Of a stretch of 64,000 nucleotides of DNA, positions 1-64,000 are shown piece by piece (the first letter of the stretch is position 1; the number at the start of each line of letters is the position of its first letter). A program made the translations under genes and the position numbers. The DNA comes from Haliotis asinina (taxonomy: Eukaryota > Mollusca > Gastropoda > Lepetellida > Haliotidae). The DNA is taken from NCBI RefSeq assembly GCF_037392515.1, contig NC_090290.1, forward strand, positions 20,287,753 to 20,351,752, given 5' to 3'. The notes beneath the pieces are model-generated. The model did no database searches, was not told where the DNA came from, and saw only the letters and a program-made list of their open reading frames with translations.

Positions 1-209
1 AAGTCACTTATAGTCTAAGGTATATGCAACGTTTTGTGAAGTTGTTTGATTCAAACGCCCAACCACAACAGCTTGGTGCTAGTAGATGACAGACTTCCCT
101 TCCAGTCAACTAGATTATGTTCTGTATGTGAATATAACTTTACTGAAAATGTATATTTTTTTTTACTTTGGTATGTACATATTATCAAAATCCGAAATGT
201 TTGTATTTT

Positions 210-419
210 CGTGAGAGAGTGACTGACAGACTGAGTTTAGTTTTACGCCGCACTCAGCAATATTCCACCTATATGGCGACGGTCTGTAAATAATCGAGTG
301 TGGACCAGACAATCCAGTGACCAACAACATGGGCATCGATCTGCGCAATTGGGAACCGATGACATGTGTCAACCAAGTCAGCGTAGCTGACAAGTTGGTC
401 CCGTTAGTCGCCTCTTACG
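210..419 (+). mobile_element. Repeat A copy, 3'-shortened, with 12-bp TSD
   Basis: Starts in the GACTGACAGACTGAG head and stops at GTCGCCTCTTACG. Flanked by TGTTTGTATTTT at 198-209 and 420-431, so the short form itself was the inserted unit. Confidence 0.8.
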
Positions 420-431
420 TGTTTGTATTTT

Positions 432-1547
432 AGAGATTAACTCCTATGCTAATGATATCACATTCCCTGGGGTCTACTTTAAAAGTTAATCCTTGTCTTT
501 GAGGTATATAAGCACATATGTACCCCTCAGTAATCCTGAAATGAAGCCTGGACCTACGGCCTCAACCACAAAGAAAAATACAGACTGATTGATTGATAAC
601 GTTCGATTTGTTTACTGATTTGTCGGGGGCACATGCGGATGTTTTGTACGAGGTAATGGGGCTGTGTGGTGTGGTTCGTTAAACGGCAAAAAAACGCCTG
701 TGAGAAATATAGCATAACGATCAATTCATTCCTAATAGTAGATACCGGAGTTGTGCTGTTACACAAAACACTGTTTCATTCCTTTTGTTGGTGGCATTTT
801 CATTTCTCGCACATGTACTGACCCCGATCACATATCTTTGAAGGACATTTAGAAGTGGAATGAATGCCATTTCCTAACACGAATAACACGAATTATGAGT
901 ACGGGAACACCTGTGGATGAAGGACTAAGCATATACTCCGAAACGTCGTGTTGTGCATAATAAAGACGTTCACATCCATAAATTTTGCTTTTCCCGATGG
1001 CTGAATTAAGCGTTTTTATGAATATGAGGTCAACTTCACAGATTATTATCGGACTGGACCAGACAGTCAAATGGTTATCATCATGAGCGCCGAACTACAC
1101 AACTGCGATGGCATATGTCAACCGTGTCAGTGAACCTCACCACGCAAAGCTTGAAGCTATGGGCTGAAGACCAATTCACTGAACGTTCCTCATTGTGGCC
1201 AACCTTCATACAGTCACGTTGGTTAAGTCGCAAATGGGAGGTGATCAGGTACTCCATGAAGGATATCAATACCAGCTGAATATTCGCCGAGAGGCTGCGA
1301 CACACTGGAAGAAACCATACAGCGCACAGGGAACATGAGTGTGTGTGTTACAGATCAAGAAGACCGAGAAGGTTGATCAGATGAAGCGCATAAGTCCGGC
1401 CATGGAGCTCCAAGAATATGGACCCGACTTCGCAAAGCTGTCGTAGCTAAGATGATCTTAACTCCCATAGCTTGGATGAGACGGGACCTTGGACATTCGT
1501 TTACTCAGACAGGAGCAGCAAGATCTATGCTGGACACCTGCTCAACC
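432..1547. other. Intergenic, no gene seen
   Basis: No supported coding exon. Contains GGATGAAGGA...TCCGAAACGTCG at 914-947, a hammerhead-like core on the plus strand, probably another retroelement terminus. Confidence 0.5.
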
Positions 1548-1702
1548 TCATGGACACATGTCATCGGGTCCCAGTTGCGCAGATCCATGCTCTTGTTGTT
1601 GATCACTGGATTGTCTGGCCCACACTCGATTATGTACAGACCGCCGCCATATAGGTGGAACATTGCTGAGGGCGACGTAAGTCTAAACTCTCTCACTCTT
1701 TA
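1548..1702 (-). repeat. Repeat A copy
   Basis: Reverse orientation, covering the ACATGTCATCGG...ATTGCTGAG part. Confidence 0.8.
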
Positions 1703-3444
1703 TTTCCTACGATTATGTATGTTTACATTACACAAACTGTTTCATGATAGCTAGAGAAGACTAGCATATCAACTTAAATCTAGGAGAAATAAAGTGACAA
1801 ACAATGACTCAGGTCTATGTTACTCACAGTATAGTCCTTAGAATATTCAGTACATACCTGCAAGGGTCATGCCCACCTAGCCCCAAACTGGCTGTAACTA
1901 CTATGTTGTATAACAAACACGTTGGGCTATGTGAGAGTGGTTATAACTTTTGGGCTTAGGGATTAGTTGTACTAAATAAACACAAACGTCTATACAAACT
2001 GATATAGTGTGTTTCAGTTTGTTAGGAACCAATGTATCGCAAGAAATGTATCGACAAAAAAGTTACTTTCGTGGAAAATTATAAAGCACAAAAGTGATTT
2101 CCTCTTTACAATCTGTCATTGTCAAATATATGATAATCGCGAATGCGAATAGATTTTTGGGTAAAATTAAACCTCGCATAATGATAGGAGAGAAGTTGTT
2201 TATGTATGTCTCATCTAGGACATGGGATAAATACATATATTGAGAAAATATAAATGTACTAAAGGGTTATACTTACCGCCATAAATGGTATAACTGATAA
2301 TTAAATGCCATAACATGTAGCAAGATACGATATGTATTCGCATCGGCCTCCCTTTCACTTCCATTTTTACAATCAGAAACATTTCCTGGAGCAAGATCAC
2401 AAAGATAATCAGGAACCATATGGTTTACCATCTTGTAAAATAATGTTAATTTAGAAATTTGTGTGTATTGTTATGAATGTCAAAATGTCAAGATATGTAG
2501 CATTGCTAATTAATGCAAAATTAAAATGTTTAAATGTATCTTCTTAACCTTTCATCTCTTAAAAAGATATAACTATATATTGCTCCCCTTGGCCAGTATA
2601 CAACATTTCAATACAGGCTATTGTAGTGTTGGAGACGGTGATCCCCCGTACGGGATTATCAGTCGGCATATCAAACAAACCGGATAGGTGGGACTAACCC
2701 ATGGGACGCGCGACTCAGTTCCCTTAAGTGACTCCGTTCAACAGCGATGTCTAAAATAATACTTCCTTGTTCGCAGTGACACTTTGAATAGACTTGAATA
2801 TTCATTTTAAGTTTTGAATGGGCCTCACAGGACACGAAATGAGTTTGCATTTGGTCTTTGTCGTTTGAGTTTAGAAATCAACTTTCTTACTTACTGAAGT
2901 ATGAAATTATGAAATGTGGCGCTGCAATGTATGAGAGAAGAATTTAAAGCAAACAATCCCAACTGACAAAACGTTTTGAAATACAAACACCAAGACACTT
3001 CACAGTTTGACTTTGAATGAATCATGTTTGAAAAAGATTTGATAGTACTGAAAGCGCAGAAACAGCCCTCTCATAATTAGAAAATCACTCATACTGATCC
3101 TTTACTGTACACAATTCTTCAAACTGTCGGTGTAATGGTTTGTCAATTCCGTATGTGGACCAAACTATATAATAAGTAATCGTATTGTTGGTTTGATTTC
3201 GGGTTTCTGAAATGATATATTCATTACAAATATATAAAACCTTTATCTTCCAAGATAATTTAAACGTAGCAATATCTGACCAACAACTGTAACTGGCATC
3301 ATTAATGAAGGTCAAATGATAACAAGCATATGTAAAGAAACGTTTCTCAGAAATAGTACAGCTAAGTGTGCCATCATAATATTTAATGTGTTGACAAACG
3401 TGACACATCGTGACAACAGGTTCGAACAGCACAAGCAAACATCA
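1703..3444. other. AT-rich intergenic, nothing recognised
   Basis: Short spurious frames only; no repeat family, splice-bounded exon or RNA gene was recognised. Confidence 0.5.
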
Positions 3445-3830
3445 ATTGTATAGACTCTCCTCGCCCGTCCAAGACACAGGTACACCTTGTTCTCATGCGC
3501 CTTATCAAGTTCATAACGATAGCATGTGTAATGGCGTCCCATTCCTCTACTAGAGCAATGCGAAGTCATGGGAGATCCAATGGTACTGGGTAATGTGTGC
3601 TCACACGTCGACCCAGGCATGCTCAGTTGGGTTGAGATCTGGCACTCCATCCGATGGAAATCCGTAACAATCCTGGCTGTGTAGTCTTGTGGTCATGGGG
3701 TCGATCATAAAAGCAATGCATAGCTGGAAGGAATGGTACTGTTATAGAAGCAAGAACCTCGTCTGGATTAATCCGAGTTAATCCAGGATTGCTCAGTTGG
3801 GTTGATGTCTGGCGAACACGCTGGCCACTC
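3445..3830 (-). pseudogene. Tc1-like transposase C-terminal remnants
   Basis: Minus strand reads WPACSPDINPTEQSWI (near 3785-3830) and a second PDLNPTEHAW (near 3610-3650) followed by EEWDAITHAIVMNLIRRM. Both are the Tc1 SPDLNPIEH region, so two copies or a local duplication are present. Broken by stops. Confidence 0.65.
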
Positions 3831-3919
3831 AGTCCTCTCCTAACATGTAAGACCTAGCGTTGCCGTCTTATAGTAAAGAGCGTTCAAATAGGACAAATTG
3901 TGTGGATAACAACTTCTTT

Positions 3920-3975
3920 ATTGCGTGATTGCGACGTTTCGGTACAGATTCTTGTACCGTTGTCAAGCAGGAATG
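3920..3975 (-). ncRNA. Degenerate hammerhead-ribozyme-like motif
   Basis: Minus strand: CTTGACAA, stem CGGTAC-loop-GTACCG, then AAACGTC. This is the CUGANGA-stem II-GAAAC-GUC layout seen in Penelope-type terminal repeats, but the CUGANGA box is altered, so cleavage is doubtful. Just left of the Penelope fragment. Confidence 0.4.
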
Positions 3976-3994
3976 ATGCATAAAATCCAGAACT

Positions 3995-3996
<2 letters not shown>

Positions 3997-4063
<67 letters not shown>
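3997..4063. repeat. (TA)n microsatellite
   Basis: About 67 bp of uninterrupted TA. A shorter TA run lies at 4872-4891, at the other end of the Penelope fragment. Confidence 0.98.
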
Positions 4064-4067
<4 letters not shown>

Positions 4068-4209
4068 TAATAAAAACAATGGGATAACATTATTATACAA
4101 AGAAAACACAATTGACAACCGGAGCAACATAATAGCCATGATTGGAGAAACAGAAAGCTGGAGAAGCCAGTAGTAGACAAAGGATAGTGAATGGAAGCCA
4201 GACATGTAC
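4062..4209. repeat. Left arm of inverted repeat flanking Penelope fragment
   Basis: About 148 bp, ~92% identical by eye to the reverse complement of 4727-4876. Confidence 0.88.
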
Positions 4210-4329
4210 AATAGTAAGGTCGGTCATATAAATTTCCGTCAGGATGGGGGATAGTGGGGAGCCCATAGGTAGTTCATGGACTTGCTCCTAGCCTCAACAA
4301 CCTCCTCAATGCCAACGGAAGAAAACAAC

Positions 4330-4688
4330 CCACTGTCAACAGCAACAACCCGAAATGTGTTATGTATAAAATAAACTGTGATTGTGGTCAAAGCTACATT
4401 GGTGAAACATCACGACCCATCAAAACCCGAGTCAGAGAACATGGCACCTCTGTTACTAACTTGGACAGCAAATCAGCCATCTCGGACCACATCAAAGAAA
4501 ACCCTAATCATCAAATAGAGTGGTCAGACATCACAATCCTAACCAACAACCAAACGGACTTCACCAAACGCAAACTCACCGAAGCCATTCACATCAAACG
4601 CCACAAGCCCACAATCAACTGTGACCAAGGATACTTCATTCCATCTGCTTATGATGCACTCCTCTACCAAGCCCAATTAATTGTATAA
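4330..4688 (+). mobile_element. Penelope-like element 3' end, GIY-YIG endonuclease
   Basis: Frame with PKCVMYKINCDCGQSYIGET, then R-x-RE-H, and the ...RHKPTIN...GYFIPSAYD ending. This is the GIY-YIG endonuclease module at the C-terminus of Penelope-like retroelements; YIGET and the downstream Arg/His are visible. The reverse transcriptase part is missing, so the copy is 5'-truncated. About 108-115 codons are open. Confidence 0.88.
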
Positions 4689-4726
4689 ACACCTCATCCT
4701 CCTTCATTGTAACCCCCCTTTATTTG

Positions 4727-4876
4727 TACATGTCTGGCTTCCATTCACTATCCTTTGTCTACTACTGGCTTCTCCAGGTTTCTGTTTCTCCAATCATGGC
4801 ATTATGTTGCATGTTGCTCCGGTTGTCAATTGTGTTTTCATTGTATACTATGTTATGCCATTGTTTTTATTAGTAT
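4727..4876. repeat. Right arm of inverted repeat flanking Penelope fragment
   Basis: Reverse-complement partner of 4062-4209, with one ~6-bp indel and scattered substitutions. Confidence 0.88.
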
Positions 4877-5559
4877 ATATATATATATACTCCAGCTGTT
4901 CTAGTTTCAAGAAGACATATTTACACTGACTACTCGTTGTTCCATACAAGATAGCAGTGGGACGATCTTTACATGTGTTCGGCTGTGATGGGTCACCACG
5001 CTCCGCCTCTCCAGTCAGACAAGACAATATGCTTGTTTACAATGGAGATAGATCCTCATTGAGGACAGACATGAGGAACTTGGGACACAGTGTCATATTG
5101 TGAAAACCTATCGTTTGAGTCATTTCCAACGCGGAAGGACTTCATTTACATATGAATGTCTTTCTTCAGTCGAACTTTTGGCTTAGATGCTATGAAATCG
5201 TAGTTATCAACGTCTACGATTGACATTCACATGCCTCTTCCTGTGATAAATATGAGAATTAATTATGAACACTTGAATCATGAAGGCAATAATAATTATT
5301 GTTCAGTATAATGTGCAAACACTCGACCATACATTAGGATACTGGAATGGATGTGTTAAGCTATGGGTCGCATATTCACTTGGGTACACATAATTGCAGT
5401 GCTGATTTTAAAAACAAAAACAAGAAAACGACAGGTCTACAATTAAAATACTTTCAGTGTATACATGATGGCACAGAGTCTTGTCGCGACGACTTACACC
5501 TTTCAGTCGAATTGTTAGGAACTGTGTAGCCAAACTGGTGAAGGATCGTCCAAAATCTG

Positions 5560-5845
5560 TTAAAAGGAAGGTGGACCAATGAAAATGTCCTAAATCATCT
5601 TGCAAGACCCAATCTCCTTACCGATGCCGAAGACCTGCGCCGACAGTGGGGAATGGGAGCCCTGGAAAGAAAGTGGCTGCTGTCTTAGGGAAACTGTCCT
5701 ATCAGACGGCCATTCTTCAGAGATTGGCACATGCAGGAACGTAGGGTGATGTGCAGGGTCCAACAAGACAGCAACATGTGGACATGGCGCAGGTTTCACT
5801 GGTCTGAAGAAAGTCGCTGTCTTTTCTTTGAACATAATCCTCAAA
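5560..5845 (+). pseudogene. Tc1-like transposase remnant
   Basis: Frames encode LARPNLLTDAEDLRRQW-like and WTWRRFHWSEESRCLFFEHN, resembling the first catalytic Asp region (FSDES) with Asp replaced by Glu. Frame changes and stops are present. Confidence 0.5.
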
Positions 5846-6317
5846 AAAAATTTATCGAGGGACTGAGGAATCTGTGATTTGTCAAGACTAAAACTTTGCT
5901 TCACAAAAAATCTTTAATACCAATATATCACTATTTAAATGTCTCTAATGGTGAATCTTGTAAATAAATTGATCCGTGAAACGGAAGGACCCTTTGACTT
6001 GAATCATATATATACATACTTAAATAGACAAGAACTGAAAGTTAGCAACAACAGAAAGACACAAACTTGACCTTTCGAACGCTGAGGCCATCCCCCCTTC
6101 TCACACAGTCTTGTGGTTGCAATGTTGATCTAAGAAGAAGGAGAGATTAACAGTTAAAATGATTACATTCTCACAACAAAACACATAGCAGTCAATTAAA
6201 TGAAGTTGAATTGTGACATAGAAGCTACAATTGTGGTTACGGCAACCTCAGTATCAACGAAAGTAAGATTATCACGAACTTAGAAGTATCTAGGATGTTG
6301 CAATTCGTATGTTTGTT

Positions 6318-6485
6318 TGTTGTGTAACGCCGCACTCAGCAAACAATCAGTCCAGACAATCCAGTGAACAGCATTATGAGGATCGATACCTGAAGATCGA
6401 TACCTGAAGATCGGTACGTGAGATTCGATGACATTTGCCAACCTAGACAGCGAGTATGACCACCAGATGCCGTCAGTCAAAACAA
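6318..6485 (+). repeat. Repeat A copy, degraded
   Basis: GTAACGCCGCACTCAGCA then CAGACAATCCAGTG; a short GATCGATACCTGAA unit is locally repeated inside. Confidence 0.65.
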
Positions 6486-6599
6486 ACGTGTTCAGCGTGG
6501 GTTGGTGAAGACCGACTGTGACCCGGAGCATCGTGTGAAGTGTTTGAGTGTTCGCGGTATTCATGTTCAGTCTGTGTCACGATGCTTGATCTTATATTT

Positions 6600-7360
6600 G
6601 TTTCAAGTACGTGTTAGCGCTGTTCTAAAATCGGGTGTTTTAGATCCTGTATGTAGTGATCATTGCCCTGTAAATGTCACCATCAATGGATCGATGACAA
6701 AATCGATTAGATGCAAGAGAAAGGTATGTAACTGTACTCTAGCTGATTAAAAACGCCTTATATACCTATGGCATCGGGGGTAACTTACTGAAATGGCTTG
6801 AGAGTTATGTAGACAATAGAGTTCAGCGAATTGTTATAAATGGTTACACACGTGACAAAAGACCAATCTTAGCCGGCGTTCCTCGAGGATCTGTAAAACT
6901 TTATAAACAATGTACAAACACTTTATTTTGCCTAATTTCGACTATTGTTGTTACATCTGGGAGAACTGTACCCAACAGCAAGCATTAACACTTAAGACAC
7001 TTTATATTGATGCATTTGGAACTACTTGCGGTGCTGTTCGCGGTACGACTCACAATAACATTCAAGACAAATTTCCAGCCTCTCTGTACTAAAAGCAATA
7101 TCCGAAACTAACATTTTGCTATAAAATGGTTAATAATTTAACTCAAACTCTATTTGAGCAATCTCTCCCTAGGGTATCTGACACTAAAACTACACTTTCC
7201 GAGACCATTTGAAGATCCAAACTTTCGACAGTAAAAGTGCAAATTATGACATTTCTCCCAAATACAGGAAGATTGTGGAATTCCTTGTCTACCGATCATG
7301 GAGAAACGGCTAGTTTGGGTAGTTTTAAGAAACAGATAAATGAGACAAATAATAATAGTA
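6600..7360 (+). mobile_element. Internally deleted LINE fragment (EN + RT pieces)
   Basis: Plus-strand frames give an endonuclease end (VLDPVCSDHCPVNVTI), an RT piece (GNLLKWLESYVDNRVQ...AGVPRGSV), a C-terminal piece (HFILPNFDYCCYIWENC) and GRLWNSLSTD...SLGSFKK. The region carrying the YxDD motif is deleted between RGS and the C-terminal piece. Jockey/CR1-like in character. Confidence 0.75.
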
Positions 7361-7387
7361 CTATTACTATAATAATAATAATAATAA

Positions 7388-7805
7388 TAAGATTCAGGAA
7401 AAGCGTGATAAATATGCGGACCTCGCCTTTGAAATGTCTCACTTGCATCCCAAGTACACTGTCGTCAGGCTCCCCATTGTTCTCGGTGCCCTTGGTTTGG
7501 TACCTCCTGATCTCTTGGCGCAGATGAGGAGAGTGCCCGGTTTCTCCACCGGGAGCACAGCCCTTCTGACAATCTGGGTAATGCAGAAGGCTGCAGCGTT
7601 GGGGAGCCTTCATATTCTCCGGAAAGTTCTTGGTGGGTTCGACTAGGCAGTGTTTCCTGGGAGAAGTCCCATTCGCTGTCTGGGCTGCGTGTAGAGGGGG
7701 CGAGGGCCCTGAGCTGATGATGAGCTTGACCAGCCTGACTGTGCCAGGATCACCCGAACCCTCTCTGCTGCATTTCTATCTCAATCTGTAAATAATAATA
7801 ATACT
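7388..7805 (+). mobile_element. LINE 3' end with (AAT)n tail, copy 1
   Basis: Encodes KIQEKRDKYADLAFEM and VVRLPIVLGALGLVP...LHILRKVLG then stop at 7644-7646, the C-terminus typical of R2/NeSL-like LINE ORFs. The 3' UTR (7647-7790) ends in TAAATAATAATAATA and is shared with 41016-41178. Confidence 0.7.
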
Positions 7806-9229
7806 TAACTTTAACCTCTGGATCAAGATTCTGTCAGATTAACCATTCGTGCCTCAGGCTTGGTTGCAGCGATTTTAATCAAAGATTTTATCTTCAAATC
7901 CAGCTTGTTCTCGTGGCTACTGTTACGAAGATCCAATTCACTATTTCTTTCCGTGCGTTAATTACACTGACATAAGACACACAATGCTCTTCCATACCAA
8001 AGGATATGACATCAAATCAACACTATAAGACCACTCTCACGGATCTACTAAAGACAATCTTGAATTATTAGAATCTGTCCATTCTTCCATTGTACTGTCA
8101 GTCAGATTTGTGCTGCAATAGTAAAAACTAAGTTGTACTTACCATTAAGTATTTTCAGACACAAATGGTTTGGCCATATTAATAACATACGATTGTATGG
8201 GATAGTATGAGCTATTGTTTATTGCTTGTTTATAGCATTATTTGCTCCTCACGACGGTTATATCTATAACTTATTTGTATATCCGAGAGATATACAGGTA
8301 AACAATATACTGCGTGTTTACGAATCCGATTCCTCTTTTGGAAATAAATATGTTTAAACCATATCACAATGCTGAAGGTTATATAACGTGCAACTGGCAA
8401 AATACAAAGGGACAGAACATTAGAGTGTTCCTCTATGAGTTTGCAGTTTGTATAACCAGTTCTGATTAGGGCTATGGGAGGAAATCTGAGAATAATTAAA
8501 GGGACACTGGCATGAAGTGGTGTTCCCTTATTTCCTTCACTTAGGATACAACAGTTGACATAAATCTGACTCATTGTTGTCAATGCAGTTTCATGTTGAA
8601 GCGAATCCATGTAATCCGTTAGTCACGACTTTCGTCAAAGCATGTATGATTTGATAGCCACGCGGAACATCATATTACGTGCAGATTTTCACCTTAAACC
8701 CATACATAGGCGTTGGCAACTAAACACTAACTTCCTTGTTCGACAATGGCTGGTCTATCCAACTTCCCTGTCGAGTGTTAAAAAATCATTCTTGGTGCAT
8801 TAATAGTAGTTCTAGAAGCCTGTGAGATGAGGTGGAAATAGAGAAAAAAGTACGAGTTTTACTTCTCTCTTGAGCATAATGCGGGGCTCTTTGCCCTGAG
8901 AGAGATTCCGGTCAAATGTTGTGCTGAAGTCAGCCTCTTGTCTCACACCTGGGTCCACTTTTCTCACACCAGGGCCCATTTGAACAGTGATTGTAACCCC
9001 CATTGCCTAATATAGGCTTAAGATTGTCCGAGCGAGCGTAAGATCGCTTTGTGCAAGTAGGCCCTGACATGTGCGCATGTACCACTCACAATGTGATAGG
9101 AATCACAAGTTGGGGGTGCATTTTAATCCACCGCAAACTTTGGAAAAGATGAAACAGATTACATTAAGAAGAATGAACTCATTTCATGGTTCAGAAATTC
9201 AACCTCCTTAATGTTCACCATTCTCGAGA
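7806..9229. other. Intergenic, nothing recognised
   Basis: No supported gene. The GATTGTCCGAGCGAGCG / AGATCGCTTTGTGCAAG stretch near 9023-9057 resembles the MITE core at 43888. Confidence 0.45.
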
Positions 9230-9665
9230 TCTCCGGAGCATACGTTCCCATGAATCTCCCATATACCCTGGATGCTTCTACGTCCCGATAATCTTATTGC
9301 CGCCATTTCCTTTCCCTACATTCTCACAGGAGCCAATCAGCTTGCAAGTATCAACAAAGATAGCGGTCGCAGCTGTCAAGATTTTTCGCAGACTTCGGGG
9401 AAATCATACTAACATAATGACAGGTCCGAAACTTTAAAAATATATCTGCAACAACCCCTTCCACCTCTTTCAGAGAACCTCTGTGTGGCTTGTTGCCATG
9501 GTTAATCGGTTAGATAATTTAAAAAGCGATAGTGAGTTGTGTTTGCTACGAACTTCCCAGCGTAGACACCTGATTAGCTACAAACCATGCAAGGGAGGTA
9601 ATATGTTCACCGAGCCGTAGATGCATCCAGGATATAGTGGAGACTTGTCGGAACGCATACCTTGG
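9230..9665. repeat. Inverted-repeat-bounded non-autonomous element
   Basis: 9236-9290 (ATACGTTCCCATGAATCTCC, ATACCCTGGATGCTTCTACG) is inverted at 9610-9662 (CGTAGATGCATCCAGGATAT...). A third copy of the arm is at 63259-63312. No ORF of note between the arms. Confidence 0.6.
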
Positions 9666-10399
9666 AGAGATCGAGGATGAACATTCACATTCCAAAACTG
9701 AGAAAGTGAACAAAGGCAAACTAGATACAGGGGTGTTATTTGCTTTTATCCATTTCAAAGTTAATATAAATAACTGGTATGGCAAGTATAAGTTAACTGT
9801 CATGTCGCTGTCAGTTAATTTTGCTTCCCCAGTCTCCAATGAAAGCAATATGTTTTGACACAAAATTAGAAAGCAAAAACAAAACCTTTTTTTAAAAGAT
9901 GTGGTAACAGTGAGAGGTATAGATAAAAGTGTAAACTATAACAGCTCTTCTTTCAAGAATATAAAGAACAAGTCATGAGAGGGACATGAGATGATGTACT
10001 CTCGATGTGTGTTAATGTTTCCACAGCAAAAACTATCATGAGATTCTTCAAAACTAACATAATAACGGGCTATTTTAACAAGTGTCAGGACAATATGAAG
10101 ATATTTAAAAAGTGCCCAATATGTTCTAAATTTTGGAAAACGAAAATGACCAGATTGTTATGGTTAATAAATTGCCGTGACAAAAGGTGTAAGAAATGCC
10201 CTCTGGACCAGCAAAATATAACACAGACAAGTCTGAAATATGTAACATTGTAAACCAAATTCACTGTGTTCTGTAATCCGATTGGTTGAAAAACATGATC
10301 AAAAGGGATTTGATTCCCGGAAATTGCAAGACTATTCGCTGCGTATTTACACGTGGAAACATCGCAAACAATTGTTTAAACATGTTGCGTCATCCCCAG

Positions 10400-10450
10400 T
10401 GGTGACGTCATTCAAATCATATTGTGACGTAAAGTCACGATGACGTCACA
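10400..10450. promoter_or_regulatory. Cluster of CRE (ATF/CREB) motifs
   Basis: TGACGTCA occurs at 10403-10410 and 10441-10448, with TGACGT at 10425 in between, in the 1.7 kb before the first receptor exon found. Could be part of a promoter or enhancer; no transcript start is identifiable. Confidence 0.4.
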
Positions 10451-10600
10451 AGTGAGCAGCTCCAGATGCTACCATGGGATCCAGATGAAACGGCCAGCTG
10501 ATGATACTTCACCGCTGTACCCGTACCCGATGTAAAGGAGTGCAGACAGTAAAACCCTTTGGTTTACCTTTTTTATTACAATGTCGATAAACATCACGTG

Positions 10601-10627
10601 TTGGCCAATTTCCGGGAAATTGGCCAA
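10601..10627. repeat. 27-bp perfect palindrome
   Basis: TTGGCCAATTTCC and GGAAATTGGCCAA around a single G. Includes two inverted CCAAT-related boxes (GGCCAAT). Confidence 0.85.
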
Positions 10628-11731
10628 ACATAATATTTATCTCCTAAATATATTGAGCAAACAATGAGCAAGTTACAATGGATCACAATACAGATTTCTA
10701 GGTACAATGCAAGTCTAAGGTAATGGCTCACAAATATCAAATACATGTATTAACTCACCAGAGTCTTGGTATTTACCTAGAGGCCTGATGCAGCTTGTTT
10801 CCAATGAGAGCGGTCAGGCACGAAGTGTCAATCTTGAATGAAAATCAGTAATTGTTTACAAACACATGATTCGCAGAGGCACACAACTCCAGTATAATTC
10901 CGAGTGTAAGTTTGTGTGGTAGTCCATATGCTACCATCAACACAACATCAGCCTTTGTATATACTGACACCGCTTTTTGGACATTCCTGCAAAACATGGC
11001 TGTATCGCCATTTAGTTGGAACGTTCGCGAACATGAAATAAACAATAGATTGTCAAGGGCAGGTAACTGGAGCGCTGTCCAAACGAACATACTATTACCA
11101 TTGAACATATATGACTTGAAAAATGATCCACAATCCACACTCAAAATTCTAAACATTATGATCTAGTGATAACTATCACTTAATAAATGATAATATCAAT
11201 TATAGAAAACACACTCTCGTAACAAGATAAAGAGACTTCGGACATCACCGTGTTTGAGACATCTTTAAAATCAGACAAAATCTTCCTCGACAAGCACACA
11301 AAAGCAAAATGCTGATGTCTATGTGTTGCAAGAAGATCACTGTTGACTCGTACTATCCATACATTGACTGGCTATGACCCAGACAATGGATCTCTTACAA
11401 AAGCTTGGCCCTGAAACGTAATCTGTCCCGAGTGTCAATCCCAAGACGGTTTCTGAAAAGACATTAGGCATAGTGTGGTACACCTCAGTGAATCTTTCTC
11501 CCACTTCAACATCTCTTTCTACATTCCAGACAAATCTCGATCAGCTTCACGAATGGTAGTTTTGGCCTATCTCCTCAAATTCAGGGATAGTGGAAGGAAT
11601 ATTGCAGTAACATATATATTATTATCTATTTAGATGAACATTTTTTGGTAAAGTTAGGCTGATTAGGGTCACCAAGGCTTCAGTTAATTGATATAATAGT
11701 GAGTGTCATCGATCACAAATTCTCAGCATAG

Positions 11732-12000
11732 AGTGAGTGAGTGAGTTTAGTTTTACGTCGCACTTAGCAATAGTCCAGCTATATGGCGACGGTCTGTAAA
11801 TAATCGAGTCTGGACCAGACAATCCAGTGATCAACAACATGAGCATCGATCTGTGCAATTGGGAACCGATGACATGTGTCAACCAAGTCAGCTAGTCTGA
11901 CCACCCGATCCCGTTAGTCGCCTCTTACGACAAGCATAGTCACCTTTTATGGCAAGCATGGGTTGCTGAAGGCCTATTCTACCCCGGGACCTTCACGGGT
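11732..12000 (+). mobile_element. Full-length gastropod SINE-like repeat A with 12-bp TSD
   Basis: Begins AGTGAGTGAGTGAGTTTAG, ends CGGGACCTTCACGGGT, and is bounded by TTCTCAGCATAG at 11720-11731 and 12001-12012. Best reference copy of the family in this window. Confidence 0.85.
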
Positions 12001-12172
12001 TTCTCAGCATAGAAGTGTAAGAAAGCAACAAAGAAGAAGAGGTGGGCTATTTGTAATCTGAGCATGTCCAATAGTTGTAGTAACTGATGCATTAAAGATC
12101 GTGCCGTTTTGAAAAAAACAATCTTTTCAATACCTCAGGTTTGTTTTCTCAAATGTGAACGTTTTGTTTCAG

Positions 12173-12247
12173 ACGCTACTGTTCTTATAAAGCGGTTCAT
12201 TATGAAACACGAAGAGGACACTGTACAGCCCGTTGTTGGTGGTGGAG
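12173..12247 (+). CDS. Receptor exon 1 found: EMI-like module, first half
   Basis: Acceptor ...TTTGTTTCAG, donor GTGAGT. Frame beginning R-Y-C-S-Y gives a Cys/Trp-rich stretch (RCWWWR across the junction). Enters in phase 2, so at least one more coding exon lies upstream. Confidence 0.75.
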
Positions 12248-15200
12248 GTGAGTTTATGCGAATCCCATGAACCAATGTTTGCTGTACTTTATTTTGTTTC
12301 TGATGGTGCAAAGACACCAATGTTTCTGACCCTTGTACATATGACCATAAACAGTTGGGTTATTTAGTGTTTCAGAATGAAAAGTGTACTCCGCAAATTA
12401 GTTTGTATTGGATAGGAATATGATACAGATTGTTTTGTGACACTGACATAGCCGTATCTGCCATGATAGACTTAGGTGTTGCATACGTCCAGAGAATTTT
12501 CAGAAATTTATGAAAACATCAGGTTGGCTGACGTCAAACATTCAGTGACTCGAAAACGTCAATCGAATACACCCCAGCTCGTAGTTTTATTATCTGGTAA
12601 TTAAAAGTATTGACAAGATGAAAACTATTTCTGTTTCAGGTGCTGTGGCCATGCATCTGTAGCCGTACCCGTTTATACCCTGCGCTACAAGTGCTGTGCC
12701 GGGTGGACTGACTACTATGGAAACCAAAACTGCAGCATACGTAATTACTGTTACAAATCTACCTCTTGTATTTTGTCGTTTAAGACCAATTGTAGACAAC
12801 CATTTCGTGGGTTCTGATGTTGTTTAAAGAATAATGGACAATGATCTTCTGATTTGTTATTTTGTTCTTATGAACAAGCTAAAACTGCATTCTGATGGTG
12901 GTTCATTCTGTATCTGTGTGCACTTTGTGTCCATTCAGCAATCTGTTACCCCCAGTGTGCAAATGGTGGAAGCTGCACGTCCCCAGGAAGGTGCACATGC
13001 AGGCCCGGATATACTGGAGCGACATGCACAGGACGTAAGAACATATTTCGTAGTGTTGTCTTAAAAATCATAGGAAGGCTTGTTTTTGTTGTGCTGTTAT
13101 TCTCAGGAACCCGTGAAGATTAGGGTTAGAACTGGTCTTCCGTAACCCATTCATATCGTAAGAGGCGTCTCGCAGGATCTGGCTCACTGACTTGGCTGAC
13201 ATATGTCATCGTACAACAGTTGCGGACCTTGATGCTTAGAATGTTGATCACAGACTTGTCTGGTCCAGAGTGGATTATTGATTGGAATGTGCCAGCTATA
13301 AACAGTGTAATTCCGTGGCACTCAGTCTGAGGGACAGCCATCGATCAACAATCGGACATTCAAACTTACGTGCTACCAAATCATGTTGAGTGAGTGAGTT
13401 AACGTTTATAGTCAATATTTCAGCCACATCGCTACAAGAACAATTAAGTGTAGATATAGTAAATGGTATATTGTAAAGATTTGTCGACGAAGGACATTAA
13501 AACCAACTAGTATATCACAGTAACGAGAAATAAAACCAGAGTATATTTCCTAATATGACTGCAAATGAGGACAATAAAATATAAAAGATGGCTGAGGATC
13601 GCCAATAACCGAAAGTAGATCACCACTCTAGGCACTATCGAGACTTACAGTTCTTTGGTTACCTGCATAGACCACAGCTTATACCATCCCTTCAGTCACT
13701 GGCACTATTAATCATGGGTTGAGTTCATCTTGCCTTGTAGCGAGGTGCAACCGTATTTCACTTCTCTTCCGCTTTGGTGGGACATCATTACCTGCCACAG
13801 AATGGACTGTTTTCTTGTGTATTGCGCCATCAAAGATCTAGCGTGTTAGTGTCCTTGGGGCCCTTCAACAGTCGGATTAGAATTGGTCTGTTGTGAATTG
13901 ACGTGTGAATGAAGGTCGACTATGGTATCACGGTTTATTATTGTAAATGGGAAGGAGAGTTCTGTTACTCTTGTGTACGGGAAGAAGGGTCGCGTTATGT
14001 GACACATGTTGCTGTTCTGAGTGGGAAGCAGGGTCGACAGGGTTATGTTGGTCTTGCGAACGGGAAGGAGGGTCGACAAGGATGTCGCATCTTGTGAACG
14101 GGAAGGAGGGTGGACAAGGATGTCGCATCTTGTGAACGGGAAGGAGGGTGGACAAGGATGTCACATCTTGTGAACGGGAAGGAGGGTGGACAAGGATGTC
14201 ACATCTTGTGAACGGGAAGGAGGGTGGACAAGGATGTCACATCTTGTGAACGGGAAGGAGGGTCCACTGGGGTGCCACAAGGTATTAAGGTTACTTTGAG
14301 AAAGTCATGATCAGGAGTGGACAAACGTGGTTTCCATAACTGACATAGTGACATAGGTGAAACAAAGTACATTATTATCCAGTGTTAAAGTTAAGTAACT
14401 GTGTATAAATGCACATATCTTCACTTTTCACTATGGCATTAATGGAAGACGGTGTCATCAACTGTTGATGTTTCCAGACGAGTGTAACAATGAACGGCCC
14501 TGTTACCCAGGAGACTGTCAAGGCAATGGTGGGAGTGTGGTGTGCAACTGCATGCGTGACTTCAGTGGTCAATATTGTAAACACCGTAAGTAATGAACCT
14601 TTCCCCCGCTACATAACTAAACCTGGAGGAAACTGCTGTTGCTTTAAAATAAACCTTTAACTCGCTAAATGTTGTCAAGTTGCAAGTCGTGTGGCGAGTA
14701 ATAATTTCTCATGATTTCATGACTCCTTATGCATTTTTACTGTACTTGGGCTCAGTGAACAGCAAAGGCTTTCGTATCCGTGATATTTGAGCGTTGATTT
14801 GATATTTTGACTTTACCAGATGCGCCCATGTTTGTTTACTTGAACGACTGACTCTGCTTGTGGTTTTGACAAATGGTCGCCACAGGCGCGGCAAGACATG
14901 CCCATGCAGATACCTCTTATTATTATCTTAACTGAATTTGTGCATTTGTAATTATAAACAATCATGATTCTCTACATCGCTTTACACATCGCTCGCTTTG
15001 TTTTAATTATCATACAAGTAATATAATACATTATACTATTTATCCCATTTCACTTTACAGTGGATGAAAACCAAACTCCGGAGGTCACACAGATGAGGGC
15101 ACAGTTTTCGTACTGGGGATATGAAGGTCACACAAAGAGAGAGATCTTCGGATTCATAGCCGATGCCACGGACAAGACAGAGGAGGTCAAAATGTGGACA

Positions 15201-18200
15201 AATCGCCAACAACTCAACAAACTGAACGGAACGGCCAGTGCTATGTTTAAAGGTCCAGATCTACCATATCCACCTTCCTACATCAGTGATGCCAAGACGG
15301 GGATTGCCAGAGCCTATTTCAAGCTGAGTTAGTAATTCCATACACGATTTGTTAGACATAATGGGTTGCTTGGTTTGGGAGCAGTAGGTTTGTAATAGGG
15401 TGTCATTTCCGTGTGATTTTAATACGCATCTAGCAGTATTCAAGCATTATTGAAGTTAACATAAGAAAAATTGATTATTTAGGGAATTGAACTCGCCGTG
15501 ACAACTAAACTGTTTAACAATCAACCTTTTTGTGGGTATCATACTTATTTTACAACATATTCAATATCAACGCCAGAATATTACCAGTCCGGAAGAGATT
15601 TGTACAGATTTGATTTTTCTAATGAAAACAATATTCAATTAAATCGGAGTGTGACCCGTGAAGGTTCGGGGAAGAACAGACCTTCAGCAACCCATGCTTG
15701 CTATCAAAGGCGACTATGCTTGTCGTAAGAGGCGACTAACGGGTGGTCAGGCTTGCTGATGTATTTACCGCCATATAGTTGGAATATTGCTGAGTGTGGC
15801 GTAAAACTAAACTCACTCACTAATTCGGTGTGTAATCCTGTCTTACACACATATGGAATGAAGATCTACACAATAGGAAGGAGGACATGTGCATATTGAA
15901 TCGATGGCAACAAATGAAGAGGTGAAAATACACTCAGCATTGTTTGAGTGCAGTTCAGTTTAATTAAACGTGTCATATAAGACGTGTTTTCCCCTAAAGT
16001 CAATCTTCGTTTTTTAATGTTTAGGCGGACCCACTCTAGGATCTGTGGACGAGGAGTTTCTATGCAGTGAAACCGCTGATCCTGAGAATCCGAAGGAGAC
16101 GGTTCAATGCTCTTTTACAAAAAACGATATCACCCGATTGAAAGAGGGCGAGAGGTAGGTCCCTTGAAATATCAAGAGGTATCTATCGCTTTCTGTGTTA
16201 TTATTATTCAGTAGAGTTTGGTTTGGTTATATCGGGCGCTCTGTAAATAATCGAGTCTGGACCAGAGAGTCCAGTGACCAACATCATAAGCATCGATCAA
16301 AACAACTGGGATATGACGTGTGTCAACCAAATCAACGAATCTGACCACCCGATCCCCTTAGTCGCCTGTGAGGACAAGCATGGGCTGCTGAAGATATCTA
16401 ACCCGCATCTCCAAGGATTATTCGATATATCGTGGCTGTAAATTTTAGGATACGCTCAACAATATTGCAGCTATATGGCGGCGGTCTGTAAATAGTCGAG
16501 TCTGGACAAGACAAGCCAGTGATCTATTCTGTATCCATGACAATCAATGCAATCTCAAGGTATACGGAAGTGCGGTCTCGGGTATCGTTGTCGATTTCAT
16601 CCGATTCTTTGAACAATACCCGCAACATATCTGCTTTGCAACGTGTTGACATCAGCTGTTTTCTTGTTTTGCTCATGTTGAACATTCGTGACCACTCGCC
16701 CCTTTCTCTAACCTCTAAGAAGACCTGTGATGATCCGCATTAGAATTATCTTCAGTAACCTTTGCTTATCGTAAGAGGCAATTAACGGGATCGAGTTGTG
16801 TAGAATGAAGCCCAGATACAGATTACTGTACCAGTGACAAGCAGGAATGACTGCTTGACAACCGTGACGGACGGAGGGAGAAGTGAAATAAATCTATATG
16901 TAAAACTCCTCCCATATTGCCAGCAAACGCAGCTGATTCGTGGATAGGCCTTACTTGCTTCCTATTAATACTGCATATCCAATGCACCGAATCACTTTCA
17001 TGTCAGTTGACATATGTATGTTTTAGCCTACTATGACTGATAACACAGACGCGCATTCGGTACTCAAACTGTTTCTGTTCAGGTTAAAGTTGACCTTCCA
17101 CGTTTCAAGTGGTGGCTACCGAAGACTGATCGGAACAAGAACAGCCACGCAACACTATACTGGCACTGAGACTACCAGCACTGTATCTTTCTACCTTGAC
17201 ATGATTAAACCCGTATACAACGACCCCAGTGATGCGTTTCAGGTTCACCCAGAATTCACAAAAGTAAGTAAAATATATAATTAGCCACTTAACAGTTAAT
17301 TCTTCATGCCTTAAGTTAGTTTATTTTAAGCAATATTCCAGCAATATCACTGTGGGAGACACCAGAAATGGGCTTCACTCATTGTAACCGTGTGGGGAAT
17401 CGAACCCGGGTCATCGGCATCGTTTCAACAACTCGTCTACTCCACCTCCCACTCCCCCCCTCTCTCTCCCTCCTCCCCTCGCCCCCCACCCCCACCCCTC
17501 CTCCACACACACCATCACCCTCACACCCTTAGCATGCTATGACCGATCACAGTAATATGAATTAATCAGGTGTTTTGTTTGGGTAATAATATTCATTTCC
17601 ATCAAGACACGTAAATGAGAACTCGTTCATTCATCCCTTTGTTATATATCAATATTAATAATATTATTTTACTATAATGAAACACCTTTCAATGCATGCA
17701 TAACAACAACATGATATATTTTCTGATATTTATCTACTGATTCTAGTGAAACATGTTCTCTAGGTAAGGGAATTAGCTTTTGGTTTTTGGAACTTTGGAC
17801 AAGCATGTGTCTAACCAACTAAATACTGAAGAAAACAATACAAAGTAAATGAAGTTTGGCTTCACGGTAGTTTTTTAGATGGATAAGTTGCACTTGTTTT
17901 CTTATTCCTTAAATAGCAACCAGTCAACATAAAATGGGATGGTTGGAGAGATTTGCAATCTGGAATGGACAGGTACACCTGGGAAGCATTCAAACTTGAA
18001 CCCAGTGCAGACGGAAGCTTGATGGAAGTAGACAAACTGAGACCCTTTGTTCACAGGCAAATTGACCATACCGAGCCAATCTCGTATCCTCTTCCCTATG
18101 CCCCAGCCAGACCAGGCATGTATTCTTTCGTCCTTGAAGCTGCGGACAAGGCCAATAACTCTGTATACATGAGAAGGTTTGCTCTATATGACAAGGAGTC

Positions 18201-21200
18201 GGCAGTGACCACGGATCCACAACATGCCCTGTACGTATCGTCAGCTGTGCAAGACCATGGCTTCCAGTGGATAACTAATGCCACCACGCCACTTGTCATC
18301 AACTGGGAAGATCACTTTCTGAATTATGTCCATGAAAGTGGTAAATTCCTCAACAGCATCCTCCCCTTCCGGGTAAAGGTTGTAGAAGATCCACCCATCT
18401 ATAAGGAAGTACCTGATGCTAATGATGATCATTATGGAAGAAGAACCAGAGCGGCCATCCCCAATGTACGTGGCATTGTGAGGTTTGAGTGGACTCATGC
18501 TGTCAACAAGAGTGGAGGTAGAACGCTTCAGACACCAGTAAACTGGAATGAGATCTCCGGTCTGAATACAACAAAGCAAACATTAGTTGGTTAGTAGTAT
18601 TCTTTCAAGCTCAGATAAATAATATTTGAACTTTGTCACATGTCAAATTAGTGTACATTCGCACTGATAAATATAACTTTGTCTTGACACGACAGAACAT
18701 CAACCTAGTATCTGAGGACAAAAGACCTGTTTTCGTTATATGTCATAGTGTATGTCTGAAGGTACTCGGGACATGTGAGGTGTCACAAAAATATTCGCGG
18801 TGGCATTGTCCATCGATTGTGGACTCACAGAAATGGACAGACAGTATAAGGCGATAATCAGCACAATTCATTAAACGGAAAAATAGTCTTTAACGGATTT
18901 CATGAGAAAAATACGATAAAACGTGAATGCATGATATGTGTACAATAAGAGTTTCATTTTGTTGATGAAAAGATAAGGTTCATAAGGAACTTTCTTACAA
19001 ATAATATATGTACTGGACGTCTTTGCGTTACCAATACAAGACGAGTTTTTTCCCCTTCAGCTGGTGTTACAAGCGGAACCACCGTTACTGTGTGGGTAAG
19101 AGCCCGGGACATTCTTGACAACAAGAAGGTGGACTCGACAAGTGTAACTTATGACTTCACCGAACCGCAGTTCAGTTTGATGACATTCCACCAAAATGAA
19201 AAATCCAACATTCCCTTCAGTTCCGGGTAAGAAGAGAGACTGCAACTTGGCCTGACTGCAGAGTAACCCCTCATGCAGTATCCATCTATGTGTCTGTCTA
19301 TTTATTTTAAATCTTCAAATAATATAAGCTTCATTTCGTGTTACAATATGCAAAATGATAGGGTTTTGTCTTTGCAACCATTATAGTATATTTATCTCTA
19401 ATTACTCATTGTTTGGGTATCACAGTTCTATTTTGATGTACTGTTCACTGGCCCATGCTCATCGTCATGAAATCAACTTGCTTCGAAAAAAAATTGTTTT
19501 ACACACGGAACGAGCTACAAAATTGGAGGGGAAATGGGCACTGGAGTGTGCATCATTGTCCCTCTTATTTTGTTGTTCAGAGTGGCCCGAATGAAATCGA
19601 CTCTGGGACTGACAGACCAATGATAACGGAAATACAACGTCCTTCGTCCTGGGGTCACGATGACATGCAATCACGAACATGTTAAAGCCATCAATATAAT
19701 GTTGTGAAAGTAATCCATGGGAACAACCACACACGAACGACATTGATTTCATGGGTGTGATTCATGCTTTTGTTTAGCGGTGGTCAGGTGGTCAGGCTCG
19801 CGGACATGGTTGACACGTCATGGTATCCCAGTTGCGAAGATGATCATGATGTTAGTCACTGCAGTGTCTGGTCCAGACTCGATTAACGTTAATGCTGTAT
19901 ATGAAGGGAGTAAGTTTAGTTTCATGTCGCACTCAGGAATATTCCAGCTATATGGCGGTTGTATATGAAGTGTAAGCATTGACGTATACAACATAAGTAC
20001 ATGACATTATACATATACTTCGGAAGCTTTAAAACCCGGCATCTGTCCAATCCGGCAAGGTGTCAACACCAGCATAAAATATCAGTCCCGTCTGTGGCAT
20101 GAACATTTATCATCAGCTCTACGATCCGGCACTTTGTCTAAATTGGATTATTTCTTCAGTCCCGATGAGTGCCGGTTAAGACAGCTTCAGCTGTATTTCA
20201 GCTTTCCATAGTCATACGTCTGCATACATCTTTATATATAATATTCTGTTGGTAGTTTGACTGTGAACGCACATGATGCAGAGAGTGGACTCGACCATCT
20301 TGAGGTGAAGGTCTTCAGCAAAGAAGATGGCAACCTCCTCCGGACAAACAATGTATCCATTCCATCCATCCACGTGAGTTTTACGTTTCTCTGTTATTGG
20401 TCAAAGTGCAAAACGGCGATGCCCAGATGATTATTTTACCATCTGTATTAGTATTTCAAAGACGAAGATATCATTAGTAATTACACAACAACGAAACACG
20501 ACAACAGCATTGATCTATATAACTGTGATATGATGGCATGTGTTAACCAAATCAGCGAACCTGACCACCCGACCCCGTTAGCCGCCTTTAACTCTAAGCA
20601 CGGGTCACACCCCTGGAATCAATATGATGCCTGCGAGGGGATCCGTACTGGAATTCTTTTGGAACATGTGTCGAAGATAAGCATTGGTTGCTGAAGAACA
20701 ACTAATAGCAAACATTAGTTTGCTATGCATTGGGATTCAATACATGATGTTATGATTTCAGCCGCTTTTCTGCACTGACAGGGTACACGACTGCTACTGC
20801 CCCAACGCCCTGAACGTGTGTTACAAACGGATCAACAAAGTCTACATCAGCAACTGCTGGCTGATGGTGGCCAAGAACGCCCTCGCAACTGCCCAGGTTC
20901 GGTTGCAGGTACGCGTTGTCAACAGGGCGGGGCTAAAGACCTCAACGTACGAGGAACAGGTGGTGAGTATCCATAGAACACTGCCGGAAATCTGCCTTCT
21001 TTGAGGGCCTTCACGTATAATAATACTGTATCAGTCCACACTGATCTGTAAATAACTCGCATCTTCGCCAGCAAAGGGGCAAACTGACCTTGAAATTCTC
21101 TAGAGGTGGGACTAACTCACCGAAACGACTCTGGGACGTAACTGGCTTTCAAAGTATTGAGGAAAGGGAGGCAACTCACTTCAAAAGTCTTGAAAGGTAA

Positions 21201-24200
21201 TAACTGACCTTAGAATTCCTGAGAGAAAGGGCGTAACTAACGTTGAAAGTCTAGAGGGAGGGGACGTAATCCACTCATTCAAAGTTTCGAAAGAAATGAC
21301 GTAACTGACTTCAAATGTCTCGAGACAAGGGACGTAAGTTGCTATCTCAAAAGTCTTGAGGATTGGGACGTAACTGACTCTAAAAATTCCAGCTTCCATA
21401 CTATAGACTTGGCTGTCCCTTTCTCTGCACTCCTCCCTCGTAACAAATAGTAACCTATCAATGTTTTAATGATAGTTTCTTAAACAACTGTTTTTTTATT
21501 TAAGGAAAAATGTTCTTCAAAAACCTCACAGAGTTGGTATGATGTTCTGATTATGATCAGCGTTTCATTGAGTATGCTGTGTTCATTAGTTTTCGAGTTA
21601 CATTGCAAGTCATCGGTCCGCTTTTGAGCCAGACGGACTATAGACGAAATAGGCTGGTATGTCAGAAATATGTTTAGCCTGATTGGCTAGCCTTTGCATT
21701 GTCCAATGATCGGATTTCGATCGATTGCAGATTTTGCAAAACATTTGCAGAAATGTCCAATGGGTGTCCACAGATGTCACAGATCGTTTTGTATTATTGA
21801 TACGGGCGCTTAATCTATCCATACACTTCTCAAAGTAACTATAAGATCTGATATTTTGTTTGAAGTAAATGCATGTAAGGTGGAAATAATTGGAGAGACA
21901 TAAAGGGACATAGCTTGTAAGAGCCTCCTGCGGTGTATTCCAACCTGCACCGGTGTTTTCGTATTGACAATTTCTGTTCATAGGTGACGAAACTGTTGGA
22001 GCTAAACGGTACCACAACTTGTAAGTAATGAAAAATGCTGATATGTATTCTATCTATTCCTTTTTAATAAGAACTGATCACTAAGCCTTGATCAAACATC
22101 CATGCTAAAAGGAGTGTTAGTCTAGGGTTAAAGTGTTCGCTAGTCACGCCGGAGAACATGGTTCGTTTTCGATAACTCACATGGGTACAATGTGTGAAGC
22201 GCATTTCTGGTATCCCACAGTGGATATTGCTGGAATAATGCAAACTCACTCAGCATTTTCACTGATCCAATCAAATGATTGCCATAATTGGTTCCCTCTC
22301 CTCGCCCAGATGATGGATAATGATTGAGACTGATGTTCCCATTGCGTGAAAACTAGATACACGTTTAAGTGGCCAATGGCCATGGCGTTTGATTCTTCAA
22401 GGAGGTTGACTGGTAGCACATTGTGATTTCTGAAAGTCCGATGGGAGGTCATATCCGGTAAAACCTGACTGTTGGCGTTGGCGTGAAGGTTTTGAGTCAT
22501 CCTTGCCGTATGTTACCTCTCATTATTGTGCTGGAAAATTATTCTACAAGGCTGTTGGATGAATGGCTCCACAACAACTCCTCGAATAATGAGGATGGTT
22601 TTGGCTTCACGACATATTCCACCCGAAACCGTTAAATCTCCGCCGGACTTGATGAATGAAGCTCTGTACCAAACGTTACCCAACACGTCGGTACAAACGC
22701 GGTCAGACCATCGTTCCTGAACATGAAAAATGTGCTCTCGTCGGAAAACATGATCCGTGCCCACCGTGGCTGTTGCCAACGTCGAAGTTAACTGGCTCAC
22801 ACTACGCAGTGTGCTGGCTCAGGTGTTAAGGTGTCAGGAACGCGCTGTGGTAGGGTCGACGTGGATGGATACTATGTCCCTGCAATCTCCTGCACATGGT
22901 TGTCGACTTATCACGTCTCCCAATGTCGCCATGATGTTCCGGAGTGCAGTTCCGGAGATGAAGTACCTGGATGTGATAGTCTTCAAAAGGATTGGTCTCC
23001 CTCTTCTCCCTCACTTTGATGCGTGTGCTCGTTTTTCATGATTGATGTTCCCAGATTTTTTCATCGAATGTTTTCGATTATGGGAAAACGCTCCAGCTCA
23101 TGTTTTCGTGCTAAAAGAAATATTTAATTAAAACAAATGTTGAACAAAATGTTTGGTATCGTTTCTACTGGACATTAGTTGATTTGGTATAGTAATGAGT
23201 AGTATAGGTAATGAGAGTTCTGGACCACTTTTCAAAAAACCCCTCTAAAAAGCCTCATTTACTAAATGAGGCTTTGGTGGGACCCTTAGCTCTTGCTACT
23301 ATTGCCCCTACTACAAAGCCACGCCATCACGTTTACCGTGACTTGGCAGGCGGTAACACTGTGCCGTACGGTACGATCAATAATTCTTCTCTTACAAACC
23401 CCCTACCCGGCCCACCCCTCAAGTAGTACAAGTTAGGTTCGTCGGCTTTCATATCCACTTTATCTATGTTGTAAGTTTTGACTGACCATATAGGATCGGT
23501 GGCTCGCTTACGGCTATCGCCCTCGTGTTCCCCCGGCTGGTATAGATACCTCACTAGGGCCCTATCTGGTATCTGTTTCTCCTTCCCACGCAATGGAGCG
23601 GCCGACTCTGCAACTATTGACTTTAGTTTGATAGCGTCTGCCGGTTTCTTACCGGTGAGACGGGTGACTTCATGGTTGATTGCCGACACCACCTCGGGTA
23701 ACCTCGTGACCCATTCGGTCGATCGTTTTCCAGGGGTGGTCATCTCCCTAGCATACTGATAGCCGAACAAGCGCTCAGCTAAAGTCCTATTAAATCTCTC
23801 AACTATGGCTTGGCTGCGATGGGCTCCGGCCGTGCCACGCCTGACCTTTGTATCGTGTTTGGCTAGCAGTTGTGACACGGCACCCATGAACTCCCGTCCG
23901 GGGTCAACTTGCAGCTCTGTTGGCCACGTCAGCGGGCTGCGTTTGTATATACGTTCAAATCCTCTGGCTACCTGGGCCGAATCTTTCGTGGTCAAGGGTT
24001 CGGCTTCCTTGTAACGACTGGCTACGTCCACTACGGTTAAGGCATACTTGTACCTCTTATCGTGGGGTAGGAACAGTAGGTCTGCCTGGTGAATGCTATT
24101 AGGTATGTTAATACCGAACCTCCTTCTAGGTACGTAGCGTGGTGCAGGCAAATAGATCTGCCACAGGGCTTGTTTTTCAAGCCACGCTTTGGCTTCCTCC

Positions 24201-27200
24201 GGGGGTACTCGCGCTAGTTTAGCTAGCTTATCTACTGCGCTAGCTCCTTTCCAGTACCCACGCGGGCTGTAGTAAATAGACTCAAATTTTTTCATGTCCA
24301 TACGCGTATGTGTTTATCCCATCAATAGCTATCCAACGTTTCGTGTCCATAGGCGATAGGGACGTCTTGTTTATAGTCAGTCCGTATATCTTGTGTCCAT
24401 CACTTCTAAGTGTGTTCATTTTATGTCTAAAGGTACGGGTCTTGAACAGGGCTTCCTTGAATCTGGCGTGTTTGATGTGTTGTTTCACCACACACTTCTT
24501 AACCCCCTTAGCCTTCCGGATCTCGCTATTGTCGGCTTTCAGTATGGAGTACATCTTAGGCCTCAAACCTATGTACTCGGCTATGGGCGTGCCAGCACAC
24601 TCGTCCTTCATCTTACCTAGGACCTTTTTATTTACCGTACTGTGCATGGCATGGGTCTTAGGGTAGTCGCTGGTGTCGTATAAATCGATGTGTTTTTTCA
24701 TGTCCTCGTACACGTCCTCGGTTCGAATCTCCATCAGCAGGGAATCCGTGTCAGTGTACAGCACTTCACACCTGTCGCCGTACTGTTTCTTGAGCTCGTT
24801 GTAGTAAAAGTCGTACATCAGGTGTTTGGATAAATCGAGGATGCTCATCCCCACGTAAACAGGCCGGTTGAATTTTATGTGGCTTTTCTTCATGTGTATG
24901 GCAGCCAGGTCGTCTGTGAATATCTTGCTACGGTTGAATGCCGGACTGGCTATCAATTTCCTGAGCTTGTCTTCCTCACTAGATCTAACCAGCTTCACGG
25001 TCACGCGTTTCCTCAGGTTCTCCATAGTCTTACCAAACACCGAGTTGTTCATGAGCTTGTAGAGATTTTTCTCGAAATCACTGGTGGCTTTTTTTCGTAG
25101 GTCTGTGTTCATTCTGATGTAGGGCTCCATCCATGGGCTCTGGTCGAACATGAGCACCCTGTGTATTTTGGTCAGCCTCATACCCAACGACAGGTACAGC
25201 TGTAGGTTGCGATAGTGAACGATGTACTTGGTCTTATTCATTAAGTTAGGCACGAGTTTTTCAACGTCTGTCACACGACCACCTGACAAGTTATGTTGAT
25301 ACTCAGACATCCAGTCTGGGTTAACCCTCATACGTTCGGGTGCAAGGGGATAGCTGTTGTGCGATGCGTGTAATGCCTTGGGATACTCTAAGTCAACCTC
25401 GAGGATATAACCTTTGTTCGAATCTGGTGCAATGCTCATAACATCAACGTGGGGTACCCATTCGAATCCCCCTGTAGGTAGATACTGGCTCATGGCCCAG
25501 CCGTACAGGTTGTTTGCGTCGAGGTATAGAATGTGATTGGTTGGTTTGTTAGGATCGTAACCTTTCACGTATTGATTATTTGCTTTAGCGTATCGTTTGG
25601 ATGCCATGGAAATCCCACCTCGCAAGCCTTTCTCAATGAATAGGTGCATGTCGTAATCTGTGAGCAATTCCAAATTAACTCCGGTCTTTCTAAGCAAGGC
25701 GTCCCACGACAGACCTGGGCTGGTGTAATACCATGCGGGGTCGAGTTTATACTGCTTTAAACATGTCCGCCTGAACGTTTCAAACACGTCGGCTAACAGC
25801 AGTACATCTGTCCTCAAGTACAGGTCGTGATAATCACCCAGGTTTTTACAACCCAGTTTATTCCATACGTTAGTCGCGTGCGAGTAATCATCTCGTGAGA
25901 CGGACGCCTCATTCAGCTTGCTATAAAAGCAGTCAATAGGAGGTAGTCTGGTCTCGGTGAACTTGGCCCAACTATCCATGTACTCATAGGGGTACACACC
26001 CTTCCTCATAAGCAGGGGTCTAGTCTTGGCGTCTGTGTATCGATCGGTGATAGGGAAGGTATTGTTGGCCTTGACCAGACTGTCGAGTGACGACAGGAGG
26101 AACTGAAACGAGTCAATAAACCTAAGTCCGTTTAAGCTGAAGGAGATGTATCTCTCCATGTTGTTGGGGATGCATGATATATTACCATCGATTTTCGCGA
26201 TGGCCTGCATGATCAAGTGTGAGTCGTACCCTCTCAAGTTGTGAAAGACAACGGGGATGTTTATTGTCTTAGGGTTGATTTTAAGCTTGAGGTTGCACGC
26301 GTTGTGAGCGGCGCCTCTATACTTACCAGTTATGTGACAGTGATCTCTCACCGAATCACCGTTAAGCGGTGAGTCACACACGTGACAGTTAGTGCTACTA
26401 GCGTGAGCTAGCCTGTCGGCTCGGGTCATACGCATGGGAGCGATTCTATACAATGTATTCCTAATAATTTTTTCTTCCTCCTGCAAGCACTTTAGAAACC
26501 TTTCAGCCGCGTCAGGGCCCCTATACACTACCGGAGCTTTCGTTTCCCCGTCACAACGGACGACAATGTATCCAAACGAACAGGCTTTATGCTCTTGTGT
26601 CTTGTGGGTGAAGCTACCCCCACTAGGGGGTGTGGGGGAATCCCCACCCACAACTAAGGCTTCGAAGTCGGCGTATATAATATAAGGTACAGACATTTGG
26701 TTCTTGTGGTTACTGAATTTTAGGATATTTTCACCTTCCTTAGGCATGTCGACTCGTATGGCCGTCTGCCCCACACCTTGACAATCATCCCGGTGGGATT
26801 CTAATAAATCAGCTCGACTGAAACCGTGTAGACATCGTACACAAAAATGTTTTTCCCCATTGTGTTTCGACTGGTCGTGCAACAACCGGCTGAGATGTTT
26901 TATCCATGTGTAGTGAAACTTGTCACCTCGCTGGATCATGAATATATTGATAACTTGGCAATCCTTCACCGTGCTGACCCTGTGTACTATTATTGTATTA
27001 CCTTCGTGCCCAAAGACATTTATAGCCAGATTATTCTGTTTTTCTACTTTAGTGATCTGGGATATGGGGGTGGGTTCATCTATACCATCCCAATTAAGCC
27101 CATCATCTTGGGGATAGCTAGAAAGCCTATCTGAATGAGTGGCAGCTGGAAATAAGGCTGACCTGATAGATATCCTCAGGCAATCGTTTCCTCTATTCTT

Positions 27201-30200
27201 AACGTTTACTATGGCATGTTTGTTCCTATAGTAGGGGGGTAAGGCTAGGTATGACCCGCCTCTGAACGGCACGTATTTAGCTATGTCTAGATAGACGTTA
27301 TCGATTTTATCCACAGCCCACCCGGACCCCATGTGCGTGTAGCGTTCTAGGTATTCTCGTATCTGCTGAAAACTTGTATCGATTGATGCGTCAATGGTCT
27401 CTGCATGTGTGACGACCTCTTGTTTGCCTCGGAAGTAAGGTTGCAAATACTCAGTGACCCCTGTGGTGCCCTCCTTATCGAGCGACATTTTCACTGTGAT
27501 CTGAAACTTGACACTTCCTAGATTATTTAGTTCCTGGTTGACCTTATCAGATATCAGAGGCTTGATATCTGTAATGTCTATGTTTCTATCAACGTGCATG
27601 CGCCAACTTCCCAAATAATTACCTACAGCGTGCTTAGTGCGCACGAACTGTAGGTCAATAGCTCTATTCTGTCGTAATAATTCTACAAGCTGTGGTTTTC
27701 TCATACGGGAATACCCGCCTAAACCCAAATCGTGTGCCTCGGCTTTCAGTTGTTTTACAGTGGGACGTGCTACGGGGGCATGTGATAACAATGCGGTTAA
27801 CCCGGCTCTCCCCAGGTTTGAATAACCCGTGTGTCCAAGCTGTTTTGCTTGAGCTTTTAATTGTTTTACCGTAGGAGGGGCTTCTAAACCTAGTAATCTC
27901 AACAATGCTGACTTCCGCATTCTAGAATACCCGATAACACCTCTCTGTTTTGCGACCCTCTTGAGCTCGCGCACAGTAGCCATAGTGTTTACACCTAAGA
28001 GAATCAATGTCTAATTGGTCGGCAGTAACTCTTAAAAAATATTTTCTGGTGGCCGGGTACAATTCTAGACATTCTGTCAAATCGTCCCACGTACCTGGTA
28101 AAATATATAGTGTGGCTGTTTCAATCCAGTACTCGCCTTGGGTATAGTATTCCTTGTATTCACTTATACTCGAAAAACGTTCTATATGGTATTGAGACGC
28201 GATATCCCGCTCCCATTCGAAGGGGTGAGTATACTTAACACCCTCTTTAATCCATACCACGTCCACTATTATCTTAAATCTGAAGCTACCCCATAAGGCC
28301 AGTTCATATTTGAATATGTTTTCCACAGACATAGCTATACGTAGGTGTGTATAATCTCTAATTGGAGTCTATCTTGAGCAGTCGCCTACGTTCTTTTATG
28401 TAGCCTTTTTTATTCTCGTATATGAGTTGATGTCTGACTACGTTCGCTCCGTGAGCTTTACATAAACAGTAGTGTCCTTTAACCCCGATACCACACACAG
28501 AACACGTGTAGTTAGGACTTCCCATATGGAAACAACAGAACCCCTGATTCCTGCATTTCCTACCACAGGCCTCGGTCTTCCCCATAAGTATATATTCACA
28601 TCGGTATGGAGCGGGTCTCATGTTTACTTATATAGGTATTTTAGTTTAATTGCTTAGCAACCAACGCAGTAGCTGCTATACCCAACACTATGAAGCCCAG
28701 TTCACGATTCATTTGTCCCTTGGATGGTGTGTAGTACTGAGCGAGTGTGGGTTCATTGAGCGCTTCCAATCGTTTACCAGTTAGTTTGTAGTATTCTTTC
28801 ATTCCTTCATCGACATCGTTGAATGTTTGAACGGCATGGTTTTCACGCTGGAGTTGTTCGTTAATGAAATCGAGCCTCTGGAGGCGTTTTTTAGCGTACT
28901 CGGCCTGTGCTCTTTGTAATTTCTCAGTAGCGAGATCGTGTCGCTTCCTTTCTTCCTGTATTTCAGCCGCGTGATCATCTCGTAGTTTCGAGAAGAGGAA
29001 ATTACTCCCGGAAAATGCCAGGGCATTCACTAACGCCCCACCGACCATCATAGCTATCGTGGCCATCCCTATATTTATTTCATTATATTATCAGGTATTA
29101 TTCCTTGTTTTACTAGGATGTCTTTTGTGGCCATCGCCATACCAAGGTTCATTATGAGCATACCCATATCCTGCAGGTTGAAATCTAGCTTGATAGTTGG
29201 TTGTTTAAGCACCATTTTAGTCAACCGAGCGTACCCTACTGCTAGACTGGCTACCACTGTGGCGTGGTATGCGTCGTTGACGAACGTTTTCCCCTCAGAC
29301 ATTATGTATATGATATAAAATATTTTAAATTATAACATGATATGCGGGTCTACCATGGGGGATACCCCCATACCCCCACTGTTGTGGGTGGGTGGTGGCT
29401 CACTGTGGGAGGCGTATAACCATGTTATAACCACGGCAGCAGTTACACCTACAGCCAACAACAGTCGGGTTGGGTTGGTCACTTTATGTTGGTTACACCA
29501 CCGTTTTTTACCGGCAGCTACTCTCTTAGGATTCTTCTGCCTGGTTACTGTTGGGGGTACCCCCACTGAAGGGGTCTCCTCCATCACTGTTGGGGGTGGG
29601 GTCTCCTCCACTGTTGGGGGTACCTCCACTGGGGTCTCTTCCTGTGCAGCATCCATCTATACTATTATTATTATTCTTTCTCTCAAATTGACAATGTTTT
29701 GCCGTGATAATCGCCGCCGTCACTGGGGCCAACAACATACCATATTTGTGGTACAGCCCGCAGCTGATAGAGCTCACGGCGTGTTCGATAAAAGGGTCTT
29801 TATCTAGGTCCTCCCACAGGTAAAGTCGGCGCTCTGGTGGAATGGGAAGGAAGTGTGATACAATACCGGTGTATATCTGGGTCATAGCCGATCCTATTGT
29901 CTTTGTCATTTCTGCTCCGAGCCGGGACTCGTATCTAGCGTACAGCTTATCGATTTCTTCGGCTGACATTTTGTTGATTTTATCTGGAGTGTAGTCTCCA
30001 AAGTAATGTTTGGCTTTGCCGCCAACAGCCAACGCCACCAGTTTCTCTCGCTTGGGGGAATCCCCAGTTGGGGAACCCTCCACAGACAATTGTTCGAGCA
30101 ATTCCTCACACTCCATCTTATAATATAACAAGTAAGATTTAGTTTTAACTATATAATACCCGATGCAGACAAAACACAGAGAAATGAAAGTTAAGTTGCA

Positions 30201-33200
30201 CACGACAAATACTTCAAATATCATAGCTATGCTTAGCATTTGCTTAGCTTTGCTTAGCTTTGCTTAGCTTTTGCTTAGCTTTGCTTAGCATACTATATAT
30301 GCTACTGGTTGGTCGGTCTTTAGAACGAGCTTAGCGTGTTTAGTTTCAGCGAGCTGTTTCTTCACCCGTTCCCGTTCTAATTTACTCATCACATCGTTCT
30401 CTCTCAAACACTCCTCAAACGAATCCCTATCCTTGCAGTGAAATAAGGCCACCCATCGCGTCTGCTCCCTGAGGTCTTTCAACACCGAGTTGAACTTCTG
30501 CGTTAGCACCCAGACGCTGTGATTTGCATGCCGGCCGGAGAAGGCCAGGTACGATAGCATGTCTCTCTTTTTTGTTATCTCGCGATTAGCACTGCAGTCG
30601 TCCAGTATAAACAGCGTCGGTTCCCCTTTAAATTTCTCGTGAAGAGCTTTCAACCAGTCCTGCAGGCGTGTTCCAGGGTCGATTTTGTGTACGTCCGGGT
30701 CCGTCATCACCCAAGGTCGCGCGTACGTTTTATTCATGCTCAGAGTAGGGCACATGATAACGATGTTATCGAACACATCCTTGTAGTAACCCTCCAACAT
30801 ATCCAACACGAAAACGGTCTTACCACAGCCAGTCTGCCCGCATATGATAGCGCAGTGTGGGTCAGTGGGGAGGGGGAGACCCCCACACCCCCCAGAGGTT
30901 GGTAGTTTATTGGGGGGTATGGGGGGGTACCCCCCACTAGTAGATGGCTTGCACGAATCTCCCATTGTCTATATTAAGTTGCGCGTCCATAATAACGTAC
31001 AGATATAATTTCAACTTACCAGCGGTTTGAGCCTTCTTATTAATCTGGATAGTTATCCCTTCGCTACCGTTATCTATACGGCGCCCGCTACCGTGCAGTT
31101 TATCATCATCCGTGGATCGCATGTCCAACCATAGGGCATACTTGGTGGTCAGGTATTCACCGATCTGCACGGAGCCGAGGTCCAGGTCCTTTGTTATGTA
31201 ATCCCCCACTGGTAGCTTTTTTATCTCATCCCACTGCTGGTGTGGCCTCATACCATGACTGAACAGCTGGTTGGGCACGCCCTCGATGGTAACTTCCACC
31301 TTTTCAATCTCGGGGTTGAAAAACTTCTCGCTGTCCCTCCGGAATGGATCATAATCCTCCACGGGGACGACCAGGATACCTTTCATCGATCGCGCCGGCA
31401 CGTTCAGGTTGATATTCCACACAGTGTCGCTCTTATCTCGCACGACTGATCTATGCCTCAGCACGCGATCGTACAGGATAGCCATCTTCCCAGAGTACTG
31501 GCTTCGAACCTGCCTGGCCAGCTCCGGGCTAGTGACCATGTCGAACTCCAGAGAGATGTTGTCTATGGCATAACTGGCCTCATCACCGTTCGGCGTACGC
31601 ACTACTTTGCTATAGTCGTTAAACGTGAGCTCGTATTCTAGCCTATCACCCAGCGCGGCCTGGTAAAACGGCGCGTGTCCCGTGAGCAACTCGAAGTCGA
31701 GCGGCACGCAGAATCGATTCCCGTATGCTAGAGCTATGGCCTTTTCACCGTCCGATAGCTTGTCTTGCTGGTCTTGCGTGAAGACATACCCTATGCGCGC
31801 CCGGGTTGATTTGCTGATACCCTGGTACACATCATTGACTCGTTCTCTCTCGCTTTTCCAGAGATCCTTGTAGCAGTGAAACACGTCGCTGTCGTCGATA
31901 CTCAGTACCTCGTTACCGCTGATCTTGACGGTCGTTTTCTTGATGATAGCTCGACCCACGTTCCGCACTAGCTCGCGTTTGTCGTTGTCGGAGGTCAACG
32001 TGATATTGAACGCCAGTCGAACAGTGCCTGGTACAATGAGGTCATTCTCACCAAGGTTTGGAAATCTAACCAGCAGAGTTTGATTCTGGTCTATCTTGCT
32101 GGGGTTGTTGGTGATGGTCACCGACTGTCGCACGGCTCTGGCACCTAATGGCTCTCTCAATCTTCTGAAAGGATCTAATTTTTTACCGTACATTGTTATA
32201 TAAATAAAATATATTTTTAATACTAATGGATGAAGACATACCTATGGATGAGATGCCGGGCGCTAGTGCCCAGGCATTCGATGATGACCAGGAGACCTCA
32301 TTCTCGCAAAGTGACGAGCTCCTTAAGGGCGCCGTCGACGATTATTACAACGCAGTTGAAAATAAATCCAAACTCAAACCGTTGGGAAGGAACTATTCCG
32401 ATTTTACCCTCAGCAATGGCACGCTGCGTTTGAAGGCTCACCCGGGGATTGATCTCTTTCATCAAACAACGAGAAAACCGCTTGCTTTATCAACATTGGC
32501 CGGTAAATATAAGATTAACTTTGTTCAAGATGAACTAGGCTTCACAAATTACGGTGGCGCGCGACCTAAGCAGTATCCTCCGAAGTTAGTTCAAGATCTG
32601 GAAGGCATCAGGGACGCCACATCAGATCAAAACATGACTTATGATATTAAAAAAGTGTTGGCCGACTACGAGAACAAACCATTCCCGGGGCTCGAATTTA
32701 CCGTTCGGGAACTGCGGGGGTTGGATCTGACGATGCAAACCATTCGCGGACATCTCGCGAAAAGCACAGCCAAAATGAGTGAGATAGACGACCACATCGC
32801 CTATGAAAAGAAAAAACTCGGTGAAACTGAGGACGAGTCTATGAAAGCCACCATCGAGGAACGAATACGTAATTTGGAAGATGAAAAGCAGACCTGGCTG
32901 GAGACAGCATCCTCCTTCAAAGAAAAGCTTCGATCCCAGGTCAGCCGTATACGGGAAACCATCAATCAAGTCCTCTACCGAGACACCACGTTAGCAGACA
33001 GGATTCGGATATTATTCCGGGAGCAAGGGATCACCATCGCCAGCATTCTGACTGCATTGGGTTTAATCATATCAACCCTGGTGGTGTCACTGGTGGGAGG
33101 AACCCCTGTGGGGCCTGCCGGCGGCGGGGGAACTCCAGGCGGTGGTGGTGGTGTTAAAGACTGGATCAAAAAACTCGGGGAAGGCCTAGCTAAACTGGCT

Positions 33201-36200
33201 GGTAAAGCCGCCGAAGCCCTTCCCGGCATCCTGGGTAGCATCGTCTCGTGGTTGTTGAGCGCTCTGTCTAAAACTGCCATGTGGCTCAGTCAAAACCTGT
33301 GGGCAGCCATCGTCGCTGTGGCGGGTCTGGTGTACGTAGCGGCTAAGAAATCTTTAACCAAATAAGTCCCAAAGTTACCCCACCAACCACTAGGGCCGTT
33401 TTATTATCAATATGCTGCTGATAGGTGGTGGAAACCCCCACACCCCCCGGGGGTAACCCCACATGAACTTTAGGCTCCGGTGGTGGCGCCACTATACCCT
33501 TTTCACGTGGTTGGATGTGTGGGATATGTGGGGTGTTAATATCGGGGTTGATACCCAACTTTTGGTCCGCCGTGGCTATGACTATTTTGTTGTTATAACC
33601 CACCACTTTTTTTACTCTCAGTTGCATATCACTCGGGGCCATGTACAACCCCACACCGAACACGTAATTGACTTTCGATCTGGCGTATTCTAACACGTTT
33701 TGGTAACGGTCGATGGCCCTCGGGAGATCAACTGGAGAATTGATAGCATCCTCAACGTTGGAAACGAATTGTGTCTGAGCGTCGTAAGCAGTTCCCTTAC
33801 CGAGGATGTTAGAACGCGTCATCGACTGCGCACCCAACAGCGCCCACACGTACGTTCGAATCGAGTCGTTCAAGCGTATTGTACCAGCACGAGTGAATCC
33901 TTTCGATGTTTTTGAGATCATTTTAGTCCAGGCTGTGGCTGCATCAGGACTGGTTTGCTTTATACAGCTGACATGGATCTGTTCATTCGTTGTGGGGCCT
34001 GTAAATGTATGACGGTGTGGGTTGTATGAACCATCTTTAGAACCGGCATAATATTTTCCGGACCTGTAGAAGTACACGAGAACTATACCGAGACCATGGT
34101 TCACACCAGGAAGGCGAAAGTCTTTATTCGTTGGAATCTCAAACTCCCCACAAATACGTTCATAAGCGCGTCTATCATAGGGGTTATTCGTCATACTCCA
34201 CGCTTTATCTTGGGGAAGAGGAGCACTTATTTCCTTCAATATTCGTCTCGTTTGATAATAAATATGAAACAAAACAACCGCCTTACTCAGTTCGTCTATA
34301 CCGTAGTCTGGTGTCACACCCGACCCTGTCGTCGCACACCACACAGCAAAGTTGAGTTGGTTCTGCCAAAACTGCATTGGGTTTTGATTCCAGTTTACCA
34401 CCGCCTGCGCGTTATTAACGGACACGACATACTTTTCAAAGATATCAATAAAGGTTGTTTTAAACCCCGTACCATCTGCATTAACCACGATTTTCAAGTG
34501 TGCTAAATCCATATTATAATATATAAATTATATAATATAATATGTACATAACACTTCCAGGAATAACGAGCGGTGAGGCCGTTCAGCTGACGCACGCGAT
34601 CGATAACACGTCAGGTCAACTCGAAGTCGCACTCTGCGATATCACCTACCTACCGCAATGGACTAACATTAATATCAGCAACAATAAGCTGTTCGTCAGT
34701 GGAACTCGCAGTCAGATAACTGACGGCTACTACAGCGTGTGCTCTCTAAACGACGAGGTCTTCAAACCCCTGGGAGCTGAACTCAAGATGAACGACTCAA
34801 ACGGCACAGTGGTGTTAATCAACAACGGAAGAAACCCTTTGAGGCTCGGCCGACCATTAGCAAGGATGCTCGGTATGTCTCCTGACGAGATAAAACCAAC
34901 AACAACCGTCACAGGCACGAAGTTACCCGAACTAGTACCGTACCGAGAGCTATACATTCATCTCGGTCAGGTGAGCACAACGTATAACATTCAAGGAGGC
35001 CACCCTTCCACTATACTGAGAGCAGTGCCGGTGAAAACTGAGAAATTCAACGACGGTAGAACCGAGTCATTTTCACCACGGCAGTATAAGAGATTAACCC
35101 AGGGCAACATACCTGAGCTGACAATATCGGTGTTAGATATAAATCATAATCCTGTAAATATAGGATACCTCAGCTTAACGCTTCACGTAACATGACCAGC
35201 GCACAAGGACCCGGAGTGAAAAAATGCGTTAATATCGGGATCTCCGACCTCGGAGACACACGCGGTTTCGACGCTCCCGGAGTAGATGGTAAAACGTACG
35301 CCTTGCAACTGAAAAACAACATTTACAAACGCGTTGAAGTCTCCTCCGGTGGAGCCCTAAGCGATGTAGTAGATACCACAGGAGCAACAGTCAACACTAA
35401 GTACGCCCTCGTCAACACCGGTGATGACAACTGGAGAATATACCCATCGTTCGGGGGTAAACTGTTCGACTTAGACGATGTTGAGAGAACTACCATCAAA
35501 AAGAACCGGCCATATAACCTCGCCTTCACTGAAGATAACAAGTGGGTGTTTTTACCCGATTACAAAAACTGGTTTCTCAATATTAAAATCTTCTCCCCCT
35601 ACGTGTTCACTGATAACAAAGACCACTACCTAAACAAAATCGTGAACGATGGATTCCTGCTCGTGGCTTACGTCCCAACTCAGAGACGTAGCGTAGTCGT
35701 CAGCCCAATCAACAATTCACCATTCCACATGCTATCGAGTAAAACGGGTATACAAAACGTGTCATTACAGTTGGTGTCTGAATTCGAAGGCGTGGACAAA
35801 GTACTAGATGGTATACCGTCAAATACAACACTGGCCATCAAAGTCTACCTAGGGGAATCATCGGGGGATAACGTCGAGATCGTGAAGGGAGTCAAACTAG
35901 GGTGGGAGAAACGACACAAGGATCAAGTTTGCGACGTTTACGTGCGGGTGGGTGTCGGCTCCAACACCAGTCTGCAGGGTGTCAACGTGATCGTGGAAAA
36001 CAAGATATCACTAACCAAGATCTTCCTACCTAACAACATACACTTTATTAGTATGAATTTAATCCCTGAATTATTAACAGAAAACCAGTTGGAAATTATA
36101 TAATAATATTATAATAATGACCAGTCATCATCCCAACACTACGCTTAACGACCTGGGAGATACAGAGGGATTCGATCAGCCTGGTGAGGAAGATGAATTA

Positions 36201-39200
36201 TACATCCTGCACTTCAAAGACAACGTGTACAAACGGGTGTCGTTATCAGATTTTAAAGAACCCAAATGGTTGCTCAACTTAACAATCGCCTCACCTTATA
36301 TCATATTTAACGAAGATGGTATTTCTATCTCTGAGATTAAGAACAACGGTACCTGGTTCTCAAATTTCATTCCGCATGGTTTATCAAATCCAGTATATAG
36401 GTGGGGCGGGAAAAAAAATATGTTACGGGTAAGAGACAAATTAACAATTGGCAGTGGTGGTGGGGGGGATGTTATTATAAGCTCCAGATTCTACACACTC
36501 ATCATAGAAGTCTCCTTTACGAGATTTGACGAGGAAAACTCCTTGAGAGGACACCAAATTTTACCCGGGTTGGTAATACACTGGTATGCCGAACACTTAG
36601 ACCAAGATTGTCGTATTATTATACAAAATAATGTTTCAACCTCTCATCTAACCTACTTAATAAGCCTGCAAGGGGTTTTTATTACAACAGACTATTTATC
36701 TATGAGAATCACACCTATTACCTTGAATGATAAGCTATCCCTTGTTGGCTTCAAATTCATTGATAGACTATTAACTGAAACTCAATTAAAATATTTTTCA
36801 TAATATATATTATAGGATGGGTCTGTACCCAGTTGTAGAGGAAGTAGCGAAGACGTTGGAAACCGTAGATGGGTTCCGCTTGAGGCAGTTATGTGATGTG
36901 AAACGTCAACTAGAACAAGACCGTGACACGCGGAAAGCACTATGTAAAAAATATAATAGAGCTTTCAATATCGTGGATGGGGCTGACACTACCCTTATGG
37001 CAACCAGCATGGGACTAGGGGCGGCAGGCGTTGGGTTGTTAACCACCATCGTGGCTGCACCTATAGTGCTAGGTATTGAAATAACGGCTGGGGTGACAGG
37101 GTTGGTAGGGTTGGCGCTTAAGTTAGTATCACGCAGACTTAATCGTAAGGCATTGAAACACGACGAGATCAGGGTTCTGGCCGAAGCAAAACTCAACACA
37201 GTGAGTGAGCGAATTTCCACGGCACTCTCTGACAGTAAGATCTCAGAAGAGGAGTTTAGTTCAATCCTCTCTGAACTCAAAAAATATAACGGAATGAAAC
37301 AAGATATTCGATCCAAGTCTCGTAAGTCTGCTATCAGCGAGGACGAGAAAAAAAAGTACATAGCACAGGGAATACAAAAAGCCCAGCAAGCCTTTATTAT
37401 GAACACCAAAGAGATCGTAGGCGGTTCACGTTAAACTGTTTCATCGATATAAACATAACATAGCCGTAAGCGAGCCACCGATCCTATATGGTCAGTCAAA
37501 ACTTACAACAAATTATTGATCGTACCGTACGGCACAGTGTTACCGCCTGCCAAGTCACGGTAAACGTGATGGCGTGGCTTTGTAGTAGGGGCAATAGTAG
37601 CAAGAGCTAAGGGTCCCACCAAAGCCTCATTTAGTAAATGAGGCTTTTTAGAGGGGTTTTTTGAAAAGTGGTCCAGAACTCTCATTACCTATACTACTTA
37701 ATGCCATGTATTGCTCACGCACAACCCCGTCTTTACGTTCCTCCAAATTTCACATACACCTACCTTAACAAATCTTGCAGAAAAAGGAGAAACGTGATCT
37801 TACGAAACAACAGTAAGCTGTTTCAATGATGTGATCTTTCACCAGACTTACCACCCTCAAACCTGAGAACCAAGCGATTGTCTTCAACATCAATCCGTGT
37901 GATGTGGGACCATGCCCCGGCTTGCCACGAACGCACAGTTATAATAATAAGCTATCAGACGGATGCAGGGCCAGTCCATGAGGTGTCTGTGCCCAAAGAT
38001 GATACATCATATGACCTCATTGGCCTTGAACCCGATAAAACATACAAGGTTATGGTGTCAGCTGGCTACGGAGCACAACGCAGTGAACACAACGTCAATG
38101 TCGTCGCCAAACGTAAGTACCCCACTACCCAGAGGTGTGTACCACGAAAATGTTTTCCTGAGATGCTTTATATTTATATGGAATAACTGGGGCTTGACCA
38201 ACCTCTTTTGCCCAGCCTGTTTTTGTGTTGTATTGTCCATAATAGTTGTATAATTTTTTTACAGGCGGAAGTACTCACGGAAATAAAAAGAAAATAGTTT
38301 TGGCCTAGTTTTAACACAATTTTTTTATCGCTAAATATTCTATGATTGTTGTGTTTCCGAACTTTTCTTTTGCAACACTTTGTTTAAATCATCCGAGACC
38401 CGTGAAGATCCGGGATAGAATAGGCCTTCAGCAACCCATGCTTGTCATAAAAGGCGTGTCTGCTTGTCGCAAGAGGCGACTAACGGGATCGGGTGATTTT
38501 ACACATGTCATCGGTTCCCATTTGCGCAGATCGATGCTCATGCTGATGATCACTGGATTGTCTGGTCCAGACTCGATTATTTACAGACTGCCGCACGTGC
38601 AAATGTATCGTCTTACCAGTGCTGCAGGTAGTTACCATCCATTGTTGATTGTTAAAACAAATTCGTTGATAACATACAAACTTTGATTGTTTTTATTTGT
38701 TAAAGGATATACTTAGGTGATGATTGGAGGACCAAATTAAAATTATTTTGATAATTGTTAATGCTATATGTAGTAATAAACAAATTAACGCCGAAAAACA
38801 TATTTCATCTTGAGTTTTAAATTCTGTATCAGTGGTAATCTAGTTATGATACTCCGCTTCATGGACAGGTTTTTGTAGTTGGATGTATACATCAAGAATT
38901 AATAAGTTTTAGTCACGCTCTTGAAATATTGAAATATTCCCCATGTAACGGTGCTTAAATTAAACCACTCATTTACATGCAAGTGCACGCGACTATATTT
39001 TTGGATTAGGTTTCATAACATTCTAAGAATTATTTGAGATTACGCATAAAATAAGGTTTTCACTTACGAATACATTCATAAACTCCCAAAGAGTAATTAA
39101 ATCGACGAGTGTCGTTTTATGGCAAATCCCAGTAAGGCTGCCTAGCTCTGCCTGCTGAGAGTTTATAGCTGGTGTTTCAATAGTATTAAATGTTTTGTTG

Positions 39201-42200
39201 ATGTAATTAGAATAGTTTGTTTTAACTTGGGGCATGATTACGTCGTTTACCTAGCCACCAACTGATTCTGAACATGGGTTGGTACGGGGAACAACTGAAA
39301 AAGAATCTGTTAATTAAGACTAAATTATCCGAATAGTATTCTTCATTCTCATGTATTGTATCCAAAAGTTAGGGGTTTTCGACGATATGAGACAAAAACG
39401 TAATTTGTATCTTAATATCATTTTAAGTTTTGATTTTGCTAACCTTGAGTGTTAAAGGTATTTTCATCTGTTTCACAAAAAAGTATCACGTGTTTCCAAC
39501 AAAAATAGGGTTGATGACATCGTATCGGCGAAACTGTAGCCGCTTGTCACATCCGGGTATTTTGTATGTGTTTTCGACGATGAGCCATACTTTTTCCTCC
39601 GCACTGCGAGAGAGTGTTTTGATCACGTGGCTTCCTGTTTCATACATAACCTGTCACTAGCAGACGACTGATCTTGTTGAATTTTGCAAGCTATTTTTTG
39701 TTATACAGCCAACTGATTTTGCATCTGAAGTGGTATTAAAGATCGAGGGTAAATAATATTGATGTTTATTTGCTCTTTACATAAGTTAATTTCTTGATTT
39801 CAATTGATGAAACTGTTTGTGCACTCCGATCGCACACGTACTTCCTCGATATAGCGCTAGCAATACAATCGTCGAAATCACCAGAACGTCAAATTCAGCT
39901 CACTTTGGGATGCGTTCTATAGTCATGATAGTTATTGATTTCAACTGACAATAAAACGTCTCACGACAGAAACTGTTTGTACACTCCGATCGCGCAACAA
40001 TAAAAATGATACCTCAACTGTGAAATTTAACTTACTGCTTAACCCGTCATTTGGTCGCATTTAACACCTAACCCGTCCTCGTGGAAATATGTTTGCAGCG
40101 TATAGTTTTACTATTTCGAGACTTAATGAATAGTGAAATGAAACTTCATGTAAGTCATGGAAGTTACTTTACAAAAAGACATACATTTGATTTCAATAAT
40201 GTAGGCCATTGGCTCATAATACAACATAGTAAAAATATAAGGAAAGCAGACATGTTACATTATACATGATGTGATGTAGGATGGCCTAGCGGTAAAAGCG
40301 TTCGCTCGTCACGCCGAAGACTCAGGTTCGATTCCACAAATGGGTACAATATGTGAAACCCATTTCCTGTATCCGGGCCGTCATATTGCTAAAAGCTGCG
40401 TAAAACCATACTCACTCACTCACTCACAAACAGACAGACACAATCATGGTATAAGAAATGAAACGTTCAGACGACTAAAGATGCAGAAAGTCTCCCACGA
40501 GCTTAGAGTTCAGTGATTAATAAGGAACGAAAGTCCTTGACTCAAAGTAGTAATTACGATCCAATGTGCTCGACTTTCAGCGGCTCAGGACACGACTACA
40601 GGAGTTCTAGGCGCAGGGGCTGTAGCTGGAATCATCGTCGGTGAGTAGACAGATGTTTCTTGTTGGTCATGTACGCTCGTGGTATATATGGTCCTACCAA
40701 CAGGCATTCCTGTAGATGTGTCGGGGCCTCGTGATCTGGCTGGATCTGGAGTAGCGCTATACCCGTTGCTTTTAACATCAGTCACTGGTTTGTCTATTCT
40801 CTTCCCACAGAGGTTATTTGTCATCTCTTCCTGCGAACATCTCTTCTTATAAGCCCTTCCATGGTGCTAGTGTTCAGGATTCGTGGATGGTGATTCAGAT
40901 TTATTTGACCAATCAGTGACGTTGTTTCAAAAGTGATCTTTCGTAAGCAACAAATATCTAACAATATGTTTCCTTCTCTGGTGCCGTTATTACAATGATA
41001 AAGGGTTCGATTAAACATCGTTTCCTGGGATAAGTCCTACTCACTGTCAAGGCTGCGTTTAGAGGGGACACGGGTCTTGAGCTGATGAACCTTACTGGTC
41101 TCACTATGCCAGTCTCACCCGAACCCTCTCTCCTACACATTATCTTTCATTTGTAAAACATAATAATAAATAATAAGTCATCTTCTTTAGAGCACAGTCT
41201 CCAAACAGCAATTGATTGGTCACGGCGCAATATGATAATGATGACATGTTCTCTTGTTAGCAATCCTGATAGTGCTGGCAGTAGTCGGAGTCGGATTCTT
41301 CTTGTGGAGGACGGGAAGAATGCAGAAACTGATCGGAGGACGCCAGAAGAGATATGGGGAACCTGAGGCTCATGTGCCAGGAACGAGGACAAATAACATT
41401 CGCCCTCCCAAAAACAAAGCGTGTTATGACGTAGGTATCCTCAGCCGCTCATGCTCATGTATAATAATGTCAGAGATGTAAGTTAAGCGCCACTATTTTC
41501 ATAGTGTCTTGATTTCACCACTGAAGATAAGACATACAAACTATATATGTTTATGTCTGACTTATGCTTCCATAGATTCCTGAACCTAACATTGTCAAGA
41601 TTGACAAGGAAAACGTTCTCCACGTGCAACTCCATGTAACTACCATCTGAATCTTGAAAATCAAGTTTCACACACTTGGTTTCACCGGTCTGTTGTGAGA
41701 TTCTTCTTTCACTTTAGAGTTAGAAAACAAGTCATAGTGAGGAGAAAGTTAACTACCGCTGAGAGATGACAGGTGATAAGCATGAAAAATGCTGGCATGT
41801 CATGCAGAGCCTTTGCAAGGCAAATGGGTCGTCATCACAGCATCACATCACCAATGTAGTCGCCAAACATAATCAAACCAGTGATGTCAATGACAGGCAT
41901 AGATCTCGTCATGATAGTTACCATTGAGTATCCAAAGTAGCAGATCACAAAAAGAGTGGGTTGCGCTTAACTTTTGTGCGCGTGTATATATGCGCGGACA
42001 AGCTAATACTTTATTATGTTAACGCTTAACAGGAGTGGTATGGATATATGGAGAGGGCTGATTTAGGCCCACATTTTGCAATATTCCAGCAGAAAAGAAT
42101 CCCACTTCCTTTAACTATGTTGAAAAATATGTTGCAAATGTGTACTCGCTTTTAAAAAAAACAAAACAAAAAAGTCCCGAAAATATTCACTGTTTGGTAC

Positions 42201-45200
42201 CACCGTGAAGGTCTGCACACACAACGCAGGAACATTTATACTATCGCGGGGTTTGTTTCTTCACAGGAAGAGAGAGGCAGAGATGTCGAGAACACTTTCA
42301 AAACGAAGACTGCAACCTTCGATTAATTTCCTTATCCCCATGTCATTGTATTGAGCAAAGAACGATGTTGTATTCCAATCTCTCCAAACAGACAGAGAAA
42401 AGCCATCAAACACGTACATCTCAACTGGCCCCAGTAGGTGATTTTCCGATGCTGTGACTTTGCGCAGCGAGCGCGTGGACCCTTCTGACTACACATGCCC
42501 TCAGGGGGCGATGGAGTAGTCCAGTGGTTAAAGCGTCCGCGCGTCATGCTAAAGACACGGATTCGATTTCCCTCGTGGTGCCTTGTGTGGAGCCCATTTC
42601 GGGTGTTCATTGCCGTATTTTTGCAGGAATTCTGCTAAAGGTTGTGCTAAACTAAACACACTCGTACTTTCAGTCACTGTTTATATGTTGTGTTTTTTTT
42701 CAGAACATGACGTACACAGCCAATGACGACATCTACCTCTACGGCGGTATGAGCTTCACGACGAAGCAGCCATGGTACATCTCGAAAGATGAGCTGTCAT
42801 TGCTGGAGGACATTCAAACAGGAAGGTTTGCACGGATTCTCAAGGCTTCATACAAGACTGGGAAAAAGTCACAGGTGGTTGCTGCAAAAGTCCTCAAAGG
42901 TAACCTGAAAGAAAGTGCTCTCTTCACGGTAATTTATACCTTGAATGCTTGCATTTCGGGTGCAATACAGTACGTTTGACAACTGTTACCTTTTGCACGA
43001 TCGTTCTTGAAACCGGGGGGACGTTGGGGTAGCCTATGGTTAAAGCATTTGTTCGTCACGCCGATGACCCGTTTTCGATTCCTCATAGGGGTGCAATGTT
43101 CACACACTGTACCCATGTTGGGTAATTGAACCCGGGTTTTCATTGTGATGGGCGGACGCTACCTCAAATTGATCAAAGAGGGTTTTGGTGGTCCTGGTAA
43201 AGTGTGGGTGGGTAGGCTCATTGTGAACTGAGGGTTCTTGCTGCCTCTACACACAGTTAGTGGGACTTCAGACACAGCTGCATGTTCCACTGAGAGGCAG
43301 TAAGGATACGTTCCTTGCAGCAAACCTGAGTTCTCGTCTAGAGAACCGTAACTTAACTGGGTGTTATTATTGTTATTTGCAAACGTGACTGAAAGCCACA
43401 AGCGTCACGCAGATGATAACACAGGGAATCACGTCATCATGTTTAAAATTTAATTTTGTGCCAGCGCTGAAAGACTACTAAAACATTGCATAATTATATA
43501 TCTGAAATCTGATTCAAAAACACATTGACCGTATCCTGTGGAAAGTGCAGCAAAGAGAAAGTTTTGTTCACTTTTCATGTTCTTCGTAAAGCACTGCACA
43601 AAGATTCGACGCAGCCTTGGACGTAAAACGTAACTTATTATTGTAATTTACTATTGTCATTTGCAGGCACGCCTGACGAGGAGAGTACTTTAATGATGAT
43701 GGCTAAGATCAACTTCGCTGCCACGAAGGTCGGGGAACATCGCAACGTGCGGAAATTCATCGGCGCAGTCGTTGATAATGATGCGTGCAAGTATCCACTA
43801 CGTGGTTCGAATAACATTACAGCTCCTGACACGCTTAACCTATCCATGCGTTGGTCGTGCCAATTAGTCCTAATGGAAAGTTCACACTTGCACAAAGCAA
43901 TCTTAGCGCTACGACTATCGTAAGCCTATGTTGGAGAATGGGAGTTGCAATCGTAACACTAAGATCGCTTGTTGCAAGTTGACCCTGCTATATGACGGCA
44001 GGCTGTAAATAATCGAGGCTGGACCAGACAATCCAGTGATCTACAATATGAGCATCGATCTGCGCAATTGGGAGCCGATGACATGTGTCAACTAGTCGCC
44101 TTGTATGACAAGCATGAGTTGCTGAAGGCCTATTCAATCCGGGACCTTCACGGGTCTAACGTGAATAAGACGCCTAAAAACCTCACAGATGAAAACTTTG
44201 AATGTTTTGGTAACATATCTGTATACTTTCGACCCTCGTCTAAACTACAATCAAAACAGTATAGGATAAGGATCTGCAAATGTGTTTGTTTCAAATCTCA
44301 TATTCCTGCTGTTGCTTGATCGCGAAGTCACCTGATCTCCAAAATGTTGGACATGCTGTGTGAGACCTACGCCGAGTATGATTCCGAACCTCCTTACCAA
44401 TATCACGACTATGGCGCCCTTATCAGATTCTTTTTCCTAGTAGCACTCAAATTCGGCATCACAATCGTGGATGTTTTGCGATTAAACAGAATAAATTAAT
44501 TGCACTCATGGTTTCACATAGAAGAGTAATGGTTCTATATCATGAAAACAAATCAGTGAGAATATTTGAGACATTTTCGTCCCATCACTCACAACCCCAA
44601 TTTGTTGAAATTCCATAACGCAGGGATTTTGAAGAAGCGTTGCCATATCTGTTCAGGTATATACGTTCTTCTTCAGTGGGCCCTGTGCTTGTGTTGGAGT
44701 ACTGTGAAAATGGACCGCTGGACATATGGCTGACCTCTCGACAGGACAAAGTCAGTCTTGAAGTTCTGGAGCAGATTCAGACATTTACTCTAGGAATTGC
44801 TCGGGGCATGGAGTATCTCGTGGGTAAAGAGGTATGTGATCACTAGACACTGTTATGTGGCAAGTGTTTCAGAAGGTAGAAGTAAGAAAACGTTCGTCGG
44901 TTGCCTTTCGTCCACATATTTTGCTCAGTTTCAGACTACACATTTTTGTTCGTAATCCCCTGTGTAAATGGACCAGACAATCCAGTGATCAGCATCATGA
45001 TCATAGCCAAGTCAGAGAGCCTGACCACCCGATCGCGATAGTTGCCTCTCACGACAAGCAGGGGCTGGCGATGACCAGTTGTATCTCGAGCCTTCACTAA
45101 GTGATTCACATGATACATGAACGTAGGACCAAGAGTGTCTCACACTTCATCCCAAAAGGAAAGAAAGGGACACATATCACGATATTTTGTGTTTTGTTCC

Positions 45201-48200
45201 TTGAAAACAGACTGTACCAATTCAGCTGCCTCAATATGATGTCTTTCTCCAGATTGTCCATCGCAAACTGGCTGCCCGCAACTGCCTCTTGACCAGGACA
45301 AATGAAGTGAAAGTCAGTGGATTCGGACCTTGTCGCATGGAGGACGATAGTGCTGATGATGCTTCCAAAGGGGTAAGAAGGGAAATATATAACATACATC
45401 TATATAGGAGTGGTCACTACTTTATAGTGGCCACTAAGAAATTGAGCGCAAACAAGACACACGTTACATATACAACAGTAACCCTGAAAAGTATGGAGGC
45501 ATCATACTTTAACAGACTCACAGGCAAATCAGAATGGAGACCAACGATAGTCTACGCCAGTAACACACAAACAAGGAACACAGATTGCCCATCCGGCCCT
45601 TAAACTGAAACGCATTTTATTCAGAATGACACACCATGAATGATGACAACGTGATATGTTACAAACACAAACAGGAGCGAATCCCCGTGAAGTGGACTGC
45701 GCCAGAGTGTCTTCAGTCTCTGAAAGAAGCCAATGAGAAGAGTGACATCTGGTCCTTTGGGATCACAATGTGGGAGATCTTCAGCATGGGTAGGTGTGAC
45801 AAATATATTCCTGAATATGCATTGAAAAGTCTTGTGTAACTAGGTATTTATGTGTTGGTACAGTTTACCAGAATTACTGAGAAAGTTGTTTCCTCAAATA
45901 TCTAATACTTAAATGAATATATTGAGATATGATTGTCCTTCAGTCTTAGTATCGCTACAGTACTTTGGGACATCTTTGCCCTTCAAAGATATGACTGAAT
46001 GCGCCTAGGTACACTATCGATCAGAGTTTTAAGAAATCATATGAGAGCATATCCCAATATTTGATTGAGTGAGTGGGTGTAGTTTTACGCCGCACTCAGC
46101 AATATTCCAGCTATTTGGCGGCGGGTCCGTAAATAATCGAGTCTGAAGCCGATAACCCATATGGCGGCGGTCTGTAAATAATCAAGTCTGGACCAGACAA
46201 TCCAGTGATCAACAACAAGAGCATCGATCTGCGCAATTGGGATCCGATGACATGTGTGAACCAAGTCGGCGAGTCTGACTACCCGATCCCGTTAGTCGCC
46301 TGTTACGAGAAGAACAGTCGCCTTTATGGCAAGTACTGGTTGCTGAAGGCCTATTCTACCCCGTGACCTTCACTTCTTCCTTCATGTCTTCAATATGTCT
46401 AAGTCCATTTTTATATATTCTGTACTTTATTGATACCCACACCTATTCAATATGATTAAGATATGGGCTGTAGCTGGACTAGTCTAAAACTAGACCATTT
46501 TCATCCGTCAGCCACCCACCGTTTTCAGACGTTGGAGGATAGATCTTTATTCACATTTTCACAGAGTTCTGAAAAATCCAGAGAAAATGTTCATCAGAAA
46601 ATAAAACAATCCAAATCTTGATGTTCGTGAGCCCTGCATCAGTTTAAACGTCCTTTTTGTGCATCTTTCATAAATGGTGAAGGAATTCCGCGCTCGTTCA
46701 CCCAGTAAACTTAAGTCTTGGTAATTCTTGTCTAAGGGTTTCAGTCAATATCTGGACACGTTCTCTATTAATCATCTGATTTCTAATATTCTTGAGCAAC
46801 GTGTTTTACTTTTACTGAACATCCTTGGCCTCCCTGCCCGTCTCGTTCTCAATCCCAACTTCCTACTGCACATTCTTCAGAGCTTTGTTTACTGCATACA
46901 GAGGGAATGCCCCATCTACCAGCTGACGCTCTTGCATTAGTCACACCTCCTCCAAAGTATTTAAAATATATGATGTTATCGTAAACAGGTTTCTCCAGAA
47001 GGAAGTTGAGATACATTGTAGAGCATAAAAACATTTACAATGCTGACACATTGGTCGCGTGCACTCATTTTCCCGCCACTTTGTTTCAAACAAACCGCCG
47101 AAATTTCATGGTACAAGTCTATTGCCCCACTCGGGTCTGTCTAGTTTCAACACGATTTGTCATGGCTTTTGATTGACAGGCGTATGGTACCAAGCCATGA
47201 AAAATCGTGCACAGGGGCTTGCTTGTAAGGCTGAAAATTGCCATCAAGTTATATATTGACCCTTTTTTAATAGTAGTAATACCCCATTAGGTACAATATA
47301 TACCTTGATGGCAGTTTTCAGCGTTACAAGCCCCTGTGAAATCGTGTTGAAACTAGACGAACCTACCTCTTGTGTGCCAGTGGGGTAACTTTAACGTAGA
47401 GAACATTCTGTTGACCAATATTTCGCTGTGAGGCCTTTTGGACTTAGGCTTGAAGCACTTATTGTCCCTCAGTGAAAACTTTCTTCCATATTTTCGGATC
47501 AGCACGGATCGTCAGAACTGGTCTTCAGCAGCTAATGCGCAAACAGCACTAGATTTTGAGATCAGCAATAACTTACATTAAGAAACAATTGACTATCAAC
47601 AAGATGCATTCACACATACGCTAATGGAGTTACAAGAATGAAAGGCAATACAATGAGTAAATTGTGTGGCAATGGAATAAAAAGTCCCATTACTAACATT
47701 AGAACCTCATCGGGGTAGTTTTAGAATACACTCTATGTTTTATCTCTCAACAGGCCAGATCCCTTACGGTGACGTCAGGAGCCGAGACCTTCCAACCCAG
47801 CTTATGAATGGTTACAGACTCCCCAAGCCAGAATACGCTGAAGACGTGTAAGTGATATGATGCGCGTATACTGATACCACAAGTTTCTTATTGCGTGGTC
47901 AGAATTATTAAGTGAGTTTAGTTTTTCGCCGCAGTCAGCAATATTCCAGTTTTATTGTAAATGTTTTTATGTGCTTTTATATTGTACCAAACACCATTCA
48001 CGAGGTGAAAGCTCATAGCGCGAACAGTTGAAACAGGCACATTATTACCTCGGATAAGCCAGCAAGCCTGACCATCTGATCACATCAGTAAATAACAGCA
48101 AGATTTAACACGACGACCTGTCAACAGTAGTGTCAGTATCAAAATAAGCGAGTGATCGAATGCATGAAGAACGATTCAGACCGATAGTAGGATTATCATA

Positions 48201-48631
48201 TAATCATTAACTGACTTGCGAAATCTGGAGTACACTCGAGTGCGTGTGTGCTTGTGTGCGTTTGTGAGTATGCGTGTTTGTTCCACGTATTATGAGTGCA
48301 ACAATGTAATATGTGAATAAAGAAAAGCATCGTACCACAAAGTATCTGAGTGACGATTGTGAAAAGAAAACATTATATATTAAAGAAATATTTCGTAATA
48401 TAGCGGTAAGACTACATTGTGAACGGTGCTCTATAAATCAAGTGCAACTATTTTATAACAAATGTAAAATGTATCGTGTTCATTTTTTTTTCCAGGCACT
48501 ACAGTCTCATGCAAAGCTGTTGGAAAGAGAAACCATCGGCCCGGACTACTTTCGCGGATGCAGTGAAGAAACTGGCGGCCTCATTCGGTCTCAGACCCAC
48601 TTCCGGAATGATGTATTACTACTCGAAATAG
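12173..48631 (+). CDS. Receptor tyrosine pseudokinase, 22 exons, 5' end missing
   Basis: Spliced gene joined from the exons listed below; all phases fit and give 1,194 codons to a TAG at 48629-48631. Order of modules: EMI-like (exons 1-2), EGF-like (3), EGF-like (4), a ~600-residue beta-rich extracellular region (5-12), FN3 (13), transmembrane helix (14-15), kinase-like domain (16-22). It should sit in the plasma membrane with the kinase domain inside. In the kinase domain, the beta3 Lys (VVAAK) and the APE-region WTAPE are kept, while the catalytic HRD is HRK and DFG is GFG. Hence it is probably catalytically dead and signals as a scaffold or co-receptor. I recall related EMI/EGF/FN3 receptors in molluscs and lancelets. 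The signal-peptide exon is upstream and not found. The intron between exons 12 and 13 carries the Polinton. Confidence 0.85.
12640..12740 (+). CDS. Receptor exon 2: EMI-like module, second half
   Basis: Continues with CCGHAS... and the typical EMI ending [20 protein letters not shown]. Exits in phase 1 straight into an EGF exon. Confidence 0.8.
12939..13034 (+). CDS. Receptor exon 3: EGF-like repeat 1
   Basis: Symmetric phase 1-1 exon encoding [12 protein letters not shown] and [12 protein letters not shown]: the six-cysteine EGF pattern. Confidence 0.9.
13109..13331 (-). repeat. Repeat A copy, diverged
   Basis: Reverse orientation from ACCCGTGAAGATT to GGCACTCAGTC, in the intron after receptor exon 3. 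Confidence 0.75.
13940..14272. repeat. 38-bp minisatellite
   Basis: Six near-identical 38-bp units with GAACGGGAAGGAGGGT recurring at 14058, 14096, 14134, 14172, 14210 and 14248, preceded by three diverged units. In the intron between the two EGF exons. Confidence 0.95.
14478..14585 (+). CDS. Receptor exon 4: EGF-like repeat 2
   Basis: Symmetric phase 1-1 exon with [18 protein letters not shown] and [12 protein letters not shown], the EGF pattern. Donor GTAAGT. Confidence 0.88.
15061..15327 (+). CDS. Receptor exon 5: ectodomain
   Basis: Acceptor TTTACAG, donor GTTAGT, phase 1-1. Beta-rich, with sequons near KLNGTAS; no named domain recognised. Confidence 0.8.
15653..15821 (-). repeat. Repeat A copy with internal deletion
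   Basis: Reverse orientation; both ends are present (GACCCGTGAAGG, AAACTCACTCAC) but ~100 bp of the centre is missing. Confidence 0.8.
16025..16154 (+). CDS. Receptor exon 6: ectodomain
   Basis: Acceptor TGTTTAG, donor GTAGGT; continues ...[15 protein letters not shown] and exits in phase 2 after LKEGE. Confidence 0.8.
16214..16398 (+). repeat. Repeat A copy
   Basis: Covers CTGTAAATAATCGAGTCTGG to GGGCTGCTGAAG. Confidence 0.78.
16450..16524 (+). repeat. Repeat A fragment
   Basis: Head part only: CAACAATATTGCAGCTATAT to AGCCAGTGATC. Confidence 0.75.
17083..17263 (+). CDS. Receptor exon 7: ectodomain
   Basis: Begins [12 protein letters not shown] after the phase-2 junction and ends HPEFTK in phase 0 at GTAAGT. 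Confidence 0.82.
17440..17530. repeat. Polypyrimidine/CCCCACC tract
   Basis: About 90 bp almost purely C/T then C/A on the plus strand, in the intron before receptor exon 8; low complexity. Confidence 0.9.
17917..18589 (+). CDS. Receptor exon 8: large ectodomain exon
   Basis: 673 bp, phase 0 to 1. Contains [10 protein letters not shown] and [10 protein letters not shown], a motif typical of repeated beta-sandwich units in this receptor family. A minimal furin-like site RRTR lies in ...[11 protein letters not shown]. Confidence 0.88.
19061..19226 (+). CDS. Receptor exon 9: ectodomain
   Basis: Acceptor CCCTTCAG; encodes [20 protein letters not shown]..., an FN3/HYR-like strand pattern. Exits in phase 2. 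Confidence 0.83.
19778..19962. repeat. Two abutting repeat A fragments in opposite orientation
   Basis: 19778-19886 is minus strand and 19909-19962 is plus strand, head part. They are separated by ~20 bp. Confidence 0.7.
20256..20373 (+). CDS. Receptor exon 10: ectodomain
   Basis: Encodes [20 protein letters not shown], the DxESG pattern of extracellular beta-sandwich modules. Exits in phase 0 at GTGAGT. Confidence 0.83.
20508..20607 (+). repeat. Repeat A fragment
   Basis: Tail half: GTGTTAACCAAATCAGCGAA...CCCGTTAGCCGCC. Confidence 0.7.
20762..20962 (+). CDS. Receptor exon 11: Cys-rich ectodomain segment
   Basis: Phase 0-0, 67 codons with six cysteines ([18 protein letters not shown]...SNCWL) then [14 protein letters not shown], a beta strand pair. 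Confidence 0.84.
21090..21395. repeat. Diverged ~44-bp tandem repeat in intron
   Basis: Seven or so imperfect units built on GGGACGTAACTGACTT followed by AAAGTCTTGAGG. Between receptor exons 11 and 12. Confidence 0.75.
21984..22020 (+). CDS. Receptor exon 12: mini-exon
   Basis: 37 bp, [12 protein letters not shown], phase 0 to 1, acceptor TTCATAG and donor GTAAGT. Last exon before the Polinton-bearing intron. Confidence 0.7.
22116..22256 (+). repeat. Repeat B copy
   Basis: GGGTTAAAGTGTTCGCTAGT...GGGTACAATGTGTGAAG, degenerate B box. Confidence 0.7.
22260..23040 (-). pseudogene. Tc1-like transposase remnant
   Basis: Minus-strand fragments in several frames: an N-terminal piece with [12 protein letters not shown] and [13 protein letters not shown] (helix-turn-helix), a core piece with [17 protein letters not shown] and IIFQHNNER (second Asp region, D apparently lost), and a C-terminal piece with FRNHNVLPV. 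Frameshifts and lost catalytic residues show it is dead. It ends ~150 bp left of the Polinton. Confidence 0.72.
23193..23197. other. Polinton target-site duplication, left copy
   Basis: TAATG directly abuts the left TIR. The same five bases follow the right TIR. Polintons are usually described with 6-bp duplications; here the sixth base differs, so either this event made 5 bp or one copy has mutated. Confidence 0.8.
23198..23517 (+). repeat. Polinton left terminal inverted repeat
   Basis: 320 bp, matching the reverse complement of 37460-37698 except for 81 bp (23386-23466) present only on this side. It includes the last ~60 codons of the integrase gene, so the terminal repeat is partly coding. 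An 11-bp-stem hairpin lies at 23250-23274. Confidence 0.93.
23250..23274. terminator. Hairpin inside left TIR, 3' of integrase
   Basis: Perfect inverted repeat with 11-bp arms (AAGCCTCATTT / AAATGAGGCTT) around a 3-nt loop, about 60 bp past the integrase stop codon and repeated at 37622-37646. It could mark the transcript end or be a protein-binding site for terminal processing. The position is seen; the role is inferred. Confidence 0.4.
23333..24301 (-). CDS. Retroviral-type (RVE) integrase
   Basis: 322 aa. Catalyses strand transfer of the linear element into chromosomal DNA. The RNase H-fold core shows the acidic triad D74 (in HQADLLF), D133 (in LQVDPGREF) and E168 (in IVERFNR), with 34 residues between the last two, as in retroviral and Polinton integrases. 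Residues 1-60 form a helical N-terminal part without an obvious HHCC zinc site. Residues ~265-312 (IWSVKTYNI to REELLIVP) look like the chromo/SH3-like C-terminal domain common in this family. ATG at 24301 lies 20 nt inside the end of polB, suggesting coupled expression; an in-frame ATG follows two codons later. The 3' end runs into the left TIR. All catalytic residues are present, so it is probably functional. Confidence 0.93.
   Translation of the reverse strand: MDMKKFESIYYSPRGYWKGASAVDKLAKLARVPPEEAKAWLEKQALWQIYLPAPRYVPRRRFGINIPNSIHQADLLFLPHDKRYKYALTVVDVASRYKEAEPLTTKDSAQVARGFERIYKRSPLTWPTELQVDPGREFMGAVSQLLAKHDTKVRRGTAGAHRSQAIVERFNRTLAERLFGYQYAREMTTPGKRSTEWVTRLPEVVSAINHEVTRLTGKKPADAIKLKSIVAESAAPLRGKEKQIPDRALVRYLYQPGEHEGDSRKRATDPIWSVKTYNIDKVDMKADEPNLYYLRGGPGRGFVREELLIVPYGTVLPPAKSR
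24282..27983 (-). CDS. polB: Protein-primed family B DNA polymerase
   Basis: 1,233 aa from ATG 27983; the open frame extends 8 codons upstream only to a TTG. Replicates the element by protein priming (DNA_pol_B_2 type). Residues 1-105 hold three ~35-residue SAP-like helix repeats. Residues 150-375 form a family-specific N-terminal domain. A C2HC finger follows (C381, C384, H397, C401). The 3'-5' exonuclease has ExoI D439/E441 (YADFEA), ExoII N582...D587, and ExoIII Y722-x3-D726, with an endonuclease VII-like Cys/His module inserted at 533-564. Polymerase motifs: A D822 (LDANNLYGW), B K976-x8-K985 ([10 protein letters not shown]), C D1078/D1080 (YTDTDS). All catalytic residues are intact. The length is long for a phi29-type enzyme but usual for Polintons. 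Its end overlaps the integrase start. Confidence 0.95.
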   Translation of the reverse strand: MATVRELKRVAKQRGVIGYSRMRKSALLRLLGLEAPPTVKQLKAQAKQLGHTGYSNLGRAGLTALLSHAPVARPTVKQLKAEAHDLGLGGYSRMRKPQLVELLRQNRAIDLQFVRTKHAVGNYLGSWRMHVDRNIDITDIKPLISDKVNQELNNLGSVKFQITVKMSLDKEGTTGVTEYLQPYFRGKQEVVTHAETIDASIDTSFQQIREYLERYTHMGSGWAVDKIDNVYLDIAKYVPFRGGSYLALPPYYRNKHAIVNVKNRGNDCLRISIRSALFPAATHSDRLSSYPQDDGLNWDGIDEPTPISQITKVEKQNNLAINVFGHEGNTIIVHRVSTVKDCQVINIFMIQRGDKFHYTWIKHLSRLLHDQSKHNGEKHFCVRCLHGFSRADLLESHRDDCQGVGQTAIRVDMPKEGENILKFSNHKNQMSVPYIIYADFEALVVGGDSPTPPSGGSFTHKTQEHKACSFGYIVVRCDGETKAPVVYRGPDAAERFLKCLQEEEKIIRNTLYRIAPMRMTRADRLAHASSTNCHVCDSPLNGDSVRDHCHITGKYRGAAHNACNLKLKINPKTINIPVVFHNLRGYDSHLIMQAIAKIDGNISCIPNNMERYISFSLNGLRFIDSFQFLLSSLDSLVKANNTFPITDRYTDAKTRPLLMRKGVYPYEYMDSWAKFTETRLPPIDCFYSKLNEASVSRDDYSHATNVWNKLGCKNLGDYHDLYLRTDVLLLADVFETFRRTCLKQYKLDPAWYYTSPGLSWDALLRKTGVNLELLTDYDMHLFIEKGLRGGISMASKRYAKANNQYVKGYDPNKPTNHILYLDANNLYGWAMSQYLPTGGFEWVPHVDVMSIAPDSNKGYILEVDLEYPKALHASHNSYPLAPERMRVNPDWMSEYQHNLSGGRVTDVEKLVPNLMNKTKYIVHYRNLQLYLSLGMRLTKIHRVLMFDQSPWMEPYIRMNTDLRKKATSDFEKNLYKLMNNSVFGKTMENLRKRVTVKLVRSSEEDKLRKLIASPAFNRSKIFTDDLAAIHMKKSHIKFNRPVYVGMSILDLSKHLMYDFYYNELKKQYGDRCEVLYTDTDSLLMEIRTEDVYEDMKKHIDLYDTSDYPKTHAMHSTVNKKVLGKMKDECAGTPIAEYIGLRPKMYSILKADNSEIRKAKGVKKCVVKQHIKHARFKEALFKTRTFRHKMNTLRSDGHKIYGLTINKTSLSPMDTKRWIAIDGINTYAYGHEKI
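27922..28332 (-). CDS. Small paralogue of the PolB N-terminal region
   Basis: 136 aa, function unknown. Its last 62 bp overlap the start of polB in another frame. By eye, residues ~13-75 ([19 protein letters not shown], then SISEYKEYY and an LYILPG strand) follow the pattern of PolB residues ~154-235 ([18 protein letters not shown], then SFQQIREYL and NVYLDIAKY). I infer a stand-alone copy of that beta-rich segment, made by partial duplication. The C-terminus is Cys/Arg-rich. ATG 28332 follows an AT-rich leader. No catalytic motif was recognised. Confidence 0.6.
   Translation of the reverse strand: MSVENIFKYELALWGSFRFKIIVDVVWIKEGVKYTHPFEWERDIASQYHIERFSSISEYKEYYTQGEYWIETATLYILPGTWDDLTECLELYPATRKYFLRVTADQLDIDSLRCKHYGYCARAQEGRKTERCYRVF
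28358..28621 (-). CDS. Cys/His-rich putative zinc-binding protein
   Basis: 87 aa with C8, C19, C23, C29, C30, H32, C40, C43, H50, C52, C54 and H57, enough ligands for two zinc sites, followed by a basic C-terminal tail ([13 protein letters not shown]). It sits between the polymerase and membrane-protein genes and is preceded by a TATATAAG-like leader. It may bind nucleic acid or regulate transcription. The family is not recognised. Confidence 0.65.
   Translation of the reverse strand: MRPAPYRCEYILMGKTEACGRKCRNQGFCCFHMGSPNYTCSVCGIGVKGHYCLCKAHGANVVRHQLIYENKKGYIKERRRLLKIDSN
28641..29066 (-). CDS. Two-TM coiled-coil Polinton protein
   Basis: 141 aa. An N-terminal hydrophobic segment (~4-25) is followed by a highly charged heptad-like helix (~30-75), a linker, and a second hydrophobic segment (~121-138) ending KQLN. 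This looks like a virion-membrane or assembly protein. I recall similar hypothetical proteins in invertebrate Polintons, but no function is assigned. ATG 29066 is preceded by an AT-rich leader. Confidence 0.7.
   Translation of the reverse strand: MATIAMMVGGALVNALAFSGSNFLFSKLRDDHAAEIQEERKRHDLATEKLQRAQAEYAKKRLQRLDFINEQLQRENHAVQTFNDVDEGMKEYYKLTGKRLEALNEPTLAQYYTPSKGQMNRELGFIVLGIAATALVAKQLN
29075..29302 (-). CDS. Small hydrophobic Polinton protein
   Basis: 75 aa with two moderately hydrophobic stretches (~11-25 and ~45-62, [12 protein letters not shown]). It ends 8 bp before the start of the 141-aa gene, in the same strand block. ATG 29302 follows a strongly AT-rich leader. Function unknown; possibly a minor membrane or scaffold component. 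Confidence 0.55.
   Translation of the reverse strand: MSEGKTFVNDAYHATVVASLAVGYARLTKMVLKQPTIKLDFNLQDMGMLIMNLGMAMATKDILVKQGIIPDNIMK
29330..29656 (-). CDS. Pro/Thr-rich single-TM protein
   Basis: 108 aa: an acidic Pro/Thr-rich N-terminus of ~38 residues, a basic patch ([13 protein letters not shown]), one transmembrane helix (~66-82, [17 protein letters not shown]) and a short Pro-rich tail. The first 131 bp overlap the 3' end of the next upstream gene in a different frame; in both proteins the overlapping part is low complexity. This may be real overprinting, or one of the two starts or ends may be misplaced. Function unknown. Confidence 0.5.
   Translation of the reverse strand: MDAAQEETPVEVPPTVEETPPPTVMEETPSVGVPPTVTRQKNPKRVAAGKKRWCNQHKVTNPTRLLLAVGVTAAVVITWLYASHSEPPPTHNSGGMGVSPMVDPHIML
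29526..30116 (-). CDS. Polinton protein of unknown function, 196 aa
   Basis: I prefer ATG 30116 ([10 protein letters not shown]) because it directly follows a TTATATTATAAG leader like those of the neighbouring genes. An upstream in-frame ATG at 30239 would add 41 residues including a hydrophobic helix, giving 237 aa. The body is helical ([14 protein letters not shown]), followed by a weak hydrophobic segment ([14 protein letters not shown]) and a C-terminal Gly/Pro/Ser/Asp-rich tail with GGTPNS-like repeats. No enzymatic motif was recognised. Confidence 0.6.
   Translation of the reverse strand: MECEELLEQLSVEGSPTGDSPKREKLVALAVGGKAKHYFGDYTPDKINKMSAEEIDKLYARYESRLGAEMTKTIGSAMTQIYTGIVSHFLPIPPERRLYLWEDLDKDPFIEHAVSSISCGLYHKYGMLLAPVTAAIITAKHCQFERKNNNNSIDGCCTGRDPSGGTPNSGGDPTPNSDGGDPFSGGTPNSNQAEES
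30229..30292 (-). repeat. Short tandem repeat TTTGCTTAGC between Polinton genes
   Basis: Six or seven copies of a 10-11-bp unit (TTTGCTTAGC on the plus strand) fill the gap between the ATPase stop and the next gene. It is the only simple repeat inside the element apart from the TIRs, and may act as an early/late boundary or binding-site array. Confidence 0.75.
30285..30965 (-). CDS. A32-like genome-packaging ATPase
   Basis: 226 aa FtsK/HerA-superfamily ATPase, expected to pump element DNA into capsids. Walker A GQTGCGKT at 43-50, Walker B LFILDD at 118-123, and a following sensor-like strand [10 protein letters not shown] at 151-160. The first 35 residues are Pro/Gly-rich. ATG 30965 lies 29 nt inside the 3' end of the capsid gene, so the two are probably co-expressed. 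The size is normal for Polinton and virophage ATPases. Confidence 0.92.
   Translation of the reverse strand: MGDSCKPSTSGGYPPIPPNKLPTSGGCGGLPLPTDPHCAIICGQTGCGKTVFVLDMLEGYYKDVFDNIVIMCPTLSMNKTYARPWVMTDPDVHKIDPGTRLQDWLKALHEKFKGEPTLFILDDCSANREITKKRDMLSYLAFSGRHANHSVWVLTQKFNSVLKDLREQTRWVALFHCKDRDSFEECLRENDVMSKLERERVKKQLAETKHAKLVLKTDQPVAYIVC
30937..32193 (-). CDS. Major capsid protein (double jelly-roll type)
   Basis: 418 aa. Assigned as the Polinton hexon-like capsid protein from its size, its position next to the packaging ATPase, its beta-rich character throughout, and the C-terminal strand-rich block ([20 protein letters not shown]...) that I recall as shared by invertebrate Polinton capsid proteins. 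It would form the icosahedral shell as trimers. ATG 32193 faces the plus-strand gene at 32226 across only 32 bp. A structure prediction would settle the two jelly rolls; I cannot demonstrate the fold from sequence alone. Confidence 0.8.
   Translation of the reverse strand: MYGKKLDPFRRLREPLGARAVRQSVTITNNPSKIDQNQTLLVRFPNLGENDLIVPGTVRLAFNITLTSDNDKRELVRNVGRAIIKKTTVKISGNEVLSIDDSDVFHCYKDLWKSERERVNDVYQGISKSTRARIGYVFTQDQQDKLSDGEKAIALAYGNRFCVPLDFELLTGHAPFYQAALGDRLEYELTFNDYSKVVRTPNGDEASYAIDNISLEFDMVTSPELARQVRSQYSGKMAILYDRVLRHRSVVRDKSDTVWNINLNVPARSMKGILVVPVEDYDPFRRDSEKFFNPEIEKVEVTIEGVPNQLFSHGMRPHQQWDEIKKLPVGDYITKDLDLGSVQIGEYLTTKYALWLDMRSTDDDKLHGSGRRIDNGSEGITIQINKKAQTAGKLKLYLYVIMDAQLNIDNGRFVQAIY
32194..32225. 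promoter_or_regulatory. 32-bp divergent promoter region
   Basis: An almost pure A/T spacer (TATATAAATAAAATATATTTTTAATA) between the capsid gene and the plus-strand 379-aa gene. It contains TATA-like strings in both orientations. Both transcripts must start in or very near it. Confidence 0.6.
32226..33365 (+). CDS. Coiled-coil, C-terminally hydrophobic Polinton protein
   Basis: 379 aa. An acidic N-terminus (1-35) and a globular part are followed by a long charged coiled coil (~160-245). Next come a hydrophobic helix (~268-291), a Gly-rich linker (291-309), an amphipathic Lys/Ala/Leu helix (~310-348) and a final hydrophobic segment (~351-372) with a basic tail. The hydrophobic plus amphipathic C-terminus recalls membrane-active capsid-internal proteins such as adenoviral pVI, but that is only an analogy. 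Similar uncharacterised proteins occur in other invertebrate Polintons. It ends 23 bp inside the convergent gene at 33343. Confidence 0.8.
   Translation: MDEDIPMDEMPGASAQAFDDDQETSFSQSDELLKGAVDDYYNAVENKSKLKPLGRNYSDFTLSNGTLRLKAHPGIDLFHQTTRKPLALSTLAGKYKINFVQDELGFTNYGGARPKQYPPKLVQDLEGIRDATSDQNMTYDIKKVLADYENKPFPGLEFTVRELRGLDLTMQTIRGHLAKSTAKMSEIDDHIAYEKKKLGETEDESMKATIEERIRNLEDEKQTWLETASSFKEKLRSQVSRIRETINQVLYRDTTLADRIRILFREQGITIASILTALGLIISTLVVSLVGGTPVGPAGGGGTPGGGGGVKDWIKKLGEGLAKLAGKAAEALPGILGSIVSWLLSALSKTAMWLSQNLWAAIVAVAGLVYVAAKKSLTK
33343..34512 (-). CDS. Tail-anchored 389-aa Polinton protein
   Basis: Function unknown; I recall related proteins in invertebrate Polintons. Residues 1-320 look globular and mixed alpha/beta ([20 protein letters not shown] near the start). 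A Pro-rich linker (~328-362) leads to a hydrophobic C-terminal helix ([17 protein letters not shown]) that could anchor it in a membrane. ATG 34512 is fused to an AT-rich spacer shared with the divergent penton-like gene. The 3' end overlaps the 379-aa gene by 23 bp, tail to tail. Confidence 0.78.
   Translation of the reverse strand: MDLAHLKIVVNADGTGFKTTFIDIFEKYVVSVNNAQAVVNWNQNPMQFWQNQLNFAVWCATTGSGVTPDYGIDELSKAVVLFHIYYQTRRILKEISAPLPQDKAWSMTNNPYDRRAYERICGEFEIPTNKDFRLPGVNHGLGIVLVYFYRSGKYYAGSKDGSYNPHRHTFTGPTTNEQIHVSCIKQTSPDAATAWTKMISKTSKGFTRAGTIRLNDSIRTYVWALLGAQSMTRSNILGKGTAYDAQTQFVSNVEDAINSPVDLPRAIDRYQNVLEYARSKVNYVFGVGLYMAPSDMQLRVKKVVGYNNKIVIATADQKLGINPDINTPHIPHIQPREKGIVAPPPEPKVHVGLPPGGVGVSTTYQQHIDNKTALVVGGVTLGLIWLKIS
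34513..34541. promoter_or_regulatory. 29-bp divergent promoter region
   Basis: The spacer TTATAATATATAAATTATAT... separates the 389-aa gene (-) from the penton-like gene (+). It is A/T only apart from its edges and holds TATA-like strings on both strands, like the spacer at 32194-32225. Confidence 0.6.
34542..35195 (+). CDS. Penton-like minor capsid protein
   Basis: 217 aa, rich in beta-strand patterns. The opening (MYITLPG...[16 protein letters not shown]) is the signature I associate with Polinton/adintovirus single-jelly-roll minor capsid (penton) proteins, which fill the five-fold vertices. It lies in the structural cluster and shares an ATGA overlap (35192-35195) with the fibre-like gene downstream, suggesting translational coupling. 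Assignment rests on pattern and context; fold prediction would confirm it. Confidence 0.72.
   Translation: MYITLPGITSGEAVQLTHAIDNTSGQLEVALCDITYLPQWTNINISNNKLFVSGTRSQITDGYYSVCSLNDEVFKPLGAELKMNDSNGTVVLINNGRNPLRLGRPLARMLGMSPDEIKPTTTVTGTKLPELVPYRELYIHLGQVSTTYNIQGGHPSTILRAVPVKTEKFNDGRTESFSPRQYKRLTQGNIPELTISVLDINHNPVNIGYLSLTLHVT
35192..36103 (+). CDS. Fibre-like protein A (paralogue of next gene)
   Basis: 303 aa. Residues 19-50 (DLGDTRGFD...[10 protein letters not shown]) and the C-terminal ending ([10 protein letters not shown]) are closely matched in the next gene; the middle is beta-rich and diverged. A short conserved N-terminal tail plus a variable beta-rich body, translationally coupled to the penton-like gene, suggests a vertex spike or receptor-binding fibre. 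This function is inferred from layout, not from homology to a known fibre. Confidence 0.65.
   Translation: MTSAQGPGVKKCVNIGISDLGDTRGFDAPGVDGKTYALQLKNNIYKRVEVSSGGALSDVVDTTGATVNTKYALVNTGDDNWRIYPSFGGKLFDLDDVERTTIKKNRPYNLAFTEDNKWVFLPDYKNWFLNIKIFSPYVFTDNKDHYLNKIVNDGFLLVAYVPTQRRSVVVSPINNSPFHMLSSKTGIQNVSLQLVSEFEGVDKVLDGIPSNTTLAIKVYLGESSGDNVEIVKGVKLGWEKRHKDQVCDVYVRVGVGSNTSLQGVNVIVENKISLTKIFLPNNIHFISMNLIPELLTENQLEII
36117..36803 (+). CDS. Fibre-like protein B (paralogue of previous gene)
   Basis: 228 aa. Shares DLGDT-GFD (12-20), NVYKRVSLS and the [11 protein letters not shown] ending with protein A but lacks ~75 residues after the N-terminal motif. ATG 36117 follows an AT-only spacer (TAATAATATTATAATA), so it may have its own promoter. 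A tandem duplication followed by divergence is the simplest explanation. Codon use is more AT-rich than in protein A, suggesting different ages or a separate origin. Confidence 0.65.
   Translation: MTSHHPNTTLNDLGDTEGFDQPGEEDELYILHFKDNVYKRVSLSDFKEPKWLLNLTIASPYIIFNEDGISISEIKNNGTWFSNFIPHGLSNPVYRWGGKKNMLRVRDKLTIGSGGGGDVIISSRFYTLIIEVSFTRFDEENSLRGHQILPGLVIHWYAEHLDQDCRIIIQNNVSTSHLTYLISLQGVFITTDYLSMRITPITLNDKLSLVGFKFIDRLLTETQLKYFS
36817..37434 (+). CDS. Two-helix membrane Polinton protein
   Basis: 205 aa: a charged N-terminal helix, two adjacent hydrophobic Gly/Ala/Val-rich segments (~61-83 and ~84-105), then a basic patch ([20 protein letters not shown]) and a long charged helical tail. I recall this as a recurrent uncharacterised Polinton gene. 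It may be a virion-membrane or host-membrane-modifying protein. ATG 36817 follows a TATATATTATAGG leader. It is the last gene before the right TIR. Confidence 0.75.
   Translation: MGLYPVVEEVAKTLETVDGFRLRQLCDVKRQLEQDRDTRKALCKKYNRAFNIVDGADTTLMATSMGLGAAGVGLLTTIVAAPIVLGIEITAGVTGLVGLALKLVSRRLNRKALKHDEIRVLAEAKLNTVSERISTALSDSKISEEEFSSILSELKKYNGMKQDIRSKSRKSAISEDEKKKYIAQGIQKAQQAFIMNTKEIVGGSR
37460..37698 (-). repeat. Polinton right terminal inverted repeat
   Basis: 239 bp, identical by eye to the left TIR in reverse complement except that the 81 bp corresponding to 23386-23466 are absent (junction at 37510/37511). It carries an untranscribed-looking copy of the integrase C-terminal coding sequence, shortened by 27 codons. 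The hairpin is at 37622-37646. Confidence 0.93.
37699..37703. other. Polinton target-site duplication, right copy
   Basis: TAATG directly follows the last base of the right TIR and matches 23193-23197. Confidence 0.8.
37846..38112 (+). CDS. Receptor exon 13: fibronectin type III domain
   Basis: Symmetric phase 1-1 exon of 267 bp coding one FN3: [20 protein letters not shown], then [20 protein letters not shown]. First exon after the Polinton. Confidence 0.9.
38396..38592 (-). repeat. Repeat A copy
   Basis: Reverse orientation, GACCCGTGAAGATCC to TTTACAGACTGCCGC, in the intron after the FN3 exon. Confidence 0.82.
40279..40430 (+). mobile_element. tRNA-derived SINE (repeat B), best copy
   Basis: A-box-like TGGCCTAGCGG followed by a perfect B box GGTTCGATTCC at 40325-40335. 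Body ends in a GCTGCGTAAAACCATACTCA and CTCACTCACTCAC tail. The split pol III promoter and tRNA-like head identify a SINE rather than a tRNA gene: no acceptor stem closes. Confidence 0.8.
40581..40640 (+). CDS. Receptor exon 14: start of transmembrane helix
   Basis: 60 bp, phase 1-1, encoding [20 protein letters not shown]. Confidence 0.75.
41016..41178 (+). mobile_element. LINE 3' UTR with (AAT)n tail, copy 2
   Basis: Matches 7650-7805 (GTTTCCTGGGA-AAGTCC..., CACCCGAACCCTCTCT) and ends in TAATAATAAATAATAA. Heavily 5'-truncated insertion in the intron before receptor exon 15. Confidence 0.75.
41261..41430 (+). CDS. Receptor exon 15: transmembrane helix and juxtamembrane
   Basis: [16 protein letters not shown] completes the membrane helix; a basic stop-transfer [15 protein letters not shown] follows. 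Exits in phase 0 at GTAGGT. Confidence 0.85.
42506..42664 (+). repeat. Repeat B copy
   Basis: GTAGTCCAGTGGTTAAAGCG, GGATTCGATTTCC B-box-like, and a GCTAAACTAAACACACTC tail. Confidence 0.75.
42704..42899 (+). CDS. Receptor exon 16: kinase-like N-lobe
   Basis: Encodes [20 protein letters not shown], a degenerate glycine loop with one Gly of the usual three, then VVAAKVLK holding the beta3 lysine. Confidence 0.88.
43020..43140 (+). repeat. Repeat B copy, partial
   Basis: GGGTAGCCTATGGTTAAAGC and TTTCGATTCCTCATAGGG. Confidence 0.7.
43667..43786 (+). CDS. Receptor exon 17: kinase-like helix C region
   Basis: [20 protein letters not shown] and [10 protein letters not shown]. The position expected for the helix C glutamate looks like Lys. 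The 3' junction is a GC donor (T|GCAAGT). Confidence 0.85.
43888..43985. repeat. Short MITE-like element, related core
   Basis: CACAAAGCAATCTTAGCGCT and AAGATCGCTTGTTGCAAG form imperfect inverted ends around GACTATCGTAAG. Confidence 0.55.
43989..44156 (+). repeat. Repeat A copy
   Basis: CTGTAAATAATCGAGGCTGG to GGGACCTTCACGGGT with a small internal deletion. Confidence 0.8.
44677..44831 (+). CDS. Receptor exon 18: kinase-like hinge and helix E
   Basis: [18 protein letters not shown] is the hinge; [12 protein letters not shown] precedes the catalytic loop. Phase 1 in, 0 out. Confidence 0.9.
44968..45095 (+). repeat. Repeat A copy, diverged
   Basis: GGACCAGACAATCCAGTGAT to CGAGCCTTCACT. Confidence 0.72.
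45253..45372 (+). CDS. Receptor exon 19: altered catalytic and metal-binding loops
   Basis: [13 protein letters not shown] replaces the usual HRDLAARN, and [10 protein letters not shown] replaces the DFG motif. Phase 0-0, acceptor TTTCTCCAG. Confidence 0.92.
45675..45789 (+). CDS. Receptor exon 20: activation segment end
   Basis: [13 protein letters not shown] and [18 protein letters not shown], tyrosine-kinase-specific subdomains VIII and IX. Confidence 0.93.
46066..46374 (+). repeat. Repeat A copy with internal duplication
   Basis: Full-length, but the ATGGCGGCGG-TCTGTAAATAATC segment occurs twice in tandem near 46118 and 46160. Confidence 0.83.
47122..47390. mobile_element. Hairpin MITE
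   Basis: Long imperfect inverted repeat: TCTAGTTTCAACACGATTT on the left pairs with AAATCGTGTTGAAACTAGA on the right, and CACAGGGGCTTG pairs with CAAGCCCCTGTG further in. The left arm has ~45 extra bp. No coding capacity. Confidence 0.75.
47754..47847 (+). CDS. Receptor exon 21: kinase-like C-lobe
   Basis: [20 protein letters not shown] and [12 protein letters not shown]; phase 1 in, 2 out at GTAAGT. Confidence 0.92.
47912..47955 (+). repeat. Repeat A head fragment
   Basis: GTGAGTTTAGTTTTTCGCCG and CAATATTCCAG only. Confidence 0.7.
48496..48631 (+). CDS. Receptor exon 22: kinase-like C-terminus and stop
   Basis: [20 protein letters not shown] then [15 protein letters not shown]...YYYSK, stop TAG. 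The tail after the kinase fold is very short, leaving only a few Tyr as docking sites. Confidence 0.92.
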
Positions 48632-49670
48632 TCGACTTCTGGAACAGTGTGTCGAGCGTGTTCTATTCACAATCAGTGCTCGTATCCGTTTGGGGATCAC
48701 AGTGTTCATATGATGTATTTTTTCATATTTCAAAAATATGTTAGTAATTAGAATATTATTAGCTATATTTTATCCAGAGTAACTTCGTGTGATTTTAGTT
48801 TGTGTTATTTTTGTTCTGCATTTCCTCATTTGGAAACATTATTGCTTGGGCAAAATGCCCAAAAGATTAGATGGGAGCACAATGATACTTGTGATGTTTT
48901 GCAAAAATGCACTTTTTCTTTAACCACTATTTTCATATTGATTTGTTACAGTTACCAAATCGCTTAAATATTTACGCTTGTATTGTTTTTGTTTCTAAAA
49001 CAACATGCATTACTTACACACCATTCTTACTAGATAGAAGTGTAACTTATCTCCCTTTTCCGTGTCAGGATCTGATCGTGGGTTCGATTCTCCGTGACCT
49101 ACTTTCCTACGGTCTTTCCTCAAAGCTTAACTACCAAACTGAATTCTATTCGAAGTATCCAAATCAAATATAAATCTACTTCTATTAATATCCAGCAACA
49201 TAATCGCACGCATCTGGCAGTTAACTGAATCAAGTCAATGTACTGTCAGTTGTTTTCACAAGAAGCACAGATCTTCGTTGACAGATATATAATGATAATA
49301 ATACATATATATGAAAATAACAATAGCATAGCGATAACTGTATCTTAATTCTGCGTACATAATATTTCTGTATTGCTTGTATTATTCATAGTTCAGTATA
49401 CATGTAAGGTCTCTGGAATGTGTGAAACATGTCCGCAACATCAGCCACACTGAATAGTCGTTCTAGTAAGACTGTAATATATGTAAAATGTACCAAGTAT
49501 GTCGATATCTGTAATTTCAAAAGTGTTTTTTTTTTCTAATTTCAAATCGGTTTTGACGTCCTGAAAGCACGATGAGATTGGCATAAATAACATTTTCTGA
49601 CAGAATTCTCCTTTTAATATATTTTCTAAAGATTATTTGGATTTCCCGTTTACAGTGACAAACTGATCTA
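48632..49670. other. 3' flank of receptor gene
   Basis: Presumed 3' UTR then intergenic DNA; AT-rich, no second gene. A clear AATAAA close to the stop was not found. Confidence 0.4.
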
Positions 49671-49766
49671 TGGCCCCATTCCACAAAGCAATCGTTGCGA
49701 TGATCGTTGCTCCAATACTTTAATACAGACTTAGTACCACGTCCATTTTGTGGAACAGGGCCCATG
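49671..49766. repeat. Short MITE-like element
   Basis: Inverted ends GGCCCCATTCCACAAAGC and TTTGTGGAACAGGGCCC, with the CAATCGTTGCGATGATCG inside. A related core is at 43888-43985. Confidence 0.65.
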
Positions 49767-49950
49767 AATGAAAAATTATACCACTTGTATCATATTCTGT
49801 GCTTGTACCTATGGTGTTTTGTTGATATTACCTATGCTCAGCAAGTAATCATTCAGTGTAGTGCATTTGATCTGTAGTCGATAATTGAATATAAAGATGA
49901 CATCATTGAGCTGCTCCTTAGTTCATTTACCTTCGTATGAGTCTGTTTAG

Positions 49951-50112
49951 GGGTGGAGGGGTAGCCACGTAGTTAAAGCATTTGGTCGTCACGCCATGAC
50001 ACGGGTTTGATTCCCCATGTGGGTGCAAAGTGTGAAGCCATTTCTGGTGTCCCCCGCCTTGATATTACTGGAATATTGCTAAAAGCGGCGTGAAGCTAAA
50101 TTCAATCACCAT
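49951..50112 (+). repeat. Repeat B copy
   Basis: GGGGTAGCCACGTAGTTAAA, GGTTTGATTCCCC and a GGCGTGAAGCTAAATTCAAT tail. Confidence 0.78.
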
Positions 50113-50423
50113 GTTTGTCGGCATTTATCTTTTGTGTATTTTTAATGAAGTGAGATCCAGGAAAACAGAGTAACTTGTCTTTCAGCTATCTATATTTTAT
50201 TTTGTGTTGCCCCCATCTGGATAAAGACAACATCTTGTCTGTACGTCTTTTAGTGTTTGACCTTGAGTACGTGTTACAGAAGTGCTAATCTAGTTGGGAG
50301 GGGGGCGGGGATCAAGACACATGTAAAATCAATCAACGCAATATATTGTATTTTGTGCCGTACATGGTTGAATAAAGATGTCATCAGATATGATTTTTCT
50401 AACTCTGTTAACCTAATCTGAGA

Positions 50424-50635
50424 TGGGACCTGAGTCCGGGTTAGAATTGGTCTTCAGCAACCAATGCTTGTTGAAAGAGGCAGCTGACGGGATTGGGTGG
50501 TCAGAATCGACATGGTCGATACTTGTCATCGTATCACAATTGCGAAGATCGATGCTCATGATGTTGAATACTAGATTGCCTGGCCTAGACTCGATTATTT
50601 ACACCTGTAGCTGAAACATTGCTGACTTATGTGCT
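50424..50635 (-). repeat. Repeat A copy, diverged
   Basis: Reverse orientation, CCTGAGTCCGGGTTAGAATT to AAACATTGCTGAC. Confidence 0.75.
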
Positions 50636-53600
50636 ATACACCAAACATAAAAATAACTTTGGTTAAGAAAACAGACCCCAGCATACCTGGTGTCTAATCG
50701 TTAAAACGTTCAACCAACCACCCAAGGTTCAGACACGAGGATGTGCGCACTCTAAGCTATTTAAATCACGACCAGCAGAACACGACTTAAGGACGCCAAG
50801 AACCGTAAATATTCCAACATTGTTTTCAAAATGTATTTACAGCGATATTCAATAACTGAGCAACCTATAGTCTGATTGCAGTGAAAACGTACCGATGAAT
50901 TTCACTTTAAACAAAAGTTTAAATCAAATAAAGTGAAATTAGGATTGCGAATCCTCAATTTTACCTTCAACATGTGAAACTCTGAATGTTATTCAACTTA
51001 GGATTAAAGTTGTTTTAACAAACGATCAGTTTCTAGTCGTTATGATTGGTTTGTATCACGAGGTGGTAAGCGCAGTAGTTGAAACAGTGTAACAGTTGAT
51101 GATGAGTTAACACAGACACACCCTACCTGTTCACGGTGTTACATTTAATGTACATACCCCCTTGTAATACAAAACAATATCGCGACACTGTCATCCTGAA
51201 AACAAAACTCGTGTGTCCAAAGTTTGGGGACGTTTCATTACTCTAGAACTACTCCGGTTTGGATGATTTACCCTTTTATTACACATTATATCACTTCGTA
51301 GTAAGTATATTGTTCTTTAAATATTTTATCTGAAACTCGAACTGCCATATCAATATGACAGCATTAAGTTAAGTGAATCATCTACGACATGGAGACAGTG
51401 ACGTTCGTGTCGTTTGGCCTACTTTGTTCTTGCATTGCCAATTAAAGGACAGAAGGGTTCAAATCAACGTGTATTGAATACGGCGGCAATATGACTTTGT
51501 GAATAATGCAAATACTGGGAACAATATTTGTTGGATTTTGAACACATGGCTGGCGACATCAACTGCAACTCATTAGTCAGAATGGTTGTAAGTGATTGCA
51601 ATTCTTTGTAATAACTTAAGACTACAGGCATTTCTTTTATGGCTTTATTCTGGTATACCCCGCCTTGATATTACTGATTTTTGTAATAACTTCGGTATGA
51701 ACACTACTGCAGTACCCACAATTAACTATGCTGGTATTATAAACGCATTGTTTTCCATTAGGGTAAACATAGCTAGGTTTAAATACTTATTGACCACATC
51801 ATAGATACGAAAAATTAACTAGACTCTAACTGAATGAACACATACAAGAAACAAATTACTACTGAACAATAACTATTGACTAGAGCGGTGTCACGTATTA
51901 CCGAACAAGCGGCTATTACTGAACAAAATTCCATTTCCGCATTGTTTACTCAATTTGCCGATCGCCACAGCAATTTTCATGCGCGTGTATTGAAATGGGA
52001 ACTTCCTCTCCCGGAAAAACAAGTGTCTGCTCCTTATATAAAACTGACGAAAAGACAAGCAACTGGCATCACATCCTTAAACGTTGTGCGAATATTGTCG
52101 ATGAGATGGCTAAGCCAACAAGTCTTGATGAAAACTGGGATACCCCATTCTAAATACAGCACTATTTCTATTTAAGTGCATTACGTTGTTCCAAACCAGA
52201 ATGCAAAGCTTTACTAACCATATATGGACTATAGCCTCCGATCAACACTAATCCTTCATTATGCAACTCTGTCGTCCTTTACCAAACAAGCGCCATTGAA
52301 GTCAGCAATTTTCACTGCTCAACGTTATGCCTAAAGCCGTTTGTGTCGATTATTTGTTGATACTAAAACAAACGGTTTTTAATTACTCTATGTGGTTTAT
52401 GGAGTAAAGTGTCAAGGCAAACACAAAACAAGATCATTATACTTGTCTCCATTCTCTGGCCGTTCGTGTTAGAATTTAACTTGTTTTGTGTATATACATA
52501 ATCGTTAACTTTGGAAACGTGCCCTACTGACAAAAACACGATGATCGTTCATAGAGTAATCGGTTTTACTGTTCAAGCTTTTGCGTTCTCCCAAGTTAAA
52601 TATTTAAAAATTAGACATTAGTGTGGCGAACAACTTACTTTTACATCAGGAACATGTTTTGTTGAAACATGTCGGCAAACGTTTAGGATATTCGACCGTG
52701 ACTTTATAGGAATATCAAGGGCAGTTAATTTCACGACTTTGTTGAGTGAGATTTCCCTTAGACTGTGCTCTATTACTAACTGACGGGCACCTTGCACGTC
52801 ATTTAATCATTTTCACCCTTATCTCTGTTGAAATACGTAATTCCATTACTTTTCATGACTTTTGATTTTTCTCTCACATAAAGTAGGTCCACATATCAAA
52901 ATACATACACGTTAATCATGTATTGTGCGGCTTCGAGTACATCATATTTTCCTGCATTTTTATCTTCCGTATACCCCATGCTTTTTTGTATTCAGACATG
53001 AAATAATAGAAAGTGTCGTTGACGTTGTGTGCAGTCATGCCCATATGTGATCAAGTCGCTTTGCATTCAAAACAGTTCAGTTTACTCCATAATATACATT
53101 TACTGAAATGATGTTTAAATAAGAAAGCGACCAGACAGATATCAACTCAATAAAAATGAAGATCATTAAATGAAGATTGTATAAGTATCTATATTTGAAA
53201 AACCTAACAAATAGATACATACTGGAACACATTTGTTCAGAGACACTGTTCAGGAATACCTGTTTGATAGTGTAAACCAGGAAATTTTTGCGTCCATAAT
53301 ATTTTGCAATTGAACATCAATACCATAAATGCGACGATAAAATTTTGCGAGTTGTAAGGCTTTGATCGGTGTACACACTTTGCCATTTTATTTTATGAAA
53401 GCGACAACACCGAAGCGTCACTTCACGTACGGTGATTGCTTCCTGTTTTGTAATACTACGCAAGCGATACACGAGTACTGTTAATAGTGGACCCGATTGC
53501 AATTGTTTTGTTGTCTCCAGAATCACTTTCAAGAAGTGGGCGATTATATTGGAGTAGAGACATTCATTTGTAACATGTCATTATATCCCCCAGCTGAGAG

Positions 53601-54240
53601 CCACGATGCGACCCGCTAGATTTCCCTTCCCCTTTTATATTTTCATTTTCCCGTAATCGGAAAATTATGATTAAACGATTTCTCAAATAATATCTATGGT
53701 CGTCTTTTTCCCAATATCAATGGCATTCCGCATACATCCTGCTTGTCTTCTGAATCAGCAAAACTATTGATCGTCGACATGAGAAAGCAGCTTTAAATAA
53801 ATGTGAAAATTTATCAATGCGACACAATAAACATAGCATTTTCCGCGTTAATTTATCGCATACAAAAATTTCCTGGTTTACAGTACCTTGATTTACAAGT
53901 GAATATAAGAACTGTGTTTTCAACAAAATTTAAAAAATATAAAAATTACACGGAATTTCCTTTAGATTTATTTTTTTGCTGATTTTTCGAATAGTGAATG
54001 CTTTCCTTCAAACTTCTGCATTTTGAACAAAGATGAAAGAATATTTCTTCTGTGTTTGGGCCTACTGTTTATCAAATTATTTAACTGACATCGTTAAATT
54101 ATATGAAAGTTGAATCTGATGTGCCTTTTTTGTTAACATGCTACCCGTTCACCCAGCTTAACTGGCCATATTTCTTTCAGCACACTCGATATGGTTTGAT
54201 TTATAGTTGTTATCTGGTAAAAGGAAAGAAATTACAAGGA
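50636..54240. other. AT-rich intergenic, nothing recognised
   Basis: No coding exon or known repeat supported over 3.6 kb. Confidence 0.5.
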
Positions 54241-55181
54241 GGTATTAGCGGGGTAGAAGTCGGCGGCGGAAGTCAAGCGGGATAGAAAAGCGGCACTATA
54301 TGCAGACGTTTGCAGCTATGCACAGCATTGCAGATGTGCATGTTATGCATCGCCAGAAACCCCATGGAAAGACCTTTCAAATGAATCATAGATATTAGAA
54401 ATCCAAAGAGGGATAACGAAATTAGAACGAAAGTCTACTTCCGCCACCGCCGTCGCGACGGAACTAACATGCGGCATTACATACGGACATGCCTAGCACC
54501 TTTGTTCAACGACGCACATGCACATGCCATGCACATGCCATACACCGCCAGAAGCGAATTGAAATGCTCTTTCTAATGAATATAAGATATTAAAAGTCGC
54601 ATTAGGCATACAGACATGATTAACCAACGAATCATGCGCTGATGGTGTGGGTGACGCACTGGACATGCGACATGATACATAGACGTATGCAGCTTGACAT
54701 GCCCATGCACGTCGTAAAAGTGCTTTGCACTTGAAAGCTTTGAACGGATATAGAAAAATATAGCCGAAAAAGATATACCATATTAGATATATAAAGAATT
54801 GTATAATTGAACCAAATATATTATGAAATAGGGTTTTGTGGAAACACCCCAACGAACTTTTTAAGAGCTATTTGTGTTAACCGGCACTCACCACGTGGAG
54901 GTTGCTCTTTTAAGAGTGCCATTTTCCTTTTCCTGCACCATTCCCACAACAGCAAGTTCGAACAGCGAAACCCTTTATTACTGCTGTATAATGGGTCGAA
55001 ACCGACATTAGGTTATGGAATTACAGGCTATAACCTACTACTTCTATCCTACGGTTTTGGCTTGATCTATTTTCCGGTCTACTTTCACCCTTCCCCCTAC
55101 CTTCCATGATCTACTTGTTTCTTACCTTTTGGACCTTGTGAGCTTCCCTTTGCCTTTGCTTTTCCCTTCCCCCTACCTTCA

Positions 55182-55250
55182 GGGGGTTGGGGCTGGGGCT
55201 GGGGCTGGGGCTGGGGCTGGGGCTGGAGCTGGGGCTGGGGCTAGAGCTGG
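55182..55250 (+). repeat. (GGGGCT)n repeat
   Basis: About nine hexamers with two GGAGCT/AGAGCT variants. Many G4 runs spaced by CT favour a G-quadruplex on the plus strand. Confidence 0.95.
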
Positions 55251-55559
55251 GTGGAGGAATCTGTTGGAACTGACGCCGATGCAGATTCCTCAGCGTTTGA
55301 TGCTTGTTGGATAACACCTAGCACAAAAGCACACTCACTAGCAGCCTGTGAGGGTGTCTTCTTAGCGTAGTACCTATTGACAGTCTTAGGACATGTGCAG
55401 GATAGTCACTGGCCACCTTACGTTTTGCAGCATCGTTGGGATGCTGCCTTGCCACTTCAGTCTCCAAAGCTTTCCGAACATCCGTGGCCGTAAATGTCCT
55501 ACGTTCGTTTTCCAGGTTGGTTTTAAGGAAACCCCTCTTTGCACAAGCTTAGGGTGACC

Positions 55560-55915
55560 AGAAAGCTCATGGACGTCTTGTGATCCATGAAAGAAATTTT
55601 GTACCTCCCGGCAACACACCGTCCCTTATTGAAATCAGCCTACTTCATACACGACCACTGAAGGTCTTTGGGCATGTCCATGTTGAATTATCCCACAAGA
55701 CAAGTACCGCATCACCAGGCGCTGATCGTCCTCAGATGGAAGTTGATCTGCCTTGGCCCGGTCCAGGATGTCCTTCACCACTTGCCTGGTTGCAGGATCA
55801 GTGTACCCCTTTTGAACACGGAAATGGGCGGCGGTTGTTTGGTTTCATCTCTGAATTCTGTAACAGATTTACGGATCTCTTTGCGTTTACACTGGCTACT
55901 GACACCTGTATATGA
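55560..55915 (-). pseudogene. Tyrosine-recombinase (Crypton-like) transposon fragment
   Basis: Minus strand reads VFKRGTLILQPG..., DILDRAKADQLPSEDDQRLV, MRYLSCGI and HAQRPSVV. This Asp-Asp-Gln-Arg and QRPSV pattern is what I associate with a large mollusc family of tyrosine-recombinase transposons. No catalytic Arg/His/Tyr set is present and the frame closes shortly after, so it is a fragment. Confidence 0.5.
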
Positions 55916-56840
55916 ACAATGTGTAGCAAATTATCGAAAACCCTTGGCGACATTTTAACATACGTTTTGGGTTGGCCTAAGCAAACCATGATTCGGCTGT
56001 TTAACCTGCAGAAACCCCATTTTGTGAAAGGACCGTGTTAAAATAATGAATTTCATCTAAGTGCTCAAATATATCAAAGTTGATACAAGCCATGTTACTA
56101 ATTGGGAAAACATGTTTTTGGATATGATAGAAAAAACTTAGAAACGCGGCCACACGTGTCACCAGCATTACACCCTGCTTTTTTAAAGAATATTGGTTAA
56201 ATATTGATAAAACCCTGAACGAGTTGGCTCACTTTCATGGAACCTATCATAAAAGCCAGTGTTTGTAAGATTAGCCCTGACTGTTTTGTTTGTAATTATA
56301 CCGAGTACCACTTCTGGTAGACACAGTTAAACCAGCACTGGTACTCGGCTTTGGATTACTAGTTGAAGGAGAGGCTACAGATGCGTCCTCTCCTTGAATT
56401 GTGTGGCCAAAGTGTTTAAGTATCCTGATGTAATCTGGGATTTGATTTTTGTATACACTGTATGAGCCACAAAATGCCAATAGAGGCGACGTTGACAAAA
56501 GCTGTGTAGCAGTATGGGACTCGCTACGGCGGCGATTTTGGGCGTGTAGAGCAGGAGTAGAACCACCAGGATAAGAGTTCCGTCCGTAACCCCGCTCACA
56601 ATGCTATGCAGCCAGTTGCTGTAAAAGCTGAAATACAATTAAAACGATAAGTATTGGGCACACGAAGAAAACAATGAAACTGAGAAGAAACTTTGAGAAG
56701 GAAATGGGTATCGAACCTGTGGTTGTTAGCCGGAAGTTAAATGGAACAATGAAGCTTTAAGGTAAATGTAACGTAAATGTTGCTGTGGAGAGCTACAGAA
56801 AAAGTATTGATACTAATAGGACGACTGATTGTACTCACTA

Positions 56841-57037
56841 TTATAGAGGGTTCTGTGCTCTGATGGCATCCAGGAGACATTCAAAGGCCTGTCTCTCCTT
56901 CACGATACATGATCTCCAGATATACTGTGAGAGGTGATGGCCGAAGTTAGCTCGAGTGGAATGAGTAGACGGCAGCTGCCGTTTCACACACCACCAACGA
57001 TTTTCTATTAAATTTGTGCAGGCCCTGCTTTCTGGAT
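56841..57037 (-). CDS. ISXO2/Merlin-like transposase-domain 3' exon
   Basis: Minus strand encodes CTNLIENRWWCVKRQLP then NFGHHLSQYIWR and ends in TAA at 56841-56843. The TN-IEN-W-x-VKR-LP pattern is the C-terminal catalytic part of ISXO2/IS1595-type (Merlin) transposases. A clean acceptor (TTCGTTCCAG) precedes it, so it looks like a terminal exon, either of a host-spliced gene or of an intron-containing transposon. Upstream exons were not identified. Confidence 0.5.
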
Positions 57038-57589
57038 CTGGAACGAATGATTATGTTTTTTTGTGTACGCAACATAAATAACTTTCTAATTCATCATATA
57101 TAATATATAAATTCATATATAAAAAGAACTCTCGGCTTTCTCTGCAAATTCCTCCCAAAACCTAAGTCCTCTCTACTAATCGTCCACGATTATATTCTCC
57201 AAACTTTGCCTCGTCATTTTCCACAGTACAGTCCACGCCTCCAATCTGTGACACGCTGGATTCCTCTATAGCATTAATGCACACCTCTCGGCAATATAAT
57301 CAGCTATTGTCTCTCTTCTAGTTCCTTTAGTCTCACGTGGAATGCTGGTTTCCTCAGCACACAGTGTGTAATGGAATTTCGTGGCAAAGCAATATAATAT
57401 GAGTAAAGTTTTATGAACCCCCAAATTATGAAACATTCTTCATTTCAATGCGGTAATCAAATCGTTATGTCAATAGTGTACACTTATATAACTAGTAGTG
57501 ATTAACACTGTAATTGAGTAAGCTCATTTATGAATTACACAACCGTAAGGATAACACAAGGAAAATGACCTCAATTGTCATCGACCTCT

Positions 57590-57660
57590 GTGACACAGAG
57601 GTAAGAGCAGTGGACTGTCACGCCAGCGTCTCGAGATCGAATCCAGCCTTCGACACCTGT
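57590..57660 (+). repeat. tRNA-like SINE head
   Basis: ACAGAGGTAAGAGCAGTGGA, then AGATCGAATCC: A- and B-box-like spacing without a closed acceptor stem. Confidence 0.4.
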
Positions 57661-58309
57661 GTTCATTTGTATCTTAGAATGTTTCATTTGCACCTTATAA
57701 GTAGTTGTTGGTTAATATGATCTTATTCTTTCTCCAAGTTTCCAGCAGCAGCACAACACAGAGCAAGGATAACGGAAGTGGTGCCGAAGTAGGGGATGAG
57801 GTGGGATGAACATGTGAAAGAAAGCAGACTGCATCTGACAAATATTTTAAACGCTAAATCCCCCAAAATAAATAAGCGCCCTTTTTTATAAAATAATATC
57901 TAGGTGTACGCATTTGAGGGGATTGAAACGCCGTTTTGAGCGGGTGTTACGGGCGGAACTACTTTACCCGCCATTGACAAAAGGAACTCCAAACTTGTTA
58001 GCGAAATCGCCTTAAGGATAAGTGATTGGTTTGCTCGCAATGTTTAGATAAGGTTATCATAAGACACTTATAATTACATGAAACATGTAAAAACATGAAA
58101 GATGAAATCTTTTGTTTTACCCATTTTACGATTATTATATCAACAGTACCTTTTAGCAATGGGTTTATTCATTTTGGAAAGAGTTTTCATAAATAAGCTG
58201 CAATCTTAGTGGAAAACATTTTTGTCCAACCGCTGGCTTGCTGTAAGGTTGAAGATGAGAAACACATGAAAATACAGGCGGCCTCATATATATACATGCA
58301 CTTACCTTA

Positions 58310-58656
58310 CTGGTGTTTTGGGCGTTTCTCAGTAACAACAAATGCCTTGAGACCTGTCTTCCAAGAGACTTGTTGAACACATGTGTTTCGTCTGCTGCCA
58401 TTCCTTCAGTACGAACGAGCACGAAAAATTCGTGCAACGGAAGTAAGTCCTGATTGGTTTAACTTGTTACCTTAACAGCACGTGATAGTCCGGGGAGCAC
58501 CTGCTGGAAATATACACTTTTGCCTGATGACACATTCGACTTAAGCTCGCAAGCTGACAGATGTTGTTTTCGACTGATTTCGTTTATTTTTCGTTCGATT
58601 TCGACTTTCCTTGTCGTCACAATAGGGCTATCCCACTTTGTGTCAAGTGGACTCAT
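58310..58656 (-). CDS. Possible 5' exon(s) of an unidentified minus-strand gene
   Basis: Two candidate starts: ATG 58656 opens a 65-codon charged frame (MSPLDTKWDSPIVTTRKVEI..., VYFQQ) with a possible GTAACA donor, and ATG 58395 in a good context (GGAATGGCAGCA) opens MAADETHVFNKSLGRQ... to a strong donor AAG|GTAAGTGC near 58305. The first could be a uORF of the second. No family recognised, no downstream exons joined. Confidence 0.3.
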
Positions 58657-58659
58657 TTG

Positions 58660-60221
58660 TGCAAAACAAATAAACTAAGCATGAATATAGACAAGTCGTA
58701 TTGCGGAGAATTTATTTAATTCAGTACTGCGGGAGTTGTGTTGTTCAGTCCCCGAATTCACAAAATCCTTACATAAAAGTTATTTCCTCAAGTGTGAACA
58801 AGGACATAATAGCATATATATAATACAATGGAAATATTACATATTATTTCTCAAGCGATTTTCTTTAGGGTATATGCACGCTGCGCATGAGGTCTGAGCG
58901 TTGGTAGGTCCGTTGTCGTAATCATGTGACACCAACAGATCTCTGGTAGCATCTGTTGGACATGCGGACAAGCTGCACACAAACTGTCGCGAAAGTATCT
59001 CTGTCACCTGAGATTAAAACTGGTCACACTGGATAACATGCACAGTGTGAAATAACAATCAGTAAGGTTATGAAGATGTACACATGATCTCACACCACAG
59101 TTCATCGAGGAGGTCAGTCAGATAATCACGGTACTGGAGAATATGGATTAGAACATCTGCGTAGAACAGACCACACCTGTGATACAAGTCACTATCGCCC
59201 TGATTCTCTTTAACGACAGCACAGGTTTGCACCACAAAGTTAGCCGCTGCATTGCAGATTGATGTCTTCTACGAATTCACCCAGGCTTTGTGCATGCACA
59301 GATTCGGGTGTATTTGGTGAAACTCGTGTAGGTCTGATTCCACTAATCTCTGTCTGTATGACGTGGCTTCAAAGTTTATGACATACTTTTTCACAAGTTT
59401 CTTCCGCGCAGTCTGCTTTATAAAGTTCCCTGTCTGTACATAAGACTCCAGGTGCTGATGCAAGCCGTATTTATGAAGAATTCTCACAATGCCAGAGATG
59501 AAACCCGTGGACTTCTAAGTTCATAGATCTGATGAGAAATACATGGTGAGGCAAATGGTGTCTCTTCATATTAATGAGCCTGCCCATGCATAACAGATTT
59601 CGAGTATCTATCACAGTCTAAATTGAACAGAGTACAAGCAGACCAAGACAGATGTCTGCCCTGGTTCTTGCTGGCAGATTTATATTTACTTCACCGCATG
59701 AGGGTATGCTCGTTCGAGCATGGTTATCGCATGTTTGGTAAGACCATCTATAGAGTGTCTTTGGTAACAGAGATGCTGCAAGTAACTTGCCGGCTGTCAT
59801 CGGATTCATTAACTTTGAGTGGAACCCTTTCCGCAACAACACGTGTGTTTGCTGTCAGTGTGTTACTAGCCTACAGAACAAGCTCGATGGAGGACATTCT
59901 CTGCGTGAGCACTATGCCCGCATGACTGATGATACCAGTCTAAAGCACAAGTTAACTAAACAGCGTGATTTCCGGATGGTTTCTAAAACATTTCTGGAAC
60001 CGCACAAAATCACGTGAATAAAACATTTATATTGAGCATTTCAAAAACATTTCAGGAAATCATTTTGAAAACCTTATAGTTAAACGTTTACGAATGTGTC
60101 TCTAAAGCATTTCTGGAACCATGCAAAATCACGTGAATAAAACATTTAAAAAAACGTTTCTGGAACCTTTCAGGAAATGTTTTTGGGATGTTTTTAAAAA
60201 CAGTTTTGTGTTAGCTGGGTT
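58660..60221. other. Intergenic, nothing recognised
   Basis: Short frames only. 60000-60190 has a locally repeated unit (ATTTCTGGAACC-GCAAAATCACGTGAATAAAACATTT) present twice. Confidence 0.5.
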
Positions 60222-60372
60222 GTGGAGAAAGCGTTAGCTAGTCACGGCAAAGCTCTGGGTTCGATTCTCCCATTTGTGCAGTGTGTGCAGCCGATTTATG
60301 CGGTCCCCTGTCGTGATATTGGCGAAAGTCTGTTTAAAGCAGCGTAGAACATAAAAAAAACCTCACTCAACG
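60222..60372 (+). repeat. Repeat B copy
   Basis: GAGAAAGCGTTAGCTAGTCA and GGGTTCGATTCTCCC; tail GCAGCGTAGAACATAAAA. Confidence 0.72.
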
Positions 60373-60524
60373 CAAATATCGACCTTTGACCAACTCTTGT
60401 CTAACCAATATTATTGGCAAAATTGTGATTATTGTCTCACGAGAAAATACCAAGACTGATGCCAAGATACGTCGGCTCCAGGACAAGGGATGTCACACAT
60501 GGGTGCTTCCAACCCTTCTAATCC

Positions 60525-60725
60525 TGGCCTAAGCAAACCATGATTCGGCTGTTTAACCGTTTCAATATGAAAGGTCATGCAGACATGAAATCGACCCAAA
60601 CGATTACACCCGGGTGTTGACGTCATAAGCAGCCATGTCATTGGGTCGTCTCGTGCGCCACAGTAACAAGACGACTTCGTGCTGCTGGACCTAATACGGA
60701 CCTACTGCATCGTAGGAACCATCTG
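60525..60725 (+). pseudogene. Tc1-like transposase N-terminal remnant
   Basis: Encodes MIRLFNRFNMKG and, after a gap, a TVTRRLRAAG-like helix-turn-helix. Its first ~33 bp also occur at 55974-56006. Confidence 0.4.
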
Positions 60726-61467
60726 CAGTGAGCATCGCTACATCGCTGTTTATTGTTAAACTATCATTTTTTTATAAAACGCTTGTAAGGCAGAGTGCCA
60801 TGACGTACATTTTCCATTTCCTCAAAAGGTTTTGTTATTTATATCTTATTCCAAGAAACACAGCCTGTGTACTTTCTTTAGGTCGTCGGTCTATATATAG
60901 AGAAACTAGAACAATGACTAAAACTATTTATTACTGTACCATTATAATTTAGTTTGTGTTCTTTTATTTCCATTACGTTCAAGAGAACATGAGCAGAAGC
61001 AATGGTCTACACATATTCTCTGACCAGAAACTCTTAAAGGAAACCACGGTAAATATTTCCGTATTTCGTGACAATATCCTCTGCACCATGCACGTTAGAA
61101 CGTGAACTGAACTTGAGAGCAAAGGGGTGTTGAAGAGTAATGACTGATTAAATTTATATTTCACCCAATGTGACAACAATTACAGCTAAATTCGATATAA
61201 TTAGAAGCGACAAAACCTTTTCCACATAGATATAAATAAATATAATCCCACAAATGTGTAGTTTTGTTTTTGTATTCACCGAACTGTCAACGGAAAACTA
61301 AGTACCCTAGCTGTCCTTTACAGGGTCTCCTTCAGTGGGAAATATCGTCAGAGAATTCTGATGATAAAATTGATATGGCACTTATACAACAAAAATAAAT
61401 TAAATATGCAGAATTATCAGGTCTTCAACACGCAAGTGACACCCGTGAAGTAGTGAATGCTGACTGA

Positions 61468-61640
61468 CGAGGGGTGGGGTAGTCTTGTGGTTAAAGCGTT
61501 CGCCCGTCACTATGAAGACCCGGATTCGGTTCCCCAATGGCAAAGCCCATTGGGGACAATTTGTGGAGACCATTTGTGGTGTTCCCCGCCGTGATATTCT
61601 TGAAAATTGCTAAAGGCGGCGTAAAACTATACTCGGTCGC
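61468..61640 (+). repeat. Repeat B copy
   Basis: GGGGTAGTCTTGTGGTTAAA, GGATTCGGTTCCCC and GGCGGCGTAAAACTATACTC; a CAATGG-CAAAGCCCATTGG hairpin is inserted in the middle. Confidence 0.77.
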
Positions 61641-62584
61641 TGGTTCATGATAATAGCTCTCGCATCGTTGAGTCAGTCCTGAGCACCCAACTGATGATTG
61701 TAGAAGGCAAAGGATAATGGGCACGTTGTGTCGTGTAGGAAGGGATTCTGGTAGCTGAGGGCAATTTCTTCAAGATAGGTGGAGCAATGAAGCCGGTTCT
61801 GTGAATATCATTCCTGCTAGATCTACTCTGAGATGTTGCACACGGTTCATTAAAAATGGCAACATTAACAAGAATTTCAAATGCATAATTTCATTTATGC
61901 TTTCGCCTAGTCTTATGTCCAAGGGCTGATGGCACATTGGCAGTCTGGTGGAAAAGCAACTCTACTGAGTATCCTTGATGCTTCAAGACGGAAACCCACA
62001 TGTTTTTAACATTGACATGACACTCTGTGAAATCTAAACGCTAAACATAGCTGATGAAACCTTCTTGAAAAACCATGTCCACTTGACACTGATCCTGGTG
62101 TTAACAACCAGATATTGCACACACAAAACTTCAGCTGATTGCTATCTACGTTTCCTTGTAAATAAGACCCAAGATATGAATGACACTTATGACGTGGTGG
62201 ATGCAACTTTAGAGCACTGGGCGCAATGGTGATTTTCAACAGCTTCTGGCTCTTCAGTAATGACTGGATCGGAGAGAAAGAGGAGCGGTAAATAATCACA
62301 ACCGAACCGAACCGAACAACTACAGAACTGCAGGGGCCCTTGTCTAGCATGTATAGATCGAGTAATCAAAAACATGGTTACCTAACATAACCAAATCACT
62401 ACGCAGAGCCCTTAGTAATAGTGCCACTTGCTTTACAATTGTTTTATAACCGTGGTGTCGCCATAGATGGATATGATCTTCGTTATTATTCTGATGAAGC
62501 GGACGAAGGGAGTAATCATTGTGTTCAATAGACAACTAGGCAGCGATCCCTCGAGCTCTTCTGAAATAGAAGGCGAGAAAATCA
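61641..62584. other. Upstream region of ELP2
   Basis: No convincing gene; the 62,500-62,596 stretch should contain the ELP2 5' UTR. A divergent transcript cannot be excluded. Confidence 0.4.
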
Positions 62585-62604
62585 ATTCTATCCAAGATGG
62601 CGAC
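62585..62604 (+). promoter_or_regulatory. YY1-like site overlapping the ELP2 start codon
   Basis: CCAAGATGGCGACG contains the YY1 core AAGATGGCG spanning the ATG. Such sites at the start codon are a known feature of TATA-less housekeeping promoters. No TATA box is seen just upstream. Confidence 0.5.
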
Positions 62605-62722
62605 GATAAACACATGTTATATCAGCTGCGGATGCAATCGTACACCTCAAAGTGCTGATTGGGGACGAAATAACTTGATTTGCTACGGGTCGTGTAGGGC
62701 TGTGGCTATCTATCGACCAGAG
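62597..62722 (+). CDS. ELP2: ELP2 coding exon 1 (Elongator subunit 2)
   Basis: 42 codons starting MATINTCYISCGCNR, with LICYGSCRAVAIYRPE at the end; donor GTAATG, phase 0. The pattern of Cys-containing start, NLI-YGSC-AVA-Y matches the N-terminus of Elongator complex protein 2, a WD40 scaffold of the tRNA-wobble-modifying Elongator complex in the cytosol. The gene continues beyond the window. The identification uses only this and the next exon. Confidence 0.75.
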
Positions 62723-63258
62723 GTAATGATCTGATGTATACATCAAACTGGAACATTTACACAGTTCATAATCTGAGTTGAACCGATGCGTTCAGAATCA
62801 CTACTTTGACAACTGCAGACACGTAGGTTGACAAAATGTAAACAATAGGTACAGAGTAAAGGTTTCTGTCAAAATGTACCAGATTGTTTGAAGTATGTCA
62901 TGTTTACTCGGCCACACGTTCCTGACTGTTATATATCGCCGTGGTTCGCAGCTCTTTATTGCGTCGATAGTTTAAAAGATTGCATCACAATACTGACCAT
63001 TTAACCGATTTATTTCAGGTGTGGTAATTTGGCAGGTTAGGTTAGGAAAGGGCAAAAACATAAAAAAACATAAAGGAAGAAATAGATAAATAAATAAATA
63101 AATGAGAGATTCAAGGGAGTTTGGGGTGAAATTAGAGAATCATCCAATAAATCCACATAAATCATATTAAATGATGATGGGAGTATAAGTCTATAGCTGA
63201 GGAAAGATAACAATATAATATTTAAGAAGGAAGTTATTATCCTCGTTATGTTTAGGGC

Positions 63259-63312
63259 ATATGTTCCGATAAGTCTCCACTATACCCTGGAAGCATCTAC
63301 GGCTCAGCCTGA
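63259..63312 (+). repeat. Solo arm of the 9.2-kb element family
   Basis: CATATGTTCCGATAAGTCTC, CACTATACCCTGGAAGCATC and TACGGCTCAGCC match the arms at 9236 and (inverted) 9662. In ELP2 intron 1. Confidence 0.65.
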
Positions 63313-63552
63313 TAAATGTATTACTTTCTAAGTATGTAAGCTGAGTGCTTATGGGTTTTGCTTGTCTTACTGAAAAATTGGTGGTACCCCACTTCGGTGC
63401 CCAATGTAATGAATTCGTTTTATGTGCCCAGATGTGTCATCAGGACATCACATAGCAAAGGGATTGTTAATTTCTGCTATAGATTTAATAATTTGCTGGA
63501 GTTGAGTCATGCAGTATTATCATGATGACATTTACAACTGTTTTTTACCCAG

Positions 63553-63646
63553 GGCTGGTCAACAAAACCTGCAAGTGTCATCTGCACTCTCACTGGTCAC
63601 CAGGACAGAGTCAACTGTGTTCAGTGGATACGGAATCCAGATAACA
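63553..63646 (+). CDS. ELP2: ELP2 coding exon 2, first WD40 blade
   Basis: Joined in phase 0 to exon 1, giving ...CTLTGHQDRVNCVQWI, a WD40 GH...W unit at the position expected in ELP2. Donor GTAAGT, phase 1 out; later exons lie outside the window. Confidence 0.78.
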
Positions 63647-64000
63647 GTAAGTTGTGTGGCACCTGTGAGGCCAAAGTAGAAATGATTACAGTGTATTAGG
63701 AATCATTTTTGCTGTCAATTCCCATATACTCGGGGTGAAGTATCTGCTTTATGAGAAGGCCTCAGTAAAAGTTTCATTTCTTAAATGAGTGTGAATATTA
63801 TTCCGATCTACGGTATGATCTTCTTTCTAAGGACTGCTTTTCCAACATTTATTTCACCTCAGGGAATCAATTTAAAATCATTATGCAAAGTGGTAGCTTA
63901 GCTATGCCCTAAGCAATAGTTGTTACTGCTATGTATAAAAGGAGAATGTTTCAGCTTGCATTGTAAATAGTGCAGTTTTGAATTTTGTCACTGATATATT

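What the first reader, a model, noticed from the sequence alone, without database searches (positions are those of the whole stretch)
23198..37698. Apparently complete, recent Polinton/Maverick inside an intron of a receptor gene
Seen: TIRs identical by eye where they align, a flanking TAATG duplication, intact integrase, PolB, ATPase and capsid genes, no stop-broken ORFs. Known: Polintons with capsid genes are suspected to form virions, but most genomic copies are decayed. Inference: this copy inserted recently and may still be active or infectious for the host's cells.
Basis: partly seen in the sequence, partly recalled or inferred. Interest (0 to 1): 0.9.

Follow-up and report, generated by a model that had tools for sequence, protein, structure and literature searches.

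The report
Recently amplified, recombining Polinton capsid-virus family
The finding is a real, undamaged virus-like element sitting in an intron of an animal receptor gene, and the same animal's genome appears to hold roughly a thousand close relatives of it whose capsid gene is under strong selection while parts of a few other genes come in very different interchangeable versions, which makes it a good place to test whether such elements live as viruses.

Summary
A 14,501-bp Polinton/Maverick lies at 23198-37698, flanked by TAATG duplications, in an intron of a receptor-tyrosine-kinase-like gene. Its TIRs have no mismatch in 239 aligned bp, but the right arm lacks 81 bp. Integrase, PolB, ATPase and double-jelly-roll capsid ORFs are open; no protease was recognised. 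The larger finding is outside the window. The unnamed 1.14-Gb host assembly holds 1,193 matches to a capsid word and 1,233 to a TIR word (controls 0). 16 of 16 paired copies, this one included, have different, perfect 5-bp duplications. Twenty copies differ by 1.7% in the capsid gene, mostly synonymously (dN/dS 0.055), without stop or frameshift. 66% of informative capsid site pairs show four gametes (clonal simulations: mean 4%, maximum 33%), so copies recombine. Parts of orf379, orf389, orf228 and orf136/PolB-N are hypervariable; orf379 and orf389 come in anciently diverged forms between much more similar flanks. Best reading: a young polintovirus population that spread through rounds needing a working capsid and exchanges modules. 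Virions and infection are not shown; sampled copies were chosen by similarity, so the share of decayed copies is unknown.

The parts
23193..23197 (.). left copy of 5-bp target site duplication TAATG
23198..23517 (+). left terminal inverted repeat (320 bp; contains 81 bp, 23386-23466, absent from the right arm and coding for part of the integrase C-terminus)
23333..24301 (-). integrase, 322 aa, rve core domain
   Evidence: Pfam PF00665 E=2e-10
24282..27983 (-). family B DNA polymerase, 1233 aa, with Rho_N repeats at the N-terminus and an Endonuclease_7-like insert
   Evidence: relatives with PF03175
27922..28332 (-). orf136; variable segment V3 (28020-28379): of 20 other copies 9 have the full 136-aa ORF, 1 a shortened one, 7 instead an upstream-extended Rho_N-type PolB start, 3 something else
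28641..29066 (-). orf141, unknown
   Evidence: no Pfam above cut-off
29526..30239 (-). orf237, unknown; a similar ORF in L001 (by eye); stretch 29550-29639 reaches 95% identity in 0 of 20 copies
30285..30965 (-). genome-packaging ATPase, 226 aa (A32/FtsK type)
   Evidence: Pfam PF04665 E=1.3e-8
30937..32193 (-). major capsid protein, 418 aa, double jelly-roll
32226..33365 (+). orf379; roughly 32303-33160 is hypervariable segment V1, C-terminus conserved
33343..34512 (-). orf389, C-terminal helix that looks membrane-spanning (by eye); N-terminal half (about 33883-34512) is hypervariable segment V2 with forms A (this copy) and B
34542..35195 (+). orf217; candidate penton/minor capsid protein (by memory of the family, not tested); conserved
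35192..36103 (+). orf303, unknown, moderately variable (81-100% nt per 100-bp window in 6 copies)
36117..36803 (+). orf228; similar at its N-terminus to orf303 (by eye); about 36300-36800 is hypervariable, 5 of 6 copies carry another form
36817..37434 (+). orf205, unknown, conserved (dN/dS 0.17 in its C-part)
37460..37698 (-). right terminal inverted repeat (239 bp)
37699..37703 (.). right copy of TAATG
37846..38112 (+). host exon (fn3 domain) immediately downstream; the element lies in the preceding intron of a receptor-tyrosine-kinase-like gene
   Evidence: borders by eye; kinase exons

Best explanation
This is one integrated copy of a young polintovirus (Polinton/Maverick) family that has inserted around a thousand times across this animal's genome. 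The integrase cuts the target with a 5-bp stagger (inferred from 16 of 16 duplications). Copying uses its own protein-primed-type PolB (inferred from gene content). The new copies came through rounds in which a working capsid protein was needed (inferred from dN/dS 0.055), most simply virions or at least packaged genomes re-entering germline nuclei. Copies or their parents met in the same nuclei and recombined (recombination shown as pattern; place inferred). That recombination shuffles different versions of parts of orf379, orf389, orf228 and orf136/PolB-N onto a common backbone; for orf379 and orf389 the versions are anciently diverged. These parts probably face the host or competing viruses (inference; function untested).
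For: Copy number: capsid word with up to 3 mismatches 603+590, reversed control 0; TIR word exact 619+614, control 0. 100 of 100 scored capsid matches (of 2,741 candidates) are full length, at least 99% identical, without stops (best-scoring, so biased). Copies chosen by TIR instead: 19 of 20 pieces held the capsid gene, 0 of 19 with stop or frameshift; dN 0.0036, dS 0.065 over these and the window's copy. 38 of 40 copies (19 TIR-chosen, 20 capsid-chosen, the window's) have both orf379 and orf389 open. TIR arms within a copy differ at 15 of 3,007 bases over 16 copies, 10 of 16 at none, against 1.64% between copies. Recombination: 393 of 595 capsid site pairs with four gametes versus mean 0.04, maximum 0.33 in 200 clonal simulations with rate variation; r2 falls with distance (permutations reaching the observed value of 2,000: capsid 68, cassette middle 0, orf217 1, orf389 form A 7, orf379 major form 0). 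Modules: orf379 66% and orf389 70% amino-acid identity between forms, synonymous divergence 1.9 or saturated; windows outside the variable segments mostly have median identities of 0.90-1.00; the major orf379 form occurs with both orf389 forms (20 A, 10 B); form A word 850 genome-wide, control 0, 71% of 1,193, near 27 of 39 sampled.
Against: No virion, transcript, extrachromosomal DNA or second individual was examined. No capsid protease was recognised (18 ORFs), which most Polintons have. Ectopic gene conversion between integrated copies could cause the recombination signal without co-infection. Four-gamete pairs are frequent already below 50 bp (0.35-0.61 in the five segments) and rise with distance clearly only in some (permutations reaching the observed value of 2,000: orf379 0, capsid 17, orf389 34, cassette middle 99, orf217 526), so repeated mutation adds to the signal or recombination is very fine-grained. 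Constraint is uneven: ATPase part 0.27, orf389 C-part 0.37-0.52, orf379 C-part 0.24-0.27, orf379 variable part 0.64-0.66 within forms, its first 25 codons 1.1-2.2. All sampled copies were picked by similarity. Counts for form B and both orf379 forms were not obtained.
Confidence: 0.62

Rival explanations
1. A burst of an ordinary self-synthesising transposon inside the germline, without virions; capsid genes ride along on a recently active master copy.
For: Very high copy number, dispersed insertions and many open copies fit a burst; TIR asymmetries (full, -21, -37, -81 at the non-integrase end) are shared by several copies as subfamilies would share them.
Against: Copies differ by 6.5% at synonymous but 0.36% at nonsynonymous capsid sites: the capsid was under selection through the diversification that preceded insertion, which a capsid-independent burst does not need.
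Confidence: 0.2
2. The mosaic pattern is made after insertion by ectopic gene conversion among host copies, not by co-replicating viral genomes.
For: About a thousand similar targets in one genome; r2 drops within 50-150 bp, as for short conversion tracts.
Against: Both TIR arms within a copy are more alike than between copies (0.5% vs 1.6%), and the sampled copies keep open, constrained ORFs; neutral conversion of integrated copies would also spread disabled versions. Not excluded.
Confidence: 0.25
3. Assembly artefact or contamination.
For: None found; relatives do occur as contaminants in bacterial or archaeal MAGs.
Against: Host exons on both sides, copies on many chromosome-size contigs with distinct flanks and duplications.
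Confidence: 0.01
4. The host keeps the copies for its own use, for example as inducible defence against another virus, as proposed for endogenous virophages of protists.
For: Intactness and number; analogy with endogenous virophages (PMC8547959, passages).
Against: No helper virus known in animals (recalled), insertions look scattered, nothing here tests expression.
Confidence: 0.05

Closest known systems
Vertebrate Mavericks (PMC8097293; abstract start, passages and section 8 seen)
   Same: Integrase, pPolB, packaging ATPase, capsid genes, TIRs, target duplication; purifying selection on capsid genes read as evidence for particles and reinfection
   Different: There: 134 intact elements in 17 species, at most 38 intact in one genome (up to 287 in all, those defective), 96% of copies defective, 6-bp duplications, a protease. 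Here: about a thousand copies in one genome, nearly all sampled ones open in the genes looked at, 5-bp duplications in 16 of 16, no protease recognised
Adintoviruses / meld viruses (PMC11071296, PMC11071308; outline of the latter and passages of both seen)
   Same: Integrase, hexon-like capsid, PolB with a Cys and a His that by eye could be those of the described vOTU domain; variable accessory virion genes and gene exchange reported between viruses
   Different: In the passages seen, variation is between viruses of different data sets; here between copies in one genome whose capsid genes are about 98% identical
Endogenous mavirus-like virophages (EMALEs) of Cafeteria (PMC8547959; passages seen)
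   Same: Many integrated, apparently functional copies; recombination and module replacement
   Different: Protist host, 33 fully resolved elements, linked to giant viruses
Mavericks annotated in mollusc genomes (PMC8905726, passage: 7,091 annotations, 1.69% of the Mercenaria genome; PMC10294476, passages)
   Same: Comparable share of the genome (here at most about 1.5% if all copies are full length)
   Different: Those are repeat annotations; the passages seen say nothing about intactness, capsid selection or modules

Membership tests
Polinton/Maverick | RVE-type integrase | tested here: met
   PF00665 E=2e-10, above cut-off
Polinton/Maverick | family B (protein-primed type) DNA polymerase | tested here: met
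   ORF of 1233 aa; the 120 listed relatives are 63-73% identical over the polymerase part and 84 of them (my count) carry PF03175. The ORF itself gave no PF03175 hit at E 0.1. Protein priming itself not testable
Polinton/Maverick | A32/FtsK packaging ATPase | tested here: met
   PF04665 E=1.3e-8, above cut-off
Polinton/Maverick | double-jelly-roll major capsid protein | tested here: met
Polinton/Maverick | penton (single jelly-roll) protein | not tested
   orf217 is a candidate from memory of the family only
Polinton/Maverick | adenain/Ulp1-type cysteine protease (identifiable in 74% of Polintons in PMC4028283, passage) | tested here: inconclusive
   No hit in 18 ORFs at Pfam E 0.1; a diverged one could be missed
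Polinton/Maverick | terminal inverted repeats | tested here: met
   239/320 bp, no mismatch
Polinton/Maverick | short direct target duplication of integrase type (6 bp in intact vertebrate Mavericks, PMC8097293; 5-6 bp by recall) | tested here: met
   16 of 16 paired copies have exactly 5 bp, so the vertebrate length of 6 bp is not met
[quoted passage not shown]
   Reference sequences not held; Cys and His candidates in PolB seen by eye only

The most novel reading that the evidence does not exclude
The genome holds a snapshot of a living, effectively sexual animal virus population: about a thousand integrated, mostly intact polintoviruses that still make particles, with a few old, balanced allelic series of host-facing protein parts (serotype-like or compatibility-type modules) shuffled freely on a young backbone.
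Probability: 0.3. Interest if true: 0.92.

Novelty: new variant of a known kind. Interest (0 to 1): 0.7.

Why it matters
Whether animal Polintons live as viruses is an open question, partly because most known copies are fossils (96% defective in vertebrates, PMC8097293 passage). Here one genome offers about a thousand young copies, a strongly constrained capsid gene and clear recombination, so particles, new insertions and module function can be looked for directly in one host species. The interchangeable protein parts point to which genes may meet the host or rival viruses.
Full report
THE OBSERVATION. It runs from 23198 to 37698 (14,501 bp), with TAATG at 23193-23197 and again at 37699-37703. 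The termini read AG...CT. The inverted repeats align over 239 bp without one mismatch, but the left arm holds 81 extra bases after position 188 of the repeat. Those bases encode 27 residues near the integrase C-terminus, so the integrase end would be expected to keep them. Across 16 paired copies, the integrase end has the full repeat in all 16; the other end is full in 8, lacks 21 bp in 3, 37 bp in 1, 81 bp in 3 (this one among them) and is more changed in 1 (my tally). The arm difference is therefore more likely an inherited feature of some lineages than damage to this copy.

HOST GENE. The element lies in an intron of a receptor-tyrosine-kinase-like gene whose exons are on the + strand: EGF exon at 12.9 kb, fn3 exon at about 37846-38112 with AG and GTAAGT borders by eye, 147 bp after the insertion, a hydrophobic stretch at 41.2 kb (by eye), kinase exons at 44.6, 45.2 and 45.6 kb. 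That these belong to one gene is inferred. The kinase has HRK where HRD and GFG where DFG are usual (by eye; motifs recalled), so it may be a pseudokinase.

THE FAMILY IN THE GENOME. The assembly (1,143,192,487 bases, 159 contigs) can be searched. The right-arm query matched 40 arms at 98-100% identity, which are all 40 that were scored of 1,641 candidates (six further 27-base matches in the list lie inside such arms or next to them and are not counted); they form 16 pairs (this one included) and 8 singles. A 34-base inner TIR word occurs 1,233 times exactly, control 0. In the first 100 listed arms, 27 pairs lie 13-15 kb apart, 4 pairs at other spacings, and 69 elements are implied, so 1,233 arms suggest about 850 elements (extrapolation). 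A 34-base capsid word occurs 1,193 times with up to 3 mismatches, control 0. If every one were full length, that would be about 17 Mb or 1.5% of the genome; this is an upper estimate. The best 100 capsid matches of 2,741 candidates are all full length, at least 99% identical and without stops; this list is chosen by score.

INSERTION AND AGE. 16 of 16 paired copies have a perfect 5-bp duplication, all different. Published intact vertebrate Mavericks have 6 bp (PMC8097293, passage). Arms within a copy differ at 15 of 3,007 compared bases over the 16 copies, 10 of 16 at none; left arms of different copies differ by 1.64%. For the window's copy, no stop in 13 ORFs and no TIR mismatch give a 95% upper bound on divergence of 0.0057 (stops only) or 0.0030 (both), assuming open frames and equal arms at insertion and neutral drift since. 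At an assumed 1-5 x 10^-9 per site per year (recalled range, not measured) the second bound is about 0.6-3 million years.

SELECTION. Pieces of 20 copies chosen by their TIRs, not their genes, were fetched; 19 held the capsid gene. With the window's copy, 20 sequences differ on average by 1.67% (0.24-2.55%). dN is 0.0036, dS 0.065, dN/dS 0.055, on average 3.5 nonsynonymous and 17.5 synonymous differences a pair; no stop, no frameshift. Other pieces: integrase C-part 0.13 (17 of 38 arm pieces, the integrase ends), orf217 0.09 (20 of 20), orf205 0.17 (21 of 38, the other ends), orf389 N-part 0.19 (12 of 20, form A), ATPase part 0.27 (18 of 20; repeat-rich N-terminus with in-frame length changes). 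From the larger cassette sample: orf389 C-part 0.37-0.52, orf379 C-part 0.24-0.27, orf379 variable part 0.64-0.66 within forms, its first 25 codons 1.1-2.2. The capsid was thus selected through the diversification that came before the insertions. In the argument of PMC8097293 (passage), that points to particle formation and reinfection. Constraint on the other genes is uneven.

RECOMBINATION. In the capsid gene, 35 informative sites give 595 pairs, 393 with all four gametes. 200 clonal simulations at the same divergence with strong rate variation gave a mean of 0.04 and a maximum of 0.33 against 0.66 observed. r2 falls with distance: permutations reaching the observed correlation were 68, 0, 1, 7 and 0 of 2,000 for the capsid, the conserved middle of the cassette, orf217, orf389 form A and orf379 major form. 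The share of four-gamete pairs rises with distance less regularly (17, 99, 526, 34 and 0 of 2,000 in the same order), and is high even below 50 bp (0.35-0.61), so repeated mutation may add to it.

MODULES. Pieces of 39 further copies between the capsid start and orf217 were compared: 19 chosen by TIR and 20 from the capsid list. orf379 falls into four groups at 90% identity (31, 6 with the window's copy, 1, 1), orf389 into two (27 form A with the window's copy, 12 form B); 39 proteins each; 38 of 40 copies have both genes open. The orf379 forms are 66% and the orf389 forms 70% identical. Their variable parts differ by dN 0.42 and dS 1.9 (orf379) and dN 0.48 with saturated synonymous sites (orf389), while 90-bp windows outside the variable segments mostly have median identities of 0.90-1.00 (one window at the edge of V1 has 0.84). 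Joint types: major/A 20, major/B 10, window-type/A 6, three single combinations, one of them with a broken orf389. A form A word occurs 850 times genome-wide, control 0, 71% of 1,193, against 27 of 39 in the sample. Counts for form B and the orf379 forms were not obtained. Two further segments vary: orf136 with the PolB start (11 of 20 copies lack the full ORF) and the C-part of orf228 (5 of 6 copies).

READING. Shown: recent, dispersed, integrase-type insertions; high copy number; constrained capsid; recombination; old forms of two genes on a young backbone. Inferred: replication by the element's own PolB, passage through particles, recombination in co-infected or multiply activated nuclei, host-facing role of the variable parts. 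Ectopic gene conversion is a live rival for the recombination. Whether any particle is made today is open, and the share of decayed copies was not measured.

NOVELTY. It is a Polinton by integrase, PolB, ATPase, capsid and TIRs; the protease is unresolved and the penton untested. What is unusual is the number of open copies (vertebrate maximum 38 intact per genome, PMC8097293 section 8), the 5-bp duplication and the module forms. A comparable genome share has been annotated in a clam (1.69%, PMC8905726, passage), so the load alone is not unprecedented.

Noticed in passing
45205-45600 (+): Kinase exon of the host receptor reads VHRKLAARN and VSGFG where HRD and DFG are usual (by eye): possible pseudokinase receptor.
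   Followed up: partly
G000 contig C1: 31 of 65 exact capsid words lie within 13 Mb of a contig end (16 expected); the 13-Mb limit was chosen after seeing the positions.
   Followed up: partly
G000 C1:11599045-11601705: A pair of TIR words only 2.7 kb apart, and two pairs 9.2-9.4 kb apart: possible internally deleted derivatives.
   Followed up: no
G000 C4:31451742-31471437: TIR pair 19.7 kb apart with its own TTACA duplication: probably a copy with a ~5-kb insert.
   Followed up: no
L001: Decayed Polinton pieces (capsid, and by eye ATPase, orf237-like and PolB) on a contig binned as a Diapherotrites archaeon MAG; likewise two capsid relatives named from Candidatus Thiodiazotropha MAGs: probably animal DNA in MAGs.
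   Followed up: partly
P0335, P0346: PolB relatives of 68% and 66% identity named from snake assemblies (Pantherophis, Ahaetulla): contamination or cross-phylum transfer.
   Followed up: no
27922-28332 (-): orf136 resembles by eye the part of PolB just before its OTU-like domain, as if a duplicated terminal-protein-like domain.
   Followed up: no
34513-34541: Only 29 bp of A+T-rich DNA separate the divergent starts of orf389 and orf217: a very compact two-way promoter region.
   Followed up: no
4269-4685 (+): ORF resembling by eye a GIY-YIG nuclease of Penelope-like elements; no Pfam match at E 0.1.
   Followed up: partly
14052-14263: Minisatellite, 38-bp unit, 5.6 copies, 98% matches.
   Followed up: no
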